This document shows, one piece after another, positions 1-64,000 of a stretch of 64,000 nucleotides of DNA. A program made the position numbers and the translations under genes. Source of the DNA: Pseudanabaena sp. M085S1SP2A07QC (GTDB lineage: Bacteria; Cyanobacteriota; Cyanobacteriia; Pseudanabaenales; Pseudanabaenaceae); assembly GCA_020404895.1 (NCBI GenBank), contig JADBWK010000057.1, positions 62,001-126,000 on the forward strand, written 5' to 3'. The notes beneath the pieces are model-generated. The model did no database searches and was not told the DNA's origin. It was given only the letters and a program-made list of their open reading frames with translations. Position 1 is the stretch's first letter. The number at the start of each line of letters is the position of its first letter.

Positions 1-251
1 CCTTCACCATCACGATCACCGATTTGTTTGGCGATTACTAAAGCTTGCTGGTAAGACTCGATTGCATTTTGATACAGTCCTAGATTGTTATATGCAAGCC
101 CCAAACCGATCAATGAATACCCTTCTCCGTTAAGATCGCCGATTTGCTTGGAGATAGCTAAAGACTGTTGGTGGTACTGGTTGCTAAAGAGGTGATGAAT
201 AGCTATAATACTTATACAGTAATGATTCATGGTGATTGGGCAGCAAAACAT
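1..251 (-). pseudogene. TPR-repeat protein, 5'-truncated fragment (runs off window start)
   Basis: The minus strand from about 230 to 1 reads tetratricopeptide repeats, with phrases such as SLAISKQIGD, GLAYNNLGLY and QQALVIAKQIGDRDGEG, the 40-residue TPR pattern found in cyanobacterial Kinesin-light-chain-like and CHAT/STAND proteins. The frame is open past position 1, so the 3' end lies outside the window. Upstream the frame meets a stop just after 251, and only two poor ATGs (251 and 230) precede the repeats. There is no usual N-terminal domain, so the 5' end of the original gene appears lost. It may bind partner proteins if expressed, but I read it as a relic next to a recombination junction. 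Confidence 0.6.
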
Positions 252-352
252 GTGAAAAGCTTACCCAGAAATACTTTGAGTGACTCATCCCTCTTTAAAA
301 GTCCAGTGCCAAAAATAAAGAATCACATTTTTATTTACATTTTATCAAAAAT

Positions 353-1075
353 TCAAATATACATCTTCGCCTTTTCTAAATCGCTCGGAATATTAATCTC
401 AATCATTTTCTCTTCCGTTAGAGAAACAGTGATTGAATATCCATTTTCAATCACACGAAGTTGCTCTAGTCCTTCACAGATTTCTAAGCTTGAGGGATCA
501 AGCTTAGAGTATATTTCCAAAAATTCTCTTTGAAAAGCATACAATCCAAGGTGATGATAAACAGGAACAGAAACCACATGTCTATAATACGGAATTGGCG
601 AACGCGAGAAATATATTGCGTTGCCTTTATTGTTGCAGATCACTTTCACGACATTTGGATCATGGTACTCACAATCAATATCAAGAGGGCAGGCTAATGT
701 TGCCATGTTTGGAAGCTCTCCTCTCGTATAAGGACTAACAAGTAGCTCTAGCATTTTTGTAGTTACAAATGGCTGGTCGCATTGAATATTAGCAACAACA
801 TCAACGTCTAATGAACACTGCCTTGCTATTTCTGCAACTCTATCTGAACCTGTCATATTTTGTGCGCTTGTAAATACTGCTATGCCTCCAAAATCTTTGA
901 CACAGGACGCAACTTCATCACTATCTGTGGCAACAATAATATCTTCAAATATAGAGCTATTTTTAACGGACTGGTAAACCCAATAAACTATGGGATGATC
1001 TCCCAGAATCTGAAGCACTTTCCCCGGGAAACGCTTAGAGTTATATCTTGCTGGAATTACTGCAACAAACTTCAT
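353..1075 (-). CDS. kdsB: 3-deoxy-manno-octulosonate cytidylyltransferase (KdsB family)
   Basis: This 240-aa protein matches CMP-Kdo synthetases, which activate Kdo (or a related 3-deoxy-ulosonic acid) with CTP for surface glycan synthesis in the cytoplasm. The N-terminal nucleotide-binding signature PARYNSKRFPGK lies at residues 8-19 and the GSDR motif at 76-79. The metal-binding Asp is kept (D100), but the usual QGDEP motif reads QCDQP, with Gly to Cys and Glu to Gln changes. Length is close to the family norm (about 245-250). No other Kdo or nonulosonate genes are adjacent, so the true sugar substrate cannot be told from here. The gene stands alone between two truncated genes, which suggests insertion or rearrangement. 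Confidence 0.85.
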   Translation of the reverse strand: MKFVAVIPARYNSKRFPGKVLQILGDHPIVYWVYQSVKNSSIFEDIIVATDSDEVASCVKDFGGIAVFTSAQNMTGSDRVAEIARQCSLDVDVVANIQCDQPFVTTKMLELLVSPYTRGELPNMATLACPLDIDCEYHDPNVVKVICNNKGNAIYFSRSPIPYYRHVVSVPVYHHLGLYAFQREFLEIYSKLDPSSLEICEGLEQLRVIENGYSITVSLTEEKMIEINIPSDLEKAKMYI

Positions 1076-1109
1076 ATGCTCAGTTGTAATATGGCTTGTC
1101 TCAGTGTAA

Positions 1110-2006
1110 CTCTTAACCAGTGACTATTTACCCGTATACATCGACCTCCAAAGCCAATCCGCCAGCCAAAGCGAAGCCGACTTTTGCTTCACCATCGTTC
1201 GCGCCATCCACCGCGATGCCCGTAGCCAACAGGTACTCCTACCCACCCCACCCAAACGCGAAGAATTTCGCCTCAGCCCCTACACCCAACTCGAAGACTG
1301 GCTCGACACCACCCTAACCCAACTAGGCGACAGACGCATCCTCCTAAATATCGATGAATTTGAAGCGATCGGAACAGCAATGGAACAGGGACGCATTAGC
1401 ACCAATCTCTTTGACGAACTCCGCAGCCTCATCCAACATTGGGATCGCCTCAGTTTCCTCTTCTCTGGAGTCCAAACCCTAGACGAACTCGGAACCAACT
1501 GGAGCAGCTACTTCATTAGCGCCATGCCCATCGAGATGACCTACCTCAACCCCAACGAAGCCAGAGAACTACTCCTAAATCCCGATCCCGAATTCACCCT
1601 CGAATACGACACAGGCATCGTTGACCAAATTCTCAGCCTCACCCGTTGCCATCCCTACCTCCTCCAACTCCTCGGCTGGGTACTCGTGCAACTAGCCAAC
1701 ACCACCCACACCCAACTCGTCACCCCCACTCTCCTCCAATCCGCCATCCCCGAAGCCTACATCAACGGCATCGGCTACTTCACCAACGTTTGGGAACAAT
1801 TCACAGGCACATCCCCCACTGAAATCACCGCAGGTCAACAACAACTCCTAGCCCTAGCCCAAGGACAACAACCCCACCCCACCAATGAGTCAGCCCAAAA
1901 ATCCCTACAAAGAATGCTCCGCTATCACATTATCGAAAAAATCAACAACCAATACAAATTTGAAGTCCCCTTAATCGAACGTTGGGTCAGAGAGAAGTCA
2001 AACTGA
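1110..2006 (+). pseudogene. AAA/STAND-type ATPase, C-terminal remnant
   Basis: An open frame of about 298 codons starts directly after a stop at 1107-1109 and has no ATG until 1380. The part before 1380 is plainly coding and in the same frame (for example DYLPVYIDLQSQSAS, then FCFTIVRAI). A Walker-B-like segment, RRILLNIDEFEAI, lies near 1325-1365, followed by a sensor-like FLFSGVQTLDEL and a winged-helix-like tail ending LRYHIIEKINNQYKFEVPLIERWV. The Walker A P-loop and everything N-terminal are absent, so the ATPase fold is incomplete and the gene is probably dead. The break lies about 35 bp from the start of kdsB. A short product from ATG 1380 is possible but would lack nucleotide binding. 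Confidence 0.7.
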
Positions 2007-2014
2007 ATATTTGT

Positions 2015-2044
2015 TAGCCTATGGCAAAATATGAAAGTAGCGAT
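2015..2044 (+). repeat. Dispersed cassette repeat, copy A
   Basis: The core ATGGCAAAATATGAAAGTAG is identical to copy B at 2864-2901. It ends 33 bp before the HicB-like start. Confidence 0.65.
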
Positions 2045-2077
2045 AATACATTTATGCCAGCAAAAACAAGGTAATCA

Positions 2078-2284
2078 ATGAACGAGATCATGTTTATTAT
2101 CGAAGATGCCGATGAAGGCGGATACATTGCCCGTGCTTTAGGCGCATCTATTTTCACAGAAGCCGATTCTTTAGAAGAGTTATATGAGCTAATCCGTGAT
2201 GCAGTTCGTTGTCATTTCGATGAAGTTGTTTTGCCGAAAATAATTCGTTTGCACTTTATTCGCGAAGAAGTTATTGCTGTATGA
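2078..2284 (+). CDS. HicB-like antitoxin
   Basis: This 68-aa protein has the partial RNase-H-like fold signature of HicB-type antitoxins (FIIEDADEGGYIARALG, then a helix with EELYELIRDAVRCHF). It would bind and neutralise the HicA-type mRNA interferase encoded next to it. The stop codon overlaps the start of the HicA-like gene (ATGA at 2281-2284), giving translational coupling. It lacks the C-terminal DNA-binding domain of long HicB proteins, which is usual for the short cyanobacterial form. A dispersed repeat lies just upstream and may carry the promoter. Confidence 0.75.
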   Translation: MNEIMFIIEDADEGGYIARALGASIFTEADSLEELYELIRDAVRCHFDEVVLPKIIRLHFIREEVIAV

Positions 2285-2526
2285 GAATACCCCGCGATAT
2301 TTCAGGTGCAGATTTAGTCAAATTGCTGAGCAAATTTGGCTATGAAAACACCCGTCAAACTGGTAGCCATATGCGTCTCACTACTCAACAAAATGGCGAA
2401 CATAACGTTACAATCCCCTATCACAATCCTTTGCGAGTCGGCACTCTATCGGCAATCCTAGCTGATATCGCTAATCATTTTGGCTTGACAAAAGATGAAC
2501 TAATCCGCAGATTATTTGAACGATAG
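2281..2526 (+). CDS. HicA-like toxin (YcfA family mRNA interferase)
   Basis: This 81-aa protein is typical of HicA/YcfA: a double-stranded-RNA-binding-like fold with the catalytic-His context RQTGSHMRL at about residues 27-35 and the terminal DELIRRL helix. HicA toxins cut mRNA and are blocked by HicB. The full family length is present and the key His (GSH) is intact, so the pair looks functional. It overlaps the antitoxin by 4 nt. Confidence 0.8.
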   Translation: MRIPRDISGADLVKLLSKFGYENTRQTGSHMRLTTQQNGEHNVTIPYHNPLRVGTLSAILADIANHFGLTKDELIRRLFER

Positions 2527-2551
2527 ACTATTTTGCCGCACCCACATTTTT

Positions 2552-2863
2552 ATGCCTTACATTCCCACCCATCGTCCACCGACCCATCCTGGGGAAATGC
2601 TCCTAGAAGAATTTCTATCGCCATATAGCCTAACCCAGCGACAACTAGCCGACGCGATCCATGTCCCATACCAAAGGATCAACGAAATCGTCAACTGTCG
2701 GCGTGGCATTACTCCCAGCACCGCCCTACGCTTAGGAAAATTCTTCTCCACTTCACCAGACTTCTGGATGAACCTACAACAATCTTGGGATTTGTATCAC
2801 GCCCAATTAACAGAAAGCACTGACTTATCCGTAATTCAACCTTTATCTTTAGCCGCCAGTTAA
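2552..2863 (+). CDS. HigA-type antitoxin (XRE-family HTH), orphan
   Basis: About 103 aa from the ATG at 2552. I prefer this start because the HigA N-terminus (RPPTHPGEMLLEEFL) follows it directly, while the upstream start would overlap hicA. A helix-turn-helix (TQRQLADAIHVPYQRINEIVNCRRG) and the HigA tail (FFSTSPDFWMNLQQSWDLY) are complete. HigA proteins bind DNA and neutralise HigB RNases encoded immediately upstream. Here the upstream neighbour is HicA, and I see no HigB frame, so the antitoxin is an orphan. It might have been captured as an anti-toxin or may act only as a regulator. Confidence 0.8.
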   Translation: MPYIPTHRPPTHPGEMLLEEFLSPYSLTQRQLADAIHVPYQRINEIVNCRRGITPSTALRLGKFFSTSPDFWMNLQQSWDLYHAQLTESTDLSVIQPLSLAAS

Positions 2864-2901
2864 CAGCGATCGCTAGATGGCAAAATATGAAAGTAGCGAT
2901 C
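2864..2901 (+). repeat. Dispersed cassette repeat, copy B
   Basis: This 38-nt repeat begins with an HIP1-containing CAGCGATCGCTAGATGGC and ends in TAGCGATC. It differs from copy C (3394-3431) at one base and ends 22 bp before the DUF433 antitoxin start. Confidence 0.8.
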
Positions 2902-2923
2902 TTAGTAACAAGAGACTAGCACA

Positions 2924-3250
2924 ATGGCTTTAAAAGAATTACAAACCCAGTTACTTGCTCTCTCCTCTGTAGAGAAAGCACAAGCAATTCAATTTCTACT
3001 GCAAAACCTTACCTATAGCTTGCAAGGAATTGAAAAAACGGCGGGTGTATGTGGTGGTGATGCTTGTATTCGGAGTACGCGCATTCCCGGCTGGTTACTA
3101 GTCAGCTATCGCCAGCAAGGAACAAGTGATGCAAAAATCCTAGACGCATATCCATCTCTAACAGCGATCGATTTAGCAAATGCTTGGATCTATACAGAAG
3201 CTCATCCAGAAGAAATCGAAATAGCCATTCGCAGAAACGAGGAAGATTAG
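2924..3250 (+). CDS. DUF433 antitoxin
   Basis: This 108-aa protein has the DUF433 signature (CGGDACIRSTRIPGWLLVSYRQQGTSDAKILDAYPSL split over residues 43-80). DUF433 proteins are the antitoxin half of VapBC-like modules whose partner is usually a DUF5615 PIN-like nuclease. The expected partner begins 3 bp downstream at 3254 but is truncated (see next feature). The antitoxin itself looks complete. Its N-terminal helix is followed by the winged-helix-like DUF433 domain. Confidence 0.75.
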   Translation: MALKELQTQLLALSSVEKAQAIQFLLQNLTYSLQGIEKTAGVCGGDACIRSTRIPGWLLVSYRQQGTSDAKILDAYPSLTAIDLANAWIYTEAHPEEIEIAIRRNEED

Positions 3251-3253
3251 CAA

Positions 3254-3346
3254 ATGGCTCGACTTTACGCTGTCGAACAGTTTCCGATACATGAAACAGT
3301 CATAACTTTTGAGTCACTCTCTCTCAGGGCTGCTTTTAAGAGTTAA
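3254..3346 (+). pseudogene. Truncated DUF5615 PIN-like toxin
   Basis: The frame opens with MARLYAVEQFP, close to the normal DUF5615 start (MARLYADEQFP with an acidic residue; here Asp has become Val). After about 11 residues it loses any resemblance to the family and stops after 30 codons. The spacing from the antitoxin is the usual toxin position. I read this as a 3'-deleted toxin gene left behind an intact antitoxin. The catalytic acidic residues of PIN-like enzymes are missing. Confidence 0.6.
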
Positions 3347-3393
3347 TCGGCAAAAATAAACCTAAATAATGTTTTCAGCATAATGACCATGAC

Positions 3394-3431
3394 CAGCGAT
3401 CGCTAGATGGCAAAATATGAAAATAGCGATC
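3394..3431 (+). repeat. Dispersed cassette repeat, copy C
   Basis: 37 of 38 bases match copy B. It ends 28 bp before the ATG at 3460 of the DUF1016 gene. Confidence 0.8.
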
Positions 3432-3459
3432 GCCATTGCAAAATTCCATTCTCAGATTT

Positions 3460-4497
3460 ATGCCTAATCAAATTGTCCTCGCAGACTACGAGCAACTATT
3501 GCGAGAACTAAAAAATCGCATACGTTCAGCGCAAATCAAAGCAGCCTTAGCCGTAAACCGAGAATTGGTATTACTCTATTGGCAAATCGGGCGCGAAATT
3601 TTGCAGCGACAGGGGCAAGAGGGCTGGGGAACCAAGGTAATCGATCGCCTAGCCAAAGACCTCAAACAATAATTTCCCGAAATGATGGGCTTCTCGTCTC
3701 GCAACCTAAAATATATGCGATCGTTTGCCGAGACTTGGACAGACGAACAAATAGTGCAGCAACTTGCTGCACAAATTCCTTGGTTTCATAATTGCATTCT
3801 GCTCGACAAGGTAAAGTCAAAACCAGAGCGCATTTGGTACATCCAACAAGCGATCGCTAATGGTTGGAGTCGCGCCGTATTGGAACACCAGATCGAGACA
3901 AAACTCTATCAACGTCAGGGCAAAGCAATTACCAATTTTGAGTTAACCTTGCCCCAGCCACAATCTGATTTAGCCCAACAACTGATTAAAGATCCCTACG
4001 CATTTGATTTCTTAACTTTGGCGCAAAATGTACAAGAGAGAGAGCTAGAGAAAGCTTTACTCGATCGCATTCGTAGCTTCTTATTGGAACTTGGGACAGG
4101 ATTTGCTTTTGTTGGTAGTCAGTACCATTTGGAAGTAGGCGGCGATGATTTTTATATTGACCTCTTGTTTTACCATCTGAAACTGCGCTGCTACATTGTC
4201 ATTGACCTAAAGACGACAAATTTCAAGCCAGAATATTCAGGCAAAATGAGCTTTTATGTATCGGTAGTCGATGATTTACTGCGGCATCCTGACGATAAAC
4301 CGACAATTGGCATCATCTTGTGCAAGTCACGAAATCAAACAGTCGCGGAATACGCGCTACGAGATGTAAACAAACCCATTGCAGTTTCTCAATACAAGCA
4401 CGAGTTACCAGCATCTTTGCAGAATGTCTTACCAAGCATCGAACAATTAGAAGCAGAGTTAGCAACGATTGAAATGATAGAAAGCGATCGCCTATGA
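3460..4497 (+). pseudogene. DUF1016 (YhcG-type) PDDEXK nuclease split by a nonsense codon
   Basis: The N-terminal DUF1016_N domain (residues 1-70: LLRELKNRIRSAQIKAAL, LVLLYWQIGREIL, VIDRLAKDLKQ) and the PDDEXK nuclease domain (3682-4497: FVGSQYHLEVGGDDFYIDLLFYH, then YIVIDLKT) lie in the same frame. They are separated only by TAA at 3670-3672, where the family has a Glu in KQEFPEM. One G-to-T change would explain it, and no frameshift is present. DUF1016 proteins occur near restriction and toxin loci and their role is poorly known. The C-terminal part could be re-initiated at the ATG at 3682. Either the gene is recently inactivated or two products are made. Confidence 0.8.
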
Positions 4498-4515
4498 CAA
4501 AATTGACATAGCGAC
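4484..4515 (+). repeat. Degenerate cassette repeat, copy D
   Basis: GCGATCGCCTATGACAAAAT followed by TAGCGA resembles copies A-C with several substitutions. It overlaps the end of the DUF1016 gene and precedes the ABC permease. Confidence 0.35.
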
Positions 4516-4539
4516 TTATCTCTCACTCACTCATTAGCT

Positions 4540-5412
4540 TTGATATCTACACCAATACTCACGTCACTATTTGCTCAACTTCCTATCTGGCAATGGATCA
4601 CTGAGCCGCTTGCGCTGGAATTTATGCGAAATGCCCTAATTGCAGGTGGCTTAGCAGGAATTATTTGTCCAGCGATCGGTTGCTTTTTGATCGTGCAGCG
4701 GATGGCATTACTAGGCGATGTGATTACGCATACAGTGATGCCAGGGATGGCGATCGCCTTTTTTTGGCGTATTGATGTCACGATCGGGGCATTTATATCG
4801 GGGATTGGGAGTGCATTTTTGATTGCATGGTTGCGATCGCAGACTCGCGTTAAGGTTGATGCGGCGATGGCGTTAACTTCTTCGAGCTTTTTTGCGATCG
4901 GGATTTTGTTGATCTCATTGCTGAAAATCAAGATTGATCTGCATGGCTTTTTGTTTGGCGATATTCTTAGCGTTTCCCAGACTGATACGATTCGAGCAGG
5001 AATAATTACCGTGATCGTGCTGGCTGCGATCGCGATGTTTTATAAGCAATTATTGTTTTATACCTTTGATCGGATTGGTGCGCAGGCTTTGGGATTGCCA
5101 GTTAATCTGATCTATTTGGGATTAATGGCGGGAGTAACTTTGACGATTATTGCCAGTATGCAAACGATGGGTGTGGTGTTGGTGGTGTCACTATTAGTTG
5201 GCCCCGCGATTACCGCCTATTTATTAGTAAAGGAATTGCATCAGATGATTTTTGTGGGTTCTGGTTTAGGCGTTACGGCAAGTGCGATCGGTTTATATGC
5301 CAGTTACTATTTGAATTTGCCTTCGGGCCCTGCGATCGTTTTAGCAGTGCTGATCTTATTTTTATTGACCTTAGTTTTTAGTCCCAGTCAAGGCTTACTC
5401 ACAAGCAAATAA
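4540..5412 (+). CDS. Mn/Zn ABC transporter permease (MntB/ZnuB family)
   Basis: This 290-aa membrane protein has the ABC-3 permease pattern: an opening ALIAGGLAGIICPAIGCFLIVQRMALLGD, the conserved HTVMPGMAIAF, and about seven to eight hydrophobic helices to the end. The family forms the channel of periplasmic-binding-protein-dependent Mn2+ or Zn2+ importers in the inner membrane. A TTG at 4540 is the only start that keeps the full N-terminus. The usual ATPase and binding protein are not adjacent, so partners must be encoded elsewhere or the gene is a second permease. The metal cannot be decided from sequence. A strong terminator follows. Confidence 0.85.
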   Translation: MISTPILTSLFAQLPIWQWITEPLALEFMRNALIAGGLAGIICPAIGCFLIVQRMALLGDVITHTVMPGMAIAFFWRIDVTIGAFISGIGSAFLIAWLRSQTRVKVDAAMALTSSSFFAIGILLISLLKIKIDLHGFLFGDILSVSQTDTIRAGIITVIVLAAIAMFYKQLLFYTFDRIGAQALGLPVNLIYLGLMAGVTLTIIASMQTMGVVLVVSLLVGPAITAYLLVKELHQMIFVGSGLGVTASAIGLYASYYLNLPSGPAIVLAVLILFLLTLVFSPSQGLLTSK

Positions 5413-5441
5413 AAAGCGGCGCATCGCGCCGCTTTTTATTT
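5407..5441 (+). terminator. Intrinsic terminator of the ABC permease gene
   Basis: A perfect 16-bp stem (AAATAAAAAGCGGCGC) with a 3-nt ATC loop ends in a T-rich tract. It works in either direction. Confidence 0.85.
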
Positions 5442-5443
5442 TT

Positions 5444-5478
5444 CTATAAAAGGCAGCGCATCGCGCTGCCTTTTATAG
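5444..5478 (-). terminator. Intrinsic terminator of the convergent small gene
   Basis: A perfect 16-bp stem (CTATAAAAGGCAGCGC) with an ATC loop lies next to the stop codon of the minus-strand gene. It is nearly a copy of the adjacent terminator in design. Confidence 0.8.
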
Positions 5479-5485
5479 TTTTGAT

Positions 5486-5785
5486 TTATGCTTCGGTTGT
5501 TTCTTCGGGTGCGCTTTCTTCAGACGCTTCAGCTACTTCAGCAATAACTTCTTCCACGACTGGTTGCGGTTTGGTTGGCTTGGGTCCCCTGACCAAAGCG
5601 AGATTTACGGGAGCTTTGACTTCTTCGTCCCTTCCGCCTCTTTTATCTCTCTTGCCTTTACTACCATCACGGCCATCACGGCTAGAACGCTTTTTGTCGG
5701 AGTCGTCAGACTGTCTCGCGCTAGTATTCTCGCTGCCTTCGGGCGTAGGTTGACGGTCTGCTTTTTTGATAGGACGTTCTACCAT
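5486..5785 (-). CDS. Small, highly charged low-complexity protein
   Basis: 99 aa from the ATG at 5785. The first half is rich in Lys, Arg, Asp and Ser (SDDSDKKRSSRDGRDGSKGKRDKRGGRD) and the second half is Pro/Glu/Ala-rich and acidic. No fold is recognisable, and it is probably disordered. Basic and acidic halves suggest nucleic-acid or protein binding, but this is only inference. A longer in-frame ORF reaches upstream to 5914, but the region above 5785 lacks coding character. It ends in its own terminator and is convergent with the permease gene. Confidence 0.6.
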   Translation of the reverse strand: MVERPIKKADRQPTPEGSENTSARQSDDSDKKRSSRDGRDGSKGKRDKRGGRDEEVKAPVNLALVRGPKPTKPQPVVEEVIAEVAEASEESAPEETTEA

Positions 5786-6006
5786 TGTTAAATTCCTGAT
5801 TAACTTGATGTATTTGTATCCTAGCCTGTTTGGGCATACTCTCACGAACAAAACTAGAAAGGACGCGAAGCGCCCCCATAAAACCCTAAAAATAGAGATG
5901 GCGCGAAACGCCACCTCTACTTTTAGTTAGAAATTTAATTTGTGATCGCATCAAAATCATGGATCTATTTTCTATCCCTAACGTTATCGATAGACTTAGA
6001 GATTCC

Positions 6007-6049
6007 GTAGTTAGGAATACAAAATCACAGTTTGACTAGCACTTAATCT
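6007..6049 (+). promoter_or_regulatory. NtcA-activated promoter of the monooxygenase gene
   Basis: GTA at 6007-6009, eight bases, TAC at 6018-6020 is the consensus NtcA box. A -10 element TAATCT at 6044-6049 follows after 23 nt, the class II NtcA promoter geometry. The start codon is at 6085. The same arrangement recurs at 7462-7504. Confidence 0.75.
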
Positions 6050-6084
6050 CAAATCATTCTAAGCAATGATTAAGAAGTTAGCCA

Positions 6085-7365
6085 ATGACAAATCACTATC
6101 CCGTTGTAATTGTTGGTGGTGGTCAGGCGGGTCTATCCATGAGCTATTGCTTAAAGGAAAGAGACTTAGACCATATAGTTTTTGAGAAAAATCAAATTGC
6201 GAATGCATGGCGATCGCAGCGTTGGGATTCCTTTTGTTTGGTAACTCCAAATTGGCAATGTCAGCTTCCTGGATATCCCTATAAAGGTAATGAACCAGAA
6301 GGTTTCATCAAAAAAGATGAAATCGTTGCCTATATCGAAAATTACGCGCGATCCTTTAATCCCCCGATTAAGGAAGGCGTGGAAGTACTAAATTTGCGAC
6401 GAGGCGATCGCGGTATCTTTGAAGTAACAACGAGTATTGGTGATTACACTGCCGATCAGGTCGTAGTAGCCGCAGGTGCATACCATCAGCCCAAGATTCC
6501 TAAAATCTCGGAGCGCTTGCCAGACCATATTTTGCAGGTGCATTCCTCAAAATACAAAAATCCTGAATCTCTTCCCGAAGGTGCGGTTTTGGTAATTGGT
6601 ACTGGTCAATCGGGTTGTCAAATTGCCGAAGATTTACATCTGGCAGGGCGCAAAGTGCATCTATGTGTCGGTAGTGCGCCGCGATCGCCCCGTCGTTATC
6701 GCGGTAAGGATGCGGTGGAATGGCTAGATCTGATGGGATATTATGACCTATCGATTGATCAGCATCCCCAAAAAGAGAAGGTGCGGAGCAAAGCTAACCA
6801 CTACCTCACAGGTCGCGATGGTGGTCGCGAGATTGATTTACGGCGTTTTGCTCTAGAAGGAATGCAACTCCACGGCAGATTAAAAAATATTGCTAGCAAT
6901 AAATTGGAATTTTTCAATGACCTTAAGCAAAATCTTGATGGTGCAGATGCAGTTTCCGAGAGTATTAAGAAAACGATTGATAATTTTATTGCTAAAAATA
7001 ATCTTGATGCACCCCTTGAGACTCCCTATCAACCCGTCTGGCAACCAGCAATGGATATTCCCGATCTAGATTTGGCTGAGGCGAATATTACAACCGTGAT
7101 CTGGTGTACAGGCTTTCAATCAGACTTCAGTTGGATCGAGATTCCCGTATTTGATGGCAAGGGTTACCCCTGTCACGATCGCGGTGTGACGGATATCAAA
7201 GGGCTGTACTTTTTAGGATTACCTTGGCTCTATACATGGGGTTCGGGCAGATTCTCAGGAGTTGCTAGAGATGCGACTTATCTCGCTGATTACATCATGG
7301 CGCGACGCAAGGTTTCCCATGCGAGCGATTGGACTGTAGTAAACGAGTTTTTGCTCGGTTCATGA
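6085..7365 (+). CDS. Flavin-dependent monooxygenase, MSMEG_0569 type, of a nitrilase (Nit1) cluster
   Basis: This 426-aa protein has an FAD Rossmann motif at residues 8-16 (VIVGGGQAG) and a second dinucleotide motif for NADPH around 170-180 (VLVIGTGQSG), as in class B flavoprotein monooxygenases and putative flavoprotein involved in K+ transport (CzcO/YUCCA-like). Members of this subfamily travel with nitrilase-radical SAM-GNAT clusters. The likely role is oxidation of a small nitrogen-containing intermediate, but the substrate is unknown. It is in its own transcription unit with an NtcA promoter 36-78 bp upstream. The C-terminal WCTGFQSDFSWI segment is the conserved FAD-proximal motif. Confidence 0.85.
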   Translation: MTNHYPVVIVGGGQAGLSMSYCLKERDLDHIVFEKNQIANAWRSQRWDSFCLVTPNWQCQLPGYPYKGNEPEGFIKKDEIVAYIENYARSFNPPIKEGVEVLNLRRGDRGIFEVTTSIGDYTADQVVVAAGAYHQPKIPKISERLPDHILQVHSSKYKNPESLPEGAVLVIGTGQSGCQIAEDLHLAGRKVHLCVGSAPRSPRRYRGKDAVEWLDLMGYYDLSIDQHPQKEKVRSKANHYLTGRDGGREIDLRRFALEGMQLHGRLKNIASNKLEFFNDLKQNLDGADAVSESIKKTIDNFIAKNNLDAPLETPYQPVWQPAMDIPDLDLAEANITTVIWCTGFQSDFSWIEIPVFDGKGYPCHDRGVTDIKGLYFLGLPWLYTWGSGRFSGVARDATYLADYIMARRKVSHASDWTVVNEFLLGS

Positions 7366-7370
7366 CTACC

Positions 7371-7390
7371 TATCGAAATCGATAGGTAAG
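7371..7390 (+). terminator. Short hairpin after the monooxygenase gene
   Basis: A 9-bp stem (ACCTATCGA / TCGATAGGT) with a 2-base loop lies just after the stop codon. It has no clear T-tract, so terminator function is uncertain. Confidence 0.35.
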
Positions 7391-7461
7391 CGATCGCATT
7401 TTGATAATTTCTCAAAGAAAGCGATCGCCTTCCTGTCGATAAAGATAGAGTTCTCTTTTTC

Positions 7462-7504
7462 GTAACCAGAGATACAAAATAGAACCTTGTCTAACAACTA
7501 ATCT
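7462..7504 (+). promoter_or_regulatory. NtcA-activated promoter of the sll0783-like operon
   Basis: GTAACCAGAGATAC at 7462-7475 is a perfect GTA-N8-TAC box. TAATCT at 7499-7504 follows after 23 nt as the -10. The first start codon is 7796, so the leader would be about 285 nt and contains a repeat element. Confidence 0.75.
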
Positions 7505-7599
7505 GGCTTCAAGTTCTTAGTTAGATATAAGCTTTTAGCTTTTAGCTTTTAGCACTTGTCAGATTATTTAGACATTAGAAACTATTTGAGAATTGTCTA

Positions 7600-7745
7600 G
7601 ATCCACCCAGCTCCCCTAAAAAAGGGCTACGGTGTACACACAAGTCTAAATACCCCCTTTAATTCCCCCTTGCAAAGGTGGAAAACTAGAAATCTTGTTC
7701 CCGCCCCTTTGCAAGGGGAGGGCTAGGGAGGGGGAATTAATTAGA
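7600..7745 (+). repeat. Hairpin-rich interspersed repeat, copy 1
   Basis: It contains CCCTTTAATTCCCCCTTGC, then TAGAAATCTTGTTCCC and a CCTTTGCAAGGGGAGGG inverted block. A second copy lies at 10365-10500 inside the same gene cluster. It sits between the NtcA promoter and the first gene. Confidence 0.75.
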
Positions 7746-7795
7746 TTTGAAAATTTTTACAGCCTTCTCAAACTTCAACCTTAAAGGAAACAACA

Positions 7796-8278
7796 ATGCC
7801 TGAAGTAACTACTCCTGCCCATCAGACTGGCGATTTCTTTGTTAACTATGAAGAGAAAGTATTTGAAGATGTCAAAGCTGAACCAGGGGAGAAAGCCCTA
7901 GTCACATTCCATACAGTAGCTTTTGAAGGTTCAATTGGTTTTGTGAACCTCTTGCAAGCAACACGCTTACTTCGCAAAGGTTTTGAAACTTCGATTTTGC
8001 TTTATGGCCCTGGAGTGACTCTTGGCGTACAGCGCGGATTCCCAAAACTAGGCGACGCAGCTTTCCCAGGACATCAGAATTTCAATGATCAAATCACTAA
8101 GTTCATGTCTGAAGGTGGCAAAGTCTATGCTTGTCGCTTTGCATTGCAAGCTCTCTATGGACATGGCGAACCTTCGCTGATTCCTGGGATTCGTCCGATT
8201 AGTCCTTTGGATGTATTGGATATTATTCTTTTACATCGTAAGGATAACGCATTCATTCTTGATACTTGGACTCTCTAG
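7796..8278 (+). CDS. Sll0783/MSMEG_0572-family nitrogen-starvation protein
   Basis: This 160-aa cytoplasmic protein is the usual first gene of Nit1-type nitrilase clusters. Its Synechocystis homologue Sll0783 is induced on nitrogen starvation and is needed for normal polyhydroxybutyrate accumulation (established for that organism). The fold resembles DsrE-like small proteins ([39 protein letters not shown]). No catalytic residues are obvious. It is followed 14 bp later by the nitrilase. The NtcA promoter upstream fits nitrogen control. Confidence 0.85.
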
Positions 8279-8292
8279 GAACTAGATAAATC

Positions 8293-9255
8293 GTGGATTA
8301 CTCACGCAAAGTTAGAGCCGCTGCTGTCCAAATCAGTCCTGTGCTGTTTAGTCGCGATGGCACGACTGAGAAGGTCTTGCAAGCGATCGCAAACGCCGCT
8401 AAAGAAGGCGCTCAGATCGTCATTTTCCCTGAAACCTTCGTTCCCTACTATCCCTACTTTTCCTTCGTACAGCCACCAGTAATGATGGGAAAAGAACATA
8501 TGCGACTTTACGACGAAGCCGTGGTGGTTCCTAGTCCTGTGACGGATGCGGTTGGTCAAGCAGCGCGATCGCATGGCATCGTTGTTGTATTGGGTGTAAA
8601 TGAGCGGGACGGAGGTTCTCTCTATAACGCCCAATTGATTTTCGACGCTGATGGTTCACTATTGTTAAAGCGACGTAAAATCACACCAACCTATCATGAG
8701 CGGATGGTATGGGGACAGGGCGATGGTGCAGGTTTGAAGGTAGTAGATACTGCGGTTGGGAAAGTGGGCGCTCTTGCTTGTTGGGAACATTACAATCCTT
8801 TGGCGAGATTTGCGTTGATGTCTCAGCATGAGCAGATCCACTGCGCTCAGTTCCCAGGATCATTGGTTGGACAGATATTTGCTGACCAAATCGAGGTCAC
8901 GATCCGCCATCACGCGCTGGAGTCTGGATGCTTTGTGATCAATGCTACTGGTTGGCTTTCGCCAGATCAAGTTGCGCAAATCACAACCGATGAGAAACTC
9001 CAAAAAGCTCTCAGTGGTGGTTGCAACACTGCCATCATTGGACCAGAGGGCAATCATCTCTGTCCACCAATTACGGAAGGCGAAGGTATGGCGATCGCAG
9101 ATCTAGATTTTTCGCTGATCACAAAGCGGAAACGCATGATGGACTCGGTTGGACATTATGCGCGTCCAGACCTGCTCCAAGCTCATTTAAATGCTGAACC
9201 ATATTCAGGATTTCAGATCGCAAATTTCGATGAGAGCGTCACCCTTAATGAATAA
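8293..9255 (+). CDS. Nitrilase (Nit1 clade, Sll0784-like)
   Basis: This 320-aa carbon-nitrogen hydrolase has the catalytic triad visible: E47 in [13 protein letters not shown]129 in KRRKITPT, and C163 in [11 protein letters not shown]. Nitrilases convert nitriles to carboxylic acids plus ammonia, and related Nit1-cluster enzymes have been implicated in cyanide and nitrile nitrogen use. A GTG at 8293 is the start, 14 bp after the previous stop. It overlaps the radical SAM gene by 8 nt, so the two are translated together. Cytoplasmic; the natural nitrile is unknown. Confidence 0.92.
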
Positions 9256-10357
9256 GCAACAACTGATTACCGAACTACAAACTAAGGGTTTGCAACTAGT
9301 CGATCGCCAAAATGATCGCGAAAGCGATCGCCAAATGGGAGCGAATGGTCGCAAAGGTGGTGCTGGTCCGTCGGATCACAAGGCGATCGCTATTGATGGT
9401 ACGACGGTAATGGTTCCAGTTTTCAATAGTTCGGCAGCAAGTTCTCCTTACACTGTGGAAATCAATGCCGAAACTAATGAGATGATCTTGGCATCGGGCA
9501 AAACTGCGATCGCGCCCATTTCTTTTCCGAAATCACCTAGTTTCTATAACCTCACCACCAGCGATGGGATTCCCTATTGGAAAATCGCCCTCTTGCATAG
9601 CCATGATGTACTAGCTACAACGGTTTTGCAAGCCTGTATGCGCTATAACAATACTGATACTTCCTGTCAATTCTGTGCGATCGGGCAATCTCTTGAAGCA
9701 GGGCGTACCATATCTCGAAAAACTCCTGCTCAACTGGCGGAAGTTGCGGAAGCCGCTGTGCGGCTGGATGGTGTCAAAAATATGGTGATGACCACAGGCA
9801 CACCAAATACTAGCGATCGCGGTGCTGCTTATTTGACGGAATGTGCCAAAGCAATCAAAGCAAAGGTAGACATTCCGATTCAAGCCCAATGCGAACCTCC
9901 CGATGATTTCATCTGGTTTGAACGCATGAAAGCAGCAGGTATTAACACGTTAGGAATGCATTTGGAAGCTGCTGACCCAAAAGTTCGCGCCAAAATCATG
10001 GCGGGAAAAGCTAGCGTCCCCCTTGAATATTATTTTGAAGCTTTCGCTGCTGCCGTGAAAGTATTTGGTTGGGGACAGGTCAGCACCTATCTCTTAGCTG
10101 GACTAGGCGATAGTTTAGAAACTCTGGTGGAAACCTGCGATCGCCTAATTAACATCGGCGTTTATCCCTTTGTGGTTCCCTTTGTCCCGATTAGTGGCAC
10201 CCCATTAGCGAATCATCCTGCACCGACGACGGAGTTTATGTTTGCTGTTTATGAGCAGGTGGGTGCATTGCTAAGGCGATCGCATATGGCCTCTGCGGAT
10301 ATCAAAGCGGGATGCGCAAAATGTGGCGCTTGTTCAGCACTTTCTCTTTTTGAATAA
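9248..10357 (+). CDS. Radical SAM protein, MSMEG_0568/Sll0785 family
   Basis: 369 aa from the ATG at 9248, which overlaps the nitrilase stop. The radical SAM cluster motif is unusual: cysteines in [15 protein letters not shown] give CX9CX2C instead of CX3CX2C. A second cysteine group near the C-terminus ([10 protein letters not shown]2CX2C) could hold an additional Fe-S cluster. The middle has TIM-barrel features of the superfamily ([33 protein letters not shown]). It probably does SAM-dependent radical chemistry on the same small molecule handled by the nitrilase, but no reaction is proven. The longer start at 9191 lies inside the nitrilase gene and is not needed. Confidence 0.88.
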
Positions 10358-10364
10358 GAATAAG

Positions 10365-10500
10365 CCCCTTGCCCCTCTCCTGGAGGGCTACTGTATACCA
10401 AAGTCTTTAGAACTCCCTTTAATTCCCCCTTGCAAAGGGGAAAGACTAGAAATCTTGTTCCCTCCCCTTTGCAAGGGGAGGGCTAGGGAGGGGTTATAGC
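10365..10500 (+). repeat. Hairpin-rich interspersed repeat, copy 2
   Basis: It shares CTCCCTTTAATTCCCCCTTG, TAGAAATCTTGTTCCC and the GGGAGGGCTAGGGAGGGG end with copy 1 at 7600-7745. It separates the radical SAM gene from the GNAT gene and may interrupt the operon. Confidence 0.75.
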
Positions 10501-10602
10501 TCTCTTTGTGAGAGGGGAACAAAAATTTGACTTACTCCCCTTCTCCTGCGGGAGAAAGGGCTGGGGGATGAGGGCAGAATATTAAACCTAGGGATAATTA
10601 TC

Positions 10603-11109
10603 ATGACTTCCGATTACATCTTCAAACTCGCATCTACACCACAAGAAATCGACGCATACTTTGAACTTCGCAAAGCAATCTTTGTCGAAGAACAATATGT
10701 ATTTGAAGAGAATGATGTTGATGAAATCGATGCGATCGCCTATCCGATTGTTGCCATTAATCCTGAGAATAATCAAGTTGTGGGCGTTGTCCGTATCTAT
10801 GAAACCGAAAAAGGCATCTGGTATGGCGGTAGATTAGGTACTCATAAAGATTATCGACGGGGTTGGCAAATTGGCAAAGGCTTGATTTACAAGGCCGTGA
10901 CTACCGCGAACACATGGGGCTGCGATCGCTTTTTCGCCACAGTCCAAATTCAGAATGTGCGCTTCTTCCAACGTCTACATTGGGAGTCGCTTAAAGAAAT
11001 GTCAATCTGCGATCGCCCCCACCACTTTATGGAAGCTGACCTTAATTTCTATCCTCCCATTGATGAAATCCGTCCTGCATTTCCATCTCAAATTCGCGAG
11101 GCTTCATAG
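10603..11109 (+). CDS. GNAT N-acetyltransferase, MSMEG_0567/Sll0786 type
   Basis: This 168-aa GNAT-fold protein has an acetyl-CoA region around YGGRLGTHKDYRRGWQIGKGLI (residues 66-90) and a family N-terminus (FKLASTPQEIDAYFELRKAIFVEEQ). The family in Nit1 clusters is fused or adjacent to the AIR-synthase-like protein. Here the stop codon is followed at once by the ATG of that gene, so they are surely co-translated. It likely transfers an acyl group to the pathway intermediate. A 245-bp spacer with a repeat precedes it. Confidence 0.85.
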   Translation: MTSDYIFKLASTPQEIDAYFELRKAIFVEEQYVFEENDVDEIDAIAYPIVAINPENNQVVGVVRIYETEKGIWYGGRLGTHKDYRRGWQIGKGLIYKAVTTANTWGCDRFFATVQIQNVRFFQRLHWESLKEMSICDRPHHFMEADLNFYPPIDEIRPAFPSQIREAS

Positions 11110-12099
11110 ATGCTAGCGGAACTCGCAGCTAAGCTCAGGCAGTCTATGGGTATCTTGCATAAGCAGGATATTCAGATTACGGCGAGAGGTTTAGGTGAGC
11201 AATGGAATCAGGCTATTCTGTTAGGTGATGACTGTGCAGCGATTCGCGATCGCGATGGTTATTTGTTACTTGCCGCCGAAGGGATGTTACCGCAATTAAT
11301 CGAGACTGATCCTTGGTTTGCGGGTTGGTGTTCGGTGATGGTTAATGTCAGTGATATTTACTCGATGGGGGGTGAGCCGATCGCAGTTGTAGATACTCTG
11401 TGGAGTCAATCGACCGACTCTATTTCCGAATTGCTCGCAGGAATGAAAGCGGCGGCTATTGCCTATCAAGTACCAATTGTCGGCGGTCATACTAATTGCC
11501 GTAGTCCCTACAATGCTTTGTCAGTGGCGATTCTAGGTCGCGCTCAGAAGTTGCTTACCAGTTTTAACGCCCAGCCTAATGATGTCTTGTTGGCTGCGAT
11601 CGATATGCGGGGGCAATTTCATCCTGACTATCCCTTTTGGAATGCGGCAACTAAAGCCGATCCGCAGCAACTACGCGAGAATCTCTCAATTTTGCCATAT
11701 TTAGCCAAATCAGACTTATGTGACACTGCTAAAGACATTAGTATGGGAGGTATTATCGGCACTTTGCTAATGCTCACAGAAACTTCTACTTGTGGTGCAA
11801 TTCTGGAGCTTGATCAGATTCCTTGTCCTGAGAATGTACTCTTTGAGCGTTGGCTGATTTCGTTCCCTAGCTATGGATTTTTATTGAACGTGCGCCCTGA
11901 AAATGTAGAAGCAGTACAAACTCTTTTTCATGCTCAAGATTTGGTTTGCGCAGTGGTCGGGGAGATTCAAGCTAATACAGAAGTGATCTTGCGATCGCAA
12001 GGTGAGTCAACTCTATTCTGGGACTTCTCTCAGCAATCTTTAACGGGTTTCAGTGATTCCTTTCAGAATACGTCCCCCGCAAAGACAAATAAATGCTAA
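11110..12099 (+). CDS. AIR synthase-related protein, Sll0787 family
   Basis: This 329-aa protein belongs to the PurM/ThiL/SelD/HypE superfamily of ATP-dependent enzymes. Visible features are the N-terminal LLGDDCAAIRDRDGYLLLAAEGM with Asp residues for metal-ATP, SVMVNVSDIYSMGGEPIAVVD, and the glycine-rich ISMGGIIGTLLML in the C-terminal domain. It would phosphorylate or activate a small substrate in the nitrilase pathway. It is the last gene of the cluster and abuts the GNAT gene with no spacer. No terminator is obvious directly after it. Confidence 0.87.
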   Translation: MLAELAAKLRQSMGILHKQDIQITARGLGEQWNQAILLGDDCAAIRDRDGYLLLAAEGMLPQLIETDPWFAGWCSVMVNVSDIYSMGGEPIAVVDTLWSQSTDSISELLAGMKAAAIAYQVPIVGGHTNCRSPYNALSVAILGRAQKLLTSFNAQPNDVLLAAIDMRGQFHPDYPFWNAATKADPQQLRENLSILPYLAKSDLCDTAKDISMGGIIGTLLMLTETSTCGAILELDQIPCPENVLFERWLISFPSYGFLLNVRPENVEAVQTLFHAQDLVCAVVGEIQANTEVILRSQGESTLFWDFSQQSLTGFSDSFQNTSPAKTNKC

Positions 12100-12345
12100 G
12101 CGATCGCAACCCAAATTCCCACAATTCCAGCATTTTTACTTATAGTCATTTCTAGTTTATACACAAGCTTCCCAGACAATATATATTAGCCAGAAATATT
12201 ATGCTGTTCTGGAGCTTGAGGGAACAGATGAGAAACTTACCCCCTTGACATTCACTGTGTAATAATGAATAAAAAATACTAAAAACATTGAACTAAGTTT
12301 CCATATCCTATAGCATACATTGCTGAAGCGCTCAATACAGCAGTT

Positions 12346-12843
12346 ATGAGAAATCCAGTCTGTACTTCACCTGACACTAAGGTGATTGAGGCAATGACTG
12401 CTATGAGTAGGATAAGTGAGGCTCATGCAAATTGTATTGTCATTGTAGAGCATGAACAGGTGGTCGGGCTCTTAACAGAACGAGATGTGTTGCGCCTAGC
12501 TATACAGTAGCTTCCATTAGAGCAACTAACGCTACAACAAGTATTGAGCCAACCGACTGTAACCATAAGGGAATCAGCATTAAATGATCTGAGCACTGTG
12601 CTGAATCTCTTTGAGCATCTCCAAGTCAGCCACTTACCCATCGTAGATGATAGCGATCGCTTGGTAGGACTGATCAGTAATTCCAGTCTTCATCAAATAT
12701 TAAGTTCCATTTCTCTCCAACAGGCAAAAGAACAAGAATAGTCACAAACGGAATTATTGCGCCAGCAATCCGAAGCAAAGCTTCGGGCTAGTAAACAGCG
12801 CTATGTGTCCTTATTAGCAGCATCTCCTGTAGGTATTATCTAA
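12346..12843 (+). pseudogene. CBS-CBS-PAS signalling protein relic with three in-frame stops
   Basis: From ATG 12346 one frame reads a CBS domain (MRNPVCTSPDTKVIEAM to VGLLTERDVLRLAIQ), TAG at 12508, a second CBS domain (VLSQPTVTIRESALNDL to LVGLISNSSLHQIL), TAG at 12739, then a coiled linker and the start of a PAS domain (RYVSLLAASPVGII) ending at TAA 12841. No frameshift separates the parts, and each stop is one transition away from a Gln codon. Such proteins normally continue into PAS/GGDEF or kinase domains, which are gone. I call it a decayed sensor gene. The frame is also open upstream of 12346 with plausible coding (IAEALNTAV), so the original start may be lost. Confidence 0.75.
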
Positions 12844-13003
12844 ATTTGTTTCAACCCAAGATTGAACCTCTCTTTTTGCTAAATACAAGAAATCTGTTAG
12901 CCTTTTGATTTGCAATTCAATATAAGGAACAAATTACCACGGAGATATATAAAATCGTATCCAGATTGGATTCAAACCTCTGCACAAACTCAATCAATAT
13001 TTC

Positions 13004-13228
13004 TCAACTATCCAGCTCCGCCAAAAAATCATCAACAGAACCAGATTTGAATTTACCTTCTCGATACTCCTGCTAAACCTCTCGAACTTCTTGAACAACT
13101 TGCTGCCGTTGACGCAACTTCAAACGATTATTCAACACGTCAATTAAAGCAGCTTGATCGTCTAAAAACAAAGCATCAACGGCATTGAGAGCTTCTTGAA
13201 ATAGAGATGTTTTTAAGGCTTGACTCAT
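13004..13228 (-). pseudogene. Small antitoxin-like gene with a nonsense codon
   Basis: From ATG 13228 the minus strand reads MSQALKTSLFQEALNAVDAL, a helical stretch, VQEVREV, a TAG stop, then QEYREGKFKSGSVDDFLAELDS and TGA. The layout matches short cyanobacterial antitoxins of about 75 aa whose C-terminal segment binds the toxin. The single in-frame stop falls between the two halves. No toxin gene is recognisable just downstream. Family assignment is tentative. Confidence 0.5.
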
Positions 13229-13330
13229 AGGATTATTTATGAAAGTTTATTCTATAACCTTGGTAGTCATTATACTTCAGAAAAAAATCGACCTTACTGC
13301 ACTGATTCAAGTAGCGATTTAGCTAAAATC

Positions 13331-13528
13331 TCATAAACCAAGCATTTGTTTAACATCATTTAAAGCGAGCGCGGGTTGGCTATATTCTTCTTGCTTAGCG
13401 GCTCTCAAATCTTGCAAATCTTGAAAGTCTTCCAACATCTCCTTAATTGCCAAAAACTGCTCGTATGGAATTACCGCAAACATAGGCTTGCCATCTTTAG
13501 TAATCAATTCTGGATTTAAGTTAAACAT
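13331..13528 (-). CDS. Phd/YefM-like antitoxin
   Basis: This 65-aa protein opens MFNLNPELITKDGKPMFAVIPYEQFLAI, as in Phd/YefM/RelB-type antitoxins with an N-terminal DNA-binding dimer, followed by a helical toxin-binding tail (EMLEDFQDLQDLRAAKQEEY). It lies 7 bp downstream of the RelE-type toxin on the same strand, so the order is toxin first. It would repress the operon and neutralise the toxin. Confidence 0.75.
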   Translation of the reverse strand: MFNLNPELITKDGKPMFAVIPYEQFLAIKEMLEDFQDLQDLRAAKQEEYSQPALALNDVKQMLGL

Positions 13529-13535
13529 AATAAAT

Positions 13536-13784
13536 TTATTGGTAGTCTTTGTCTCTGGGTTTAACGCGATAAATCACAATATTTGTATCTTCTATCTCAA
13601 AGAGTACGCGATAGTTGCCAACTCTTAATCGATATTCAAACGTAAAATTGGTTAGCTTTTTCACATCGCCAGCTAAATTATTTTCCATTAACTGAATCTT
13701 TTCTAATCTTTTACCCTGTATTTGTTTAGGTAGACTGCGCAAATCCTTAATTGCTTTTGGCTTAAATTCAATACTGTATTTCAT
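13536..13784 (-). CDS. RelE/ParE-type toxin
   Basis: This 82-aa protein has the RelE fold pattern: MKYSIEFKPKAIKDLRSLPKQIQGKRLEKI, then FEYRLRVGNYRVLFEI and a basic IYRVKPRDKDY tail. The conserved Arg residues of the YRLRVGNYRV strand are present, as in ribosome-dependent mRNA interferases. It is the first gene of a two-gene module with the Phd/YefM-like antitoxin. Apparently intact, unlike its neighbours. Confidence 0.85.
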   Translation of the reverse strand: MKYSIEFKPKAIKDLRSLPKQIQGKRLEKIQLMENNLAGDVKKLTNFTFEYRLRVGNYRVLFEIEDTNIVIYRVKPRDKDYQ

Positions 13785-13915
13785 TTTTGATGATTTTAGT
13801 TTTTAGTGTAATTCAAGCAAATAGCGATCGCTTTGTGATGTGTTTATTGGAAAGGTATTGTCCCAAACTATTCAAGACTGTTACTCTAGCAATACGCTAC
13901 TGGTGCTGTAAAACT

Positions 13916-14122
13916 ATGAAACTACAAATTAAAGGCATGAAATCAGGGCAGACGATTCAACTGTTAGATATAGTTAATATTGCTGATGGAGCAGTATTGC
14001 TAGAAATTGAAGCGGACAAACTTAAAGATAAAAATGCAAGACTAGCAAGACTAAATCGTATATTCGGCGCATGGCGCAACCAGCTAGACATTGACAAATT
14101 GGTAAACCCACAGGCGAACTAG
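13916..14122 (+). CDS. VapB-like antitoxin, C-terminus probably altered by deletion
   Basis: 68 aa from the ATG at 13916 (MKLQIKGMKSGQTIQLLDIVNIADGAVL). The start resembles the swapped-hairpin N-terminus of VapB-type antitoxins that pair with PIN toxins. Its last residues (DKLVNPQAN) overlap, in another frame, the remnant of a PIN toxin, so the native tail was probably lost in a deletion. A longer ORF from 13787 exists, but the extra N-terminal part lacks coding character. Function is doubtful. Confidence 0.5.
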   Translation: MKLQIKGMKSGQTIQLLDIVNIADGAVLLEIEADKLKDKNARLARLNRIFGAWRNQLDIDKLVNPQAN

Positions 14123-14232
14123 ATACCATGCTCGCTGCTATAGGGGGATCGCGTCATGATCAGGTAGTTACGAATAACACAAAGGATTTTATTAATATTT
14201 CTGGTTTAGGGGTAGAAAATTGGATCGTTTAG
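14095..14232 (+). pseudogene. PIN-domain (VapC) toxin, 3' remnant
   Basis: The frame from 14095 reads GKPTGELDTMLAAI, then VVTNNTKDFINISGLGVENWIV and stops at 14230-14232. This is the standard C-terminus of PIN toxins: the third acidic residue (D of ELDTMLAA) and the VTNNTKDF motif. The first two thirds, with the other catalytic Asp and Glu residues, are missing. It is out of frame with the overlapping antitoxin, as expected from a deletion that joined the two genes. Confidence 0.75.
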
Positions 14233-14364
14233 CGATCGCCTCTTATTGCATTGCTTCAAATAGTGATCGCCCTTTGCGCTGAAGGAGATTCTTACAGTGA
14301 AATTTTAATATAAAAAATAACTTTGTATATTTAGCGCTTTGTGTAGTAACATAGATATTCGCAA

Positions 14365-14438
14365 CGGGATGTAGCGCAGCTTGGTAGCGCGCCTGCTTTG
14401 GGAGCAGGATGCCGTAGGTTCGAATCCTATCATCCCGA
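14365..14438 (+). tRNA. tRNA-Pro (anticodon TGG)
   Basis: A full cloverleaf is visible: acceptor stem CGGGATG/CATCCCG (14365-14371 with 14431-14437), anticodon stem CCTGC/GCAGG around the loop TTTGGGA, T-loop GGTTCGAATCC and discriminator A. CCA is not encoded. The anticodon TGG reads Pro codons CCN. No duplicated 3' end (att site) is seen in the window. Confidence 0.96.
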
Positions 14439-14480
14439 CTTAAAAAGAAAAAACTTAGAAGCGTCATCTATGGCGCTTTT

Positions 14481-14999
14481 TTATTTGGCTGGCAAAACTT
14501 GTAGATCCTGCGATCGCATAAATTGTTTGCGCCATGCGGTAACGCCGCCTGTCAGAGTTATCACTTGATAGCCGCGATCGCTAAGATACTTATTCGCTTT
14601 AACTGATCTCATCCCCGAAGTACAGTATAAAACTACCGTTGGTTTAGCTTGATGATTCTTTGCATAGCGTTCCACAATACTCTTAACCCTTTGAATACCC
14701 ACCTCACCTTCAATTTCGGGTAATGGCACAAGCTCACTATTCGCAATGTGATCTTCAGCATATTCTTCAGGCGATCGTACATCGATTAAAACTACAGATC
14801 TGAGTTTGCCACTCGCCAACTCCTCAATAGAAATTTGTGGCGTACTAAAGCTTTGCAGATACACTGGCAAGCTCATTTGATGTTGATATGCAAAAATGCT
14901 CAAAACTCCAGCAGTAGCAACTAGCAACGATCCAACTAAGGCTAAGGGGATTAAATATCTACGCTTAGAGACAAATTGCCGAAAATCACCTATCTGCAT
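14481..14999 (-). CDS. Membrane-anchored rhodanese-domain protein
   Basis: 172 aa with a single membrane segment at residues 15-37 followed by a rhodanese domain (about 55-172). The active-site loop CTSGMRS carries C126, the sulfur-accepting residue, and the CH2A-like motif VVLIDVRSPEEYAEDHI is present. It may carry sulfane sulfur or act as a redox sensor at the membrane. Its start overlaps the end of the upstream desaturase-like gene by 14 nt, so the two form an operon. Confidence 0.88.
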   Translation of the reverse strand: MQIGDFRQFVSKRRYLIPLALVGSLLVATAGVLSIFAYQHQMSLPVYLQSFSTPQISIEELASGKLRSVVLIDVRSPEEYAEDHIANSELVPLPEIEGEVGIQRVKSIVERYAKNHQAKPTVVLYCTSGMRSVKANKYLSDRGYQVITLTGGVTAWRKQFMRSQDLQVLPAK

Positions 15000-15777
15000 T
15001 TTTATTAATCCAATTTTTAAACGGATAAATTAAATGATTAAAATAATTTGTTGTGGTATTTAATTTGGTTCCATATTGTTTTGGTTGTTCATTCTTAGGC
15101 ATATACAAAGTTCCAAATATATAATCAAGAATTGGCAACTGTACAGCTAGATTTTGAGCCCTTTTCTGTGGATAGCGATCATGATGCCAACTATGAAATT
15201 CTGGTGTAGCAATAATCCATTTTAAAATCGGAAACTTCACTCGAACATTGGCATGGATAAAAAAGGCGATCGCGCTCGAAAAAATTATATAAATTGCCAA
15301 AGCCTCTGACGAAAACCCTAGTAAGTAAAGCGGAATCATTTGGCAAGCCTTAGTCAAAATCTGCTCAAAAGGATGAACACGTACTGTGGCAAGCCAATCA
15401 ATATGAGTAGAGCTGTGATGGATTGCGTGAAATCGCCATAACCAAGGTACAGTATGCAATAGCCGATGAACAAAATAAAAACACAAATCGCCAATGAATA
15501 TAGCGGCAGTTACTTGCAAAAAAAGGGGCTGTTGACCGACGAATTTAGACAATATCGGTATTGATCCTTGGCTCATCAATACAAATACAATTAACAATTT
15601 TGTTGTGCCATGACCAATAAAATAGCCAGAAAAATAATAACAAAGATCAGTAAACCAACCTTCGCGTAATAGTTTTTGGTGATGAACGGCTAATGCTCTC
15701 TCAATCGGAACGAATACAAAAATAAGGATTAGTATCCCTTTGATAACATCAGGTATTTCCATCATGGTTCCAATCAC
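14986..15777 (-). CDS. Sterol desaturase / fatty acid hydroxylase family protein
   Basis: 263 aa with four to five hydrophobic segments and the three His clusters of the di-iron hydroxylase superfamily: HRLLH (104-108), HAIHH (117-121) and HSWHH (195-199), plus H135 in RVHPFE. These enzymes insert oxygen or desaturate lipids or carotenoids in the membrane. The substrate is unknown. ATGs at residues 5 and 6 are alternative starts. It is coupled to the downstream rhodanese gene. Confidence 0.87.
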   Translation of the reverse strand: MIGTMMEIPDVIKGILILIFVFVPIERALAVHHQKLLREGWFTDLCYYFSGYFIGHGTTKLLIVFVLMSQGSIPILSKFVGQQPLFLQVTAAIFIGDLCFYFVHRLLHTVPWLWRFHAIHHSSTHIDWLATVRVHPFEQILTKACQMIPLYLLGFSSEALAIYIIFSSAIAFFIHANVRVKFPILKWIIATPEFHSWHHDRYPQKRAQNLAVQLPILDYIFGTLYMPKNEQPKQYGTKLNTTTNYFNHLIYPFKNWINKNADR

Positions 15778-15792
15778 TAATTCTTTTCCTAG

Positions 15793-16719
15793 TTAATTAG
15801 TCGCAGCCAATTGTTCAAGCTCTGGATTAGCTTCAGGATGTCTAGCGATCGCCTCATTTACATCCATAGAAAAACCCTTAGGAAACTTGCAATTTTTAAA
15901 AGCTGCACCATACCAATCTACACCTTGTAGATTGGTATCTAAAAAATCACAATTTTCTAAGTACGAATTTACAAATCGCGCATTTTCTAAATCTGCGCCA
16001 TGAAAAGAAGTCATCGCTGACATTTTGACTTTTGCAAAGTGAAGATTAAAAGCCCTAGTAGCTAAAACCGCAGGTAAAATCGCCAATACAGCAAATAAAA
16101 TTGCATAATGAATTTCTCGGTATTTGATCCAGCTATAGCCAGCCGAAATAGCAGACGATACTGCCACCGCTACCCAGACCATGCCCACCGCGATCGCCCC
16201 TTTTTTATAGCCCAGATATAGCCCAAACAGAGACATCACAAACGCGGCAATCATGACACCTATGCCGACTACCATCAAAGCAGTAGAGTTAATGGCAGCG
16301 ATCACCATTAACCCAATTAGCCCCATGTATATGTAAAAAAGCCTTCTTTGAGACATGGCTGCGGCTGTGGCAAAGGCAAACATCCAAACAAATGGATTTG
16401 TCATCCACCCATAAGGATTTGCGACTTCACCGCCACAGCCCACGAGAACAAGTCTGCCAGAAAACCAAGATAATAAACCGAGAGGGATGCCCAAAATGAC
16501 ATGCAATGACATTTGCATGATCTGTTTTTGGAAATTCTGTTTATCTTGTCCGATCGCTGTTTCCGAGAAATCAGCACCTGCTAGATTTGTCCCTCGAAAA
16601 TCGCAACTCTTTAACCTTGAGCCTGTAAAGTCAGCTTTTTTCTCTTCGCCTTTAGGAAATTCATTCTGAAACGATTGATTCTGAAAATCACGATAACGAT
16701 AATTTACGTAGTTATCCAT
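15793..16719 (-). CDS. Pentapeptide-repeat protein interrupted by a membrane domain
   Basis: This 308-aa protein starts with pentapeptide repeats (ADFTGSRLKSCDFRGTNLAGADFSETAIG, residues 29-57), continues with about five to six hydrophobic helices (residues 70-222), and returns to repeats (FHGADLENARFVNSYLENCDFLDTNL, about 238-275). The two blocks could form one right-handed beta-helix brought together at the membrane face. No enzymatic motif is seen. The stop lies 16 bp upstream of the desaturase start, so it may head that operon. Role unknown. Confidence 0.75.
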   Translation of the reverse strand: MDNYVNYRYRDFQNQSFQNEFPKGEEKKADFTGSRLKSCDFRGTNLAGADFSETAIGQDKQNFQKQIMQMSLHVILGIPLGLLSWFSGRLVLVGCGGEVANPYGWMTNPFVWMFAFATAAAMSQRRLFYIYMGLIGLMVIAAINSTALMVVGIGVMIAAFVMSLFGLYLGYKKGAIAVGMVWVAVAVSSAISAGYSWIKYREIHYAILFAVLAILPAVLATRAFNLHFAKVKMSAMTSFHGADLENARFVNSYLENCDFLDTNLQGVDWYGAAFKNCKFPKGFSMDVNEAIARHPEANPELEQLAATN

Positions 16720-16755
16720 CGGTCAATCTCTTTATAAGTTAGTTTTGTGAGACAG

Positions 16756-17454
16756 CTAATTGAACGCTACAGTTCCCTCAGCACATGTTGGAGTCCCATT
16801 TTGGAGAAATGGATTTGCTAGCTTTTGCTTTACACCAATTTTGGAAGATTCACAAAGGATAGTGACTGTAGTTAGCTCTTTTTTTGTGTTTGGCGTTGAG
16901 CCTGATGTTGAATTTATCTGTTGATTTGACCCTTGAAGTTTTTTATCTCGGTCAGGGACAACAAACACCGCGCTGACAAAACTTTTTAAATCGTCATTCT
17001 TGGGAACACCATAATGATAGGCAACAAGCTCAAAACTTTGTAAATCATACTTGTAGTTAGCTGTCTCTTCTTTAATGCCAATTTCCAAAGCAGGAATTGA
17101 GCGCCCCAAAGCTCCATTTTCTAGCCAAAAAGCTTGCTGCGCTCTACCCATACTTCCTACATAAGTTCGAGCTTCGCTACTCCTAGCTTTTGTCCCACAA
17201 CTAAAAGATGATCCCAGAAATGCTATAGCTCCTATTGCAATTAACCCAAATCCCAACAAGCCATAAATTGACCAACGAAATAGCTGTCGAGATTTTTTTT
17301 GCTTTTGTGGCGCAGTATCTTCTTGAAACAAATCAGCAAGCAAACTAGTTTCCTCATCCACTTCTGAGAGTTCGATGGCATTAGATAGTATTTTGTCTAG
17401 TAGGAGATTTATTTGCTCTACATCAGATTGTTTTGCCTTAGATTGTCCAATCAT
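16756..17454 (-). CDS. Type IV pilin-like G/H family protein
   Basis: About 232 aa from the ATG at 17454, chosen because AGAGGTG lies at good spacing before it. A cytoplasmic segment (1-75), a membrane helix (about 80-103, LLGFGLIAIGAIAFLG) and a domain opening with EARTYVGSMGRAQQAFWLENG match cyanobacterial 'pilin-like G/H' proteins. The prepilin-peptidase FTLIE motif is absent, so it is not processed like a pilin. A Thr/Ser/Asn-rich stretch (SNQQINSTSGSTPN) precedes the end. Function unknown. Confidence 0.65.
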   Translation of the reverse strand: MIGQSKAKQSDVEQINLLLDKILSNAIELSEVDEETSLLADLFQEDTAPQKQKKSRQLFRWSIYGLLGFGLIAIGAIAFLGSSFSCGTKARSSEARTYVGSMGRAQQAFWLENGALGRSIPALEIGIKEETANYKYDLQSFELVAYHYGVPKNDDLKSFVSAVFVVPDRDKKLQGSNQQINSTSGSTPNTKKELTTVTILCESSKIGVKQKLANPFLQNGTPTCAEGTVAFN

Positions 17455-17498
17455 TATGATCACCTCTTGTGCGGACTTAACTAATACTGCCCTGTTAC

Positions 17499-17538
17499 CT
17501 CACAAAGGAATGCGATCGCGATCGCATTCCTTTGTGAG
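17499..17538. repeat. Perfect 40-bp palindrome with nested HIP1 sites
   Basis: The two 20-nt arms are exact reverse complements with no loop. The centre is GCGATCGCGATCGC, two overlapping HIP1 octamers, and the outer ends are CTCACAAAGGAAT and its complement. Confidence 0.95.
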
Positions 17539-17586
17539 AAGTATTACAAAATTTGTGCTTGATGTCTTGGGGACTTACACAAAGTA

Positions 17587-17643
17587 ATAAATCCCCAAAA
17601 TATAGTGACGGGTTAAGCCCGTCACTATATTTTGGGGATTTAT
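17587..17643. repeat. 26-bp perfect stem-loop element
   Basis: Arms 17587-17612 and 17618-17643 pair perfectly around the loop TTAAG. The central GGGTTAAGCCC design recurs in the element at 31750-31798. Confidence 0.9.
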
Positions 17644-17997
17644 ATAGATCATTTTTTCTTGGAGTTCACTAGGTGTAAATGCTTAGTCTATTGAACTCAA
17701 TAATGCATTAATCTTTGATCCTTAAAGCATTTTTGAATGACTGGATTTAGTCCTGCTATTATTGTTAGTTAAATATATTAATTTATTGACCTCTATCTCC
17801 AAAGAGATATATCTAACAACCCTTAACATTTTTTTAAGATTTGTTGTCGAATATATATACTTTATGGAATTGGTTCAAACCTTTTTCTAGAGAGGGTTTG
17901 AAGCTCTTAAGTATTTTGTAAGAAGGCAAACGTAAAGATGTGTTAAGCTAATTTCAAATCCATATAAATACTAGTAGTTAAAGCAGGATTTAGAATT

Positions 17998-19065
17998 ATG
18001 ACCATTGCAATGGGCAGGTCGCAAGAAGTCGAAAGAGGCTGGTTTGACAGCATCGACGACTGGCTAAAGCGCGACAGATTTGTATTCATCGGCTGGAGTG
18101 GCTTACTGCTATTCCCCACCGCATTTTTAGCAGTTGGTGGCTGGTTCACAGGCATCACATTCGTATCATCTTGGTATAGCCACGGACTAGCTTCTAGCTT
18201 CCTCGAAGGCTGTAACATTCTCACTGTAGCAGTATCATCTCCTCCTCTTAGTGTTGGACATTCTCTAGTACTACTATGGGGACCTGAAGCGCAAGGCGAC
18301 TTCACCCGTTGGTGCCAAATTGGAGGACTATGGACATTCCTAGCACTTCATGGCGCTTTTGGCTTGATTGGCTTTATGTTGCGTCAGTTTGAAATTGCTC
18401 GTCTAGTCGGTATCCGTCCTTATAATGCGATCGCATTTTCTGGCCCTATCGCTGTATTCGTATCTGTATTCTTGATGTACCCCTTGGGTCAATCTGGTTG
18501 GTTCTTCGGCCCAACATTCGGCGTAGCTGGCATCTTCCGCTTCATTTTATTCTTACAAGGTTTCCACAACTGGACTTTGAACCCCTTCCATATGATGGGC
18601 GTAGCAGGTATCCTTGGTGGGGCATTGCTCTGTGCTATTCACGGTGCTACCGTTGAAAACACATTGTTTGAAGATGGCGATGGTAAAACTGCTAACACCT
18701 TCAAAGCTTTTAACCCAACTCAGTCTGAAGAAACTTACTCCATGGTTACAGCTAACCGCTTCTGGAGCCAAATCTTCGGTATTGCTTTCTCCAACAAGCG
18801 TTGGTTGCACTTCTTTATGTTATTCGTACCAGTAACTGGACTATGGTTCAGTAGCGTTGGTATTGTCGGATTAGCATTGAACTTGCGTGCCTATGACTTC
18901 GTATCTCAAGAAGTTCGTGCAGCAGAAGATCCTGAATTTGAAACTTTCTACACAAAGAACTTGCTTTTGAATGAAGGTATCCGTGCTTGGATGGCTCCTC
19001 AAGACCAACCAGCAGAAAGATTTATCTTCCCTGAAGAAGTTTTGCCTCGCGGTAACGCACTATAA
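17998..19065 (+). CDS. psbD: Photosystem II D2 protein
   Basis: This 355-aa D2 core subunit binds P680, pheophytin, QA and the non-haem iron in the thylakoid membrane. Key ligands are kept: TyrD Y161, H190 (its partner), H198 (P680), H215 and H271 (iron), and H118 (peripheral chlorophyll). It is 3 aa longer than the usual 352, with one extra residue near the N-terminus and a 2-residue insertion (KT) in the stromal D-E loop. Several normally fixed positions differ from typical D2: PLSV for ADAF at 84-87, DF for NL at 101-102, C106 for Phe, T113 for Pro, and G167, G171 and T173 for Ser, Ala and Ser near TyrD. psbC does not overlap its end. It may be a paralogue rather than the only psbD. Confidence 0.95.
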
Positions 19066-19076
19066 ATTTGAAGCTA

Positions 19077-19110
19077 AAAAATTGCTTGCAGCTTATTGCA
19101 AGCAATTTTT
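19077..19110 (+). terminator. Terminator-like hairpin between psbD and psbC
   Basis: A perfect 14-bp stem (AAAAATTGCTTGCA) with a 6-nt loop ends in TTTTTT, 11 bp after the psbD stop. It would separate psbD from psbC transcription or stabilise the psbD mRNA 3' end. Confidence 0.75.
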
Positions 19111-19282
19111 TAAGGATAATTGCAAAATTTAGCTATCAGAAATCAGTACGGTTCTACTAGGTTTTGGATTATGATGAATTTCATCAAACTTCTAAACGTT
19201 AGCAGTTAACAAGCTGATAGCTGATAGCTTAAAAATTATTTGCACTTTAAACCTATAAAAAATTTTCTGGAGATAACCTCTC

Positions 19283-20674
19283 GTGACGACGACCATTAAC
19301 TTAAACTCGCTAGGAGTGGGTGGACGTACACAGGATACATCGGGCTTTGCTTGGTGGTCTGGTAACGCAAGACTCATTAACCTTTCTGGCAAACTGCTGG
19401 GCGCTCACGTAGCTCATGCTGGTTTAATCGTATTCTGGGCTGGCGCAATGACTTTGTTTGAAGTCGCGCACTTTATTCCCGAAAAGCCAATGTACGAGCA
19501 AGGCTTTATCCTTCTTCCTCACATGGCAACTCAAGGCTGGGGAGTTGGTGCTGGTGGTGAAGTTGTAGATATTTTCCCTTACTTCGTGGTTGGTGTATTA
19601 CACCTTATTTCTTCGGCAGTACTTGGCTTTGGTGGGATTTACCATGCCTTGCGTGGACCTGAAGTCTTAGAAAACTATTCTTCATTCTTTGGTTACGACT
19701 GGAAAGACAAGAACCAAATGACAAATATTATTGGGTATCACCTGATAATATTGGGCTGCGGTGCATTGCTACTCGTATTTAAGGCTATGTTCTTTGGTGG
19801 TCTCTACGATACATGGGCACCTGGTGGTGGAGATGTACGTGTAATCACCAATCCAACGATCAATCCTGTTGTCATATTTGGCTATGTTTTCAATTCACCC
19901 TTTGGCGGCGAAGGAAACATTATTGGAGTTGACAATCTTGAAGATGTAGTGGGTGGGCATATTTGGATCGGTTTGATCTGCATCAGTGGCGGTATTTGGC
20001 ATATCCTTACCAAGCCTTTCGGTTGGGCTCGTCGCGCCCTTGTTTGGTCTGGTGAAGCTTATCTTTCTTACAGTCTTGGTGCATTGAGCTTTATGGCTTT
20101 CATTGCTACCTGCTTTGTATGGTTTAACAACACAGTTTATCCTAGTGAATTCTTTGGTCCTACTGCTGCTGAAGCTTCTCAATCTCAAGCTTTCACCTAC
20201 CTTGTTCGCGACCAAAAGCTAGGTGCAAACATTGCAACTTCTCAAGGCCCTACTGGCTTAGGTAAGTACCTGATGCGTTCTCCTTCAGGTGAAATCATCT
20301 TCGGTGGTGAAACCATGCGTTTCTGGGATTTCCGTGGTCCTTGGTTGGAGCCTCTTCGTGGACCTAGCGGTTTGGACATTGATAAGCTTAAGAATGATGT
20401 ACAACCTTGGCAAGTGCGTCGCGCTGCTGAGTACATGACACATGCTCCTTTGGGTTCCTTGAACTCAGTTGGCGGTGTTATCACTGAAATCAATGCAGTA
20501 AACTTTGTTTCTCCTCGTTCTTGGTTGGCTACTTCCCACTTCGTATTGTCCTTCATGTTCTTAGTTGGTCACCTATGGCACGCTGGTCGGGCTCGCGCGG
20601 CTGTTGCTGGCTTTGAAAAGGGTATTGACCGTAAGACTGAGGCTGTACTTTCTATGCCTGATCTCGATCAATAA
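19283..20674 (+). CDS. psbC: Photosystem II CP43 antenna protein
   Basis: This 463-aa CP43 has six membrane helices with conserved chlorophyll His residues and the large lumenal loop E motif [20 protein letters not shown], whose Glu and Arg contact the Mn cluster. Start is GTG 19283, with GGAG 9 bp before it. Most of the chain is close to standard CP43, with a few unusual positions such as Asn in GGEGNII, where Trp is usual. In cyanobacteria psbC normally starts inside the 3' end of psbD; here it lies 217 bp downstream behind a hairpin and must have its own translation start and perhaps its own promoter. Confidence 0.95.
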
Positions 20675-20680
20675 ACAATA

Positions 20681-20783
20681 ATACTAATTCACAAAAATGT
20701 GACAACACTTTTGTGAATTAAAAATAAAACTCTGTAAGGGTTTAAAAAACACAAAATGGCTATGACATTTTGTGTTGTGGTAT
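20681..20783. repeat. Composite MITE-like hairpin element
   Basis: It contains an AATTCACAAAA...TTTTGTGAATT hairpin (20685-20720), a GTAAGGGTTT segment and an AACACAAAATG...CATTTTGTGTT hairpin (20749-20776). The same modules in reverse order make up the element at 49404-49516. Confidence 0.75.
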
Positions 20784-20808
20784 AAGAGGCAGCTTGTCGC
20801 ATCTTATC

Positions 20809-20851
20809 CACAAAAAGAAAGGCAGTGCTTAGCACTGCCTTTCTTTTTGTG
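20809..20851. terminator. Bidirectional terminator between psbC and the PSRP-3 gene
   Basis: A perfect 20-bp stem (CACAAAAAGAAAGGCAGTGC) with a TTA loop has A and T tracts on both sides, serving the convergent genes. Confidence 0.85.
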
Positions 20852-20867
20852 ACTTTCGCGATAATTA

Positions 20868-21167
20868 CTAGTTACTACCAGTAAATATGACATCAGGGAA
20901 TTTACCTTGAGCTTCTGTCATGGGGCGGTTTTTACCCTCTTGTTGCCAGTAATTAATTACTTCGGTTGCCTTATTTAAAATTTCAATTCGATCTTGATCG
21001 GCAATCCAAGGCTTGCTTTCCATTTCTGTTTTAAGTTGATCCCAAGCATCATCACGGGGCCAAAAGAAATATTTGGTGAGAGGACTGAAACCTTTGCCTA
21101 CGACCTGATCGACAGCAAGAGCTACATTATTTTCTAACCATAAGATTTTTAGAATAAACTGGGACAA
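20868..21167 (-). CDS. 30S ribosomal protein PSRP-3 (Ycf65)
   Basis: This 99-aa protein matches the Ycf65/PSRP-3 family ([43 protein letters not shown]), a plastid- and cyanobacteria-specific component of the small ribosomal subunit. The length is normal. It stands alone on the minus strand, convergent with psbC and divergent from the HAD gene. Confidence 0.9.
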
Positions 21168-21227
21168 TGCTACCTACCTCCAAGAAAAGTTAAATTACAT
21201 ATTAAAGTAGCGATCTTGCAATATAAC

Positions 21228-22031
21228 ATGATTGAAACCTCTAAAGTTGATTTAAATCTATTAAACACAAGTATTTTTGTGTTTGATATTGATGGCGTGA
21301 TTCGCGATGTATCGGGTTCTTATCGTCGAGCACTAGCAGATACGGTTGAATATTTTACAAATGCAGATTATCGTCCTACCCCAGAGGAAATCGACGAGTT
21401 AAAAGCTGAAGGAATTTGGAATAATGACTGGGAAGCTTCACAGGAGTTGATTAAGCGATATTTTCAAGGTCTAGGGAGAGAGGTCGCAATATCCTATGAA
21501 ACAATTGTGGAATTCTTTCAGGGGCGTTATCGGGGTAGGAATTCTGACTGGTCAGATGGATATATTGCCACGGAGCCGTTGATCGCGACAACAGAATATT
21601 TTTGGGATTTGACGATCGCAGGGATTGGCTGGGGATTTTTTAGTGGTGCGACAAGAGCTTCAGCTAGTTATGTTTTGCGGCGTTTAGAAATAGACGCTCC
21701 TGTATTGATTGCTATGGAAGATGCAGCGGGTAAACCAGATCCTACGGGACTCTTACTTGCTGTGAAGCAAATTGAACTCAGACAGGATAAATCGGCAGCT
21801 ATTGTTGTCTACATCGGTGATACGGTAGCGGATATGCTGACGGTCGTTAAGGCGAAGATTTATGATCCTAGTTATCAATATTTTGCAGTTGGTGTGATTC
21901 CTCCGCATGTGAGTCAAAATTTACGCGATCGCTATGCAGCGTTGCTCAGAGAAAATGGGGCTGATCTTGTTTTAAATAATGTTCTAGAACTAACGCCACA
22001 GTTTAATCTATTGCAAAGTTCTATAAGTTAA
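21228..22031 (+). CDS. HAD-superfamily hydrolase (TIGR01548 type)
   Basis: 267 aa from the ATG at 21228; a TTG at 21216 is less likely. The HAD motif I nucleophile and acid/base are D20 and D22 in FVFDIDGVIRD. Motif II is SGATRAS and motif IV is YIGDTVADM. The cap region and length fit the TIGR01548 family found in cyanobacteria, sometimes fused to histidinol-phosphate aminotransferase-like proteins. The substrate, presumably a small phosphate ester, is unknown. Confidence 0.85.
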   Translation: MIETSKVDLNLLNTSIFVFDIDGVIRDVSGSYRRALADTVEYFTNADYRPTPEEIDELKAEGIWNNDWEASQELIKRYFQGLGREVAISYETIVEFFQGRYRGRNSDWSDGYIATEPLIATTEYFWDLTIAGIGWGFFSGATRASASYVLRRLEIDAPVLIAMEDAAGKPDPTGLLLAVKQIELRQDKSAAIVVYIGDTVADMLTVVKAKIYDPSYQYFAVGVIPPHVSQNLRDRYAALLRENGADLVLNNVLELTPQFNLLQSSIS

Positions 22032-22088
22032 ATAAGAGTTAACATAGATCTGGCTTTACAAGCTATTACCTTGTTAAGAAAAAAATTT

Positions 22089-22430
22089 ATGTCAGACTCC
22101 AAGCAATATTATTTTGTGGCTGCTAGCCGTAAGTACCTATGCGAAGACGAAGGGAAGCCTTTGGGTGAGACTCTATCGGAGCGTCGGCGCAATTTTGAAG
22201 CACGCAATAAGGAAATTAATTTTTGGTTGATTGAGCAGCCTGCTTTTTTGGAAGCGACTGAGATGGCAAGTATTAAAAAGCAAATTCCTCAGCCTGCGGC
22301 GGCAATTATCACAACTGATCCAAATACAATGCGTTGGCTAAAGCTAAGGCTTGAGTTTGTTGTGACGGGTGAATTTACAGCGCCGAGCACCTCAATTCCA
22401 CAGCCTTTAGCATCTTTAGCTATTGCATAA
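22089..22430 (+). CDS. ycf54: Ycf54, Mg-protoporphyrin IX monomethylester cyclase accessory protein
   Basis: 113 aa from the ATG at 22089. Conserved family phrases are YYFVAASRKYLCEDE, LSERRRNFEARNKEINFWLIEQPAFLE and PQPAAAIITTDPNTMRWLKLRLE. Ycf54 is needed for assembly or stability of the oxidative cyclase that makes the chlorophyll isocyclic ring. The start is preceded by poor SD sequence. A strong terminator follows. Confidence 0.92.
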   Translation: MSDSKQYYFVAASRKYLCEDEGKPLGETLSERRRNFEARNKEINFWLIEQPAFLEATEMASIKKQIPQPAAAIITTDPNTMRWLKLRLEFVVTGEFTAPSTSIPQPLASLAIA

Positions 22431-22448
22431 TAAAAATATTTTTTGACA

Positions 22449-22476
22449 AGAAAAGCCGCCATTTGGCGGCTTTTCT
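22449..22476 (+). terminator. Intrinsic terminator after ycf54
   Basis: A 12-bp stem AGAAAAGCCGCC with an ATTT loop and a T-rich 3' side. Confidence 0.85.
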
Positions 22477-22497
22477 ATTAGATTAATGTGCTAAGGT

Positions 22498-23466
22498 GTG
22501 ACCTTGAATTTGCTGATCAAATTGCCGATCGCCACAGATATCGTGTTTAGATACTTTTGCAATAATTCTTGTTCTGGATTGCATTCCCAGCATGGGTATG
22601 CAAATTTTGGGTTTAAGTTGATTGCCACCACCACTCACAAATATGGCGATCGCAGTTTATATAATTTATCTGCCAAAACTAATTTGCAAGATTTAGAAAC
22701 AAAAAAATCACAGTTTGACGTTGAACTTATTCAAGGTTTTTCAGTACAGAAAGCAGGCAATGAGATCGCCGAATGTGAAGATATATGGGGTTGTGTACAA
22801 CGTAATCCTATAATGTCGATTGCATTGTCGGATGGAGCAACCGAGTCTTCCTTTACGAGAGAATGGGCAAGTTCTTTAGTTACGGCTTTTACAGATCGCC
22901 AGTTGCCTTGGCAAGAGGTTTACGCTTGTGCCACAACTTGGCTATTACCATTACAAGCAACTTGGCAGCAATGGTTAAAACAACAAGATTTGTCTTGGTT
23001 TGCCAAACGTAAGGCTGGAGAAGGGGCTTTTGCGACTTTTGTGAGCTTAGAAGTTTTTGCAGATTTAAGTTGGAAATCTCTGGCTGTGGGAGATTCTTGT
23101 TTGTTTGTAGTGCGCGATCGCACGTTGCAAAAAAGTTTTCCTTTGCAAAAAAGCCATGAATTTAATAATCGTCCAAGACTGATCGGAACCAATGTAAAGG
23201 CGGCGAATATTAATATTTTGCAAATTCATGGAGTTGCAAAATGCGGAGATCACTTTTATCTAGCGACCGACGCGATCGCCTGTTGGATTTTTAAGCAAAT
23301 AGAATCAAATCAAGATCCTTGGGTAAAATTAGAACAGATCAGGACACAAGATTTGTTTGCAAAGTGGGTGACTGAATTGCGCGATCGCTATGAAATAGCT
23401 AATGATGATACAACCTTGCTATGCCTCAAAATTCAGGATGCAACCGAAGTGCATTGTGAGTCATGA
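22498..23466 (+). CDS. PP2C-type serine/threonine phosphatase
   Basis: 322 aa from a GTG at 22498. Divergent PP2C metal-binding motifs are visible: SDGATES (DGA), LAVGDSCLFVVRD (GDS) and ANDDTTLLCLKI (terminal DD). It removes phosphate from Ser/Thr in a metal-dependent way. Its stop overlaps the start of the kinase gene by 4 nt (ATGA), so kinase and phosphatase are produced together and probably act on the same targets or on each other. N-terminal residues before about 40 are less certain. Confidence 0.8.
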   Translation: MTLNLLIKLPIATDIVFRYFCNNSCSGLHSQHGYANFGFKLIATTTHKYGDRSLYNLSAKTNLQDLETKKSQFDVELIQGFSVQKAGNEIAECEDIWGCVQRNPIMSIALSDGATESSFTREWASSLVTAFTDRQLPWQEVYACATTWLLPLQATWQQWLKQQDLSWFAKRKAGEGAFATFVSLEVFADLSWKSLAVGDSCLFVVRDRTLQKSFPLQKSHEFNNRPRLIGTNVKAANINILQIHGVAKCGDHFYLATDAIACWIFKQIESNQDPWVKLEQIRTQDLFAKWVTELRDRYEIANDDTTLLCLKIQDATEVHCES

Positions 23467-25394
23467 CAGATATTCAAGCTTGGCCCTTAAATATCGACTT
23501 TACGATCGCAGTGCAAAATCCGCATCTCTGCTTTGTCGATCCTGAACTTAAGCAGTCAAGCACTGCCAAAAATTCACGGGGGCGAGTCTTGTTATGGTCG
23601 GGAAACTTTGCCACTGTCTATAAGCTAACTAAGGGAAATCGTTCTTGGGCAGTGCGTTGCTTTACGAGGATTCCTCAATCAGATGTACAGCAGCGATACA
23701 AGTTAATCAGCGAATATCTCAGCCAACATGAAATTCCTTACTTAGTCGATTTCGAGTTCCTGACGCAAGGAATCCTCGTCAAAGGCGAATGGTATCCGAT
23801 TTTGAAAATGGATTGGGTACAAGGCTCAGAAATAGATCGTTATATTGGCGAACATATTGACGATTCGCAAGTTTTATTGCGTTTAGATCGGCAATTAAAA
23901 CAACTGCAAAAAGATCTGCAACAGGTGGGGATCGCCCATGGTGATTTGCAGCATGGGAATATCATGGTTGACTCTGAGGGAGAGCTAAAGCTGGTTGACT
24001 ATGACGGTATGTACGTCCCCGCATTGCGAGGTGCTCCGCCCCTTGAAGTGGGGCATCCCAACTATCAGCCCCCTATGCGCTCTTCTAAGGACTTTAGCGA
24101 TCGCCTTGATGAATTTTCTTTTGAGGTAATTTCCTTATCACTTCGTGCTCTTGCAAGTCAGCCAAATCTTTGGGAGACATTTCATGAAGACAATAAAAAT
24201 TTGATTTTTCGGCAAAACGATTTTCAAGAGCCTGAGTTGTCTCCAGTGTTTCAGACGATCTCCAATATACCTGATGATGAAACCCGTGAATTGTGCGATC
24301 GCTTGATCCGCCGATGTCATGGCAAGGATCAGCAATCCCATACTGATCAGCCATCACGCAAAGAAAAACTTATGTTTTTCAAGCAATACAAGATATTTTT
24401 AGCGTTAGGAGTAGCAGCTTTAGGGCTTGTAGGGATTATTTTTTTGCTGACGAAAAATAATCCATCGCAACCTCAGCCTATGGGAACTAAAACTCTCACT
24501 AATTCACCAGTAATTTCTCCTTCTCCAACAAATGCCCCCACTCCTGCTGTAGCACCCCCAAAATTAATCTCAATCACAGCTGCAACTTTACAAGCTAAAT
24601 ATGCCGAAGGTCAGCGCGATTTTCGCTATGTGCAGTTGACAGGAATTCAAGGTGATCGCTTACAAGGCCAAGATTTTAGCAATATTAACCTCAGTGGTTC
24701 TGTTTTAGAACGAGTAGATTTACGCCAAGTCATCTTCAAAAATGCGAATTTAAACGGTATTAAAATTGTTAAAGTCGATCTCCGAGGCGCAGATCTTAGT
24801 AATGCTAGTCTTGTTGATGCTAACTTAGCGTTTTCTAATTTGGCTGAAGCAAATTTATCTCAAGCAAATTTATTGCGGGCAAACTTATCACAGTCGAAGT
24901 TAGTCTCAGCGCTTTTACCAAAAGCAGAGCTAATGAGAGCAAATCTGAGTGAAGCTGATCTAAATTCCGCGAATCTCAAGGGAGCAAATTTATTACTTGC
25001 TAACCTTCGCAAAGCCAATTTAGTTAAGGCTAATCTGAGTGAGAGTAATTTAAGTGCAGCTAATTTGAGTGAAGCGATCTTAGATGAAGCCAATTTATCC
25101 GCCTCAGATTTGCGATCGGCGGAACTACATTTGACCAATCTCTCTAATGCAAATCTAAGTTTGGCTAATCTAACAGCATCAAAGCTAATTTTGATCGAGT
25201 TTGCGGGGACAAATTTTAATGGGGCAAATTTTCGCAATGCGATCGTTGATAATATTGGCAGTATCGAAGCCGCAGATTTTACCAATGTTGTAAATCTTGC
25301 TCCTAATATCCGCCAATATTTCTGCTCTCTAGCTTCTGGCAATGCTGCTGAGACTGGCATCTCTACAAAATCAACTCTTAATTGTTTGCCATGA
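23463..25394 (+). CDS. Ser/Thr protein kinase-like protein with membrane anchor and pentapeptide repeats
   Basis: 643 aa. Residues 40-250 form a divergent protein-kinase domain with catalytic loop HGDLQHGN (159-166) and DYDG in place of DFG (179-182). The beta-3 Lys position appears to be Arg (WAVRCF, R65), as I would expect for an atypical kinase. One membrane helix lies at about 311-327, then a Pro/Thr-rich linker (335-370) and a long pentapeptide beta-helix (about 390-620) outside the cytoplasmic face. The repeats may sense or bind a partner. It is coupled to the PP2C gene. Confidence 0.85.
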   Translation: MTDIQAWPLNIDFTIAVQNPHLCFVDPELKQSSTAKNSRGRVLLWSGNFATVYKLTKGNRSWAVRCFTRIPQSDVQQRYKLISEYLSQHEIPYLVDFEFLTQGILVKGEWYPILKMDWVQGSEIDRYIGEHIDDSQVLLRLDRQLKQLQKDLQQVGIAHGDLQHGNIMVDSEGELKLVDYDGMYVPALRGAPPLEVGHPNYQPPMRSSKDFSDRLDEFSFEVISLSLRALASQPNLWETFHEDNKNLIFRQNDFQEPELSPVFQTISNIPDDETRELCDRLIRRCHGKDQQSHTDQPSRKEKLMFFKQYKIFLALGVAALGLVGIIFLLTKNNPSQPQPMGTKTLTNSPVISPSPTNAPTPAVAPPKLISITAATLQAKYAEGQRDFRYVQLTGIQGDRLQGQDFSNINLSGSVLERVDLRQVIFKNANLNGIKIVKVDLRGADLSNASLVDANLAFSNLAEANLSQANLLRANLSQSKLVSALLPKAELMRANLSEADLNSANLKGANLLLANLRKANLVKANLSESNLSAANLSEAILDEANLSASDLRSAELHLTNLSNANLSLANLTASKLILIEFAGTNFNGANFRNAIVDNIGSIEAADFTNVVNLAPNIRQYFCSLASGNAAETGISTKSTLNCLP

Positions 25395-25439
25395 AAGCCA
25401 GTATAAAGGGCGGCTTCGACACCCTTTATACTGGCTTTC
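25393..25439. terminator. Bidirectional hairpin terminator
   Basis: An 18-bp perfect stem (GAAAGCCAGTATAAAGGG) overlaps the kinase stop codon and lies between convergent genes. No long T-tract follows. Confidence 0.7.
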
Positions 25440-25452
25440 ACTCAAGCGATCG

Positions 25453-25832
25453 CTACGCGCATTCTTGGAACTCTAATCGACATTTGACGGTTCCATGACA
25501 ACCATCCAAAGATCCATTTTGCAATTCTAAGACCATAAAAACATCATCTGAAACTTGGTATTCACACTTTAAACCCTTCTCTTTTGCGGAAATAAACCCA
25601 AAACGTGAATAGTATGCTGGAGATCCCAACACCACCCCTGCCTTGTATCTTAAATCAGTACATTTCTCCAAACTATGTTTAATCAATAGCGTGCCAATGC
25701 CTCGCTGTTGATATTGAGGCAAGACTGCTAATGGAGCTAAGCCAAGAATCATTAATTCTTCAGGACAAAGGTGGCTATATTGACTGCACAAATTTCTTTG
25801 AGATCTTCTGGTCTCTCAGCACGGATCTTCAT
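25453..25832 (-). pseudogene. GNAT acetyltransferase with an internal deletion
   Basis: From ATG 25832 the minus strand reads MKIRAERPEDLKEICAVNIATF, a normal GNAT N-terminus, but then runs into a stop after VLKN. The C-terminal part (LGLAPLAVLPQYQQRGIGTLLIKHSLE, with the acetyl-CoA motif QQRGIG, then YYSRFGF) is in another frame, beginning near LCPEELM. The roughly 60 middle residues of this YhbS-like family are missing. A deletion with a frame change explains this. The remaining ORF of 112 codons keeps the acetyl-CoA loop but not the full fold. Confidence 0.75.
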
Positions 25833-26053
25833 AAATAGCGATCGCCTTACAAATGCAAATATCTGCCAAAAATCAACAAGTGCACTACTATTCTCCCTTG
25901 TTTGTCTGTTTTATGCCACTAATTGCTATACGTTGTCTCAGATAAAGAGTAAAATCGAAATGACTGAGCAAAAAATGTCAAAACTAAACACTTAAATTTT
26001 AACTCTTAGCAATTTACTGCTAGTCTAAAAAGCGCTAAAAGAGTATCACTGTA

Positions 26054-26812
26054 ATGATCGAAGAAGAAAACAACCTAAATTCTGACGACCTCATCGACGA
26101 AGATGATGACGTACTTGAGTCTCGGCTGCAACAACTTGCAACCGAAGAATTAAATCAAATCACAAATCCAGAATCGTCTGTTTCAGAAGACTCTCAAGCA
26201 GCCGCGACTACAGCTAATGAATCAAAACCTGAAGCTAATAAAGCTACCGCCGCAGCCGCAGCAACGCTAGACAAAATTAATGGTTTAATCGCTGAAGCTA
26301 CATCGCTTAGAGAGCAACTAGATGATCGCAAGCAACAATATTTACGACTGTATGCCGATTTTGAAAACTTTCGTAAACGTACAGAGCGGGATAAAGAAGA
26401 GCAAGAAGGCACAATTACAGGCAAGATCCTCAAAAAAATATTGCCTGTAGTTGATGATTTTGAACGAGCCCAGTTACAAATTTCACCCAAAACAGATGGT
26501 GAAACGTCAATTCACAAAAGTTATCAATCGGTATACAAGCAGTTACTCAAATGCCTCAAAGAGACAGGGGTAGTCAGAATGGAATGTGTCGGTCAAGACT
26601 TTGACCCTAATTTCCATGAAGCAATTATGCAAGAACCATCGACTAAATATGGCGAAGGCATAATCATTGAGGAATTGCGCCCAGGATATTTAGTCAGCGA
26701 CGACCGAGTTTTGCGTCATTCTCTGGTTAAAGTATCATCTGGCAAAATTGATGGTGGCGATAGTAACCCTTCTGAAAATACGACCGAAGATAGCTCTGGC
26801 GAATCTAACTAG
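26054..26812 (+). CDS. grpE: GrpE nucleotide exchange factor
   Basis: This 252-aa protein has an acidic, low-complexity N-terminus (1-75), a long coiled coil (about 80-130, LREQLDDRKQQYLRLYADFENFRKRTERDKEE) and the beta-domain ending GYLVSDDRVLRHSLVKVS. GrpE releases ADP from DnaK during protein refolding. It lies 116 bp before dnaK. I see no CIRCE element upstream. Confidence 0.95.
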   Translation: MIEEENNLNSDDLIDEDDDVLESRLQQLATEELNQITNPESSVSEDSQAAATTANESKPEANKATAAAAATLDKINGLIAEATSLREQLDDRKQQYLRLYADFENFRKRTERDKEEQEGTITGKILKKILPVVDDFERAQLQISPKTDGETSIHKSYQSVYKQLLKCLKETGVVRMECVGQDFDPNFHEAIMQEPSTKYGEGIIIEELRPGYLVSDDRVLRHSLVKVSSGKIDGGDSNPSENTTEDSSGESN

Positions 26813-26928
26813 TATAAATATTTCAAGATTGCGATCGCGATTGCATCTTGAAATGCATTCTTAGGGTACATTATTGAGAAATTCATTAAGCTAAACTTTT
26901 AAAAAAGCTTTTAACGGAACTGGCGAAT

Positions 26929-28788
26929 ATGTCGAAAGTAATTGGGATCGACCTTGGTACGACAAACAGTTGTGTTTCTGTTTTAGAGGGTGGTAAACCT
27001 GTTGTTATCTCTAGTGCAGAGGGAGGGCGAACTACACCTAGTATTGTCGCTTTTGTCAAAGACAGCAGCGAGCGCATTGTTGGGCAGGTTGCTAAGCGCC
27101 AATCAGTTACCAACTCAGTAAATACGGTTTACAGTATTAAACGATTTATTGGTCGTAGCTGGGATGAGACTGAACAGGAACGCAGCCGCGTTCCTTACAC
27201 TGCGGTCAAGGGTAAAGATAGTACTGTAGATGTCCAAATTGGCGATCGCTCTTATACTCCCCAAGAGATTTCGGCAATGATCTTGCAAAAACTGAAGCAA
27301 GATGCCGAGAACTATCTAGGTGAAGAAGTGACGCAAGCGGTTATTACCGTTCCTGCCTATTTCACCGATACTCAGCGCCAAGCGACAAAAGATGCTGGGG
27401 CGATTTCGGGTATGGAGGTTTTGCGGATTGTCAATGAACCTACCGCAGCTGCACTCGCCTATGGCTTGGACAAACAAGACCAAGATCAGATTGTTTTAGT
27501 GTTTGACCTTGGCGGCGGTACATTTGATGTGTCCGTGCTACAACTTGGCGATGGTATTTTTGAAGTTAAGGCAACATCAGGGAATAATCACCTTGGTGGT
27601 GATGACTTTGACGCGATGATTGTAGATTGGCTAGTTGCTGACTTTAAACAAAAAGAAGGAATTGACTTAGCTGCTGACAAAACTGCTTTGCAGCGACTCA
27701 AAGAAGCTGCCGAAAAAGCCAAAATTGAGCTTTCAAGCGCACCGTCAACCTTGATTAGCTTGCCATTTATTGCATCTGATGCAACAGGTCCCAAGACCAT
27801 TGAGCTAGACTTTACGCGCTCTAAATTTGATGAGATTACTGCATCTCTAGTCAAAGCAACACTCGAACCCACGGCTCAAGCGCTCAAAGATGCGGGATTA
27901 TTGCCGAAAGAGATCAATCGGATTATTTTGGTTGGTGGCTCTACTCGTATTCCTTCAGTGCAGGATGCGATCTCTAAATTTTTTGATGGCAAAAAGCCAG
28001 ATCAGTCAGTTAACCCTGATGAAGCCGTAGCGATCGGTGCTGCTGTGCAAGCAGGGATATTGGGTGGTGAGGTTAAGGATCTCTTATTGCTAGACGTAAT
28101 TCCTCTTTCAATTGGACTAGAAACTCAAGGTGGAGTATTTACAAAAAATTTAGAACGTAACACCACAATCCCCACTAGCAAGGCACAAATTTTCTCTACT
28201 GCCGTTGACAATCAATCGGCAGTAGAAATTCATGTTCTACAGGGCGAACGGGCGATGGCTAAGGATAATAAGAGTCTCGGCAAATTTGAGCTTGAGGGCA
28301 TTCGTCCCGCGCCTCGTGGTATTCCGCAGATCGAGGTTTCATTTGATATTGACGCTAACGGCATTCTCAAGGTGTCAGCGCGAGATGTTGATACTGGGGT
28401 TGAGCAAAGCATTAGCATCACCAACACAGGAGGATTGAGTCCTAGCGAAATTGAGAGAATGCGGATGGAAGCCGAAGTTTATTCGGAAGAAGATGAGGCT
28501 CGTCGTGAATTAGCGAATATGCGGAACCAAGCATCTAACCTGATTCGCACTGTTGAAGAAACCCTCAGAGATAATGGTCCCTCGGTGATCACAGCAAGTT
28601 TGCGTGAACCTACACTTAAGAACATGGAAGCTCTCAAGAATTTATACGAAGCCGAAGAAGCTACTTATGAAGACTTGCAAACTGCAATTAAACCCTTACA
28701 GCAATCACTATTTGAAGTGACTCAAACAGTTGAGAAATACTCTCAAGTTGAACGAGTGAAACAAAAATCAGGCGACAGCTTAGAATAA
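26929..28788 (+). CDS. dnaK: Hsp70 chaperone DnaK (DnaK1-like)
   Basis: 619 aa. The ATPase domain carries GIDLGTTNS (6-14), [12 protein letters not shown] and VGGSTRIP; the substrate-binding domain follows with the linker LLLLDV. The lid is shortened and the C-terminus ([18 protein letters not shown]) lacks the usual DDVIDAEF-type tail, as in the cyanobacterial DnaK next to grpE (DnaK1). It works with GrpE and a J-protein that is not encoded here. A terminator overlaps its stop codon. Confidence 0.95.
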
Positions 28789-28825
28789 AACTGAAGGGTG
28801 ATGTGTTACATCGCCCTTCAGTTTT
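28787..28825 (+). terminator. Intrinsic terminator after dnaK
   Basis: An approximately 18-bp stem (AAAACTGAAGGGTGATGT, one G-T pair) with a GTT loop and T-run. Confidence 0.85.
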
Positions 28826-28936
28826 ACTGCGATCGCAAAGCGCTGTATGATGACAAAGTTACACTTGTATTTTTGGCTACAGTTGTCGTCTGTCAATATT
28901 GACAACTAAAGCTTGTTCTGTAAACCGTGAGCCGCT

Positions 28937-29905
28937 ATGTCACTGTTTGATTGGTTTGCTGAAACCCGTTCCCGTGCAGGTGAAGCATATCACCGCAAAA
29001 CTCCTAATCTCAATCAAAATTCTCAAGAACGCGAAATTCCTGACGGTTTGTGGCACAAATGTTCTAGTTGTGGCGCTTTAACCTATGTAAAGGATCTAAA
29101 AATCAATTTGATGGTTTGCCCAGAATGTGGTCATCATAATCAGGTTAATGCTTATGAGCGTATAGCTCAGTTGATTGATTCTGGTACATGGCAGGAAATG
29201 GATCCAGATTTAACTTCTTGTGATCCACTAGGTTTTAAAGATCGTAAGCCTTATATAGATCGCATCAAAGAATATAAGCAAAAAACTGGTTTAAGTGATG
29301 GGGTGATCACTGGAACTGGCAAGATCGATGGATGTGATGCTGCAATGGCAGTAATGGATTTTCGCTTTATGGGCGGCAGTATGGGCTCGGTTGTGGGTGA
29401 GAAAATTACTCGTATGCTAGAAGCTGCTACTGCAAAACGCTTTCCTGCTTTGATATTTTGTGCTTCGGGTGGAGCAAGGATGCAGGAGGGGATTTTGAGC
29501 TTAATGCAGATGGCGAAGACTTCGGCCGCTCTGGAGCGTCATCGGCAAGCTAATTTGCTTTATATCCCCGTTTTGACAAATCCCACTACGGGCGGCGTGA
29601 CTGCAAGTTTTGCCATGCTCGGCGATATTATTTTAGCTGAGCCTAAAGCTTTAATCGGTTTTACTGGGCGGCGAGTCATAGAGCAGACCCTCAAGCAAAA
29701 AATTCCTGATGGTTTCCAATCATCAGAATATTTGCTCGATCATGGTTTTGTAGATGCGGTTGTGCCAAGAACAAAGCTGAAACAAAGTTTGTCGATGATT
29801 TTAAAAATGCATCAACATCAAGAGTTAATTGCTACCAATCAAAATCTTAATGGTGCTACTAAGTCTGTAACCCATGCTATGTCTGATAGTACATTAAGCT
29901 TATGA
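28937..29905 (+). CDS. accD: Acetyl-CoA carboxylase carboxyltransferase subunit beta
   Basis: 322 aa. The Zn ribbon uses C42, C45, C61 and C64 (CSSC...CPEC). The carboxyltransferase domain shows [22 protein letters not shown] and [15 protein letters not shown], which line the biotin and CoA sites. Together with AccA it moves CO2 from biotin to acetyl-CoA, the first step in fatty acid synthesis. A monocistronic layout is usual in cyanobacteria. Confidence 0.96.
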
Positions 29906-29956
29906 ACCAATTTTTGAGTTGCGTGGCGAAGTCGTGCCACTCAAAAATTGGTTTTT
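29905..29956. terminator. Bidirectional terminator between accD and nagA
   Basis: A 15-bp outer stem (AACCAATTTTTGAGT) pairs with 29939-29953 and is followed by TTTTT; it overlaps the nagA stop region. Confidence 0.8.
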
Positions 29957-31025
29957 AGTTAACTTCACAACCGAACGAAGTATGGACATCTTTAAAGTCT
30001 GGGGTCATAAATTCGGGAGCCATAGGAGCCATAGCGCAAGAGAACGAGTAGCTACACCAAGTGAGCCTTTGAGGCGCATCTTGATCGATTTCAAGATTTA
30101 TGGCAAGGCGGGGAGAGTCGATCGCTAATTTAATAGCATTTTCTGGCTCACAAACTCCCCACTCGATCAGATTATTGACTGCATTGATTAAGGGTAGTGT
30201 CGTGCCTGAGAGTGTGCCATCGGGTAATCTGGCTGTACCATTTTGAATCGTTATATGGCGATCGTCCCAAGGATAAGTGCCATTAGCTAAACCAAGGGGT
30301 GCAAGCGCATCGCTGACCAGAAAAACTTTGTTTGTCATGCGATAAAGAAGTCTGACCATCTGCGGCGAAACATGAACGCCATCGGCGATTAACCCGCACC
30401 AAACCCGATCGCTTAAAATTGCTTCTCCTAATAAACCAACATCGCGATGATGCAAACTTGGCATTGCATTAAAGGCATGTGTCACCATTGTTGCGCCTTG
30501 AGCGATCGCTAATCTTGTTTGCTCAGCATTAGCCGTAGAGTGTCCTAAGCTAACAGTAATATTGCGATCGCATAAATATTTAATGGTTTCGCCCGTGGGA
30601 TCGAGTTCGGGCGCGAGGGTAACAAGTTTAATAATTTTGGTGTAATCACCTAATACCTGCTGCAAGGTTTCGAGATTCAGCGGTAATAAATGTTGCTGCG
30701 GATGTGCGCCCCTTTTGTCAGGATGAAGAAAAGGTCCCTCAAGATGCACGCCTAAAATTTTGGCTTCGAGAGGATTAGGATTTCGTGTTTGATAGAAGAT
30801 TGCTTTAGCCAGAACAAGTAGAGATCGATGTGTTTGCTCAATAGATGTAGTCACAAGTGTTGGCAAAAATCCGTCTAGCCCTTGTTGATATAAAAACTGG
30901 CAAATTTCTGGTATGCGTGAAGCGCGATCGCTATTTAGATCGTTAAAGGAAATCCCCAATGCTCCGTTAATTTGGAGATCGATCGCTCCTTGGGTAGAAC
31001 AGATGATTTGACGTAAACCTGTCAT
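29955..31025 (-). CDS. nagA: N-acetylglucosamine-6-phosphate deacetylase
   Basis: This 356-aa amidohydrolase has HLEGPFL (metal-binding Glu), SLGHST, THAFNAM (metal His) and the catalytic Asp in FLVSDAL. It removes acetate from GlcNAc-6-P in amino-sugar recycling. The C-terminal tail after about residue 325 (WCSYSFSCAMAPMAPEF...) is unlike the family and rich in Met/Pro/Cys, perhaps read-through of a mutated end into the terminator region. No nagB is adjacent. Confidence 0.9.
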   Translation of the reverse strand: MTGLRQIICSTQGAIDLQINGALGISFNDLNSDRASRIPEICQFLYQQGLDGFLPTLVTTSIEQTHRSLLVLAKAIFYQTRNPNPLEAKILGVHLEGPFLHPDKRGAHPQQHLLPLNLETLQQVLGDYTKIIKLVTLAPELDPTGETIKYLCDRNITVSLGHSTANAEQTRLAIAQGATMVTHAFNAMPSLHHRDVGLLGEAILSDRVWCGLIADGVHVSPQMVRLLYRMTNKVFLVSDALAPLGLANGTYPWDDRHITIQNGTARLPDGTLSGTTLPLINAVNNLIEWGVCEPENAIKLAIDSPRLAINLEIDQDAPQRLTWCSYSFSCAMAPMAPEFMTPDFKDVHTSFGCEVN

Positions 31026-31121
31026 TATTTATAGCCAGAAATAATTATGTTGGAATAAGGCTTTTTTGCTGAATCTATTGGGTTAAGTTATGATGATCGT
31101 TAACATCACTCCGCTAATGTT

Positions 31122-31706
31122 ATGACAGTTCAATTGCTTACGCATAATATAAATAATTTCGCGAATAAGTTCATGTTGACGACCCAGCAATATCACCTCA
31201 TGTATGAAGCTGGTGTTTTTAGTGATGACGATCGCCTTGAATTAATTAATGGAGAAATCAAAACGATGTCCCCAATTGGCAAAAAACATGTTGCCTGTAT
31301 TATCCGCCTAGTGAAACTATTTGAAAAAAAGCTGGGTGATCGTTTTATGGTCTCACCCCAAAATTCTATCCGTTTAAACAATCATGCTGAACCACAGCCA
31401 GATATTGCCATCCTCAAATGGCGTGATGATTTTTATACTGAGGCTTTGCCCACATCTGATGACATTTTGCTGATTATCGAAGTTGCCGATAGCACGACTG
31501 TCTATGATCGCGAAGTCAAAGCACCTCTATATGCGACGAATGGGATTCCTGAAATGTGGTTATTTGATTTGAATAAGAAAGCGATCGAGGGCTATTCACA
31601 ACCTTCTGCAAATGGATATAAACAGATAAATCGTTACGATGAAGGCGATACATTATCCATGCTTGCATTTCCAGATGTGACTTTTATTTGGAAGGAACTA
31701 TTTTAA
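31122..31706 (+). CDS. Uma2 family (DUF820) endonuclease-like protein
   Basis: This 194-aa PD-(D/E)XK-fold protein belongs to a family strongly expanded in cyanobacteria. Visible are MLTTQQYHLMYEAGVFSDDDRLELINGEIKTMSPIG, QPDIAIL and LLIIEVADST, where the acidic residues match the nuclease core. The biological role is unknown; many copies behave like mobile or selfish genes. Divergent from nagA with about 95 bp between. Confidence 0.88.
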   Translation: MTVQLLTHNINNFANKFMLTTQQYHLMYEAGVFSDDDRLELINGEIKTMSPIGKKHVACIIRLVKLFEKKLGDRFMVSPQNSIRLNNHAEPQPDIAILKWRDDFYTEALPTSDDILLIIEVADSTTVYDREVKAPLYATNGIPEMWLFDLNKKAIEGYSQPSANGYKQINRYDEGDTLSMLAFPDVTFIWKELF

Positions 31707-31749
31707 ATAGATTTTTATACCAATTTTTATACCAACGCGATCAATATAA

Positions 31750-31798
31750 AGCCCAAAAATATGGTGGTGGGCTAAGCCCGCCGCCATATTTTTGGGCT
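31750..31798. repeat. Stem-loop element with GGGCTAAGCCC core
   Basis: Arms 31750-31772 and 31776-31798 pair with two G-T mismatches around a TAA loop. It follows the same design as 17587-17643. Confidence 0.8.
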
Positions 31799-31836
31799 CA
31801 ATTATTTTGTGTAAGTCCCTTACTAGAAAAAGTTAA

Positions 31837-32601
31837 TTACAAGATCGCCTTATTAGCAACGTTGCTGTTGATCGCTTCTCTGAGAGCGCGAACAGTCGCA
31901 ATCATGGAAACCACATCATTCAATTGGTTAACTGCGGAACCAACACCAACACCTGATGCACCTGATGCGATTGCCATAGGTGCTGTGATATTGCTCAAGC
32001 CTGAAGCGCAAAGTACGGGGATCGATACAGCGCGGCTGATGGCATGGGCAGCAGCAAGGGTAGGTGATGCTTTTTCGATCGCACCGAGGATACCCGCATG
32101 AGTTGGAGCCGAGCTTGTACCGCCTTCAGTTTGGATGATGTCTGCCCCGATCGCTTCGAGTTTCTCGGCGAGGGTAACTTGCTCATCTAGGGGCAAGGTG
32201 TGAGGAACTGTTACCGAGATTGCGGTATGAGGCAATAATGCTCTGGTTTCGGCAGTCAAAGCAATGATTTCATCGGCGGTAAAAATCCGACCTTGCGCAT
32301 AGAAGCTATCGTAGTTACCGATTTCGACTAGATCTGCACCATTAGCCACAGCCTCAGCCAACTTGTGAGCTTCGACTGCGGATACACAAATAGGCAAAGA
32401 GCAATTAGACTTAGCGATCGCAATTAGCTCAGCATCAGCCGCGATGTCAACAAAGGTAGCGCCACCGCGATCGGCTGCTTGCACGACCATTTTCACGGAG
32501 CTGCGATCGAAGTTTTGGATACCGCTAATAATTTTGAGAGCGTTGCGGCGGTCAAAGGCGGTTGCCAAGGCAAGAGGTAAACGAGACATAAAATTTGTCA
32601 T
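31837..32601 (-). CDS. DUF561 / Ycf23 family protein
   Basis: 254 aa from the ATG at 32601 (MTNFMSRLPLAL). A TIM-barrel-like chain with phrases FVDIAADAELIAIAKS, ADLVEIGNYDSFYAQGRIF and PVLCASGLSNITAPMAIASGASGVGVGSAVNQL matches Ycf23/DUF561, which is conserved in cyanobacteria and some plastids. The phosphate-binding-like C-terminal loops suggest a phosphorylated ligand. No reaction is established. The upstream ORF extension has no coding character. Confidence 0.88.
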   Translation of the reverse strand: MTNFMSRLPLALATAFDRRNALKIISGIQNFDRSSVKMVVQAADRGGATFVDIAADAELIAIAKSNCSLPICVSAVEAHKLAEAVANGADLVEIGNYDSFYAQGRIFTADEIIALTAETRALLPHTAISVTVPHTLPLDEQVTLAEKLEAIGADIIQTEGGTSSAPTHAGILGAIEKASPTLAAAHAISRAVSIPVLCASGLSNITAPMAIASGASGVGVGSAVNQLNDVVSMIATVRALREAINSNVANKAIL

Positions 32602-32650
32602 CCTAATAGACTGAATATTTAGATGTAGGACTACTTTAACGCGATTTTGG

Positions 32651-32709
32651 ATAAAACCCAAAGAGTGTGAGGCTGCGCTTTGCGCCGCTTCACACTCTTT
32701 GGGTTTTAT
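32651..32709 (-). terminator. Terminator of the hypothetical gene at 32706
   Basis: A perfect 20-bp stem (ATAAAACCCAAAGAGTGTGA) pairs with 32690-32709 and overlaps the stop of the minus-strand gene. Confidence 0.8.
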
Positions 32710-33251
32710 TCGGTGACACCAAAGAAATGTTGCTGAATTACCATACCTAGAGTGGCATCTCCCAATGGCAGTTGACTATTAAGTATATATTGAGGGCTCT
32801 GCCAAATATTCTGTAACTCTTTTTCTTTGATCTCCATCTCAGCGCTAGGCAATAATTGCAAATGGCGATCGTAGCGAATCATTTCTTTGGTGCGGTTTAA
32901 ATTATCCAATGAAAAAATCGAAGTTCGTTCCCATGCTTCTATCTCACCTTCAACGCACATCCAAGTCGATTCGCAACCATCGGAAAGCCATGACAACTTC
33001 CTCAGAATTACACCATCTAGGGAATGTTCATAATCTAATTGATCGTTGCTTGTATCAATCGCAATGAAAATCACTTCACCAAATTCTTCTGAAAGCTCTT
33101 GGGTCAAATATGTATCTTCCTCGAATGTCCCATCCATATAGCGATCTCCAAAATCACAGACAATCCAGTCTGAATTAGGAATTGGCTCAGGCTGTGGAAG
33201 TTTTTCTTGAACTTTGGCGATCGGCTGTTGGGTTTTCAGAAAGTAAGGCAT
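32706..33251 (-). CDS. Hypothetical protein
   Basis: 181 aa, acidic, with no membrane segment and no signal peptide. I do not recognise it. The middle (DWIVCDFGDRYMDGTFEEDTYLTQELSEEFGEVIFIAIDT) and many Trp residues suggest a compact soluble domain, perhaps related to small immunity-like proteins, but that is a guess. It has its own terminator and stands alone between DUF561 and the divergent gap1. Confidence 0.7.
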   Translation of the reverse strand: MPYFLKTQQPIAKVQEKLPQPEPIPNSDWIVCDFGDRYMDGTFEEDTYLTQELSEEFGEVIFIAIDTSNDQLDYEHSLDGVILRKLSWLSDGCESTWMCVEGEIEAWERTSIFSLDNLNRTKEMIRYDRHLQLLPSAEMEIKEKELQNIWQSPQYILNSQLPLGDATLGMVIQQHFFGVTE

Positions 33252-33448
33252 TATAAAAAAATCATAGAGGCAACCCTAATTCAACAAGTTTAGATTCACC
33301 AACTTTAAACCTAAAAATCTCTCTTTGTTCAAGACCAAAAGCTGATATATTCCTGACAACATTGCTGGGGATCACCATATTTATATATTCAAACCCTGAC
33401 ATATTAAGTTTTTAGAGTTTTTAGACTATAGAACTTGGGTTAGCATGA

Positions 33449-34510
<1,062 letters not shown>

Positions 34511-34516
34511 ATCCTA

Positions 34517-34554
34517 AAAAGGCAATGGCAATTCATGAATTGCCCTTGCCTTTT
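34517..34554 (+). terminator. Terminator after gap1
   Basis: An imperfect palindrome centred on GGCAATTCATGAATTGCC with AAAAGGCAA/TTGCCTTTT outer arms. Its core resembles that of the MITEs at 49206 and 52765. Confidence 0.75.
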
Positions 34555-34633
34555 GGTTAGCTTATTTTATGGAGAAGGCGATCGCCGCTTAAATTTAGGA
34601 ATCTCAAACAATCACCTCTAGTTTTTAGCTAGT

Positions 34634-35029
34634 TTACACATTAACCAAAATCTTTTGTTGTTCAGAACGATCTCCCAAATTACCCTCAGCGATCACATAC
34701 AAATCCGCAGCGATCGGATCGTACTTACAATAGCAAATCACCACCAAATCGTATTCAGACGACTCCGACTTACTCTCGAAAATATCAACGCGATCAACAA
34801 TCCAATCCGCATCACGGGAATGGGTTTTACCCTCCTCACCATGAATCACAGGATCGACAGCATCAGCAACTCGCACAAATACCGTTGGGCGATCGCCAAC
34901 CTGTGGAATCGGTGCATTAGAATTATCAAAATTTTCACAAAGAATATCAGTCAAAGAGTTGCTATGAGAAAACTTGCGTTTGTCCCAATCATGTCCCCAA
35001 CCAGCCCGATAGATAATATATTTACTCAT
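34634..35029 (-). CDS. Hypothetical protein
   Basis: 131 aa from the ATG at 35029 (MSKYIIYRAGWGHDWDKRKFSH). Not recognised. It is soluble, rich in Asp and Ser, with a repeated pattern of short beta-like stretches (VGDRPTVFVRVADAV, YDLVVICYCKYDPIAADLYVIAEG). It overlaps the next upstream small gene by 8 nt, so both are one operon. No motif indicates a role. Confidence 0.65.
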   Translation of the reverse strand: MSKYIIYRAGWGHDWDKRKFSHSNSLTDILCENFDNSNAPIPQVGDRPTVFVRVADAVDPVIHGEEGKTHSRDADWIVDRVDIFESKSESSEYDLVVICYCKYDPIAADLYVIAEGNLGDRSEQQKILVNV

Positions 35030-35219
35030 TTTCTTTCTCTCCGTAACTAGAAAATTCTGTATCACCTTCAAACACACAATCCACCTTTAAAATCGGTCGA
35101 TCGGTTCTCAAAACAATATCTTTAAGCTTCCACTTATACTTTCTACCCATCTTTATACAATCATCGGGACTTACAGCACCATGCCGTGATGTTTTACTTT
35201 TATCTTTACTATCTGTCAC
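35022..35219 (-). CDS. Hypothetical small protein
   Basis: This 65-aa hydrophilic protein begins MTDSKDKSKTSRHGAVSPDDCIKMGRKYKWKLKDI and ends in an acidic tail. Not recognised. First gene of a two-gene unit with the 131-aa protein; the 8-nt overlap argues that both are real. Confidence 0.55.
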   Translation of the reverse strand: MTDSKDKSKTSRHGAVSPDDCIKMGRKYKWKLKDIVLRTDRPILKVDCVFEGDTEFSSYGEKENE

Positions 35220-35327
35220 AATTCATGAAGGATTTTAGATTGTAAATAAATCATAACTCACTTTTAGCTGCAAGATTAGGCGATCGCACTTTTGGTGAGC
35301 TGATTTTATGAGAGAGGAGATCGCATT

Positions 35328-36484
35328 ATGTCTCAGTCGGATCAAGTGATGGCGGATGAAGCCTTGAAGAAAACCGGCACTGGTCAGCTAAAACGTGATC
35401 GACGTATTTGCGTCTTTTTTGTTGGCATGAAATGTACATTTCAGCACCCATCCCTCATTAACTGACCAGTGCCCAAGAGTTAGCCAAGCGCCAACAAAAT
35501 CCATTAAGGGTGCTTTTGGTGGCTTCAGGTGGTTGCACCGCCTTAAGTTTGCTATCACATCCTGTTATCGCCAAAATCGAAGCGGTAGATCTTAATCCCG
35601 CTCAACTACATCTCCTCGAACTACGCTGCCAAGCCTTACTGCATTTATCTTTAGATGAGCAATTGCGATTTATTGGTGTAGATAAATCTATTAGCGATCG
35701 CGATCGGCTCAGTATCTACGCCAGCTTAAGCCCAAATTTACCTACGAGTACAAAAGCTTTTTGGGATGCAAGACTCGAACAGATTGGGTTTGGCGTTAAT
35801 CAAGTCGGACGCTTTGAACAATTATTTCGGCAACTTGCTGAAAAGTTTTCCCAGATTGGAATAGAACCTTTGCAAGAACCGTTAATTGCTGTGAATCATC
35901 CTCGATGGCGAGATATTTTTGAACAGGTATTTGAGCGCGATCGACTCATAGAGTCCTTTGGTGAAGCTGCTGTCAACTACTCAATGGATCGCAGCTTTGG
36001 CGAGCATTTTGCCGATGTATTTGCCCAAGCCTTACAGCGCTTTATCCCTAATGAGAATTATTTCTTGACTCAAGTCTGGGGCGATCGCTATACGTCCGAT
36101 CTCAAAGGAGAGGGAGTTCCTCTTTATCTCCAAGCCTCAGCCCAAAATGATATTCGCACATTAGGGACAGAGCGATTACAGCTACATCAGGGCGCTTTCG
36201 TAGATTGTCTTCAGCAACTCGCCACTTCAGAGAAATTCGACTTGATTCAGTTTTCTAATATCTCAGACTGGATGCCTCTGAGCAGCCTTCATCACATGTT
36301 GAAAGAGATAGTCAATTGCCTGAAATCGGGCGTTGCGATCATTGGGCGGAGGCTCAATGGCGACCATAATTTAGCGGAAATCATGGCAGAGCATATTACG
36401 ATTGATCGCTCACTTAGTCAGGAATTGCTTGCTAGCGATCGCTCTTTTTTCTATCGTGAAGTTGTCGTAGGGTTTCGGTTATGA
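35328..36484 (+). pseudogene. DUF3419 (BtaA-like) aminocarboxypropyl transferase gene interrupted by an inverted-repeat element
   Basis: The ATG at 35328 begins MSQSDQVMADEALKKT; a 98-bp element (35376-35473) follows, and coding resumes as QELAKRQQNPLRVLLVASGG at 35474. Removing exactly 35376-35473 joins both parts in frame. The body (35510-36484) is DUF3419: ASGGCTALSLL, the SAM-site VDLNPAQLHLLELR, and IQFSNISDWM. This family includes BtaA, which transfers a 3-amino-3-carboxypropyl group from SAM to diacylglycerol. With the element present the first frame ends at 35465, and only re-initiation at GTG 35510 gives a 324-aa product. A GNAT gene is coupled by an ATGA overlap. Confidence 0.72.
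35376..35473. mobile_element. 98-bp MITE-like element with 16-bp terminal inverted repeats
   Basis: The ends GGCACTGGTCAGCTAA (35376-35391) and TTAACTGACCAGTGCC (35458-35473) are inverted repeats with one mismatch. It encodes nothing. I see no clear target duplication. Confidence 0.75.
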
Positions 36485-37284
36485 AGTTTCACCGCATTGA
36501 GTTTTCAGAACGTTCACTATTTCAGGCAGGAATTGAGGCAATCGAGCAAACCGCATTCTATCCATTGGGCAACGATTTCTTTCAACTCGATCATGGTCAT
36601 AATTACTTTGCCTTTTTTGACCGCCTTGGCGATGTCCATTATTTTGCCGCTTTGGATGGCGATCGCGTAGCTGCCGTTGGCGCAGGAATATTGGGACAAG
36701 TGCCTTACCGTCAAGATCAACCAGCGCGTTTAGCTTGGTATCTCTGCGATTTAAAAGTTCATCCTGACTATCAGAGGCAACATCTTTCAATTAGGCTTTT
36801 GCATCATGCTTTGGCTTCCTGTATTGGAGAATGCGATCGCGGTTATGCAATATCGATGAATGCAGGTGATGGTAAACCTAATCGTCTTGTACGTGTTTAC
36901 GAGAAGTTTAATCTGGTGCGGTTTCGATGCTCATCTATATTAGGAATCTATAGTGTCGATGCGGAAGTAATGCGATCGCTAGAACCAATACTCATTAAAT
37001 ATCGCGGTAATATCTCTTATCTTTCTCTACAGGGTATTAAAGACTTAAAGCTAAAAAGTAATGGACAAATGTTGCCACTACTGCATGTGCAGTGGGGCGA
37101 TCGCTTGCCCACAGAGATTTCGACTCCTGCCGCTGGATATACCCATATGTTCTGTGTGCCGAGGGGTGATGATTTAGCGATCACCCTTGCAAATCAGGGT
37201 GTGTTTCCTAATGCGATCGCTAGTTTGGTCAGTCATGGCATGGATGAAAGTGATTGGCGCTTTATCCTAACTAGCGATATTTGA
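36481..37284 (+). CDS. GNAT-fold acyltransferase-like protein
   Basis: 267 aa. The central region (LAWYLCDLKVHPDYQRQHLSIRLLHHALA) has a GNAT acetyl-CoA-binding pattern, followed by NRLVRVYEKFNLVRF. The C-terminal third (about 170-267) is an extra domain. It starts inside the stop of the DUF3419 gene (ATGA), so the two proteins probably modify the same compound, one adding a carboxypropyl group and the other an acyl group. That pathway is inference. Confidence 0.75.
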   Translation: MKFHRIEFSERSLFQAGIEAIEQTAFYPLGNDFFQLDHGHNYFAFFDRLGDVHYFAALDGDRVAAVGAGILGQVPYRQDQPARLAWYLCDLKVHPDYQRQHLSIRLLHHALASCIGECDRGYAISMNAGDGKPNRLVRVYEKFNLVRFRCSSILGIYSVDAEVMRSLEPILIKYRGNISYLSLQGIKDLKLKSNGQMLPLLHVQWGDRLPTEISTPAAGYTHMFCVPRGDDLAITLANQGVFPNAIASLVSHGMDESDWRFILTSDI

Positions 37285-37320
37285 TTTGTCAGCAAAGAAT
37301 ATTACATCACTGACAAATCC

Positions 37321-37806
37321 TTATCTAGTTCTCTTGTTTAAGGGGATTCCTAACGCTTTTCTTACCTTTTTATCGATTTCTGGTTTGGGTACATAATAAA
37401 CGTCCAGCATAGATGAATAATTCCAATACTGATAATTGGTCGGCTTGCATTGGCTAAAAATATCTCGCATCAAACTCAAATCACTAGTAGAAATAGCAAC
37501 ATTACCCTGTGAGCCAACAGAAGTAAAATCACCAATAATCTGACCATTTACCTGAGATTCCAAAGCTGCAACCCACTCACAAATCGCGGTACTGTTAAAG
37601 TTGAAGCAGCTACCCACGCCACATTGGTCAAGATTGCTAATAAGCCCTCTAATTACTGTTTTTACTTGCTCAGTAGACTTGATAGAATCAACAAATTGTT
37701 GAAGATCTCTCGACTGAGCTTCAGTCGGCAGAGGCATGGATGTAGAAATCAAACATAGCGCTGAAGCAGCAAAAAATGCAGTAAATCTTGATTTGATCAT
37801 TGTCAT
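37321..37806 (-). CDS. Secreted hypothetical protein
   Basis: 161 aa with a typical signal peptide (MIKSRFTAFFAASALCLISTSMPLPTEAQS; cleavage likely after TEA near residue 30). The mature part has four Cys (CGVGSC, C in STAIC, C in SQCKP) that could form disulfides in the periplasm. I do not recognise a domain. The start could be the first or third codon. Confidence 0.7.
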   Translation of the reverse strand: MTMIKSRFTAFFAASALCLISTSMPLPTEAQSRDLQQFVDSIKSTEQVKTVIRGLISNLDQCGVGSCFNFNSTAICEWVAALESQVNGQIIGDFTSVGSQGNVAISTSDLSLMRDIFSQCKPTNYQYWNYSSMLDVYYVPKPEIDKKVRKALGIPLNKRTR

Positions 37807-37830
37807 AAAAGTTAATATTTAGCCTGTAGG

Positions 37831-37881
37831 AAAAATTAGAATACATGCATCTGATAAAAAATTAGAATACATGCATCTGAT
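37831..37881. repeat. Tandem 25-26 bp direct repeat
   Basis: Two copies of AAAAATTAGAATACATGCAT plus CTGAT lie head to tail between divergent genes. Each contains ATGCAT. They could be a short regulatory duplication or simple slippage. Confidence 0.8.
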
Positions 37882-37990
37882 TATGTTGTTTGAATTGTTT
37901 CGCTCCTTATCAATTTTCATCTTGTCACCATAGAAAATGGTACAATTTATAGAGTGAAAAGATAAAACTATTCATTGAGGAATCACCGAT

Positions 37991-38305
37991 ATGTTTACCA
38001 TCGATCTCAAAGAAATGAAGGTAGCAGATAGTCGTAGTGATAGCAGTGAGCTACCCTCTGGAGAAGTTCCAGAAACAGTTACAGAAACAACTTTTGCAAC
38101 TATTCCCAATCCAAGCATTCCCATCTCAAGCGGTTATACCGTAGATGATCAGGGATTGCTGAATAACTACGCAATTCTGACACCGATGTATGTCGAAGAG
38201 CCTACTCTTCTGACTACTGAAGAGCGACTTCGCTCTAAATCTCAATTTGTATTTGCTGTTTTGCTCACAGTAATGGCAATATTTATCGCTCTCATCGTAA
38301 GTTAA
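37991..38305 (+). CDS. Psb34-like photosystem II assembly protein with N-terminal extension
   Basis: 104 aa. The C-terminal half (GYTVDDQGLLNNYAILTPMYVEEP, then a membrane helix at about 83-102) resembles Psb34 (Ssl1498), a one-helix protein that binds PSII assembly intermediates and is related to the N-arm of Hlips. Normal Psb34 is about 55 aa; here about 45 extra Ser/Thr/Glu-rich residues precede it. GAGGA upstream of ATG 37991 supports the long start. Psb34 assignment rests on recalled motif similarity. Confidence 0.55.
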   Translation: MFTIDLKEMKVADSRSDSSELPSGEVPETVTETTFATIPNPSIPISSGYTVDDQGLLNNYAILTPMYVEEPTLLTTEERLRSKSQFVFAVLLTVMAIFIALIVS

Positions 38306-38449
38306 GACTTAATATGTCTTAAATGACTCAAGAAAATCCTTTATCTCCTAGCCCTTTCTCCCAAGTCAAAGAAAAAGAGTAGGGATTTTTCTTGACTTCT
38401 ATTTGTTGATCGCGAAAATTGCATTTATATCTAGGTTTAGGATAATGGC

Positions 38450-41203
38450 ATGGAGAAAGTTTCAACAAATAATTTAACAAATCAAATGTGTGCTGGCGAT
38501 CCAGCTCATGATATTTGGAAAAGACAGCGGCATCCCCTTGACTGTATCTTTCATCCTCGCTCTGTTGCTGTGATTGGAGCAAGTGAACGAGAAGGAAGTG
38601 TAGGACGAACATTGCTTTGGAACTTAATTCGCAGTCCCTTTGGGGGCACTGTCTTTCCAGTTAATCCCCAGCGTCATAGCGTTTTGGGAATTAAGTCCTA
38701 TCCAGATGTCGCTAGTGTTCCCGAAGTAGTTGATCTAGCCGTAATTGCAACACCTGCGGCGACAGTCTCTCAAGTGATTCATGAATGTGTGGCGGTCGGA
38801 GTAAAAGGGGCAATAATTGTTTCGGCGGGGTTCAAAGAAATTGGAGAGGCTGGGGTAGCGTTAGAACAACAAGTTCTTACAGAAGCAAGACTGGGTGGAA
38901 TGCGAATTATTGGGCCAAATTGTCTTGGTGTAATGAATCCACTGGCAGGACTAAATGCCACCTTTGCTGGTGCGATCGCTCGTGCGGGGAACGTCGCTTT
39001 CATTAGTCAAAGCGGAGCCCTCTGTACTTCGATTTTAGACTGGAGCCTCGGCGATAATGTGGGATTTAGTGCCTTCGTTTCCATTGGCTCAATGCTGGAT
39101 GTTGGCTGGGGTGATTTGATTGAATATTTCGGAGATGATCCCCACACCCACAGCATAGTTTTATATATGGAATCAATTGGTGATGCTCGTGCTTTTCTGT
39201 CAGCGGCTCGTGAAGTTGCGATGGATAAACCGATTATTGTATTGAAAGTGGGACATACAGAAGCGGCGGCTAAAGCGGCGGCTTCGCACACAGGAGCTTT
39301 GACAGGTAGTGATGAAGTACTAAATGCAGCATTCCGTCGTTGTGGGGTATTGCGCGTACATACGATCTCCGATCTCTTTGATATGGCAGAAATTCTCGCC
39401 AAACAACCACGCCCTAAGGGAAATCGCCTCTCGATTGTCACTAATGCTGGAGGACCGGGCGCGATCGCAACGGATGCTCTGATCAGTGGAGGTGGTGAAT
39501 TGTCTGAACTAGCTCCAGAAACATTGCAACAGCTAGATCAATTTTTGCCTCCCCAATGGAGCCGCCATAATCCCATTGATATTCTTGGCGATGCAAGTAG
39601 CGATCGCTATGCTAAAACCCTAGAGGTTGTGGCAAATGATCCCAACAGCGATGGATTACTCATAATCTTGACTCCGCAAGCAATGACAAACCCTACACAG
39701 ACTGCGGAAAAGCTCAAGGCTTATAGTCAATTAGGCAAACCAGTTTTAACAAGTTGGATGGGTGGCGCTGAAATTGCCGCAGGTACGCAAATTCTCAATC
39801 AAGCCAATATTCCCACCTATCCCTATCCAGATACTGCCGTTAGATTGTTTAACTACATGTGGCGGTATACCTACAATTTGCGGGGGATCTATGAAACTCC
39901 TTCCTTGCCAGTGGACTCCGATCAGTATGCACCAGATCGCCTTCTTGCTGAGCAAATTTTAGCACCAGCAATCAGTAGCGATCGCAGTTTGCTAACTGAG
40001 TATGAATCTAAGCAATTACTTGCTGCTTATGGAATTCCAACTGTACCGACCGAAATCGCTACGAGCGATCTAGAAGCTGTAGAAATTGCTGATCGCTTTG
40101 GTTATCCTGTCGTTCTTAAACTTCATTCCGAGATTATCACGCACAAGACGGATGTAGGTGGCGTGCGTCTTAATCTGGAAGATGCAGCAGCGGTTACTCG
40201 CGCTTTTATGGCGATCGCATCCAAAGTTCGAGCTATAAATCCTCAAGCTTTTTTGGGTGTAACTGTACAACCGATGGTCAAAATAGAAGGCTATGAACTA
40301 ATTTTAGGTAGTAGTCTTGATCCTCAGTTCGGCGCTGTAATGCTTTTTGGCATGGGTGGTCAGCTCGTAGAAATATTTCAAGATCGCGCTTTAGCCTTGC
40401 CACCATTAAATACTACTCTTGCGCGGCGAATGATGGAACAGACTCGTATCTATCAAGCTTTGCAAGGAGTTAGAGGTAGAAAGGCGATCAATTTGGCAAA
40501 ACTTGAACAGTTGTTGGTCAACTTCAGCCAATTAATTGTCGAACAGCCCCAGATTCGCGAAATTGACATCAATCCTCTCACCGTTTCTCCTGAGGGGATG
40601 ATTGCTTTAGATGCACGGATAGTTCTTCACACCGCAGATAATGCCCAGCGACCAATCCCTGCAATTCGTCCATATCCTTCTAAGTACGTTCAGCTATGGG
40701 AATCTCTGAAAGGCGATCTCCTTACGATTCGACCTATTCGTCCCGAAGATGAGCCGCTTATGGTGCGGTTCCATCAAGGGCTTTCAGAGGAGAGTGTCTA
40801 TTTGCGTTATGCGCATATGGTTAAGCTCAAGCAGCGTATTGCCCATGAGCGCTTAACCCGTATCTGCTTCATTGATTATGATCGCGAAATGCTCTTAGTC
40901 TCTGATTCTAAAAATCTGCAAACTTCAGAACACGAGATTCTGGCAGTGGCAAGGTTGAGTAAGTTACATGGTACAAACGAAGCCGAATTTGCTCTAATCG
41001 TTAGCGATCGCCATCAGCACCAAGGATTAGGCACAGAGTTATTAAGAAGACTAATAGAGATTGGTAAGGAAGAAAAACTCAGTGCGATCGTTGGTTATAT
41101 TCTGGGTAGCAATCACGCAATGCAAAGTATTTGTCGAAAATTAGGATTTCAGCTACATCTAGATCAGGAAGAAGGCATGTTAAAAGCCATTTTTGTGACT
41201 TAA
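38450..41203 (+). CDS. NDP-forming acyl-CoA synthetase fused to a GNAT domain
   Basis: This 917-aa protein has a CoA-binding domain (about 30-155, [18 protein letters not shown]), succinyl-CoA-ligase-like domains with the phospho-His loop [10 protein letters not shown] (about 279-290), an ATP-grasp domain (about 505-730, [29 protein letters not shown]) and a C-terminal GNAT domain (about 755-917, HQGLGTELL). Such fusions act as acetyl-CoA synthetase (ADP-forming)-like proteins or as Pat-type protein lysine acetyltransferases. If the His is catalytic it could make acyl-CoA from acid and ATP. Its signals or regulation are not visible. Confidence 0.88.
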
Positions 41204-41342
41204 AGCTAACTTAAATTTGCGACTTACAAAATAAGACTTTACAATCTCGGCTTAGATTTGCTAAGCTAGATACCCGTCGCCTAAATTAAAATGCGCCAAA
41301 CTACAGCATAATTAAGAACAATACTTTGCTACCAAAATAAGC

Positions 41343-41534
41343 ATGACTCAAATAATCGTTGGTGAAAATGAAGGGATTGAATCGGCTCTGCGTCGATTTA
41401 AGAAAAAAATCCAGAAAGCTGGCTTACTAGCAGATATTCGTCGCTGTCAGTACCATGAGACCGCAGGCGAAAAACGTAAGCGTAAAGCTGAAAATGCTAA
41501 GCGTAGAGGTCGTTTTCGCCGCCGCGATAGTTAA
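41343..41534 (+). CDS. rpsU: 30S ribosomal protein S21
   Basis: This 63-aa basic protein has [30 protein letters not shown] and the Lys/Arg-rich tail [18 protein letters not shown]21 binds near the anti-Shine-Dalgarno region of the 30S subunit. Followed by a strong terminator. Confidence 0.96.
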
Positions 41535-41535
41535 T

Positions 41536-41566
41536 AAAAAAAGGAGCGTATTGCGCTCCTTTTTTT
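41536..41566. terminator. Bidirectional terminator after rpsU
   Basis: A 13-bp stem AAAAAAAGGAGCG/CGCTCCTTTTTTT with a 5-nt TATTG loop between convergent genes. Confidence 0.9.
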
Positions 41567-41568
41567 GT

Positions 41569-42090
41569 TTAATATCCTACGCCTAATAATTTATTTTCAC
41601 GCCGAAATTGGCTTGGCAGCACCACATTAGTCCCATTCGCCCACACGCCTAAGCGATCGCATTGTGCTTGCGCTTCAAGTTCCTCATAGCCTTGGCAGTC
41701 TTTTTCTTGCAGGGGATCATAATGGGCTAGCCCCAGAGACACCATAACTTTGTTAGCATTTTGTCCCCCCGCTAAAACTTCGGCAGTGTAACGCCCAAAT
41801 TTATCTTTTTTGAATACTTTTAAATAGACCTCTTCATCGTCAAGAATATTTTGTAACACTTTGCGAGCATGTTGTCCCTCAGCTTGCATTAATTCAGGCG
41901 CATCTATACAGGCAAGGTGTACTTTAGTTTTGATGCCACGATCGACAAGGGTGATGTTATCGCCATCAAAAACTCTAACCGCAAATGAGGCAGCCCATGT
42001 AGGCTGAGTCGTGATCGCTATATATAAGAAGCTGATGACCACAGTCAAGACAAACTGCTGAAATTTATTTACAAAATTAACAAGGGACAT
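41569..42090 (-). CDS. Thermonuclease (SNase-like) family protein, exported
   Basis: 173 aa with an N-terminal hydrophobic export signal (residues 13-33, FVLTVVISFLYIAITTQPTWA). The SNase-like fold follows: VRVFDGDNITLVDRG, HLACIDAPELMQAEG and KFGRYTAEVLAGG. Ca-dependent nucleases of this kind cut DNA or RNA; the conserved Asp and Arg contexts are present. Likely periplasmic or secreted. Its C-terminus runs into the bidirectional terminator. Confidence 0.85.
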   Translation of the reverse strand: MSLVNFVNKFQQFVLTVVISFLYIAITTQPTWAASFAVRVFDGDNITLVDRGIKTKVHLACIDAPELMQAEGQHARKVLQNILDDEEVYLKVFKKDKFGRYTAEVLAGGQNANKVMVSLGLAHYDPLQEKDCQGYEELEAQAQCDRLGVWANGTNVVLPSQFRRENKLLGVGY

Positions 42091-42152
42091 TTATAGGGAT
42101 CACAGAGGGCTTGGATTAATCATAAAAGCACTAGCGTACCTTTATGATTTTT

Positions 42153-42653
42153 TTAGGTTGCAGCGATCGCGAATTCGCCACGACATTTTGCGCCGCCATC
42201 GGCGATCGCTAGTTCATGAAGTGTAAATTCATCGCCGAGTTTATGCACAAGGGTTTCTAGTAATACGTGAATCTCATGATCACTGTTAGCAATGGGAGGT
42301 GTATCAGCAGAGATCGCTTCTAAGAAAATCGGAGACTTGAGGCAACTTTGCAGATCCTCAGACGAAAGCTCTACATCCATGGTGACGTGGATAGGATCAA
42401 GTAATCGTAATGCCTCACCTTTGATAATTTGGGAAATATTTAGATGAATAGCTTCGGCACACAAATCGATATTGGTTATTGCTAAACCTTTATATTTGGC
42501 TCCCACCCCGATAACCATAGCTTTGGGGATATCACCACTTAAAATTTGGCGACTTTTGCCAGCGATCGCAATTTCGATGGTTTCGATATGCTCGACCTGC
42601 GATCTCAACCATAGTTTAATAATAGGAATTAATACAGAACTAACAGCAGACAT
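42153..42653 (-). CDS. DUF2993 family protein
   Basis: This 166-aa protein shows the start of DUF2993 (LRSQVEHIETIEIAIAGKSRQILSGDIPKAMVIGVGAKYKGLAITNIDL), a family of lipid-binding TULIP-like proteins such as LmeA. No signal peptide is clear. The usual length is 220-240, so this copy is short. Role unknown in cyanobacteria. Confidence 0.75.
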   Translation of the reverse strand: MSAVSSVLIPIIKLWLRSQVEHIETIEIAIAGKSRQILSGDIPKAMVIGVGAKYKGLAITNIDLCAEAIHLNISQIIKGEALRLLDPIHVTMDVELSSEDLQSCLKSPIFLEAISADTPPIANSDHEIHVLLETLVHKLGDEFTLHELAIADGGAKCRGEFAIAAT

Positions 42654-42767
42654 TGTGAATTGAACCTATTTAAGGTTATGGCGGTCAAAACTAATAACTT
42701 AGAAATAAGTTAAACCCGCCAATATTGCCTCACCAAGTATAGATGCTCATACGGATGTTCGCCATAG

Positions 42768-43397
42768 ATGTTCAGAGCGGTAAAAACAGAAAAAACAGAA
42801 AAAACAGATATCAGAGAATCACCTCAGCTCGATCTCGATCTCGCGATTGTGCAAGCTTGCTTGCAAGGTGATCCCCATGGTTTTAAAAAACTGTATCAAC
42901 GTCATCATCACAAGGTTCGCTCTACGCTTTACCAGCTATGTGGCTCCGATGGGCTAGATGATTTGGTGCAGGATGTTTTTTTACGGGCATGGAAAGGACT
43001 AGCCAAATTTCGACAGTCCGCTCAGTTTTCCACTTGGCTCTATCGAATTGCCTTTAATGTGGCGAGCGATCGCCGTAAAGCTTTAGCCAAAATGCGATCG
43101 CGAAATATCTCTGTCGAAGATGATCAGTTAGAAAATCTTGCTGATGATGCGATTTCCCGTGAAAGTGATTTGCAACCGAGCTTAACCCAAATGCATTATC
43201 AAGACATAATGCAACGCGGTTTAGCAAAGCTAAGTGAAGATCATCGCGCTGTATTGGTTCTGCACGATCTAGAGGAGTTACCTCAAAAAGATATCGCCGA
43301 AATTTTATCTATTCCTGTCGGCACTGTGAAATCGCGGTTATTTCATGCCCGTAGTGCCATCAAAAAGTTTTTAGAAGCGCAAGGAGTCGAGTTATGA
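42768..43397 (+). CDS. ECF-type RNA polymerase sigma factor
   Basis: 209 aa. Sigma-70 region 2 (HKVRSTLYQLCGSDGLDDLVQDVFLRAWKGLAKFRQSAQFSTWLYRIAFNVASDR) and region 4 (LSEDHRAVLVLHDLEELPQKDIAEILSIPVGTVKSRLFHARSAIKKFL) are intact, with no regions 1 or 3. It directs transcription to stress-related promoters and is held by the membrane protein encoded next. It overlaps that gene by 4 nt. An AAAACAG triplicate near the start encodes EKTEKT. Resembles cyanobacterial SigG. Confidence 0.92.
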   Translation: MFRAVKTEKTEKTDIRESPQLDLDLAIVQACLQGDPHGFKKLYQRHHHKVRSTLYQLCGSDGLDDLVQDVFLRAWKGLAKFRQSAQFSTWLYRIAFNVASDRRKALAKMRSRNISVEDDQLENLADDAISRESDLQPSLTQMHYQDIMQRGLAKLSEDHRAVLVLHDLEELPQKDIAEILSIPVGTVKSRLFHARSAIKKFLEAQGVEL

Positions 43398-43849
43398 AAA
43401 ATAAATATTCTCAAGATTTTCCAGAAAGCTTTGGTCAAGACCCTAGCGAAAATTCTGATGACTCCTCTGATGATTCCTTATTGGCTTTTCTCAAACAAAA
43501 TAAACCGATCGCACCGCCGCCAGCCCCCAATTTTGAGCAACAGCTATTTGCTGAAATCAGTAAATATCCGCAGCGATCACCAAAATCCTCTAAAGCAAAT
43601 TTACACCGTTGGCTACCTTGGGCTTTATTGATCCCCGCCGCGATCGCTACAGGGATTACTTTTAACTGGGTAACGAACCGATCTCAGTATCAAATAGCAA
43701 GTATTAGCGAATCTGAAAAAGCTGAGATCGAGCAGTCGCTGATCAGCAGTTGGAATATGACCAATGACACAACCTATCAAGCGGTTAATGCACCTACTTC
43801 AACAGATACGCAGCTTTTGAGTGATTTATCACCTCTTGACTATGAGTAA
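43394..43849 (+). CDS. Anti-sigma factor-like membrane protein
   Basis: This 151-aa protein has a cytoplasmic N-terminal part (1-70, acidic; LLAFLKQNKPIAPPPAPNFEQQLFAEI), one membrane helix (about 75-92, WLPWALLIPAAIATGITF) and a periplasmic tail. Its position, ATGA overlap with the ECF gene and topology fit a sigma-sequestering protein, though the HXXXCXXC zinc motif is absent. The assignment is from context. Confidence 0.75.
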   Translation: MKNKYSQDFPESFGQDPSENSDDSSDDSLLAFLKQNKPIAPPPAPNFEQQLFAEISKYPQRSPKSSKANLHRWLPWALLIPAAIATGITFNWVTNRSQYQIASISESEKAEIEQSLISSWNMTNDTTYQAVNAPTSTDTQLLSDLSPLDYE

Positions 43850-43865
43850 ACAGAGGAGAAATATT

Positions 43866-44462
43866 ATGTTTAAATCAAAAATTTTTCAATATTGTGCGAT
43901 CGCTTCTGCTGTAGTTGCGGTCACTGGTGCTATTTGGGCTAGTAATGCCAACTTACAGTCGCAATCGGTGCAATCTCAAATTCAAGCACAATCTCAAGCT
44001 ATCCCTGAAAATAAGCCTGAAACAGAACCCGAAATATTAGCCCAAGTACCCAATCGTCCAGATCGTGCTGAAAGTGGCGATATTCCATCAGGAAGGATGC
44101 TCAAACAATTAAATTTATCAACTGAGCAGTTACAAAAGATTAAGGCAATTCGCGATCGCGATCTTGCTCGTATTCAAGATCTGGCACAGCAATCTCGTCA
44201 AGCAAATACTGAGTTACGAGATTTACTCGGTGGGTCTGAGAGCAGTGACGTAATTAGAGCAAAACATAATCAAGTGCTAAACCTTCAGCAAGAATTACGC
44301 AAGCAACATTTTGAGAGAATGCTAGCCATGCGTGAAATCCTGACCCCACAACAGCGATCGCAACTCAAAGAAATCATGCAAAAAAATCGCCCAAATCATC
44401 CGAGAAAGAGCATGAAAGACCATATTGAAAACCGCCTCAAAAAACGTCTAGACAATCTATAG
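43866..44462 (+). CDS. Spy/CpxP-family periplasmic protein
   Basis: About 198 aa from the ATG at 43866; an upstream start at 43821 would overlap the anti-sigma gene. A signal helix (3-22) is followed by a Gln/Pro-rich linker and the LTXXQ-type fold: LNLSTEQLQKIKAIRDRD (first motif) and EILTPQQRSQLKEIMQKN (second). Spy/CpxP proteins bind unfolded envelope proteins or modulate stress sensors. It probably forms the third element of an ECF envelope-stress circuit. Confidence 0.85.
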   Translation: MFKSKIFQYCAIASAVVAVTGAIWASNANLQSQSVQSQIQAQSQAIPENKPETEPEILAQVPNRPDRAESGDIPSGRMLKQLNLSTEQLQKIKAIRDRDLARIQDLAQQSRQANTELRDLLGGSESSDVIRAKHNQVLNLQQELRKQHFERMLAMREILTPQQRSQLKEIMQKNRPNHPRKSMKDHIENRLKKRLDNL

Positions 44463-44473
44463 CAATGAAATCC

Positions 44474-44502
44474 AAAAAAAAACTGCTTCGCGGTTTTTTT
44501 TT
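44474..44502 (+). terminator. Terminator after the ECF operon
   Basis: A GC-poor stem (AAAAAAAAACTGC) with a TTCG loop and nine Ts. Confidence 0.8.
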
Positions 44503-44648
44503 AATCAGTGTAAATACCTAACGCGAAGAAATTGTTAAATCTCCAAACCAAATCTAGAACTGCTCTTAATATGATCTCTAGCTATTACAAATACTTCTGT
44601 TGAGTTTTATCAAGATTCACGAAGAAAGCCTGAACCTAATAAACTTGC

Positions 44649-45647
44649 ATGACTGACTCTTTATCTTCTTATAAATCAGCAAAATCGGCTGAAAATCCTA
44701 CTAATAGTAGTTCTCATATAACCAACCGATTTATAGAGCCAGTTGTTCTAATCCGTCGCATGGCACTAGGGATTGCGATCGCAACTTGGGTGGTGATGGC
44801 AATCGGTAGTGCCACTCGCGTGATGAATGCAGGCCTAGCTTGCCCCGATTGGCCCTTATGTTATGGATCGGTATTGCCCGCAGAGCAAATGAACCTACAA
44901 GTATTTTTAGAATGGTTTCATCGTCTAGTTGCTTCTACAGTTGGGTTTGCCACGATTGTTTTGTTTAGTGCAAGCTGGTATTTCCGCAAAGATTTGCCGA
45001 AATGGCTACCTTGGGCGACATCAGGATCATTATCTCTGGTGGTTTTTCAGGGGATTTTAGGTGGACTGACTGTAACGCAATTATTGCGATTTGATATTGT
45101 CACAGCCCACTTGGGCACGGGGCTGTTATTTTTCTCTAGTTTGCTAGCAATCGCCACAGCTTTAACTAGTAATTTTGCTTACGCACGAAGCGCGTCAACA
45201 AAACTACCTTGGATTGGTTTAACAGCCGCAGTTTTAGTTTATTTACAAAGTATTCTCGGTGCATTAGTTGCATCTCAATGGGCGTTACACCAATGCTTTG
45301 CTACTCAGGATATGTGTATTGTTTTGAATGCACATTTGATTGGTGTGATCCCAGCTACCCTTGCTAGTATCGCGGTAGTGGTGACAGCATGGTTATTTAA
45401 AGAGATCTCCTCTGCATTACGACTCGTGGCAACGATCGCAGGTTTATTAGTAATTGGGCAGATAGCTATCGGCTATGCTACCTATAGACTACACCTACAG
45501 GTCGAACCACTCACCATTGCTCACCAAGCTACGGGTTCAGCCTTGCTCGGAACCCTCGTTTGCTTTGCTGTGTTAGCATTTAGAGCTAACAGACAAGACC
45601 AACCTTTAATCCAAGAACAGAATCAAGCGCAACCTGCGATTCGCTAA
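44649..45647 (+). CDS. ctaA: Haem A synthase CtaA (Cox15)
   Basis: 332 aa with about eight membrane helices. Conserved haem-ligand His contexts are present: EWFHRLVAS, DIVTAHLGTG, CFATQDM with paired Cys, and IAHQATGSALLG. It oxidises haem O to haem A for cytochrome oxidase. It precedes ctaB by 37 bp, so both act in one operon. The N-terminus (1-30) is a Ser-rich cytoplasmic tail. Confidence 0.95.
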   Translation: MTDSLSSYKSAKSAENPTNSSSHITNRFIEPVVLIRRMALGIAIATWVVMAIGSATRVMNAGLACPDWPLCYGSVLPAEQMNLQVFLEWFHRLVASTVGFATIVLFSASWYFRKDLPKWLPWATSGSLSLVVFQGILGGLTVTQLLRFDIVTAHLGTGLLFFSSLLAIATALTSNFAYARSASTKLPWIGLTAAVLVYLQSILGALVASQWALHQCFATQDMCIVLNAHLIGVIPATLASIAVVVTAWLFKEISSALRLVATIAGLLVIGQIAIGYATYRLHLQVEPLTIAHQATGSALLGTLVCFAVLAFRANRQDQPLIQEQNQAQPAIR

Positions 45648-45684
45648 CTGTAATAACTGCGAAATATTTTAGGAGTTAAGCGCA

Positions 45685-46707
45685 ATGCAAGAAACAGCAA
45701 TACAAGAATTGAACATCCCAGAAACAGCGATCGCGGAAAATATCTTTAAAGCCAATCAATCGGCAAGTCGTAACTGGCGAGAGGTTATTCAAGACTATAC
45801 AGAGCTAACTAAACCACGAATTATCGTTTTGTTGCTAATCACCACCGCAGGGGCGATGTGGATTGCTTCTGAAGGACAAGTGAATGCATTTTTGATGTTT
45901 ATTACAGTTTTAGGAGGGGCGATTGCAGCAGCTTCGGCAAATGCAATTAACTGTCTATACGATCGCGATATCGATGCCAAAATGGAGCGCACTAGCTGGA
46001 GACCAATTCCATCAGGCAGAATACAACCTCTTAATGCGCTGATTTTTGCGATCGTCTTAGCAATTATTTCCTTCACCTTGCTAACGGTATATGCAAATCT
46101 CCTTGCCGCTTGTCTAGCGATGTCAGGCATCGCTACCTATGTCGGCGTTTACACGATTTGGCTTAAGCGTTCCAGCACTCAAAATATTGTCATCGGTGGC
46201 GCAGCAGGTGCGATCCCTCCCTTAGTTGGTTGGGCTGCGGTAACTGGTGAACTAAGTTGGGCGGCTTGGGTTTTATTTGCGATTATTTTTGTGTGGACTC
46301 CACCTCATTTTTGGGCTTTAGCACTGATGATTCGTGATGAATATGCCAAGGTAGGCGTACCGATGCTACCTGTTGTCAAGGGCGCGGAGGTGACTGCCGA
46401 TCAAATTTTGCTTTACACCTTGTTGTTGGTTCCTGTGTCGTTGTTACTAGTTTATCCTTGTAATGTCATGGGTTTAGTCTATGCATTGTCGGCTGTTGGG
46501 CTTGGTGGTGCATTTATATTTAAAGCAACTCAGTTGTTAAAAGAGCCAAGCGATCGCACAGTTGCTCGGTCGTTATTCAAATATTCGATTCTTTATTTAG
46601 GGTTGCTTTGTGTAGCGATGGGAATTGATAGCCTGCCAGTTGCACATATTTCTGGAGAACAAGCGATCTTTGTACTACAAACTACCATTGCAACTCTCAA
46701 TCCATAA
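45685..46707 (+). CDS. ctaB: Haem O synthase CtaB (protohaem IX farnesyltransferase)
   Basis: This 340-aa UbiA-type prenyltransferase has about nine helices. The two Asp motifs are [12 protein letters not shown] (first) and a second around [30 protein letters not shown]. It adds a farnesyl group to haem B. Follows ctaA; the cytochrome oxidase structural genes are not in the window. Confidence 0.95.
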
Positions 46708-46735
46708 ATAAAGAGCCGCTATACTTCTGTTTTTT

Positions 46736-46777
46736 ATAAAAAAGTAAGGTGTGCATTGCCTACCTTACTTTTTTTTA
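46736..46777. terminator. Bidirectional terminator after ctaB
   Basis: AAAAAAGTAAGGT and ACCTTACTTTTTTT pair around an 11-nt loop between convergent genes. Confidence 0.8.
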
Positions 46778-47193
46778 GACTTAGTTTCGGAATATTCTGC
46801 AATGATGCGATTAATCTCTTGAATTAGAAGGGGTTTAGTCACAAAATCATTCATTCCTGCGTCAAAGCACAATTGGCGATCTTCTTCTAAAGCATTAGCT
46901 GTTACAGCAATAATCCGAGGTTGCGGCTGGTTAGACTGACGAATAATTTTTGTTGCCGTAACTCCATCCATTTCTGGCATCTGCATATCCATAAGAATGA
47001 GATCATAAAATCTCTTTTCCACCATTTGTAATACTTCTAACCCATTATTGGCAATATCAGCAATATACCCCAGCTTTTTGAGCATCATTGCGGCTACTTT
47101 TTGATTAACGAGATTATCTTCTGCGAGCAGGATTCGATATTGAGATTGATCGATCTTTTCTGAAGGCATGACTACATTTTTGTGTATTAGCAT
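46765..47193 (-). CDS. Single-domain response regulator
   Basis: 142 aa. Receiver domain: LLAEDN acidic pair, phospho-acceptor D in LILMDMQMPEMDG, T in VTANAL and K in TKPL. It most resembles the receiver domains of hybrid kinases rather than CheY; the first nine residues before MPSEKIDQ may not be part of it. No output domain. It could be an isolated receiver acting by phosphotransfer. No partner kinase is adjacent. Confidence 0.85.
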   Translation of the reverse strand: MLIHKNVVMPSEKIDQSQYRILLAEDNLVNQKVAAMMLKKLGYIADIANNGLEVLQMVEKRFYDLILMDMQMPEMDGVTATKIIRQSNQPQPRIIAVTANALEEDRQLCFDAGMNDFVTKPLLIQEINRIIAEYSETKSKKK

Positions 47194-47216
47194 TAAGTAC
47201 CTATACAGAATAAATT

Positions 47217-47269
47217 ACCCAAACCCTTAAGGTTGAGCCTCACAGGGGCTCAACCTTAAGGGTTTGGGT
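47217..47269. repeat. 23-bp perfect stem-loop
   Basis: Arms 47217-47239 and 47247-47269 pair perfectly around a 7-nt loop. The outer ACCCAAACCCTTAAGG arm resembles other AAACCC-type hairpins in this window. The rest of 47194-47609 holds a weaker hairpin (47346-47387) and an AATTCAC...GTGAATT element (47569-47602), no gene. Confidence 0.85.
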
Positions 47270-47609
47270 TTGAAATTAATTAGGGCTTGCGGAAAAAGTA
47301 CAAAAGCTTGCTACATAAGTACTTTAAGCTTTTATTGCCATAACAAGTGCAAGGTTATAGCGTCTAAAAGCCCAAAACCCTTGCACTTCCGTGGAAAATC
47401 GCTGGGTAAATTTGGAAAATATGCGACAAAATACTATTTTTAAAGCTGTATTGTCTTTAAATTTGCTCTGTAGACTTTTTCAGGCAGCCCTAATTATGGC
47501 TTATTTAAGAGAATGATTAGTGATGCACGGCAACTACTAATCATTCACAGGTAAGGGTTTAGTTTTTAATTCACGAAAGTGTGACAACACTTTTGTGAAT
47601 TTGTATAAA

Positions 47610-49103
47610 TCAGGTTGGGGAAAATCTATTTTTTAGGCGATCGCAAAGTGTTTTAATCACCTTGATTCGGGCAAATTTTTTGTCATTTGCTTCAATCAAG
47701 TACCAAGGTGCGAAACTAGTGCTTGTACGCTCGATCATTTCGTTAGCAGCTAGTTCATATTCATTCCATTTGGCACGGTTGCGAAAATCTTCGTCAGTAA
47801 TTTTATAGTGCTTATAGGGAGTTGCTTGTCTTAATTGGAAGCGGCGCAATTGCTCATCAGGATCAATATGAATCCAAAATTTGAGCAGCAAAGTGCCATG
47901 TTCATGAAGCTGCTGCTCAAAATTGACGATTTCATTATAGGCTCGCTTCCATTCTGCTTCAGAGGCAAAACCCTCAACCCTCTCTACAAGAACTCTTCCA
48001 TACCAACTGCGGTCAAAAATAGTGACCCGCCCCGACCGTGGCAGATGTCGCCAAAATCGCCATAGATAATGATGCGATCGCTCTTCGTCTGTCGGTGCTG
48101 CGATAGGTATCACCTGATAGTCACGCGCATCTAGAGCCGAGGTAACACGGCGGATTAGTCCTCCTTTGCCTGCGGCATCCCAGCCCTCAAAAACAAGGAT
48201 CACCGATCGCCCCAAAGACTTCTCTTGACGAAATAGTAAATTTAGACGACCTTGGTATTTTTCCAGTGATCTTTTGTAGTCCTCTTCACTCAGGCTTTGC
48301 TTTAGGTTGAGAGTGTCTAGAATTGTGAAGGAGTTGTCTGTTTGAACTGGAGGTGCAGATATTTTAATAGTCTGTGAATTGTCTTGTGTACTTTCTTGTG
48401 CAATACGTTTAGACACTAAGTCGAGGATATATTTCCCTACAGTAATGCTTCGATATCTCTTATCTGCGCCCTCAATGATAAGCCAAGGAGCTTCACCTGT
48501 GCTCGTGGTGCGAAGGGCTCGTTCTGAAGTGCGCCGAAACTTATCGTAAAGCTTGAAGTGTTGCCAATCCAAATCGTTAACTCGCCAGCGAGTGTCGGGG
48601 TTCTTCATTAGCAATTTTAAGCGTTCAGATTGTGCTTTTTTGCTGAGATGGAACCAAAATTTAATGATCAGGGCTCCATCACTCACCAATGCTTTCTCAA
48701 AAGTATTGATTTGCATTAGCGCCACGTCAAGATCTCCAACCTTTGTCTTGCCATAGACGCAATCGATGATAGGTCGCGTATACCACGATCCAAATAGAAT
48801 ACCAATTCGTCCTTTAGGCGGGAGAACTCGCCAAAATCTCCAAGCTTCTGGACGCTCGCGCTCTTCATCGGATGCGGCTCCAAAGGCGTGGGTTTCGAGA
48901 TAGTGTGGGTCGATCCACTCATGGAGTAAATTAACAGTCTCTCCCTTGCCAGCACCATCTACCCCCCCTATCAAAATAATTACTGGAAAAGAAGCTTTTT
49001 TGAGGTCTTCCTGAACTTCTAAGAGTTGAATACGAAGAGAAGGCTCTTGAGCTTCATACTCTACTTTACTAAGCTTATGTCCGATTTCAGCTGATTCAAA
49101 CAT
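47610..49103 (-). CDS. Polyphosphate:AMP phosphotransferase (class II PPK2, two domains)
   Basis: 497 aa from the ATG at 49103; a TTG 7 codons upstream is less likely. Two tandem PPK2 domains each carry a Walker A loop: GGVDGAGKGE near residue 45 and EGWDAAGKGG near 310. The second has intact SWYGRVLVERVEG and RHLPRSGRVTIFDRSW. Two-domain PPK2 enzymes phosphorylate AMP to ADP using polyphosphate, linking stored phosphate to energy. The first domain has Ser-Trp-Tyr in SWYTRP and may be the inactive, structural half. Confidence 0.92.
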   Translation of the reverse strand: MFESAEIGHKLSKVEYEAQEPSLRIQLLEVQEDLKKASFPVIILIGGVDGAGKGETVNLLHEWIDPHYLETHAFGAASDEERERPEAWRFWRVLPPKGRIGILFGSWYTRPIIDCVYGKTKVGDLDVALMQINTFEKALVSDGALIIKFWFHLSKKAQSERLKLLMKNPDTRWRVNDLDWQHFKLYDKFRRTSERALRTTSTGEAPWLIIEGADKRYRSITVGKYILDLVSKRIAQESTQDNSQTIKISAPPVQTDNSFTILDTLNLKQSLSEEDYKRSLEKYQGRLNLLFRQEKSLGRSVILVFEGWDAAGKGGLIRRVTSALDARDYQVIPIAAPTDEERSHHYLWRFWRHLPRSGRVTIFDRSWYGRVLVERVEGFASEAEWKRAYNEIVNFEQQLHEHGTLLLKFWIHIDPDEQLRRFQLRQATPYKHYKITDEDFRNRAKWNEYELAANEMIERTSTSFAPWYLIEANDKKFARIKVIKTLCDRLKNRFSPT

Positions 49104-49205
49104 AGAATGAGTACCAATTCTCAATCAAATACCAAAAATCTCTGTAGCAATCCGACGTGAGCCATCACTGCTGTTATTTAGAGCGTTTGACCGCAGAAAG
49201 TAATT

Positions 49206-49298
49206 TAGGACTTACGCAAAAACGCCCTGAAAGTCTCATTTTGCCGTAGGGGCAATTCATGAATTGCCCCTACGGCTCGTTCTTTTGCGTAAGTCCTA
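49206..49298. mobile_element. MITE-like element, copy 1
   Basis: Terminal inverted repeats TAGGACTTACGCAAAA / TTTTGCGTAAGTCCTA surround a central palindrome CGTAGGGGCAATTC...GAATTGCCCCTACG. About 93 bp. A second copy in the opposite orientation lies at 52765-52856. TA flanks suggest a Tc1/IS630-type target. Confidence 0.85.
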
Positions 49299-49403
49299 TA
49301 ATTCTTAAATGATTTCTTAATTATGCGTGAAATGGGGGGATAGAAAGAATGAATGATATAAATCGTAACTGTTGTTCATTACGCCCCTTGGGATTTATGT
49401 TTT

Positions 49404-49516
49404 ATACCAAATCACAAAATGGCATAGCCATTTTGTGATTTTAAAACCCTTACAGGGTTTGGGTTTTAATTCATATTAATTCACAGAAGTGTTGCCACAC
49501 TTTTGTGAATTGGTAT
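49404..49516. mobile_element. Composite MITE-like element with ATACCAA ends
   Basis: The ends ATACCAAATCACAAAA and TTTTGTGAATTGGTAT are inverted repeats with one mismatch. Inside are three hairpins (CACAAAATGGC..GCCATTTTGTG; AAACCCTTACAGGGTTT; AATTCACAGAAGTGT..ACACTTTTGTGAATT). Related elements lie at 20681-20783, 47560-47602 and 61683-61755. Confidence 0.8.
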
Positions 49517-49622
49517 TGTGGGGCTGTCATAACTTGAATGCGAACTGCATCTAGGTTGACAGGCATTTTACCGCAGGTAAAATGCCTGCTATTCAACTCT
49601 CTCTTGAGAATTGCCCGAAATC

Positions 49623-51491
49623 TCAAAAGCGATTTAAACTGACTGGACAATTTGGCTTCTCGGCAGTTTCCACAGGAGCAGGATCGGGCGGTAAAAGAGC
49701 CACAATATGAGGCACAGGACGAGGTTCATAAGCCATAACTGATTTGCCGCGATAGGCAAGCGCTGCACTTGCGCCAGAGTCAAGCATGACGACATCTCGC
49801 AATCCAGCTTTCGCCAAGATTTTTCCTAAACCGACAGAATCGATCATTTCCATTGTTACGCCAATTGTCGGTCTCCCAGAACGATCAATTCCCCAAAAAG
49901 CACGATCGCGACTTGCATCAAATCCATAGAGCTTACCAAAGGTTTCTGCTGATTGTGGTTTGCCATCACGAACTAACCAACCTGCCCCCACAAAAGCGTC
50001 AGTCACATCTGGGAGCTCATCTCTTACAGCTTCCAGCGAATTGTGTTTTGCTGCATTGTAAGGAATAAACTTAACAGCAGTGGGACTGATCAACACCAAA
50101 GGACGGCCATTAAGAAGTGGATTTTCGCCCTTGTTGCCATTGATAAAAATTCCAGCTTTACTAGAAAATTGGCTCATTATGGGTCCAATCATCTTATTGC
50201 TGTCAAGGTGTTCTAAGGAGAAAAAAGTTCCATCGACAGCAGCGATCGCATTAGGAGTCTTGGTCATAATTTCGGCAACCTGATAGCGACTATCCGCATG
50301 GGTTGTGACAACGCGACCGCCATGTACGAGGGTAAGTGGCAATCCATCAACAGTAATTGTGCGCTTCTCTACAGGAGTTGTAAAATTGATAACTCCATTA
50401 CTGACTGGGGGTAAAAGTGAAAATTGACTTACAGAAGTTCCCGCAGAAGCTTTTGCGATGGCTTCGTCAAAGCGTGACTGCCCAAAACGCATGATTGCCA
50501 TCAAATCTTCTGATTCGTTGGCAGAGCGCTCTTGACGCGGATCGAGGCTCATTGCTAAGGCTGCTTTATAACCAGCTTTTTTGAGTTTATCTCTAGATAT
50601 ATCTGTGAAATCTCCTTCTGGATAAGTAAAGTAATCAATGGAAACGCCCAATTCCTTTTCAAGAACTTTTTTCGATTCTGTTACTTCTTTTTCGATTTCT
50701 TTCTCGCTAAGATCTTTTAGATTGAGGTGATTGACTGTGTGGGAAGCAATGGTGACGAGACCACTTTTCTGCATCTCCCGCAGTTGATCCCAATTTGCTT
50801 TGGGCTTCTGTCCACCAGTGCCAACAAAGCGAGTATGTACAGACCATACCGCAGGATAGTTATATTTTTTAAGCAATGGAAACACATATTTGTACTGTCC
50901 GAGATAGTTATCATCGAATGTTAGCAATACAGGTTTTTCTGGCAATTGAGCACCTGTACGCAGATGATTAACCATGCGATCCATTGAAATTGGTGTATAT
51001 CCACCTTCTTGGAGCTTTTGAAAATGTTTTTCGAGTTCTTCAGGTGTGACATCCCAATCTACGTCTTTTACCGCTGTGATGTCGTGATACATGATGATCG
51101 GGATTTTGGCTGCACGGGCGCGATCGCTGATTGAGGGAAATGGCGCAGGGGTAAAACTAGCGAGCAGATCAGCATTAATGCTGCTGTTCAGACTTGATAA
51201 AACAGGTAATGGGTCATTGGCGATCGCATTGATCGATCTGACCTGATAGAGTGAAGCCGTCACCGACTCCAAAGCATTGTATTGACAAAAAGCTTGCGAA
51301 TCATTACTTGCAACAGGATTAGCAGGATTTAAAGCTGATTCATTGTTGGCTGTAGCTATCTCTGTAGAGGATGTTCGATTAACCAATTTGGTGGCGATTG
51401 CCGCACCCATACCAGTACCGAGGGCAGCTAATCCCAGCACGATCCAAATCGTGTTCATGCTGCTGCTATTTTTACCGTTGCCCCTGCTCAT
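49623..51491 (-). CDS. Polysaccharide deacetylase fused to phosphodiester glycosidase
   Basis: 622 aa. One membrane helix at about 13-33 anchors it. A NodB deacetylase domain follows (about 128-330: IPIIMYHDI, LLTFDDNYLGQY with the metal Asp, ASHTVNHLNL with the His pair, YPEGDF). The C-terminal part (about 380-600: GGRVVTTHADSRYQVAEI, AAVDGTFFSLE, MLDSGASAALAYRG) matches the phosphodiester glycosidase (NAGPA, DUF2233) family. Together they would act on N-acetylated cell-surface polysaccharide and on exposed GlcNAc-1-phosphate links. Likely periplasmic, at the cell wall or sheath. Confidence 0.88.
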   Translation of the reverse strand: MSRGNGKNSSSMNTIWIVLGLAALGTGMGAAIATKLVNRTSSTEIATANNESALNPANPVASNDSQAFCQYNALESVTASLYQVRSINAIANDPLPVLSSLNSSINADLLASFTPAPFPSISDRARAAKIPIIMYHDITAVKDVDWDVTPEELEKHFQKLQEGGYTPISMDRMVNHLRTGAQLPEKPVLLTFDDNYLGQYKYVFPLLKKYNYPAVWSVHTRFVGTGGQKPKANWDQLREMQKSGLVTIASHTVNHLNLKDLSEKEIEKEVTESKKVLEKELGVSIDYFTYPEGDFTDISRDKLKKAGYKAALAMSLDPRQERSANESEDLMAIMRFGQSRFDEAIAKASAGTSVSQFSLLPPVSNGVINFTTPVEKRTITVDGLPLTLVHGGRVVTTHADSRYQVAEIMTKTPNAIAAVDGTFFSLEHLDSNKMIGPIMSQFSSKAGIFINGNKGENPLLNGRPLVLISPTAVKFIPYNAAKHNSLEAVRDELPDVTDAFVGAGWLVRDGKPQSAETFGKLYGFDASRDRAFWGIDRSGRPTIGVTMEMIDSVGLGKILAKAGLRDVVMLDSGASAALAYRGKSVMAYEPRPVPHIVALLPPDPAPVETAEKPNCPVSLNRF

Positions 51492-51601
51492 AAAGATTTA
51501 TAAATTTTGTGATATTACTAGCGCCTATTTAATCAGAGAGCCATCATGTGCACAAGTACCTACGGTAAATGGCGGTATTTATTACGTAGAAATCAAGCCC
51601 C

Positions 51602-51648
51602 AAGTTTTTGTTAAAAGTGCTGCTTTGCAGCACTTTTAACAAAAACTT
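51602..51648. repeat. 22-bp perfect stem-loop
   Basis: Arms 51602-51623 and 51627-51648 pair perfectly around TTT. It lies upstream of the deacetylase-type gene and is not followed by a T-run on either strand, so it is more likely a repeat than a terminator. Confidence 0.75.
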
Positions 51649-51668
51649 AGGTTCTCTATAGCAAAAGA

Positions 51669-51700
51669 AAAGGCAGCGCTTAGTGCCGCCTTTTTTTTTG
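51669..51700 (-). terminator. Terminator of the YdcF gene
   Basis: AAAAGGCAGCGCTTAGTGCCGCC followed by T-run; one G-T type mismatch. It serves the minus-strand gene ending at 51704. Confidence 0.7.
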
Positions 51701-51703
51701 GGG

Positions 51704-52543
51704 TTAAGCCCATCCTGCTAATTGATAAACAAGTAAGCCAATGTACTCTTTGATCGCATTGGTGGTGTTTTTGAGCGCATCCACACTAGGCAAGAAATCC
51801 AGTATTAAGGCGAAACCTTTGTTGTTCTCATTTTGTACCGACAAAAAGTCAGTTGGCAAAGCAATAGCCTCAACACCGACCTTCCGAAATATTTCTATCG
51901 ATCGCGGCATATGCAGAGCCGATGTTACTAGCAATATTTTATTGATTCCCTTTTTAGCAAGAATTTCCTTAGTATTAATCGCGTTATCGCGGGTATTAAA
52001 AGATTGCGATTCTTGGATAATGGCACTAGAGGGTACACCCATAAATTTGGCGATCGCAGCCATGTCTTCAGACTCAGGATTTCCCCCATCGCCTAGCCAT
52101 TCAGCTCGACCACCAGTGACTATTACTAAGGGAGCTTTGCCCTGCTTATAGAGCCACGAGCTATACAAAATGCGATCGCCAGCTTCATTGACCTCATACC
52201 AAGGTCGCGGCGCTATGCGTGGTCTTGTCCCGCCACCCAAGACAACGATCGCTTCAGCTTTAGGGATATCACTGTTTGGTAAATATTGCCATTCCAGCGA
52301 TCGTACTAACCACTTAGAAAAAATTTCATTGCTGCTTAGCAATAAAGTTATTAGTGCGATCGCTATTAGGGTTGAGGCAAAACGATTTTTTTTCAATAAG
52401 CTAATTAGTTTAATAGAGTTACTAGGATTGCGCGATCGCTTAGATCGCCATAACAAAATCACTAAGGCGATCGTAATTAATACACTCGATATCCCAAGCG
52501 GATAAAAGAACAGCGGCAAAAGTTTCGATAAAAAAAGCGACAC
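51704..52543 (-). CDS. YdcF/ElyC (DUF218) family membrane protein
   Basis: 279 aa with two membrane helices (about 8-29 and 54-70) and the DUF218 domain: AIVVLGGGTRPR, VIVTGGRAEW, ESEDMAAIAKFMGVP, ESQSFNTRDNA and LVTSALHMPRS. The family includes ElyC and SanA, which affect peptidoglycan precursor supply and envelope barrier. The final step is unknown. It stands next to the polysaccharide deacetylase gene on the same strand. Confidence 0.87.
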   Translation of the reverse strand: MSLFLSKLLPLFFYPLGISSVLITIALVILLWRSKRSRNPSNSIKLISLLKKNRFASTLIAIALITLLLSSNEIFSKWLVRSLEWQYLPNSDIPKAEAIVVLGGGTRPRIAPRPWYEVNEAGDRILYSSWLYKQGKAPLVIVTGGRAEWLGDGGNPESEDMAAIAKFMGVPSSAIIQESQSFNTRDNAINTKEILAKKGINKILLVTSALHMPRSIEIFRKVGVEAIALPTDFLSVQNENNKGFALILDFLPSVDALKNTTNAIKEYIGLLVYQLAGWA

Positions 52544-52578
52544 AGCTTTAAGGTTATTTTCAGGAATTCTGTACTATA

Positions 52579-52675
52579 GCAATCCTAAGTCATTATCTAT
52601 GTATATTACGTTTATGGAAGAGTGCATTCTTTGGATGCGCTCTTTCATAAACTATTTAGGATTGCCTCAGCATAA
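52579..52675. repeat. MITE-like inverted repeat
   Basis: Ends GCAATCCTAA / TTAGGATTGC with an inner TTTATGGAAGAGTGCAT / ATGCGCTCTTTCATAAA stem. About 97 bp, no coding. The surrounding 52544-52973 stretch also holds the element at 52765; no gene is seen. Confidence 0.75.
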
Positions 52676-52764
52676 GCTGTTTTTGAGTCAGCTCAATGAC
52701 TTTGTTTGCATTATTCGGGAATCATTGACAACATTGTAAACTCGTTAAAATATCTTTAAACTAT

Positions 52765-52856
52765 TAGGACTTAAGCAAAAGAACGAGTCGTAGGGGCAAT
52801 TCATGAATTGCCTCTACGATAAAACGCGGGTTTTAAGTCTTTTTGCGTAAGTCCTA
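52765..52856. mobile_element. MITE-like element, copy 2 (inverted)
   Basis: TAGGACTTAAGCAAAA / TTTTTGCGTAAGTCCTA ends and the same CGTAGGGGCAATTCATGAAT core as 49206-49298, but flanking arms in reverse order. About 92 bp. Confidence 0.85.
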
Positions 52857-52973
52857 CTGTTTATGATGAGATTATAGTTTAATTAGACAGAAAGAATAAA
52901 GGCAATAAATTGCCTCGCTCGTTTCCCTCTGAGATCTGAAGACACTGAGTTTCCCACTTGCCGTATTATTTTT

Positions 52974-54233
52974 ATGATTAAAGATCAAAAACAGCGTGCT
53001 AGAGAAGTCTTGAGAAGTCTAGTATCCAGTAAAGATGGATGTATGTACGTTTTTCATGATCAGATTCGCTGGGCATTCTATGTCGAAAAAGGGAAACTGG
53101 TATATGCATCGCATTCATTAGAAAGCTTTGAAAGAGTAGAACGGCATTTACGCGGGCTAAGTCGAGAAGTACCTACATTGAATGACAAATTGCGATCGCA
53201 GCTCCGCTTGATGTTCGATGACTTATCGTCGGAAACTGCCAAGTACAAAGTTACAAGCGAAACCCTATGCACTGAATATTCTGCCATCCGATGGCTAGTT
53301 GATGAAAAGTATATGACTAAACCAGTTGCGGGCAAACTAATCGCTCGGATTATACAAGAGGTAATTGAGACTTTTTTATGTCTGCCTAACGGCGACTTGA
53401 GTCACACTTTTTATGAGCACTTATTAAATGGCACATACTGTAGTTTGCCAATTGACAGAACTTTAGAAGTTGTCGAACAAAGATTACAAGTTTGGTATAG
53501 CCTTGGGCCAACAATTTCTTCACCCTATCAGTGTCCCTATTTAGTTAATCCAACTGTGGCGGCAAAGCGCATGTCCGCAGAGACTGTCCAGCGGCTTGGT
53601 CGGATTCTCAGAGGTTTTAATTTTTGTCAGCTAGGTGCATTACTAAGCAAAGATGCTTTGGCTATTGCCAAGCAGCTTAGTCCTCTAATTATTGAAGGAT
53701 CGATCTATTTAAAAGAACCTTTGGCTCCTTTTAATCAGTTGCCACGGACTTATGATCCTGCTCTTGCAGAGGGAAGCAAAAAAAACGAACAACGTTCGGA
53801 GGCAGATACTAAAGAGAAAGAAGAAGGTGATGACGACATTTCACAAATTACTTCTCAGCAACCAGTCAAAACATGGAAGATTGTTTGTATTGATGATAGT
53901 GAGTCGATGCTTAGTATCATCAGCAGCTATTTAGGAAATCAGGATTTTCAAGTTACGCTCATTCAAGACTCGATGAAAGCCTTGATGAAAATCACTTCTA
54001 TCCGTCCCGATTTAATCTTGCTAGATATTGGAATGCCAAATGTTGATGGTTACCAACTTTGTTCTCTAATCCGTAAATCTTCAATTTTAAAAGATATTCC
54101 GATTGTAATGGTAACAGGCAATAAAGGATTAATTGATCGAGCCCGCGCAAGACTTGCTGGGGCTACAGATTATTTGGCTAAACCCTTTGTCCAAGCTGAT
54201 TTACTGAGAATGATTATGCGACATCTCATGTGA
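52974..54233 (+). CDS. PatA-type response regulator (PixG/PilG-like)
   Basis: 419 aa. The N-terminal 270 residues match the PatA/DUF4388 (PATAN) domain type (CMYVFHDQIRWAFYVEKGKLVYASHSLESFERVERHLR), followed by an acidic linker and a receiver domain (about 300-419) with CIDDSESM, phospho-Asp in LILLDIGMPNVDG, and Lys in LAKPF. Regulators of this kind start Pix/Tax/Pil chemosensory operons and transmit the signal to pilus motors. The downstream genes confirm the operon. Confidence 0.88.
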   Translation: MIKDQKQRAREVLRSLVSSKDGCMYVFHDQIRWAFYVEKGKLVYASHSLESFERVERHLRGLSREVPTLNDKLRSQLRLMFDDLSSETAKYKVTSETLCTEYSAIRWLVDEKYMTKPVAGKLIARIIQEVIETFLCLPNGDLSHTFYEHLLNGTYCSLPIDRTLEVVEQRLQVWYSLGPTISSPYQCPYLVNPTVAAKRMSAETVQRLGRILRGFNFCQLGALLSKDALAIAKQLSPLIIEGSIYLKEPLAPFNQLPRTYDPALAEGSKKNEQRSEADTKEKEEGDDDISQITSQQPVKTWKIVCIDDSESMLSIISSYLGNQDFQVTLIQDSMKALMKITSIRPDLILLDIGMPNVDGYQLCSLIRKSSILKDIPIVMVTGNKGLIDRARARLAGATDYLAKPFVQADLLRMIMRHLM

Positions 54234-54453
54234 GTGGTTGCTTTACAAACTTTCAGGAGGTCATTGATTTTTTAGCTTCACCAGAACTAACCTGAACAAA
54301 TCTCGAAATACATTACTTTTATATGGTATCTTTGTGTTTTGTTGAGAATTGCTAGTGTGATCAAAATAGGATTGATGCAAAAAGTAAAATCTTATCTGCA
54401 AAAGCCTTTTAATCAATAATGAATCAAGAAAAAGAATTTAGTGAGAATGCATT

Positions 54454-54813
54454 ATGACGACAGTACTTGTAGTTGAAGATACTGCTTCTGAGCAGGATTT
54501 AATTGTTAGCTATTTAGAGGAAAGTGGTTACAAAGTAATCAGTGCAACTAATGGACAAGAAGCTCTCAAAAAGATTGAAGGTAGAAAACCTGATGTTGTA
54601 ATTACAGATTTGGTAATGCCAGGAATGAGCGGATTAGAGCTATGCCGCAGTTTGAAAAAAAATAGCGAGACAAAAGATGTGCCAATTGTGGCTTGTACTT
54701 CTAAAAATCAAGAACTTGATAAGTTATGGGGTATGAAACAAGGAATTGATGTCTATGTTACTAAACCATTCTCCCGTGAAGATATCTTACGGGCAGTCCG
54801 TTCTGTAGCCTAG
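54454..54813 (+). CDS. CheY-like response regulator (PilH/PixH-like), first of a tandem pair
   Basis: This 119-aa receiver-only protein has LVVEDTASE acidic residues, phospho-Asp in VVITDLVMPGMSG, Thr/Ser in ACTSKN and Lys in VTKPF. It is about 75% similar by eye to the next gene, so they are recent duplicates. It probably competes with or drains phosphate from the PatA-type regulator. Confidence 0.9.
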   Translation: MTTVLVVEDTASEQDLIVSYLEESGYKVISATNGQEALKKIEGRKPDVVITDLVMPGMSGLELCRSLKKNSETKDVPIVACTSKNQELDKLWGMKQGIDVYVTKPFSREDILRAVRSVA

Positions 54814-54880
54814 ATCGCTAAGTGCTGATTGTCATGATCAATCAGTTTCCATATAATTTAAGTTTCAAGGAGGTAAGAGA

Positions 54881-55246
54881 TTGATTACAGTATTGGTAGT
54901 GGAAGATACGTCTTCAGAACGTGAATTGATTTGTGAGTATTTACGTCAAGGAGGATATTCGGTCGTAAGTGCTTGTGATGGCAAGGAAGGGTTGGAAAAG
55001 CTTGAGTCGCTTAAGCCAAATATTGTCATTACCGATCTGGTAATGCCTGGAATGAGTGGATTGGAGTTGTGTCGGGCGGTCAAAAAAAATGCCGCTGGTA
55101 AAGTACCTGTAATTGCTTGTACTTCTAAAAACCAAGAACTCGATCGCCTATGGGGGATGAAACAGGGGGTTGATGTCTATCTTACTAAGCCATTTACAAA
55201 GGAGGAGATTTTGCATGCAGTGCGATCGCTGGCGGTAGGAGGATGA
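54881..55246 (+). CDS. CheY-like response regulator, second of a tandem pair
   Basis: 121 aa from TTG 54881, which has a strong Shine-Dalgarno (AAGGAGG at 54868-54874). Receiver residues are intact (LVVEDTSSE, VITDLVMPGMSG, ACTSKN, LTKPF). Shared blocks VITDLVMPGMSGLELCR and CTSKNQELD..LWGMKQG..DVY with the preceding gene show a tandem duplication. Its stop is 1 bp before the CheW start. Confidence 0.9.
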   Translation: MITVLVVEDTSSERELICEYLRQGGYSVVSACDGKEGLEKLESLKPNIVITDLVMPGMSGLELCRAVKKNAAGKVPVIACTSKNQELDRLWGMKQGVDVYLTKPFTKEEILHAVRSLAVGG

Positions 55247-55247
55247 A

Positions 55248-55760
55248 ATGGTGGATTTGATGATCGAGTTACGGGAGGAACAGTCTCAGGCGATCGCAGG
55301 TTTGCCCTATTTAAGCTTGCAGCTAAGTCCCGATGTAAAAGTCGCTGTGCAATTAAAATTTGTACGTGAGACTCTAGTTCTAACTACTAATCGCTTTACG
55401 CAAATGCCCAATGTTCATCCTTGTCTAATGGGGTTGGTTGAACATCGCAGTAACGTTTTTTGGGTGCTGGACTTACCTCAACTATTAGGTTTTACCCCAA
55501 TTGATTCGACTGCGATCGAGATACATATCGCAGTTTTGCAAATTGGGGGCAAATTTATTGGTTTGGGTGTTTATCGAGTGGGGAGGGTGGTGCGATTTAC
55601 TGAGCCTGAGATCGTATCACCACGAGAATCACCTAATGTTAGGACTCCAATTGAGCTTCTGCCTTTTCTGCGCGGTTGGGTCATTCAGTCAGAAGCGGTT
55701 AACGACAATCTGTACGTGTTAGATGCCGAAGCGATCGCCAATTATAACTTCAGCGTATAG
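55248..55760 (+). CDS. CheW-like adaptor (PixI/PilI-like)
   Basis: 170 aa with a CheW fold: VKVAVQLKFVRETLVLTTNRFTQMPNVHPCLMGLVEHRSNVFWVLDLPQLLGF, then GLGVYRVGRVVRF. It bridges the MCP receptor and CheA. GGAGG precedes the ATG. Followed by a pyrimidine tract and the MCP gene. Confidence 0.87.
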   Translation: MVDLMIELREEQSQAIAGLPYLSLQLSPDVKVAVQLKFVRETLVLTTNRFTQMPNVHPCLMGLVEHRSNVFWVLDLPQLLGFTPIDSTAIEIHIAVLQIGGKFIGLGVYRVGRVVRFTEPEIVSPRESPNVRTPIELLPFLRGWVIQSEAVNDNLYVLDAEAIANYNFSV

Positions 55761-55767
55761 ATTTCAC

Positions 55768-55797
55768 TTTTCCCTTTTTCCTTTTTCCTTTTTCCTT
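55768..55797. repeat. Pyrimidine tandem repeat between cheW and mcp
   Basis: Four units of TTTTTCC-type heptamer (TTTTCCC TTTTTCC TTTTTCC TTTTTCC). It sits just upstream of the MCP gene and could slip. Confidence 0.8.
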
Positions 55798-55817
55798 AAA
55801 AAATGGAGTTTTAAACA

Positions 55818-58139
55818 ATGGTACTTGATTCACGTTCTCGCGTTGATAGCTCTGAGGCAATCAATAGCAATGGTGCGACATCGTCTAATAATGCCTCTAA
55901 CAATGGCAGTGATGCAACTGTAGCTACGGTCACACCCATATCTATACCTACTGCTCCATCGGCAAAGAAGAATCTGATCGGCAACTGGTGGCAAGCTTTA
56001 GGTTTGCAGACAAAGGCGACAATTGTAGCTATCGCTGCAATTACAATTCCTCTGGTAGCAGTCGGTGGATTTTCTTATTACTATGTTGCACAAGACATCA
56101 CAAGAACGACAAAGCAAAATGAAGCAATTCTGGCAAAAAACATGGGATATCGGGTTGCTTATTTCATGAGAGAGCGCTATGGAGACATTCAAATACTTGC
56201 TAAACTGGCTTTTCTCAGCAACCCAAAAGTCCAAGCAGTTACCACACCCCAAGAACGGCAATCAGCACTCGATGATTACGTTAAAACCTATGTTGTTTAT
56301 GACAGTATTGCAGCCTTTGACTTAAATGGTGATGTGATCGCTCAATCTCAAGGTGAATTGTTAAACAACCACAAAGATCGAGTTTATTTTCAAGAGGTGA
56401 TTAAGACGGGTGCTCCTGTTATCAGTCAACCACAAACATCCAAATCTTCTGGCAAGGTCGTAATTCACATCGCAGCTCCAATCAAAGATGTGACAACAGG
56501 TAAGATCACTGGGGTTGTGCGTTCGCGTATGCCCGTGGAGTCTCTGGAAAAACTTATTAGTGATTTCGGAGTTGGCGGACTGCAATATCACTTGGTTGAA
56601 TCTGATGGTAAATTCTTTGTAGCAGCAGAAAAAGAACAAGTTGGACGCGATCTAAAAACTGACTTCCCAGGAATAGCTTCTCTAATTGCCAATCGTGAAG
56701 CTGGTGCGGGAGAGTCCATTGACTTGGTTTCTAATAGATTTCAAATTGTGGGGTATGCACCTTTGCCTAAAGTGGAGGGAATGCCAGAACTGAGGTGGGA
56801 TGCTTTAAATGGGATTGATGAGGAGATCGCATTTAAGCCCTTGCGGCAATTACTACTGATCCTCGTCGCAGCAACTGGGTCTGTGATTATTTTAGCTGCG
56901 GTATTAGCGCTCTTGCTTTCCCAACGAGCCACTCGTCCAATTATCGACGCAACGGCTGCGGTGGTCGAATTAGGTAAAGGCAATCTTGATACTCGCCTTG
57001 CTGTAAAGGGGCAAGATGAAATGGCGCAACTGGGCGGCAACATCAACTTGATGGCAGGACAGTTGCAGGAGTTTATTGCTCTCCAAGAGGAGCAAACTCG
57101 CCAATCTGCTGAATTAGCAGAAAAAGAACGTCTGCGGAGTGAATCAATTCAGAATGAGTTAATTACATTACTATCTGACGTTGAAGGTGCGGCGAGTGGA
57201 GACTTGACCGTTCGCGCTCAAATCTCGGCTGGTGAAATTGGCATCGTTGCCGACTTTTTTAATGCGATCGTGGAAAGCTTGCGGGACGTTGTATCGCAAG
57301 TAAAAATTGCCACTTTGCAGGTAAACAACTCAGTAAATACCAACAATGCATCGATTCGCACCTTAGCAAGCGACGCAACCTTACAAGCAGAACAACTTGA
57401 TGATGCTCTGCAATCTGTAGAACAAATGACTGACTCGATTCAACAGGTGGCAAGTAATGCTAAAGAAGCGGCGGATGCCTCAAACTTGGCGGCGACCACA
57501 GCAGAAACTGGTAGCATTGCGATCGAGCAGTCAGCAACAAGTATCCTGCAACTACGTCAAACCGTTGCCGAAACTACCAAAAAGGTAAAGCGTCTCGGTG
57601 AAGCATCGCAACAGATTTCTAAGGTTGTCGTACTGATTGACCAAATTGCGCTGAAAACCAATATGTTGGCGGTAAACGCCAGTATTGAGGCAGCGCGTGC
57701 GGGTGAAGAAGGTCGAGGCTTTGCGGTAGTTGCGGAAGAAGTCGGCGCATTGGCTGCTCAGTCTGCGACAGCAACCAAAGAAATCGCACGGATTGTCGAA
57801 AGCATCCAACAAGAAACTAGTGAGGTAGTAGAATCGATGGAAGCTAGTACATTACAGGTGGTTGAAGGTACGAATAAGGTCGAAGATGCGCGAAAGAGTT
57901 TGAGTCAGATTGTTGATGTAGCTAGGAAAGTAAATGAACTCTTCCAAGGTATTTCAACAGCAACAACCTCGCAGGTGCAAACCTCACAATCAGTAAAACT
58001 GGTTATGGAAAATCTATCTACTCAGTCTCAAAAATCTTCAACTACTTCCCGTGAAGTATCAATTGCTCTCCAAGAAACGGCAGACGTTGCTAGTAAGCTA
58101 CAAGCTTCTGTGGAAACCTTTAGGGTTGATGCTGCATAA
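55818..58139 (+). CDS. Methyl-accepting chemotaxis protein (PilJ-like)
   Basis: 773 aa. Ser/Asn-rich cytoplasmic N-tail, TM1 (about 68-92), a periplasmic double-Cache-like sensor (about 93-345: [28 protein letters not shown]), TM2 (about 346-370), HAMP (to about 425), a coiled region and the signalling hairpin with [35 protein letters not shown]. It sits in the inner membrane and controls the CheA kinase below. Unlike PixJ it has no GAF photoreceptor, so light would have to be sensed elsewhere or a chemical ligand is used. Confidence 0.92.
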
Positions 58140-58203
58140 AGTTTTTGCACCCTGTGCGAAGCACAGGGTGCAAAAATAATTTTTAAAATTAGTAGAGGTC
58201 GAT

Positions 58204-61140
58204 ATGGCAACTAATACATTAAGCGATCGCGAATGGGAAGTTCGATTGCTATTTCTCGAAGAAGTTAAAGATTTTTTGGCGGATATAGAGACGGAAATCA
58301 TCGGCTTAAGCGATCGTGGGTTGCAGAAATCAGCTCTCGACAAGAGTTTGCGGGCGGCTCACTCGATGAAAGGTGGCGCGGGGATGATGGGCTTTATGGC
58401 TCTCAGTGAACTCGCTCACCAACTAGAAGACTTTTTTAAGATTTTACAAACTGGCAACAAAAAAACGACTCCTGAGATCGAAAGCCTATTCCTCAGTGCG
58501 ATCGACAACATGGGGAAAACAGCTAATATTCATAAGCAGCGAAAAACTCCTGATGATGATTGGTTGCGAGAGTTTGCTAATCCTCCCTTTAATCATTTGC
58601 GCACAATTTTAGGTGAGTTAACAGCACAAGATGAAGCGAGTCTGCTATCTGAAGAAGCAGGAGAGGATATGCGTGTCCTCATGTTCTCAACTGAAGTAGA
58701 TGCTTGTTTGGAGAGATTAACTATTGTCCTAGCCGATCAAAACTCTCAGGTACTAAGAGAAGAATTTGAACTCACCAGTCAAGAATTTGGCTGCTTGGGA
58801 GAAATGTTAGAGCTTCCTGCATTTAGTAATCTTTGTGCAGAAATTAGTGCTGCTCTGGAATCAAAAGAACATAATCTTCGCGAAGTGACAACGGCTGCGC
58901 TGGAAGCTTGGCGACGATCACAAGCCCTTGTTTTGGTTAGTCAATTTCAGGCTTTACCTGAACATTTTGAGGTACCCATCTTTTTGGAGCCAGTTGCAGG
59001 GACTATCAATTCTTCTAGCCAAATAGACTCTAATGTTCAAGTATTAGACAGTAGTTTTTGGCAAGAAGATCAAACAACTAATCTAGAAAAATCTGCAACA
59101 TCTCTAGAAGAAATTCAAGATTTAAGCCTTGACAACGATATATCTAATGATATTCCTATCGATGATACTGCTAAACCTGAACAAAATCTAGATGCTACGA
59201 TTCGTGTTCCTCTTCGCCAGCTTGAGACCCTTAGCGATCGCTTTGGTGAGTTAAATGCTGAGCGTAGCGGACTACGTATGCAACTAAAACGGATGCGCGA
59301 TCTAGTCCAACTCTTAAATACAAGAATGCATGGCTTAGAGCAATCTAATGCTCAATTAAGAGATGCATATGATCGCGTGGCAACTTCCTCTGAGCCATTT
59401 ATTCCTATTAATGCAGTAATGGCGACCGAAACCTCGACCAGTATTAAAGGCAATATTAAAGGCGATCGCTTTACCAATCAAGATCCAAGCAGCACAACAT
59501 TTCTCCCTTATGCAAGTCGATTTGATTTACTAGAAATGGATTCCTATAGTGAGTTGCATGTACTATCACGGGAAATCATGGATAGTGTGGTGCAGTTACA
59601 AGAAGTTTCTAGCGATTTGGAAACTGCTTTAACTGATACTGAGGGAACTGAGCGTGAGCTGGGACGGGCTTCTCGGCAAATGCAAACTGCGATCGAGCAA
59701 GCGAGAATGCGAATGCTCAGTGAAGTTTTAGGGCGATTCCCCCGTTTGCTACGAGATTTATCATTGACCCATGGCAAACAGGTTGAACTTATCGTGCGTG
59801 GGAGTTCGACTTTAGTTGAGCGATCAGTTTTAGAAGTTTTAGAAGATCCGCTTTTACATCTGATTCGCAATGCGTTTGATCATGGTATAGAAACACCTGA
59901 ATCCCGAATAGCTCAGGGTAAATCGCCAAAAGGCAAGATCGAAATTGCCGCAGGTTATCGTGGTAACCAAACAGTCATCACTTTCAGTGATGATGGCAAT
60001 GGTATTAATTTTACCAAGCTACGCGATCGCGCTTTGCAGATGGGATTAAGCGAGAGTGATCTTGATGGCTCTAGTGAGTCTGAACTACTAGAGTTAATTT
60101 TTGAAGCAGGATTTAGTACCGCCGATCGCGTGACAGAGCTTTCAGGTCGTGGCGTTGGTATGGATGTGGTGCGATCTAATTTGAATGTGATTGGTGGCAG
60201 CGTTCGTGTCGAAACAGAATTTGGACAAGGAACAACTTTTGTCTTGACAGTGCCAGTTTCTCTATCAATCGCGCGAGTGCTGCTATTTGAAAGTAATGGT
60301 TTGCAGATGGCAATTCTCACTAGTGCTGTTGAAGAAATACTCTTAATTAAAGATACTTCGATCTACACAGTTGCCAATCAAGAAGTGTTGGATTGGCAAG
60401 GATATTCAGTACCTTTATTAAAATTAGGCGATCGCCTCCACTTCTCGCGTCCGCAATTTCAAGTTGAAACAGAAAATCGCCCAATTGTTGACGAACCTTT
60501 AATGTTAGTTGTTACGCGCAATAACGTTCCTTTCGGACTACAAGTAGATCGTTATTGGGGCGAACAGGAAGTAACAATTCGGGGTTTGCAAAGCCCGATT
60601 CCGATGCCCGCTGGATTTATGGGTTGCGCAATTTTAGGAGGTGGTAAGCTTGTGCCACTAGTTGATATTGACAGCTTACTAACTTGGTCAATTGCCGATA
60701 TTGATGCACCTCCTAGCAAAACACTCACCTTGCCATCTGAGCGCGGCGATCGACGTGCTACCGTACTGATCGTTGATGATTCAATTAATGTGCGGAGATT
60801 CTTAGCGATGACCTTGGAGAAATCGGGCTATCGAGTGGAACAAGCAAAAGATGGACTAGAAGCAATGGAGAAGTTGCGGAAATTACAAACGTTACCGAAA
60901 AGCTCCAGAGTCAAAGCCGTGATCTGCGATATCGAAATGCCTCGACTAGACGGATTTGGCTTCTTAGTACAATCTCGTGGTGATGAGAATTGCAAAAATA
61001 TTCCTGTGATGATGCTTACATCTCGAAGCGGCTCAAAGCATCGAGATCTAGCAATGCGCCTGGGAGCTTCTGCATATTTTGCTAAGCCATTTAAAGATAA
61101 TGAACTCTTGCAAACGTTATCTCAGTTTGTCGCTAATTAA
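58204..61140 (+). CDS. Hybrid CheA kinase (PixL/PilL-like)
   Basis: 978 aa. Hpt domain with phospho-His H53 in RAAHSMKGGAG, a linker with a second Hpt-like region, a dimerisation segment (IRVPLRQLETLSDRFGELNAERS), HATPase (HLIRNAFDHGIETP, FSDDGNGINF, GRGVGMDVVRSN), CheW-like regulatory domain and a C-terminal receiver with phospho-Asp D909 (ICDIEMPRLDG). It autophosphorylates and feeds the operon's CheY proteins. The receiver may act as a phosphate sink. Confidence 0.93.
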   Translation: MATNTLSDREWEVRLLFLEEVKDFLADIETEIIGLSDRGLQKSALDKSLRAAHSMKGGAGMMGFMALSELAHQLEDFFKILQTGNKKTTPEIESLFLSAIDNMGKTANIHKQRKTPDDDWLREFANPPFNHLRTILGELTAQDEASLLSEEAGEDMRVLMFSTEVDACLERLTIVLADQNSQVLREEFELTSQEFGCLGEMLELPAFSNLCAEISAALESKEHNLREVTTAALEAWRRSQALVLVSQFQALPEHFEVPIFLEPVAGTINSSSQIDSNVQVLDSSFWQEDQTTNLEKSATSLEEIQDLSLDNDISNDIPIDDTAKPEQNLDATIRVPLRQLETLSDRFGELNAERSGLRMQLKRMRDLVQLLNTRMHGLEQSNAQLRDAYDRVATSSEPFIPINAVMATETSTSIKGNIKGDRFTNQDPSSTTFLPYASRFDLLEMDSYSELHVLSREIMDSVVQLQEVSSDLETALTDTEGTERELGRASRQMQTAIEQARMRMLSEVLGRFPRLLRDLSLTHGKQVELIVRGSSTLVERSVLEVLEDPLLHLIRNAFDHGIETPESRIAQGKSPKGKIEIAAGYRGNQTVITFSDDGNGINFTKLRDRALQMGLSESDLDGSSESELLELIFEAGFSTADRVTELSGRGVGMDVVRSNLNVIGGSVRVETEFGQGTTFVLTVPVSLSIARVLLFESNGLQMAILTSAVEEILLIKDTSIYTVANQEVLDWQGYSVPLLKLGDRLHFSRPQFQVETENRPIVDEPLMLVVTRNNVPFGLQVDRYWGEQEVTIRGLQSPIPMPAGFMGCAILGGGKLVPLVDIDSLLTWSIADIDAPPSKTLTLPSERGDRRATVLIVDDSINVRRFLAMTLEKSGYRVEQAKDGLEAMEKLRKLQTLPKSSRVKAVICDIEMPRLDGFGFLVQSRGDENCKNIPVMMLTSRSGSKHRDLAMRLGASAYFAKPFKDNELLQTLSQFVAN

Positions 61141-61158
61141 TTACGAATTACGAATTAT
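61139..61158. repeat. Short AATTACG tandem repeat
   Basis: AATTACGAATTACGAATTA lies between CheA and the second CheW; a common cyanobacterial spacer motif. Confidence 0.6.
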
Positions 61159-61164
61159 CAAATT

Positions 61165-61680
61165 ATGCCAGCCATTTCTTCTCTGCGATCGCAACGACTT
61201 TCAGAACTTCGTCATGATATCGAAAAGCAATATGTGACTTTTCGCTTACGTCTTGCTTGGTTTATTGTGCCAATTGAATCCATATATCGAGTAATCCCCC
61301 TTGAGAAACATATTCCTAGGATTACCCTTGCAGGAAAAAGTGTGCCGCTGATCGATCTTGGAAAAATATTATTTGGTCAAACTAAAGTACAAGTAAATAA
61401 TATTCCGCAACTAGTTGTTAATGGGGCGATCGTATCTTCAAAACCATCTTTGATCATTGTTTGCAATCAAAATAAAGATTTAATTGGCATACTCAGCAAT
61501 TCTCAACCTGCGCTGCAAAGAGTTGCGCAAGATCAAATTGTCCCGCTTCCTCCAACCTACAGTGAGCGATGGAAAGTTGACTTTATCAGCTCCATGACTC
61601 TTCCTTCTGAGGATCTTCCTTCTTTATTTGAGATCAACAGCGATCGCCTTATTTCGACAGCCTTAAAAAAGAACAAATAA
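61165..61680 (+). CDS. CheW-like protein, second of the operon
   Basis: 171 aa with a CheW-fold core: YVTFRLRLAWFIVPIESIYRVIPLEKHIPRITLAGKSVPLIDLGKILFG. It lies 24 bp after CheA. It may replace or modify the adaptor in receptor arrays. The tail (SERWKVDFISSMTLPSEDLPSLFEINSDRL) is family-specific. Confidence 0.8.
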   Translation: MPAISSLRSQRLSELRHDIEKQYVTFRLRLAWFIVPIESIYRVIPLEKHIPRITLAGKSVPLIDLGKILFGQTKVQVNNIPQLVVNGAIVSSKPSLIIVCNQNKDLIGILSNSQPALQRVAQDQIVPLPPTYSERWKVDFISSMTLPSEDLPSLFEINSDRLISTALKKNK

Positions 61681-61682
61681 TA

Positions 61683-61755
61683 CAAAAGCACAAAATAGCT
61701 ACGCCATTTTGTGCTTTTAAACCTTTTACATGGTTTGGTTTTTAATTTAAAGAAG
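61683..61755. repeat. Degraded composite hairpin element
   Basis: CAAAAGCACAAAATAGC..GCCATTTTGTGCTTTT, then AAACCTTTTACATGGTTTGG and AATTTAAAGAAGTGT. It matches the order of modules in 49404-49516 with decay. Confidence 0.65.
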
Positions 61756-61817
61756 TGTCTTTTTACTAAGAATTTTGGCTCTATTTTTTTAATTATGCCG
61801 AGGTACTTACAACCCAA

Positions 61818-61854
61818 AAAAATAGGAGTAGTGCATCGCACTACTCCTATTTTT
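61818..61854. terminator. Intrinsic terminator before purL
   Basis: A 17-bp perfect stem (AAAAATAGGAGTAGTGC) with an ATC loop and T-run. It lies between the chemotaxis operon and purL. Confidence 0.85.
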
Positions 61855-61920
61855 ATGTCAAAAATTAAGTTTGACTTGTAAGATCGATATTGACCGCTAA
61901 AGATTTGTCGCACGTTAACT

Positions 61921-64000
61921 ATGACCGCAAATATCACCACTAAATTTTCCCCAGCCGAAATCAAGTCTGAAGGCTTGACCCTTGATGAATATCAGATGAT
62001 TTGCGATCGCCTAAATCGCGAACCCAACAAAGCCGAATTGGGGATGTTTGGCGTGATGTGGTCAGAGCATTGCTGCTACAAAAATTCGCGCCCATTACTT
62101 AAGCAATTTCCGACCACAGGCGATCGCATTCTGGTAGGACCTGGAGAAAATGCAGGCGTAGTCAAGATAACTGATGATATTGCCATCAGTTTCAAGATCG
62201 AAAGTCATAATCGCCCGTCAGCAGTCGAGCCATATCAAGGTGCAGCGACAGGCGTAGGAGGCATTTTGCGAGATATTTTTACGATGGGAGCGCGTCCCGT
62301 CGCGATTCTCAACTCATTACGTTTTGGTGAACTTTCCGATCCTTGGGTACGGAGTCGAGTTAATGGCATTGTCAATGGTATTGCTGGCTATGGCAATTGC
62401 ATTGGTGTCCCTACCGTTGGTGGTGAAGTTTATTTTGATAAAGCCTATAACCGTAATCCTCTCGTCAATGCGATGGCAATCGGGATTATGGAAACCAAAG
62501 AAATTGTCAAATCGGGCGCTTCTGGGACTGGGAACCCTGTAATCTATGTTGGCTCCACCACGGGACGTGATGGCATGAAGGGCGCAAGTTTCGCTAGTAC
62601 TGAGATCTCGGACAAATCAGAACAGAGTCGTTCGGCAGTACAAGTGGGCGATCCATTCTTAGAGAAATCTTTAGTAGAAGCTTGTTTGGAAGCTTTCAAA
62701 ACAGGCGCAGTTGTCGCGGCGCAAGACATGGGCGCGGCAGGTTTAACTTGTTCAACTTCTGAAATGGCGGCGAAAGGTGGCGTTGGTGTTGTTCTCGATT
62801 TGGACAAGATTCCTGCTAGAGAAACGGGAATGACTCCCTATGAATATTTGCTGTCGGAATCGCAGGAAAGAATGCTCTTTGTTGCTCATAAAGGAAGAGA
62901 AGCAGAACTCATTGCAATTTTCGAGCGGTGGGGACTTCATGCCGTTGTGGCGGGTGAAGTTCTTTCCGAGCCAATTGTGCGAATTCTCTGGCATGGTGAA
63001 GTTGCGGCGGAGATTCCTGCGACAGCTTTGGCAGATAACACACCGATTTATCATCGTCAGTTAGCCGATACCCCTGATTATGCCAAGAAAGCTTGGGCTT
63101 GGGATGAGCAATCTGCGATCGCGGCTTTGCCATCCATTACTCCCAATGACGCGCTTTTACAATTGCTCGATACGCCTGCGATCGCATCGAAAGCATGGGT
63201 CTATCGCCAATACGATCATCAAGTGCAAAATAATACAGTCATCTTCCCAGGGGGAGCCGATGCTGCGGTAATTCGTTTACGCAGTCAAGGCTTTGGTGTC
63301 GGTGACTTAGAAGCGACGGCTTCTCAAATTGATTCTCTTGTTGGTGTCTCGGCTACAGTCGATTGCAATGCCCGTTATGTCTACCTCGATCCTTACGAAG
63401 GCGCAAAACTTGCGGTTGCGGAGGCAGCGCGAAACTTGTCCTGTGTCGGTTCCGAGCCTCTATCCGTAACAGACAATTTAAACTTTGGCAGCCCAGAAAA
63501 TGCGATCGGTTATTGGCAACTTCACGAGGCATGTCGTGGCATAGCTGATGCTTGTCGTGAGTTGTCAACGCCTGTGACAGGTGGTAACGTCTCTCTCTAC
63601 AACGAAACTATAGATGCAGATGGTAATTCTCAACCAATCTATCCTACACCTGTAATCGGTATGGTGGGCTTAGTTGAAGATGTAACTAAGGTTGTTGGAC
63701 AGGGTTGGCAAGCGGTCGGTGATGCGATTTATCTACTCGGTAGCGATCGCGCCAGTTTGGCTGGTTCTGAATATCTTGCCTCAATTATTGGTGAGGTGAC
63801 AGGTCGTCCACAACCCGTAGATTTCGAGCTAGAACGAAAAGTGCAATTTGCTTGTCGTCAAGGTATTACTCAAGGTTTAGTCCAGTCAGCCCATGACTGT
63901 TCCGATGGTGGACTTGCTGTCGCGATCGCAGAATCATGTATCTCTGGCAAACTCACCGCTCAAATCAAACTAGCCAATCCTGAAGGCAATCATCTCACTC
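61921..64000 (+). CDS. purL: Phosphoribosylformylglycinamidine synthase subunit PurL (partial, runs off window end)
   Basis: About 693 codons are open from the ATG at 61921 to the last base with no stop. The family is normally 750-800 aa. Visible motifs are [20 protein letters not shown], the catalytic-site [36 protein letters not shown] and [16 protein letters not shown] (the second ATP-grasp-like repeat half). It makes formylglycinamidine ribotide from FGAR, ATP and ammonia or glutamine, in purine synthesis. Its missing 3' end and partners PurQ/PurS are outside the window. Confidence 0.95.

Follow-up and report, generated by a model that had tools for sequence, protein, structure and literature searches.

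Family-wide loss of the psbD-psbC overlap in Pseudanabaena and its relatives, and a conserved RNA structure ahead of psbC

In overlapping psbDC operons, the Shine-Dalgarno sequence and GTG start codon of psbC are written in synonymous codons of the D2 tail. The overlap has been described as conserved in published surveys (PMC8047818) and, in a later paper, as a feature of "most cyanobacteria and all plastids" (PMC9325196). The locus studied here raises the question of why, in a Pseudanabaena genome (4.8 Mb, 190 contigs, 99.7% complete), psbC starts well past the end of psbD, and what the sequence between the two genes might be for. We analysed the locus within a 64,000-nt stretch of this genome, hereafter the window, to which all coordinates refer. 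An earlier note on this DNA had placed the psbC GTG 217 bp past the psbD stop and offered two explanations: either the lineage had rearranged its operon, or the pair was a second copy beside a canonical psbDC elsewhere. The features of the locus are as follows.

17998..19065, + strand: psbD (D2), an open reading frame; the single strong match and only copy in the genome
19033..19065, + strand: psbD tail, GAAGAAGTTTTGCCTCGCGGTAACGCACTATAA; by sequence and codon table, lacking both internal motifs, GAGG and CGTGG, through which an overlapping psbD provides the ribosome-binding site and start of psbC
19075..19112, + strand: terminator-like hairpin with a 16-bp stem, a loop of 6 and a T-run within the 3' arm; the stem persists among species while its sequence is replaced
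19129..19244, + strand: candidate leader RNA of psbC, conserved and structured, with an outer stem (19131-19229), an inner hairpin of the TGATGA-N3-TCATCA type and, next, an AT-rich conserved linker
19245..19268, + strand: conserved linker 5' of the psbC ribosome-binding site, holding a putative -10-like TATAAA (from the alignment)
19269..19272, + strand: psbC Shine-Dalgarno GGAG, 10 nt before the GTG
19283..20674, + strand: psbC (CP43), GTG start, with its own leader peptide; only copy in the genome

Both the sequence and the open reading frames confirm the 217-bp distance (19065 to 19283), so that psbC does not start within the psbD 3' end as it does where the genes overlap. Genes, gene order, strand, GTG start and the position of psbC directly downstream of psbD are the same as in the canonical psbDC of cyanobacteria and plastids, whereas the window has a 217-bp spacer in place of an overlap of ~17 nt, a separate ribosome-binding site, a different CP43 leader peptide and no internal start signals in psbD. 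The layout thus amounts to a variant of an operon already known. The whole spacer is strongly structured, with a predicted fold of −63.4 kcal/mol versus −38.4 kcal/mol for shuffled sequences (z = −6.4; 0 of 200 shuffles as low). The reading we favour, at a probability of about 0.72, is a derived uncoupling shared by the whole family, in which the spacer of Pseudanabaena combines a hairpin at the end of psbD with a leader RNA of psbC.

To compare genomes, the gap was expressed as the number of nucleotides between the stop codon of psbD and the conserved FAWW codon in psbC. A gap was present in 26 of 26 Pseudanabaena genomes and in all 11 measurable relatives (i.e., those with both genes on one contig) from six other genera of the family. 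This distance came to 263-293 nt within Pseudanabaena and to 143-328 nt across the six other genera, versus 31-46 nt, equivalent to the ~17-nt overlap, in nearly all other cyanobacteria examined; the statement of the earlier note that psbC usually starts inside psbD is therefore accurate for nearly all other lineages sampled. Specifically, the overlap is present, with GAGG...CGTGG, in family f44, which we infer to be Gloeobacterales; its PsbC is 71-73% identical to the query and lies on the longest inner branch, the deepest, of the PsbC tree. Since this deepest branch and nearly all other sampled cyanobacteria carry the overlap, the gap is derived, and the opposite polarity (an ancestral gap with the overlap as a late invention) was rejected. 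The overlap is old and was lost in the Pseudanabaena family, where the gap is real and clade-wide. Of the two explanations first offered, it is thus the rearrangement of the operon in this lineage that the family-wide gap bears out. The earlier note had also considered that the layout might be normal for the clade and the overlap absent from all relatives: the gap is indeed not unusual for Pseudanabaena, but the overlap is found outside the clade.

We noticed two irregular psbD genes during this comparison. At locus L198 (G037, contig C34), psbD comes in two pieces that overlap, with a TAG inside, probably through an assembly error or a frameshift, and an apparent in-frame insert in psbD of G034 was a run of N in the assembly.

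The signals formerly embedded in psbD have decayed. Among coupled genes, the second Glu of the D2 tail is encoded by GAG in 109 of 111 and Arg-Gly by CGTGG in 110 of 111, whereas uncoupled genes retain GAG in 1 of 43 and CGTGG in 9 of 43; because related sequences are counted many times in this codon table, the contrast is descriptive, though near complete. The psbD tail of the window reads GAA...CGCGG and thus holds neither the embedded GAGG Shine-Dalgarno nor the GTG. Every family spacer listed carries GGAG ~10 nt before a GTGAC start, and the CP43 leader peptide encoded from there replaces the VVTLSN/VETLFN-type leader that the overlap encodes elsewhere. With the overlap lost, the usual coupling arrangement is lost as well, and the view that translation coupling has disappeared agrees with the gap, the missing internal Shine-Dalgarno and GTG, and the separate ribosome-binding site. 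Judged from these sequence features, the best-supported reading is that psbC would be translated from its own site, no longer tied to termination on psbD. Although the two genes overlap in tobacco, psbC is there translated largely independently of psbD in vivo (PMC8133689), suggesting that uncoupling may cost or change little. Around the new start, the Shine-Dalgarno and a CTC just before the start codon (GGAG..CTCTC, 19269-19283) are predicted to pair weakly, with a pairing probability of about 0.9, and this potential to pair is conserved in Pseudanabaena and some other genera.

Separation of psbD and psbC has also occurred in at least four lineages besides the Pseudanabaena family. Gaps were found in f26 (G214, G297), in genus g9 of f2, in f4, in f11 and in the far-red psbD-psbC copy of G211; within f2, another genus has overlapping psbDC. 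The uncoupled FaRLiP clusters and these scattered lineages share with the window an intergenic gap, a separate ribosome-binding site where checked and, often, a psbD tail of the GAA...CGCGG form. In contrast, f26, f2 g9, f11 and f4 stand apart from the Pseudanabaena family in the PsbC tree, their spacers are unrelated, and the RNA element described below was matched in none of them. In f11, a copy of the psbD tail (GGAGGTTCTACCGCGTGGTAACGCTCTCTAA) precedes the psbC start, from which it follows that the gap there arose by duplication of the overlap. Parsimony on the PsbC tree, a quick tree, gives five changes of state, of which well-supported branches force only one. At loci L186 (G136) and L187 (G166), the 3' tail of psbD is duplicated ahead of psbC, which makes an intermediate of overlap loss visible, and in G166 the relic tail is decaying (CGT to CGA).

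The first component of the spacer in the window is the hairpin. It comprises 16 consecutive pairs (19075-19090 with 19097-19112) around a loop of 6 and starts 9 nt past the psbD stop. The earlier note had reported a perfect stem at this place, which is present, although with 16 pairs rather than 14 and at 9 nt rather than 11 from the stop; its T-run exists (TTTTTT) but sits inside the 3' arm, paired with an A-run. As in Rho-independent terminators, a hairpin with A-run and T-run arms lies just past a stop codon, with a stable 16-bp stem and six T on the 3' side. It differs from them in its low GC content (4 GC pairs), in a T-run that is paired within the 3' arm instead of following it, and in the closeness of the following gene, which has the same orientation and starts only 217 bp from psbD. 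A hairpin occupies the same place in 24 of 25 distinct spacers of the genus, most with z between −3 and −11, and its sequence is wholly different between species groups (e.g., AAAAAATTGCTTGCA, AAAGATTTTGTACAGCTT, CAGAAAATTTATACGGCGC). A shape retained while its sequence is replaced suggests that selection has favoured a hairpin here, for instance as a terminator or to stabilise the 3' end, and the hairpin most likely ends or trims psbD transcripts. Termination cannot be essential, because the hairpin is missing in G010 (P. cinerea) and weaker, without a T-run, in G016, G020 and G025.

The second component lies between this hairpin and the linker. Positions 19129-19244 have a mean column identity of 86% across the genus Pseudanabaena, and their consensus fold contains 33 pairs, in which 98.9% of cells pair; sliding the partner columns leaves no more than 46% paired. 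Consensus folding gives an energy of −24.9, compared with −5.1 (sd 2.4) for column-shuffled alignments, none of 300 being as low, and the sequences folded singly give z of −4.4 to −8.0. Double compensatory change was seen in only two pairs, a count reached by 163 of 500 shuffles; support for the fold therefore comes mostly from one-sided changes that preserve pairing. In paired columns, Watson-Crick pairs changed to G·U in 25 events and to A·C in 4 (p = 5 × 10−5, on a simple distance tree and with a structure from the same alignment, which favours G·U somewhat). Overall, structure on the sense strand is conserved beyond sequence, with few double compensatory changes, and the comparative evidence indicates that an element of about 100 nt folds as RNA on that strand.

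The same features can be read differently. The element could be a DNA device (an operator, a MITE or a cruciform), in which case a separate promoter in the spacer would drive psbC and the dyads would be protein-binding sites. The genus alignment does show a conserved inner dyad, TGATGA-N3-TCATCA, together with conserved TATGAT and TATAAA hexamers, and the outer arms are inverted repeats. We nevertheless consider this explanation unlikely: the excess of G·U over A·C changes is unlike what a DNA-level dyad would leave, and no consensus fold of similar stability exists for the minus strand (−8.3 versus −24.9). Moreover, among the promoter matches listed, none of the sigma-70 type falls on the + strand of the spacer, the region overall having no more matches than shuffles, and the element has one copy per genome, unlike the multi-copy palindrome upstream of psbD. 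That palindrome (17592-17638) is near-perfect, with arms of 20+ bp, and resembles a MITE-like repeat; about ten degenerate copies exist in the genome, one at about 31739-31819 of the window. A mobile element (MITE or repeat insertion) in the spacer itself was rejected as well, since neither BLAST nor the covariance model found a second copy of the spacer in the genome.

A psbC leader RNA, the identity we regard as most likely, also fits the distribution of the element. Using a covariance model on one class-wide draw, we found one sense copy per genome in 16 of 16 genomes of the genus and in 0 of 178 others, always between psbD and psbC. Antisense matches coincided in place with the sense ones, as a shadow of the dyad, apart from a weaker one elsewhere in G012 (E = 0.001). 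A compact, structured, intergenic element that is conserved as a unit might alternatively be a separate small RNA gene acting in trans and placed in the spacer by chance, but we find this improbable, as no terminator follows the element on the + strand. In most species the element keeps almost the same distance from the psbC start, and the linker and Shine-Dalgarno are conserved together with it, which suggests a leader.

The leader candidate has no match in Rfam: cmscan of 17400-21200 with E up to 5 returned no psaA, PhotoRC or psbNH motif. The psaA (RF01752), PhotoRC-I/II (RF01716/7) and psbNH (RF01753) motifs are likewise candidate structured RNAs at cyanobacterial photosystem genes, at least the psaA motif being located in a 5' leader (PMC2864571); the element differs from them in its gene (psbC), structure and lineage. 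Lying just before psbC, it is a conserved RNA structure that had not been described, with a putative regulatory role, and constitutes the new part of this work. The earlier note had passed over it. Spacers from three other genera of the family (L030/L105, L103/L196, and L195 of G005) contain a shorter hairpin with arms GCTATC or GCTGTC and GRTAGC, and the similarity of the arms provides a lead that a simpler form of the element may predate Pseudanabaena.

Two further candidates were rejected. A small ORF (ATGATG...) in the element does not behave as a peptide leader, given that its reading frame is broken in G028 and G031 and that the differences are mostly non-synonymous. An IsrR match (RF01419, 174 bits), antisense to psbC on the minus strand at 19700-19886, does not identify an Rfam leader; it is probably a cross-match and an annotation trap, because a protein search of the genome found no isiA, and isiA and psbC are homologous.

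That the pair might be a divergent extra copy, with a canonical overlapping psbDC elsewhere, would be in keeping with the two psbD genes of most cyanobacteria sampled as complete genomes, yet it can be dismissed with near certainty because the genome search proposed in the earlier note returned one psbD and one psbC in a 99.7%-complete assembly (the next-best matches being a weak D1-like fragment and a psbB-like gene) and the one-contig finished congeners G014 and G029 likewise have one of each, uncoupled in both. Taken together, the first interpretation of the locus stands as regards overlap loss and lineage rearrangement, and falls as regards the second copy.

Derived uncoupling with a two-part spacer can be pictured as a sequence of steps. 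An insertion or expansion between psbD and psbC in the ancestor of the family would have moved psbC downstream, where it would then have acquired a GGAG ribosome-binding site of its own together with a new leader at the N terminus; afterwards, the psbD tail would have lost the synonymous codons formerly serving as the psbC start site. In Pseudanabaena, the hairpin past psbD most likely ends or trims psbD transcripts, and the sense-strand element would form the 5' leader of psbC on transcripts arising by read-through, by processing in the AU-rich linker or from a promoter of their own. The leader most likely tunes the stability or translation of psbC mRNA, so that CP43 would be made apart from D2.

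Every genome of the Pseudanabaena family has just one psbD, while two are present in most complete genomes from other lineages. The data are compatible with the idea that early ends of psbD transcripts may give a single-psbD family an independent output of D2 for repair; in the same vein, the second, free-standing psbD of other cyanobacteria might be the counterpart of early psbD termination here. Some uncoupled lineages carry a pair of psbD genes and some coupled ones a single gene, so the link between single psbD and uncoupling is not strict. More tentatively, and with the odds against it, the element could represent a new class of cis-regulatory RNA confined to Pseudanabaena that controls CP43 synthesis; with a single psbD, leader RNA and hairpin would then have replaced translational coupling and would set the D2:CP43 ratio by light, redox or assembly state.

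A family without the overlap, traces of the decay of its start signals, and at least four further separations constitute natural experiments on what the overlap is for. In addition, a candidate regulatory RNA emerges from the spacer, attached to a core gene of photosystem II, and culturable strains allow testing; the leader RNA candidate merits experiment.
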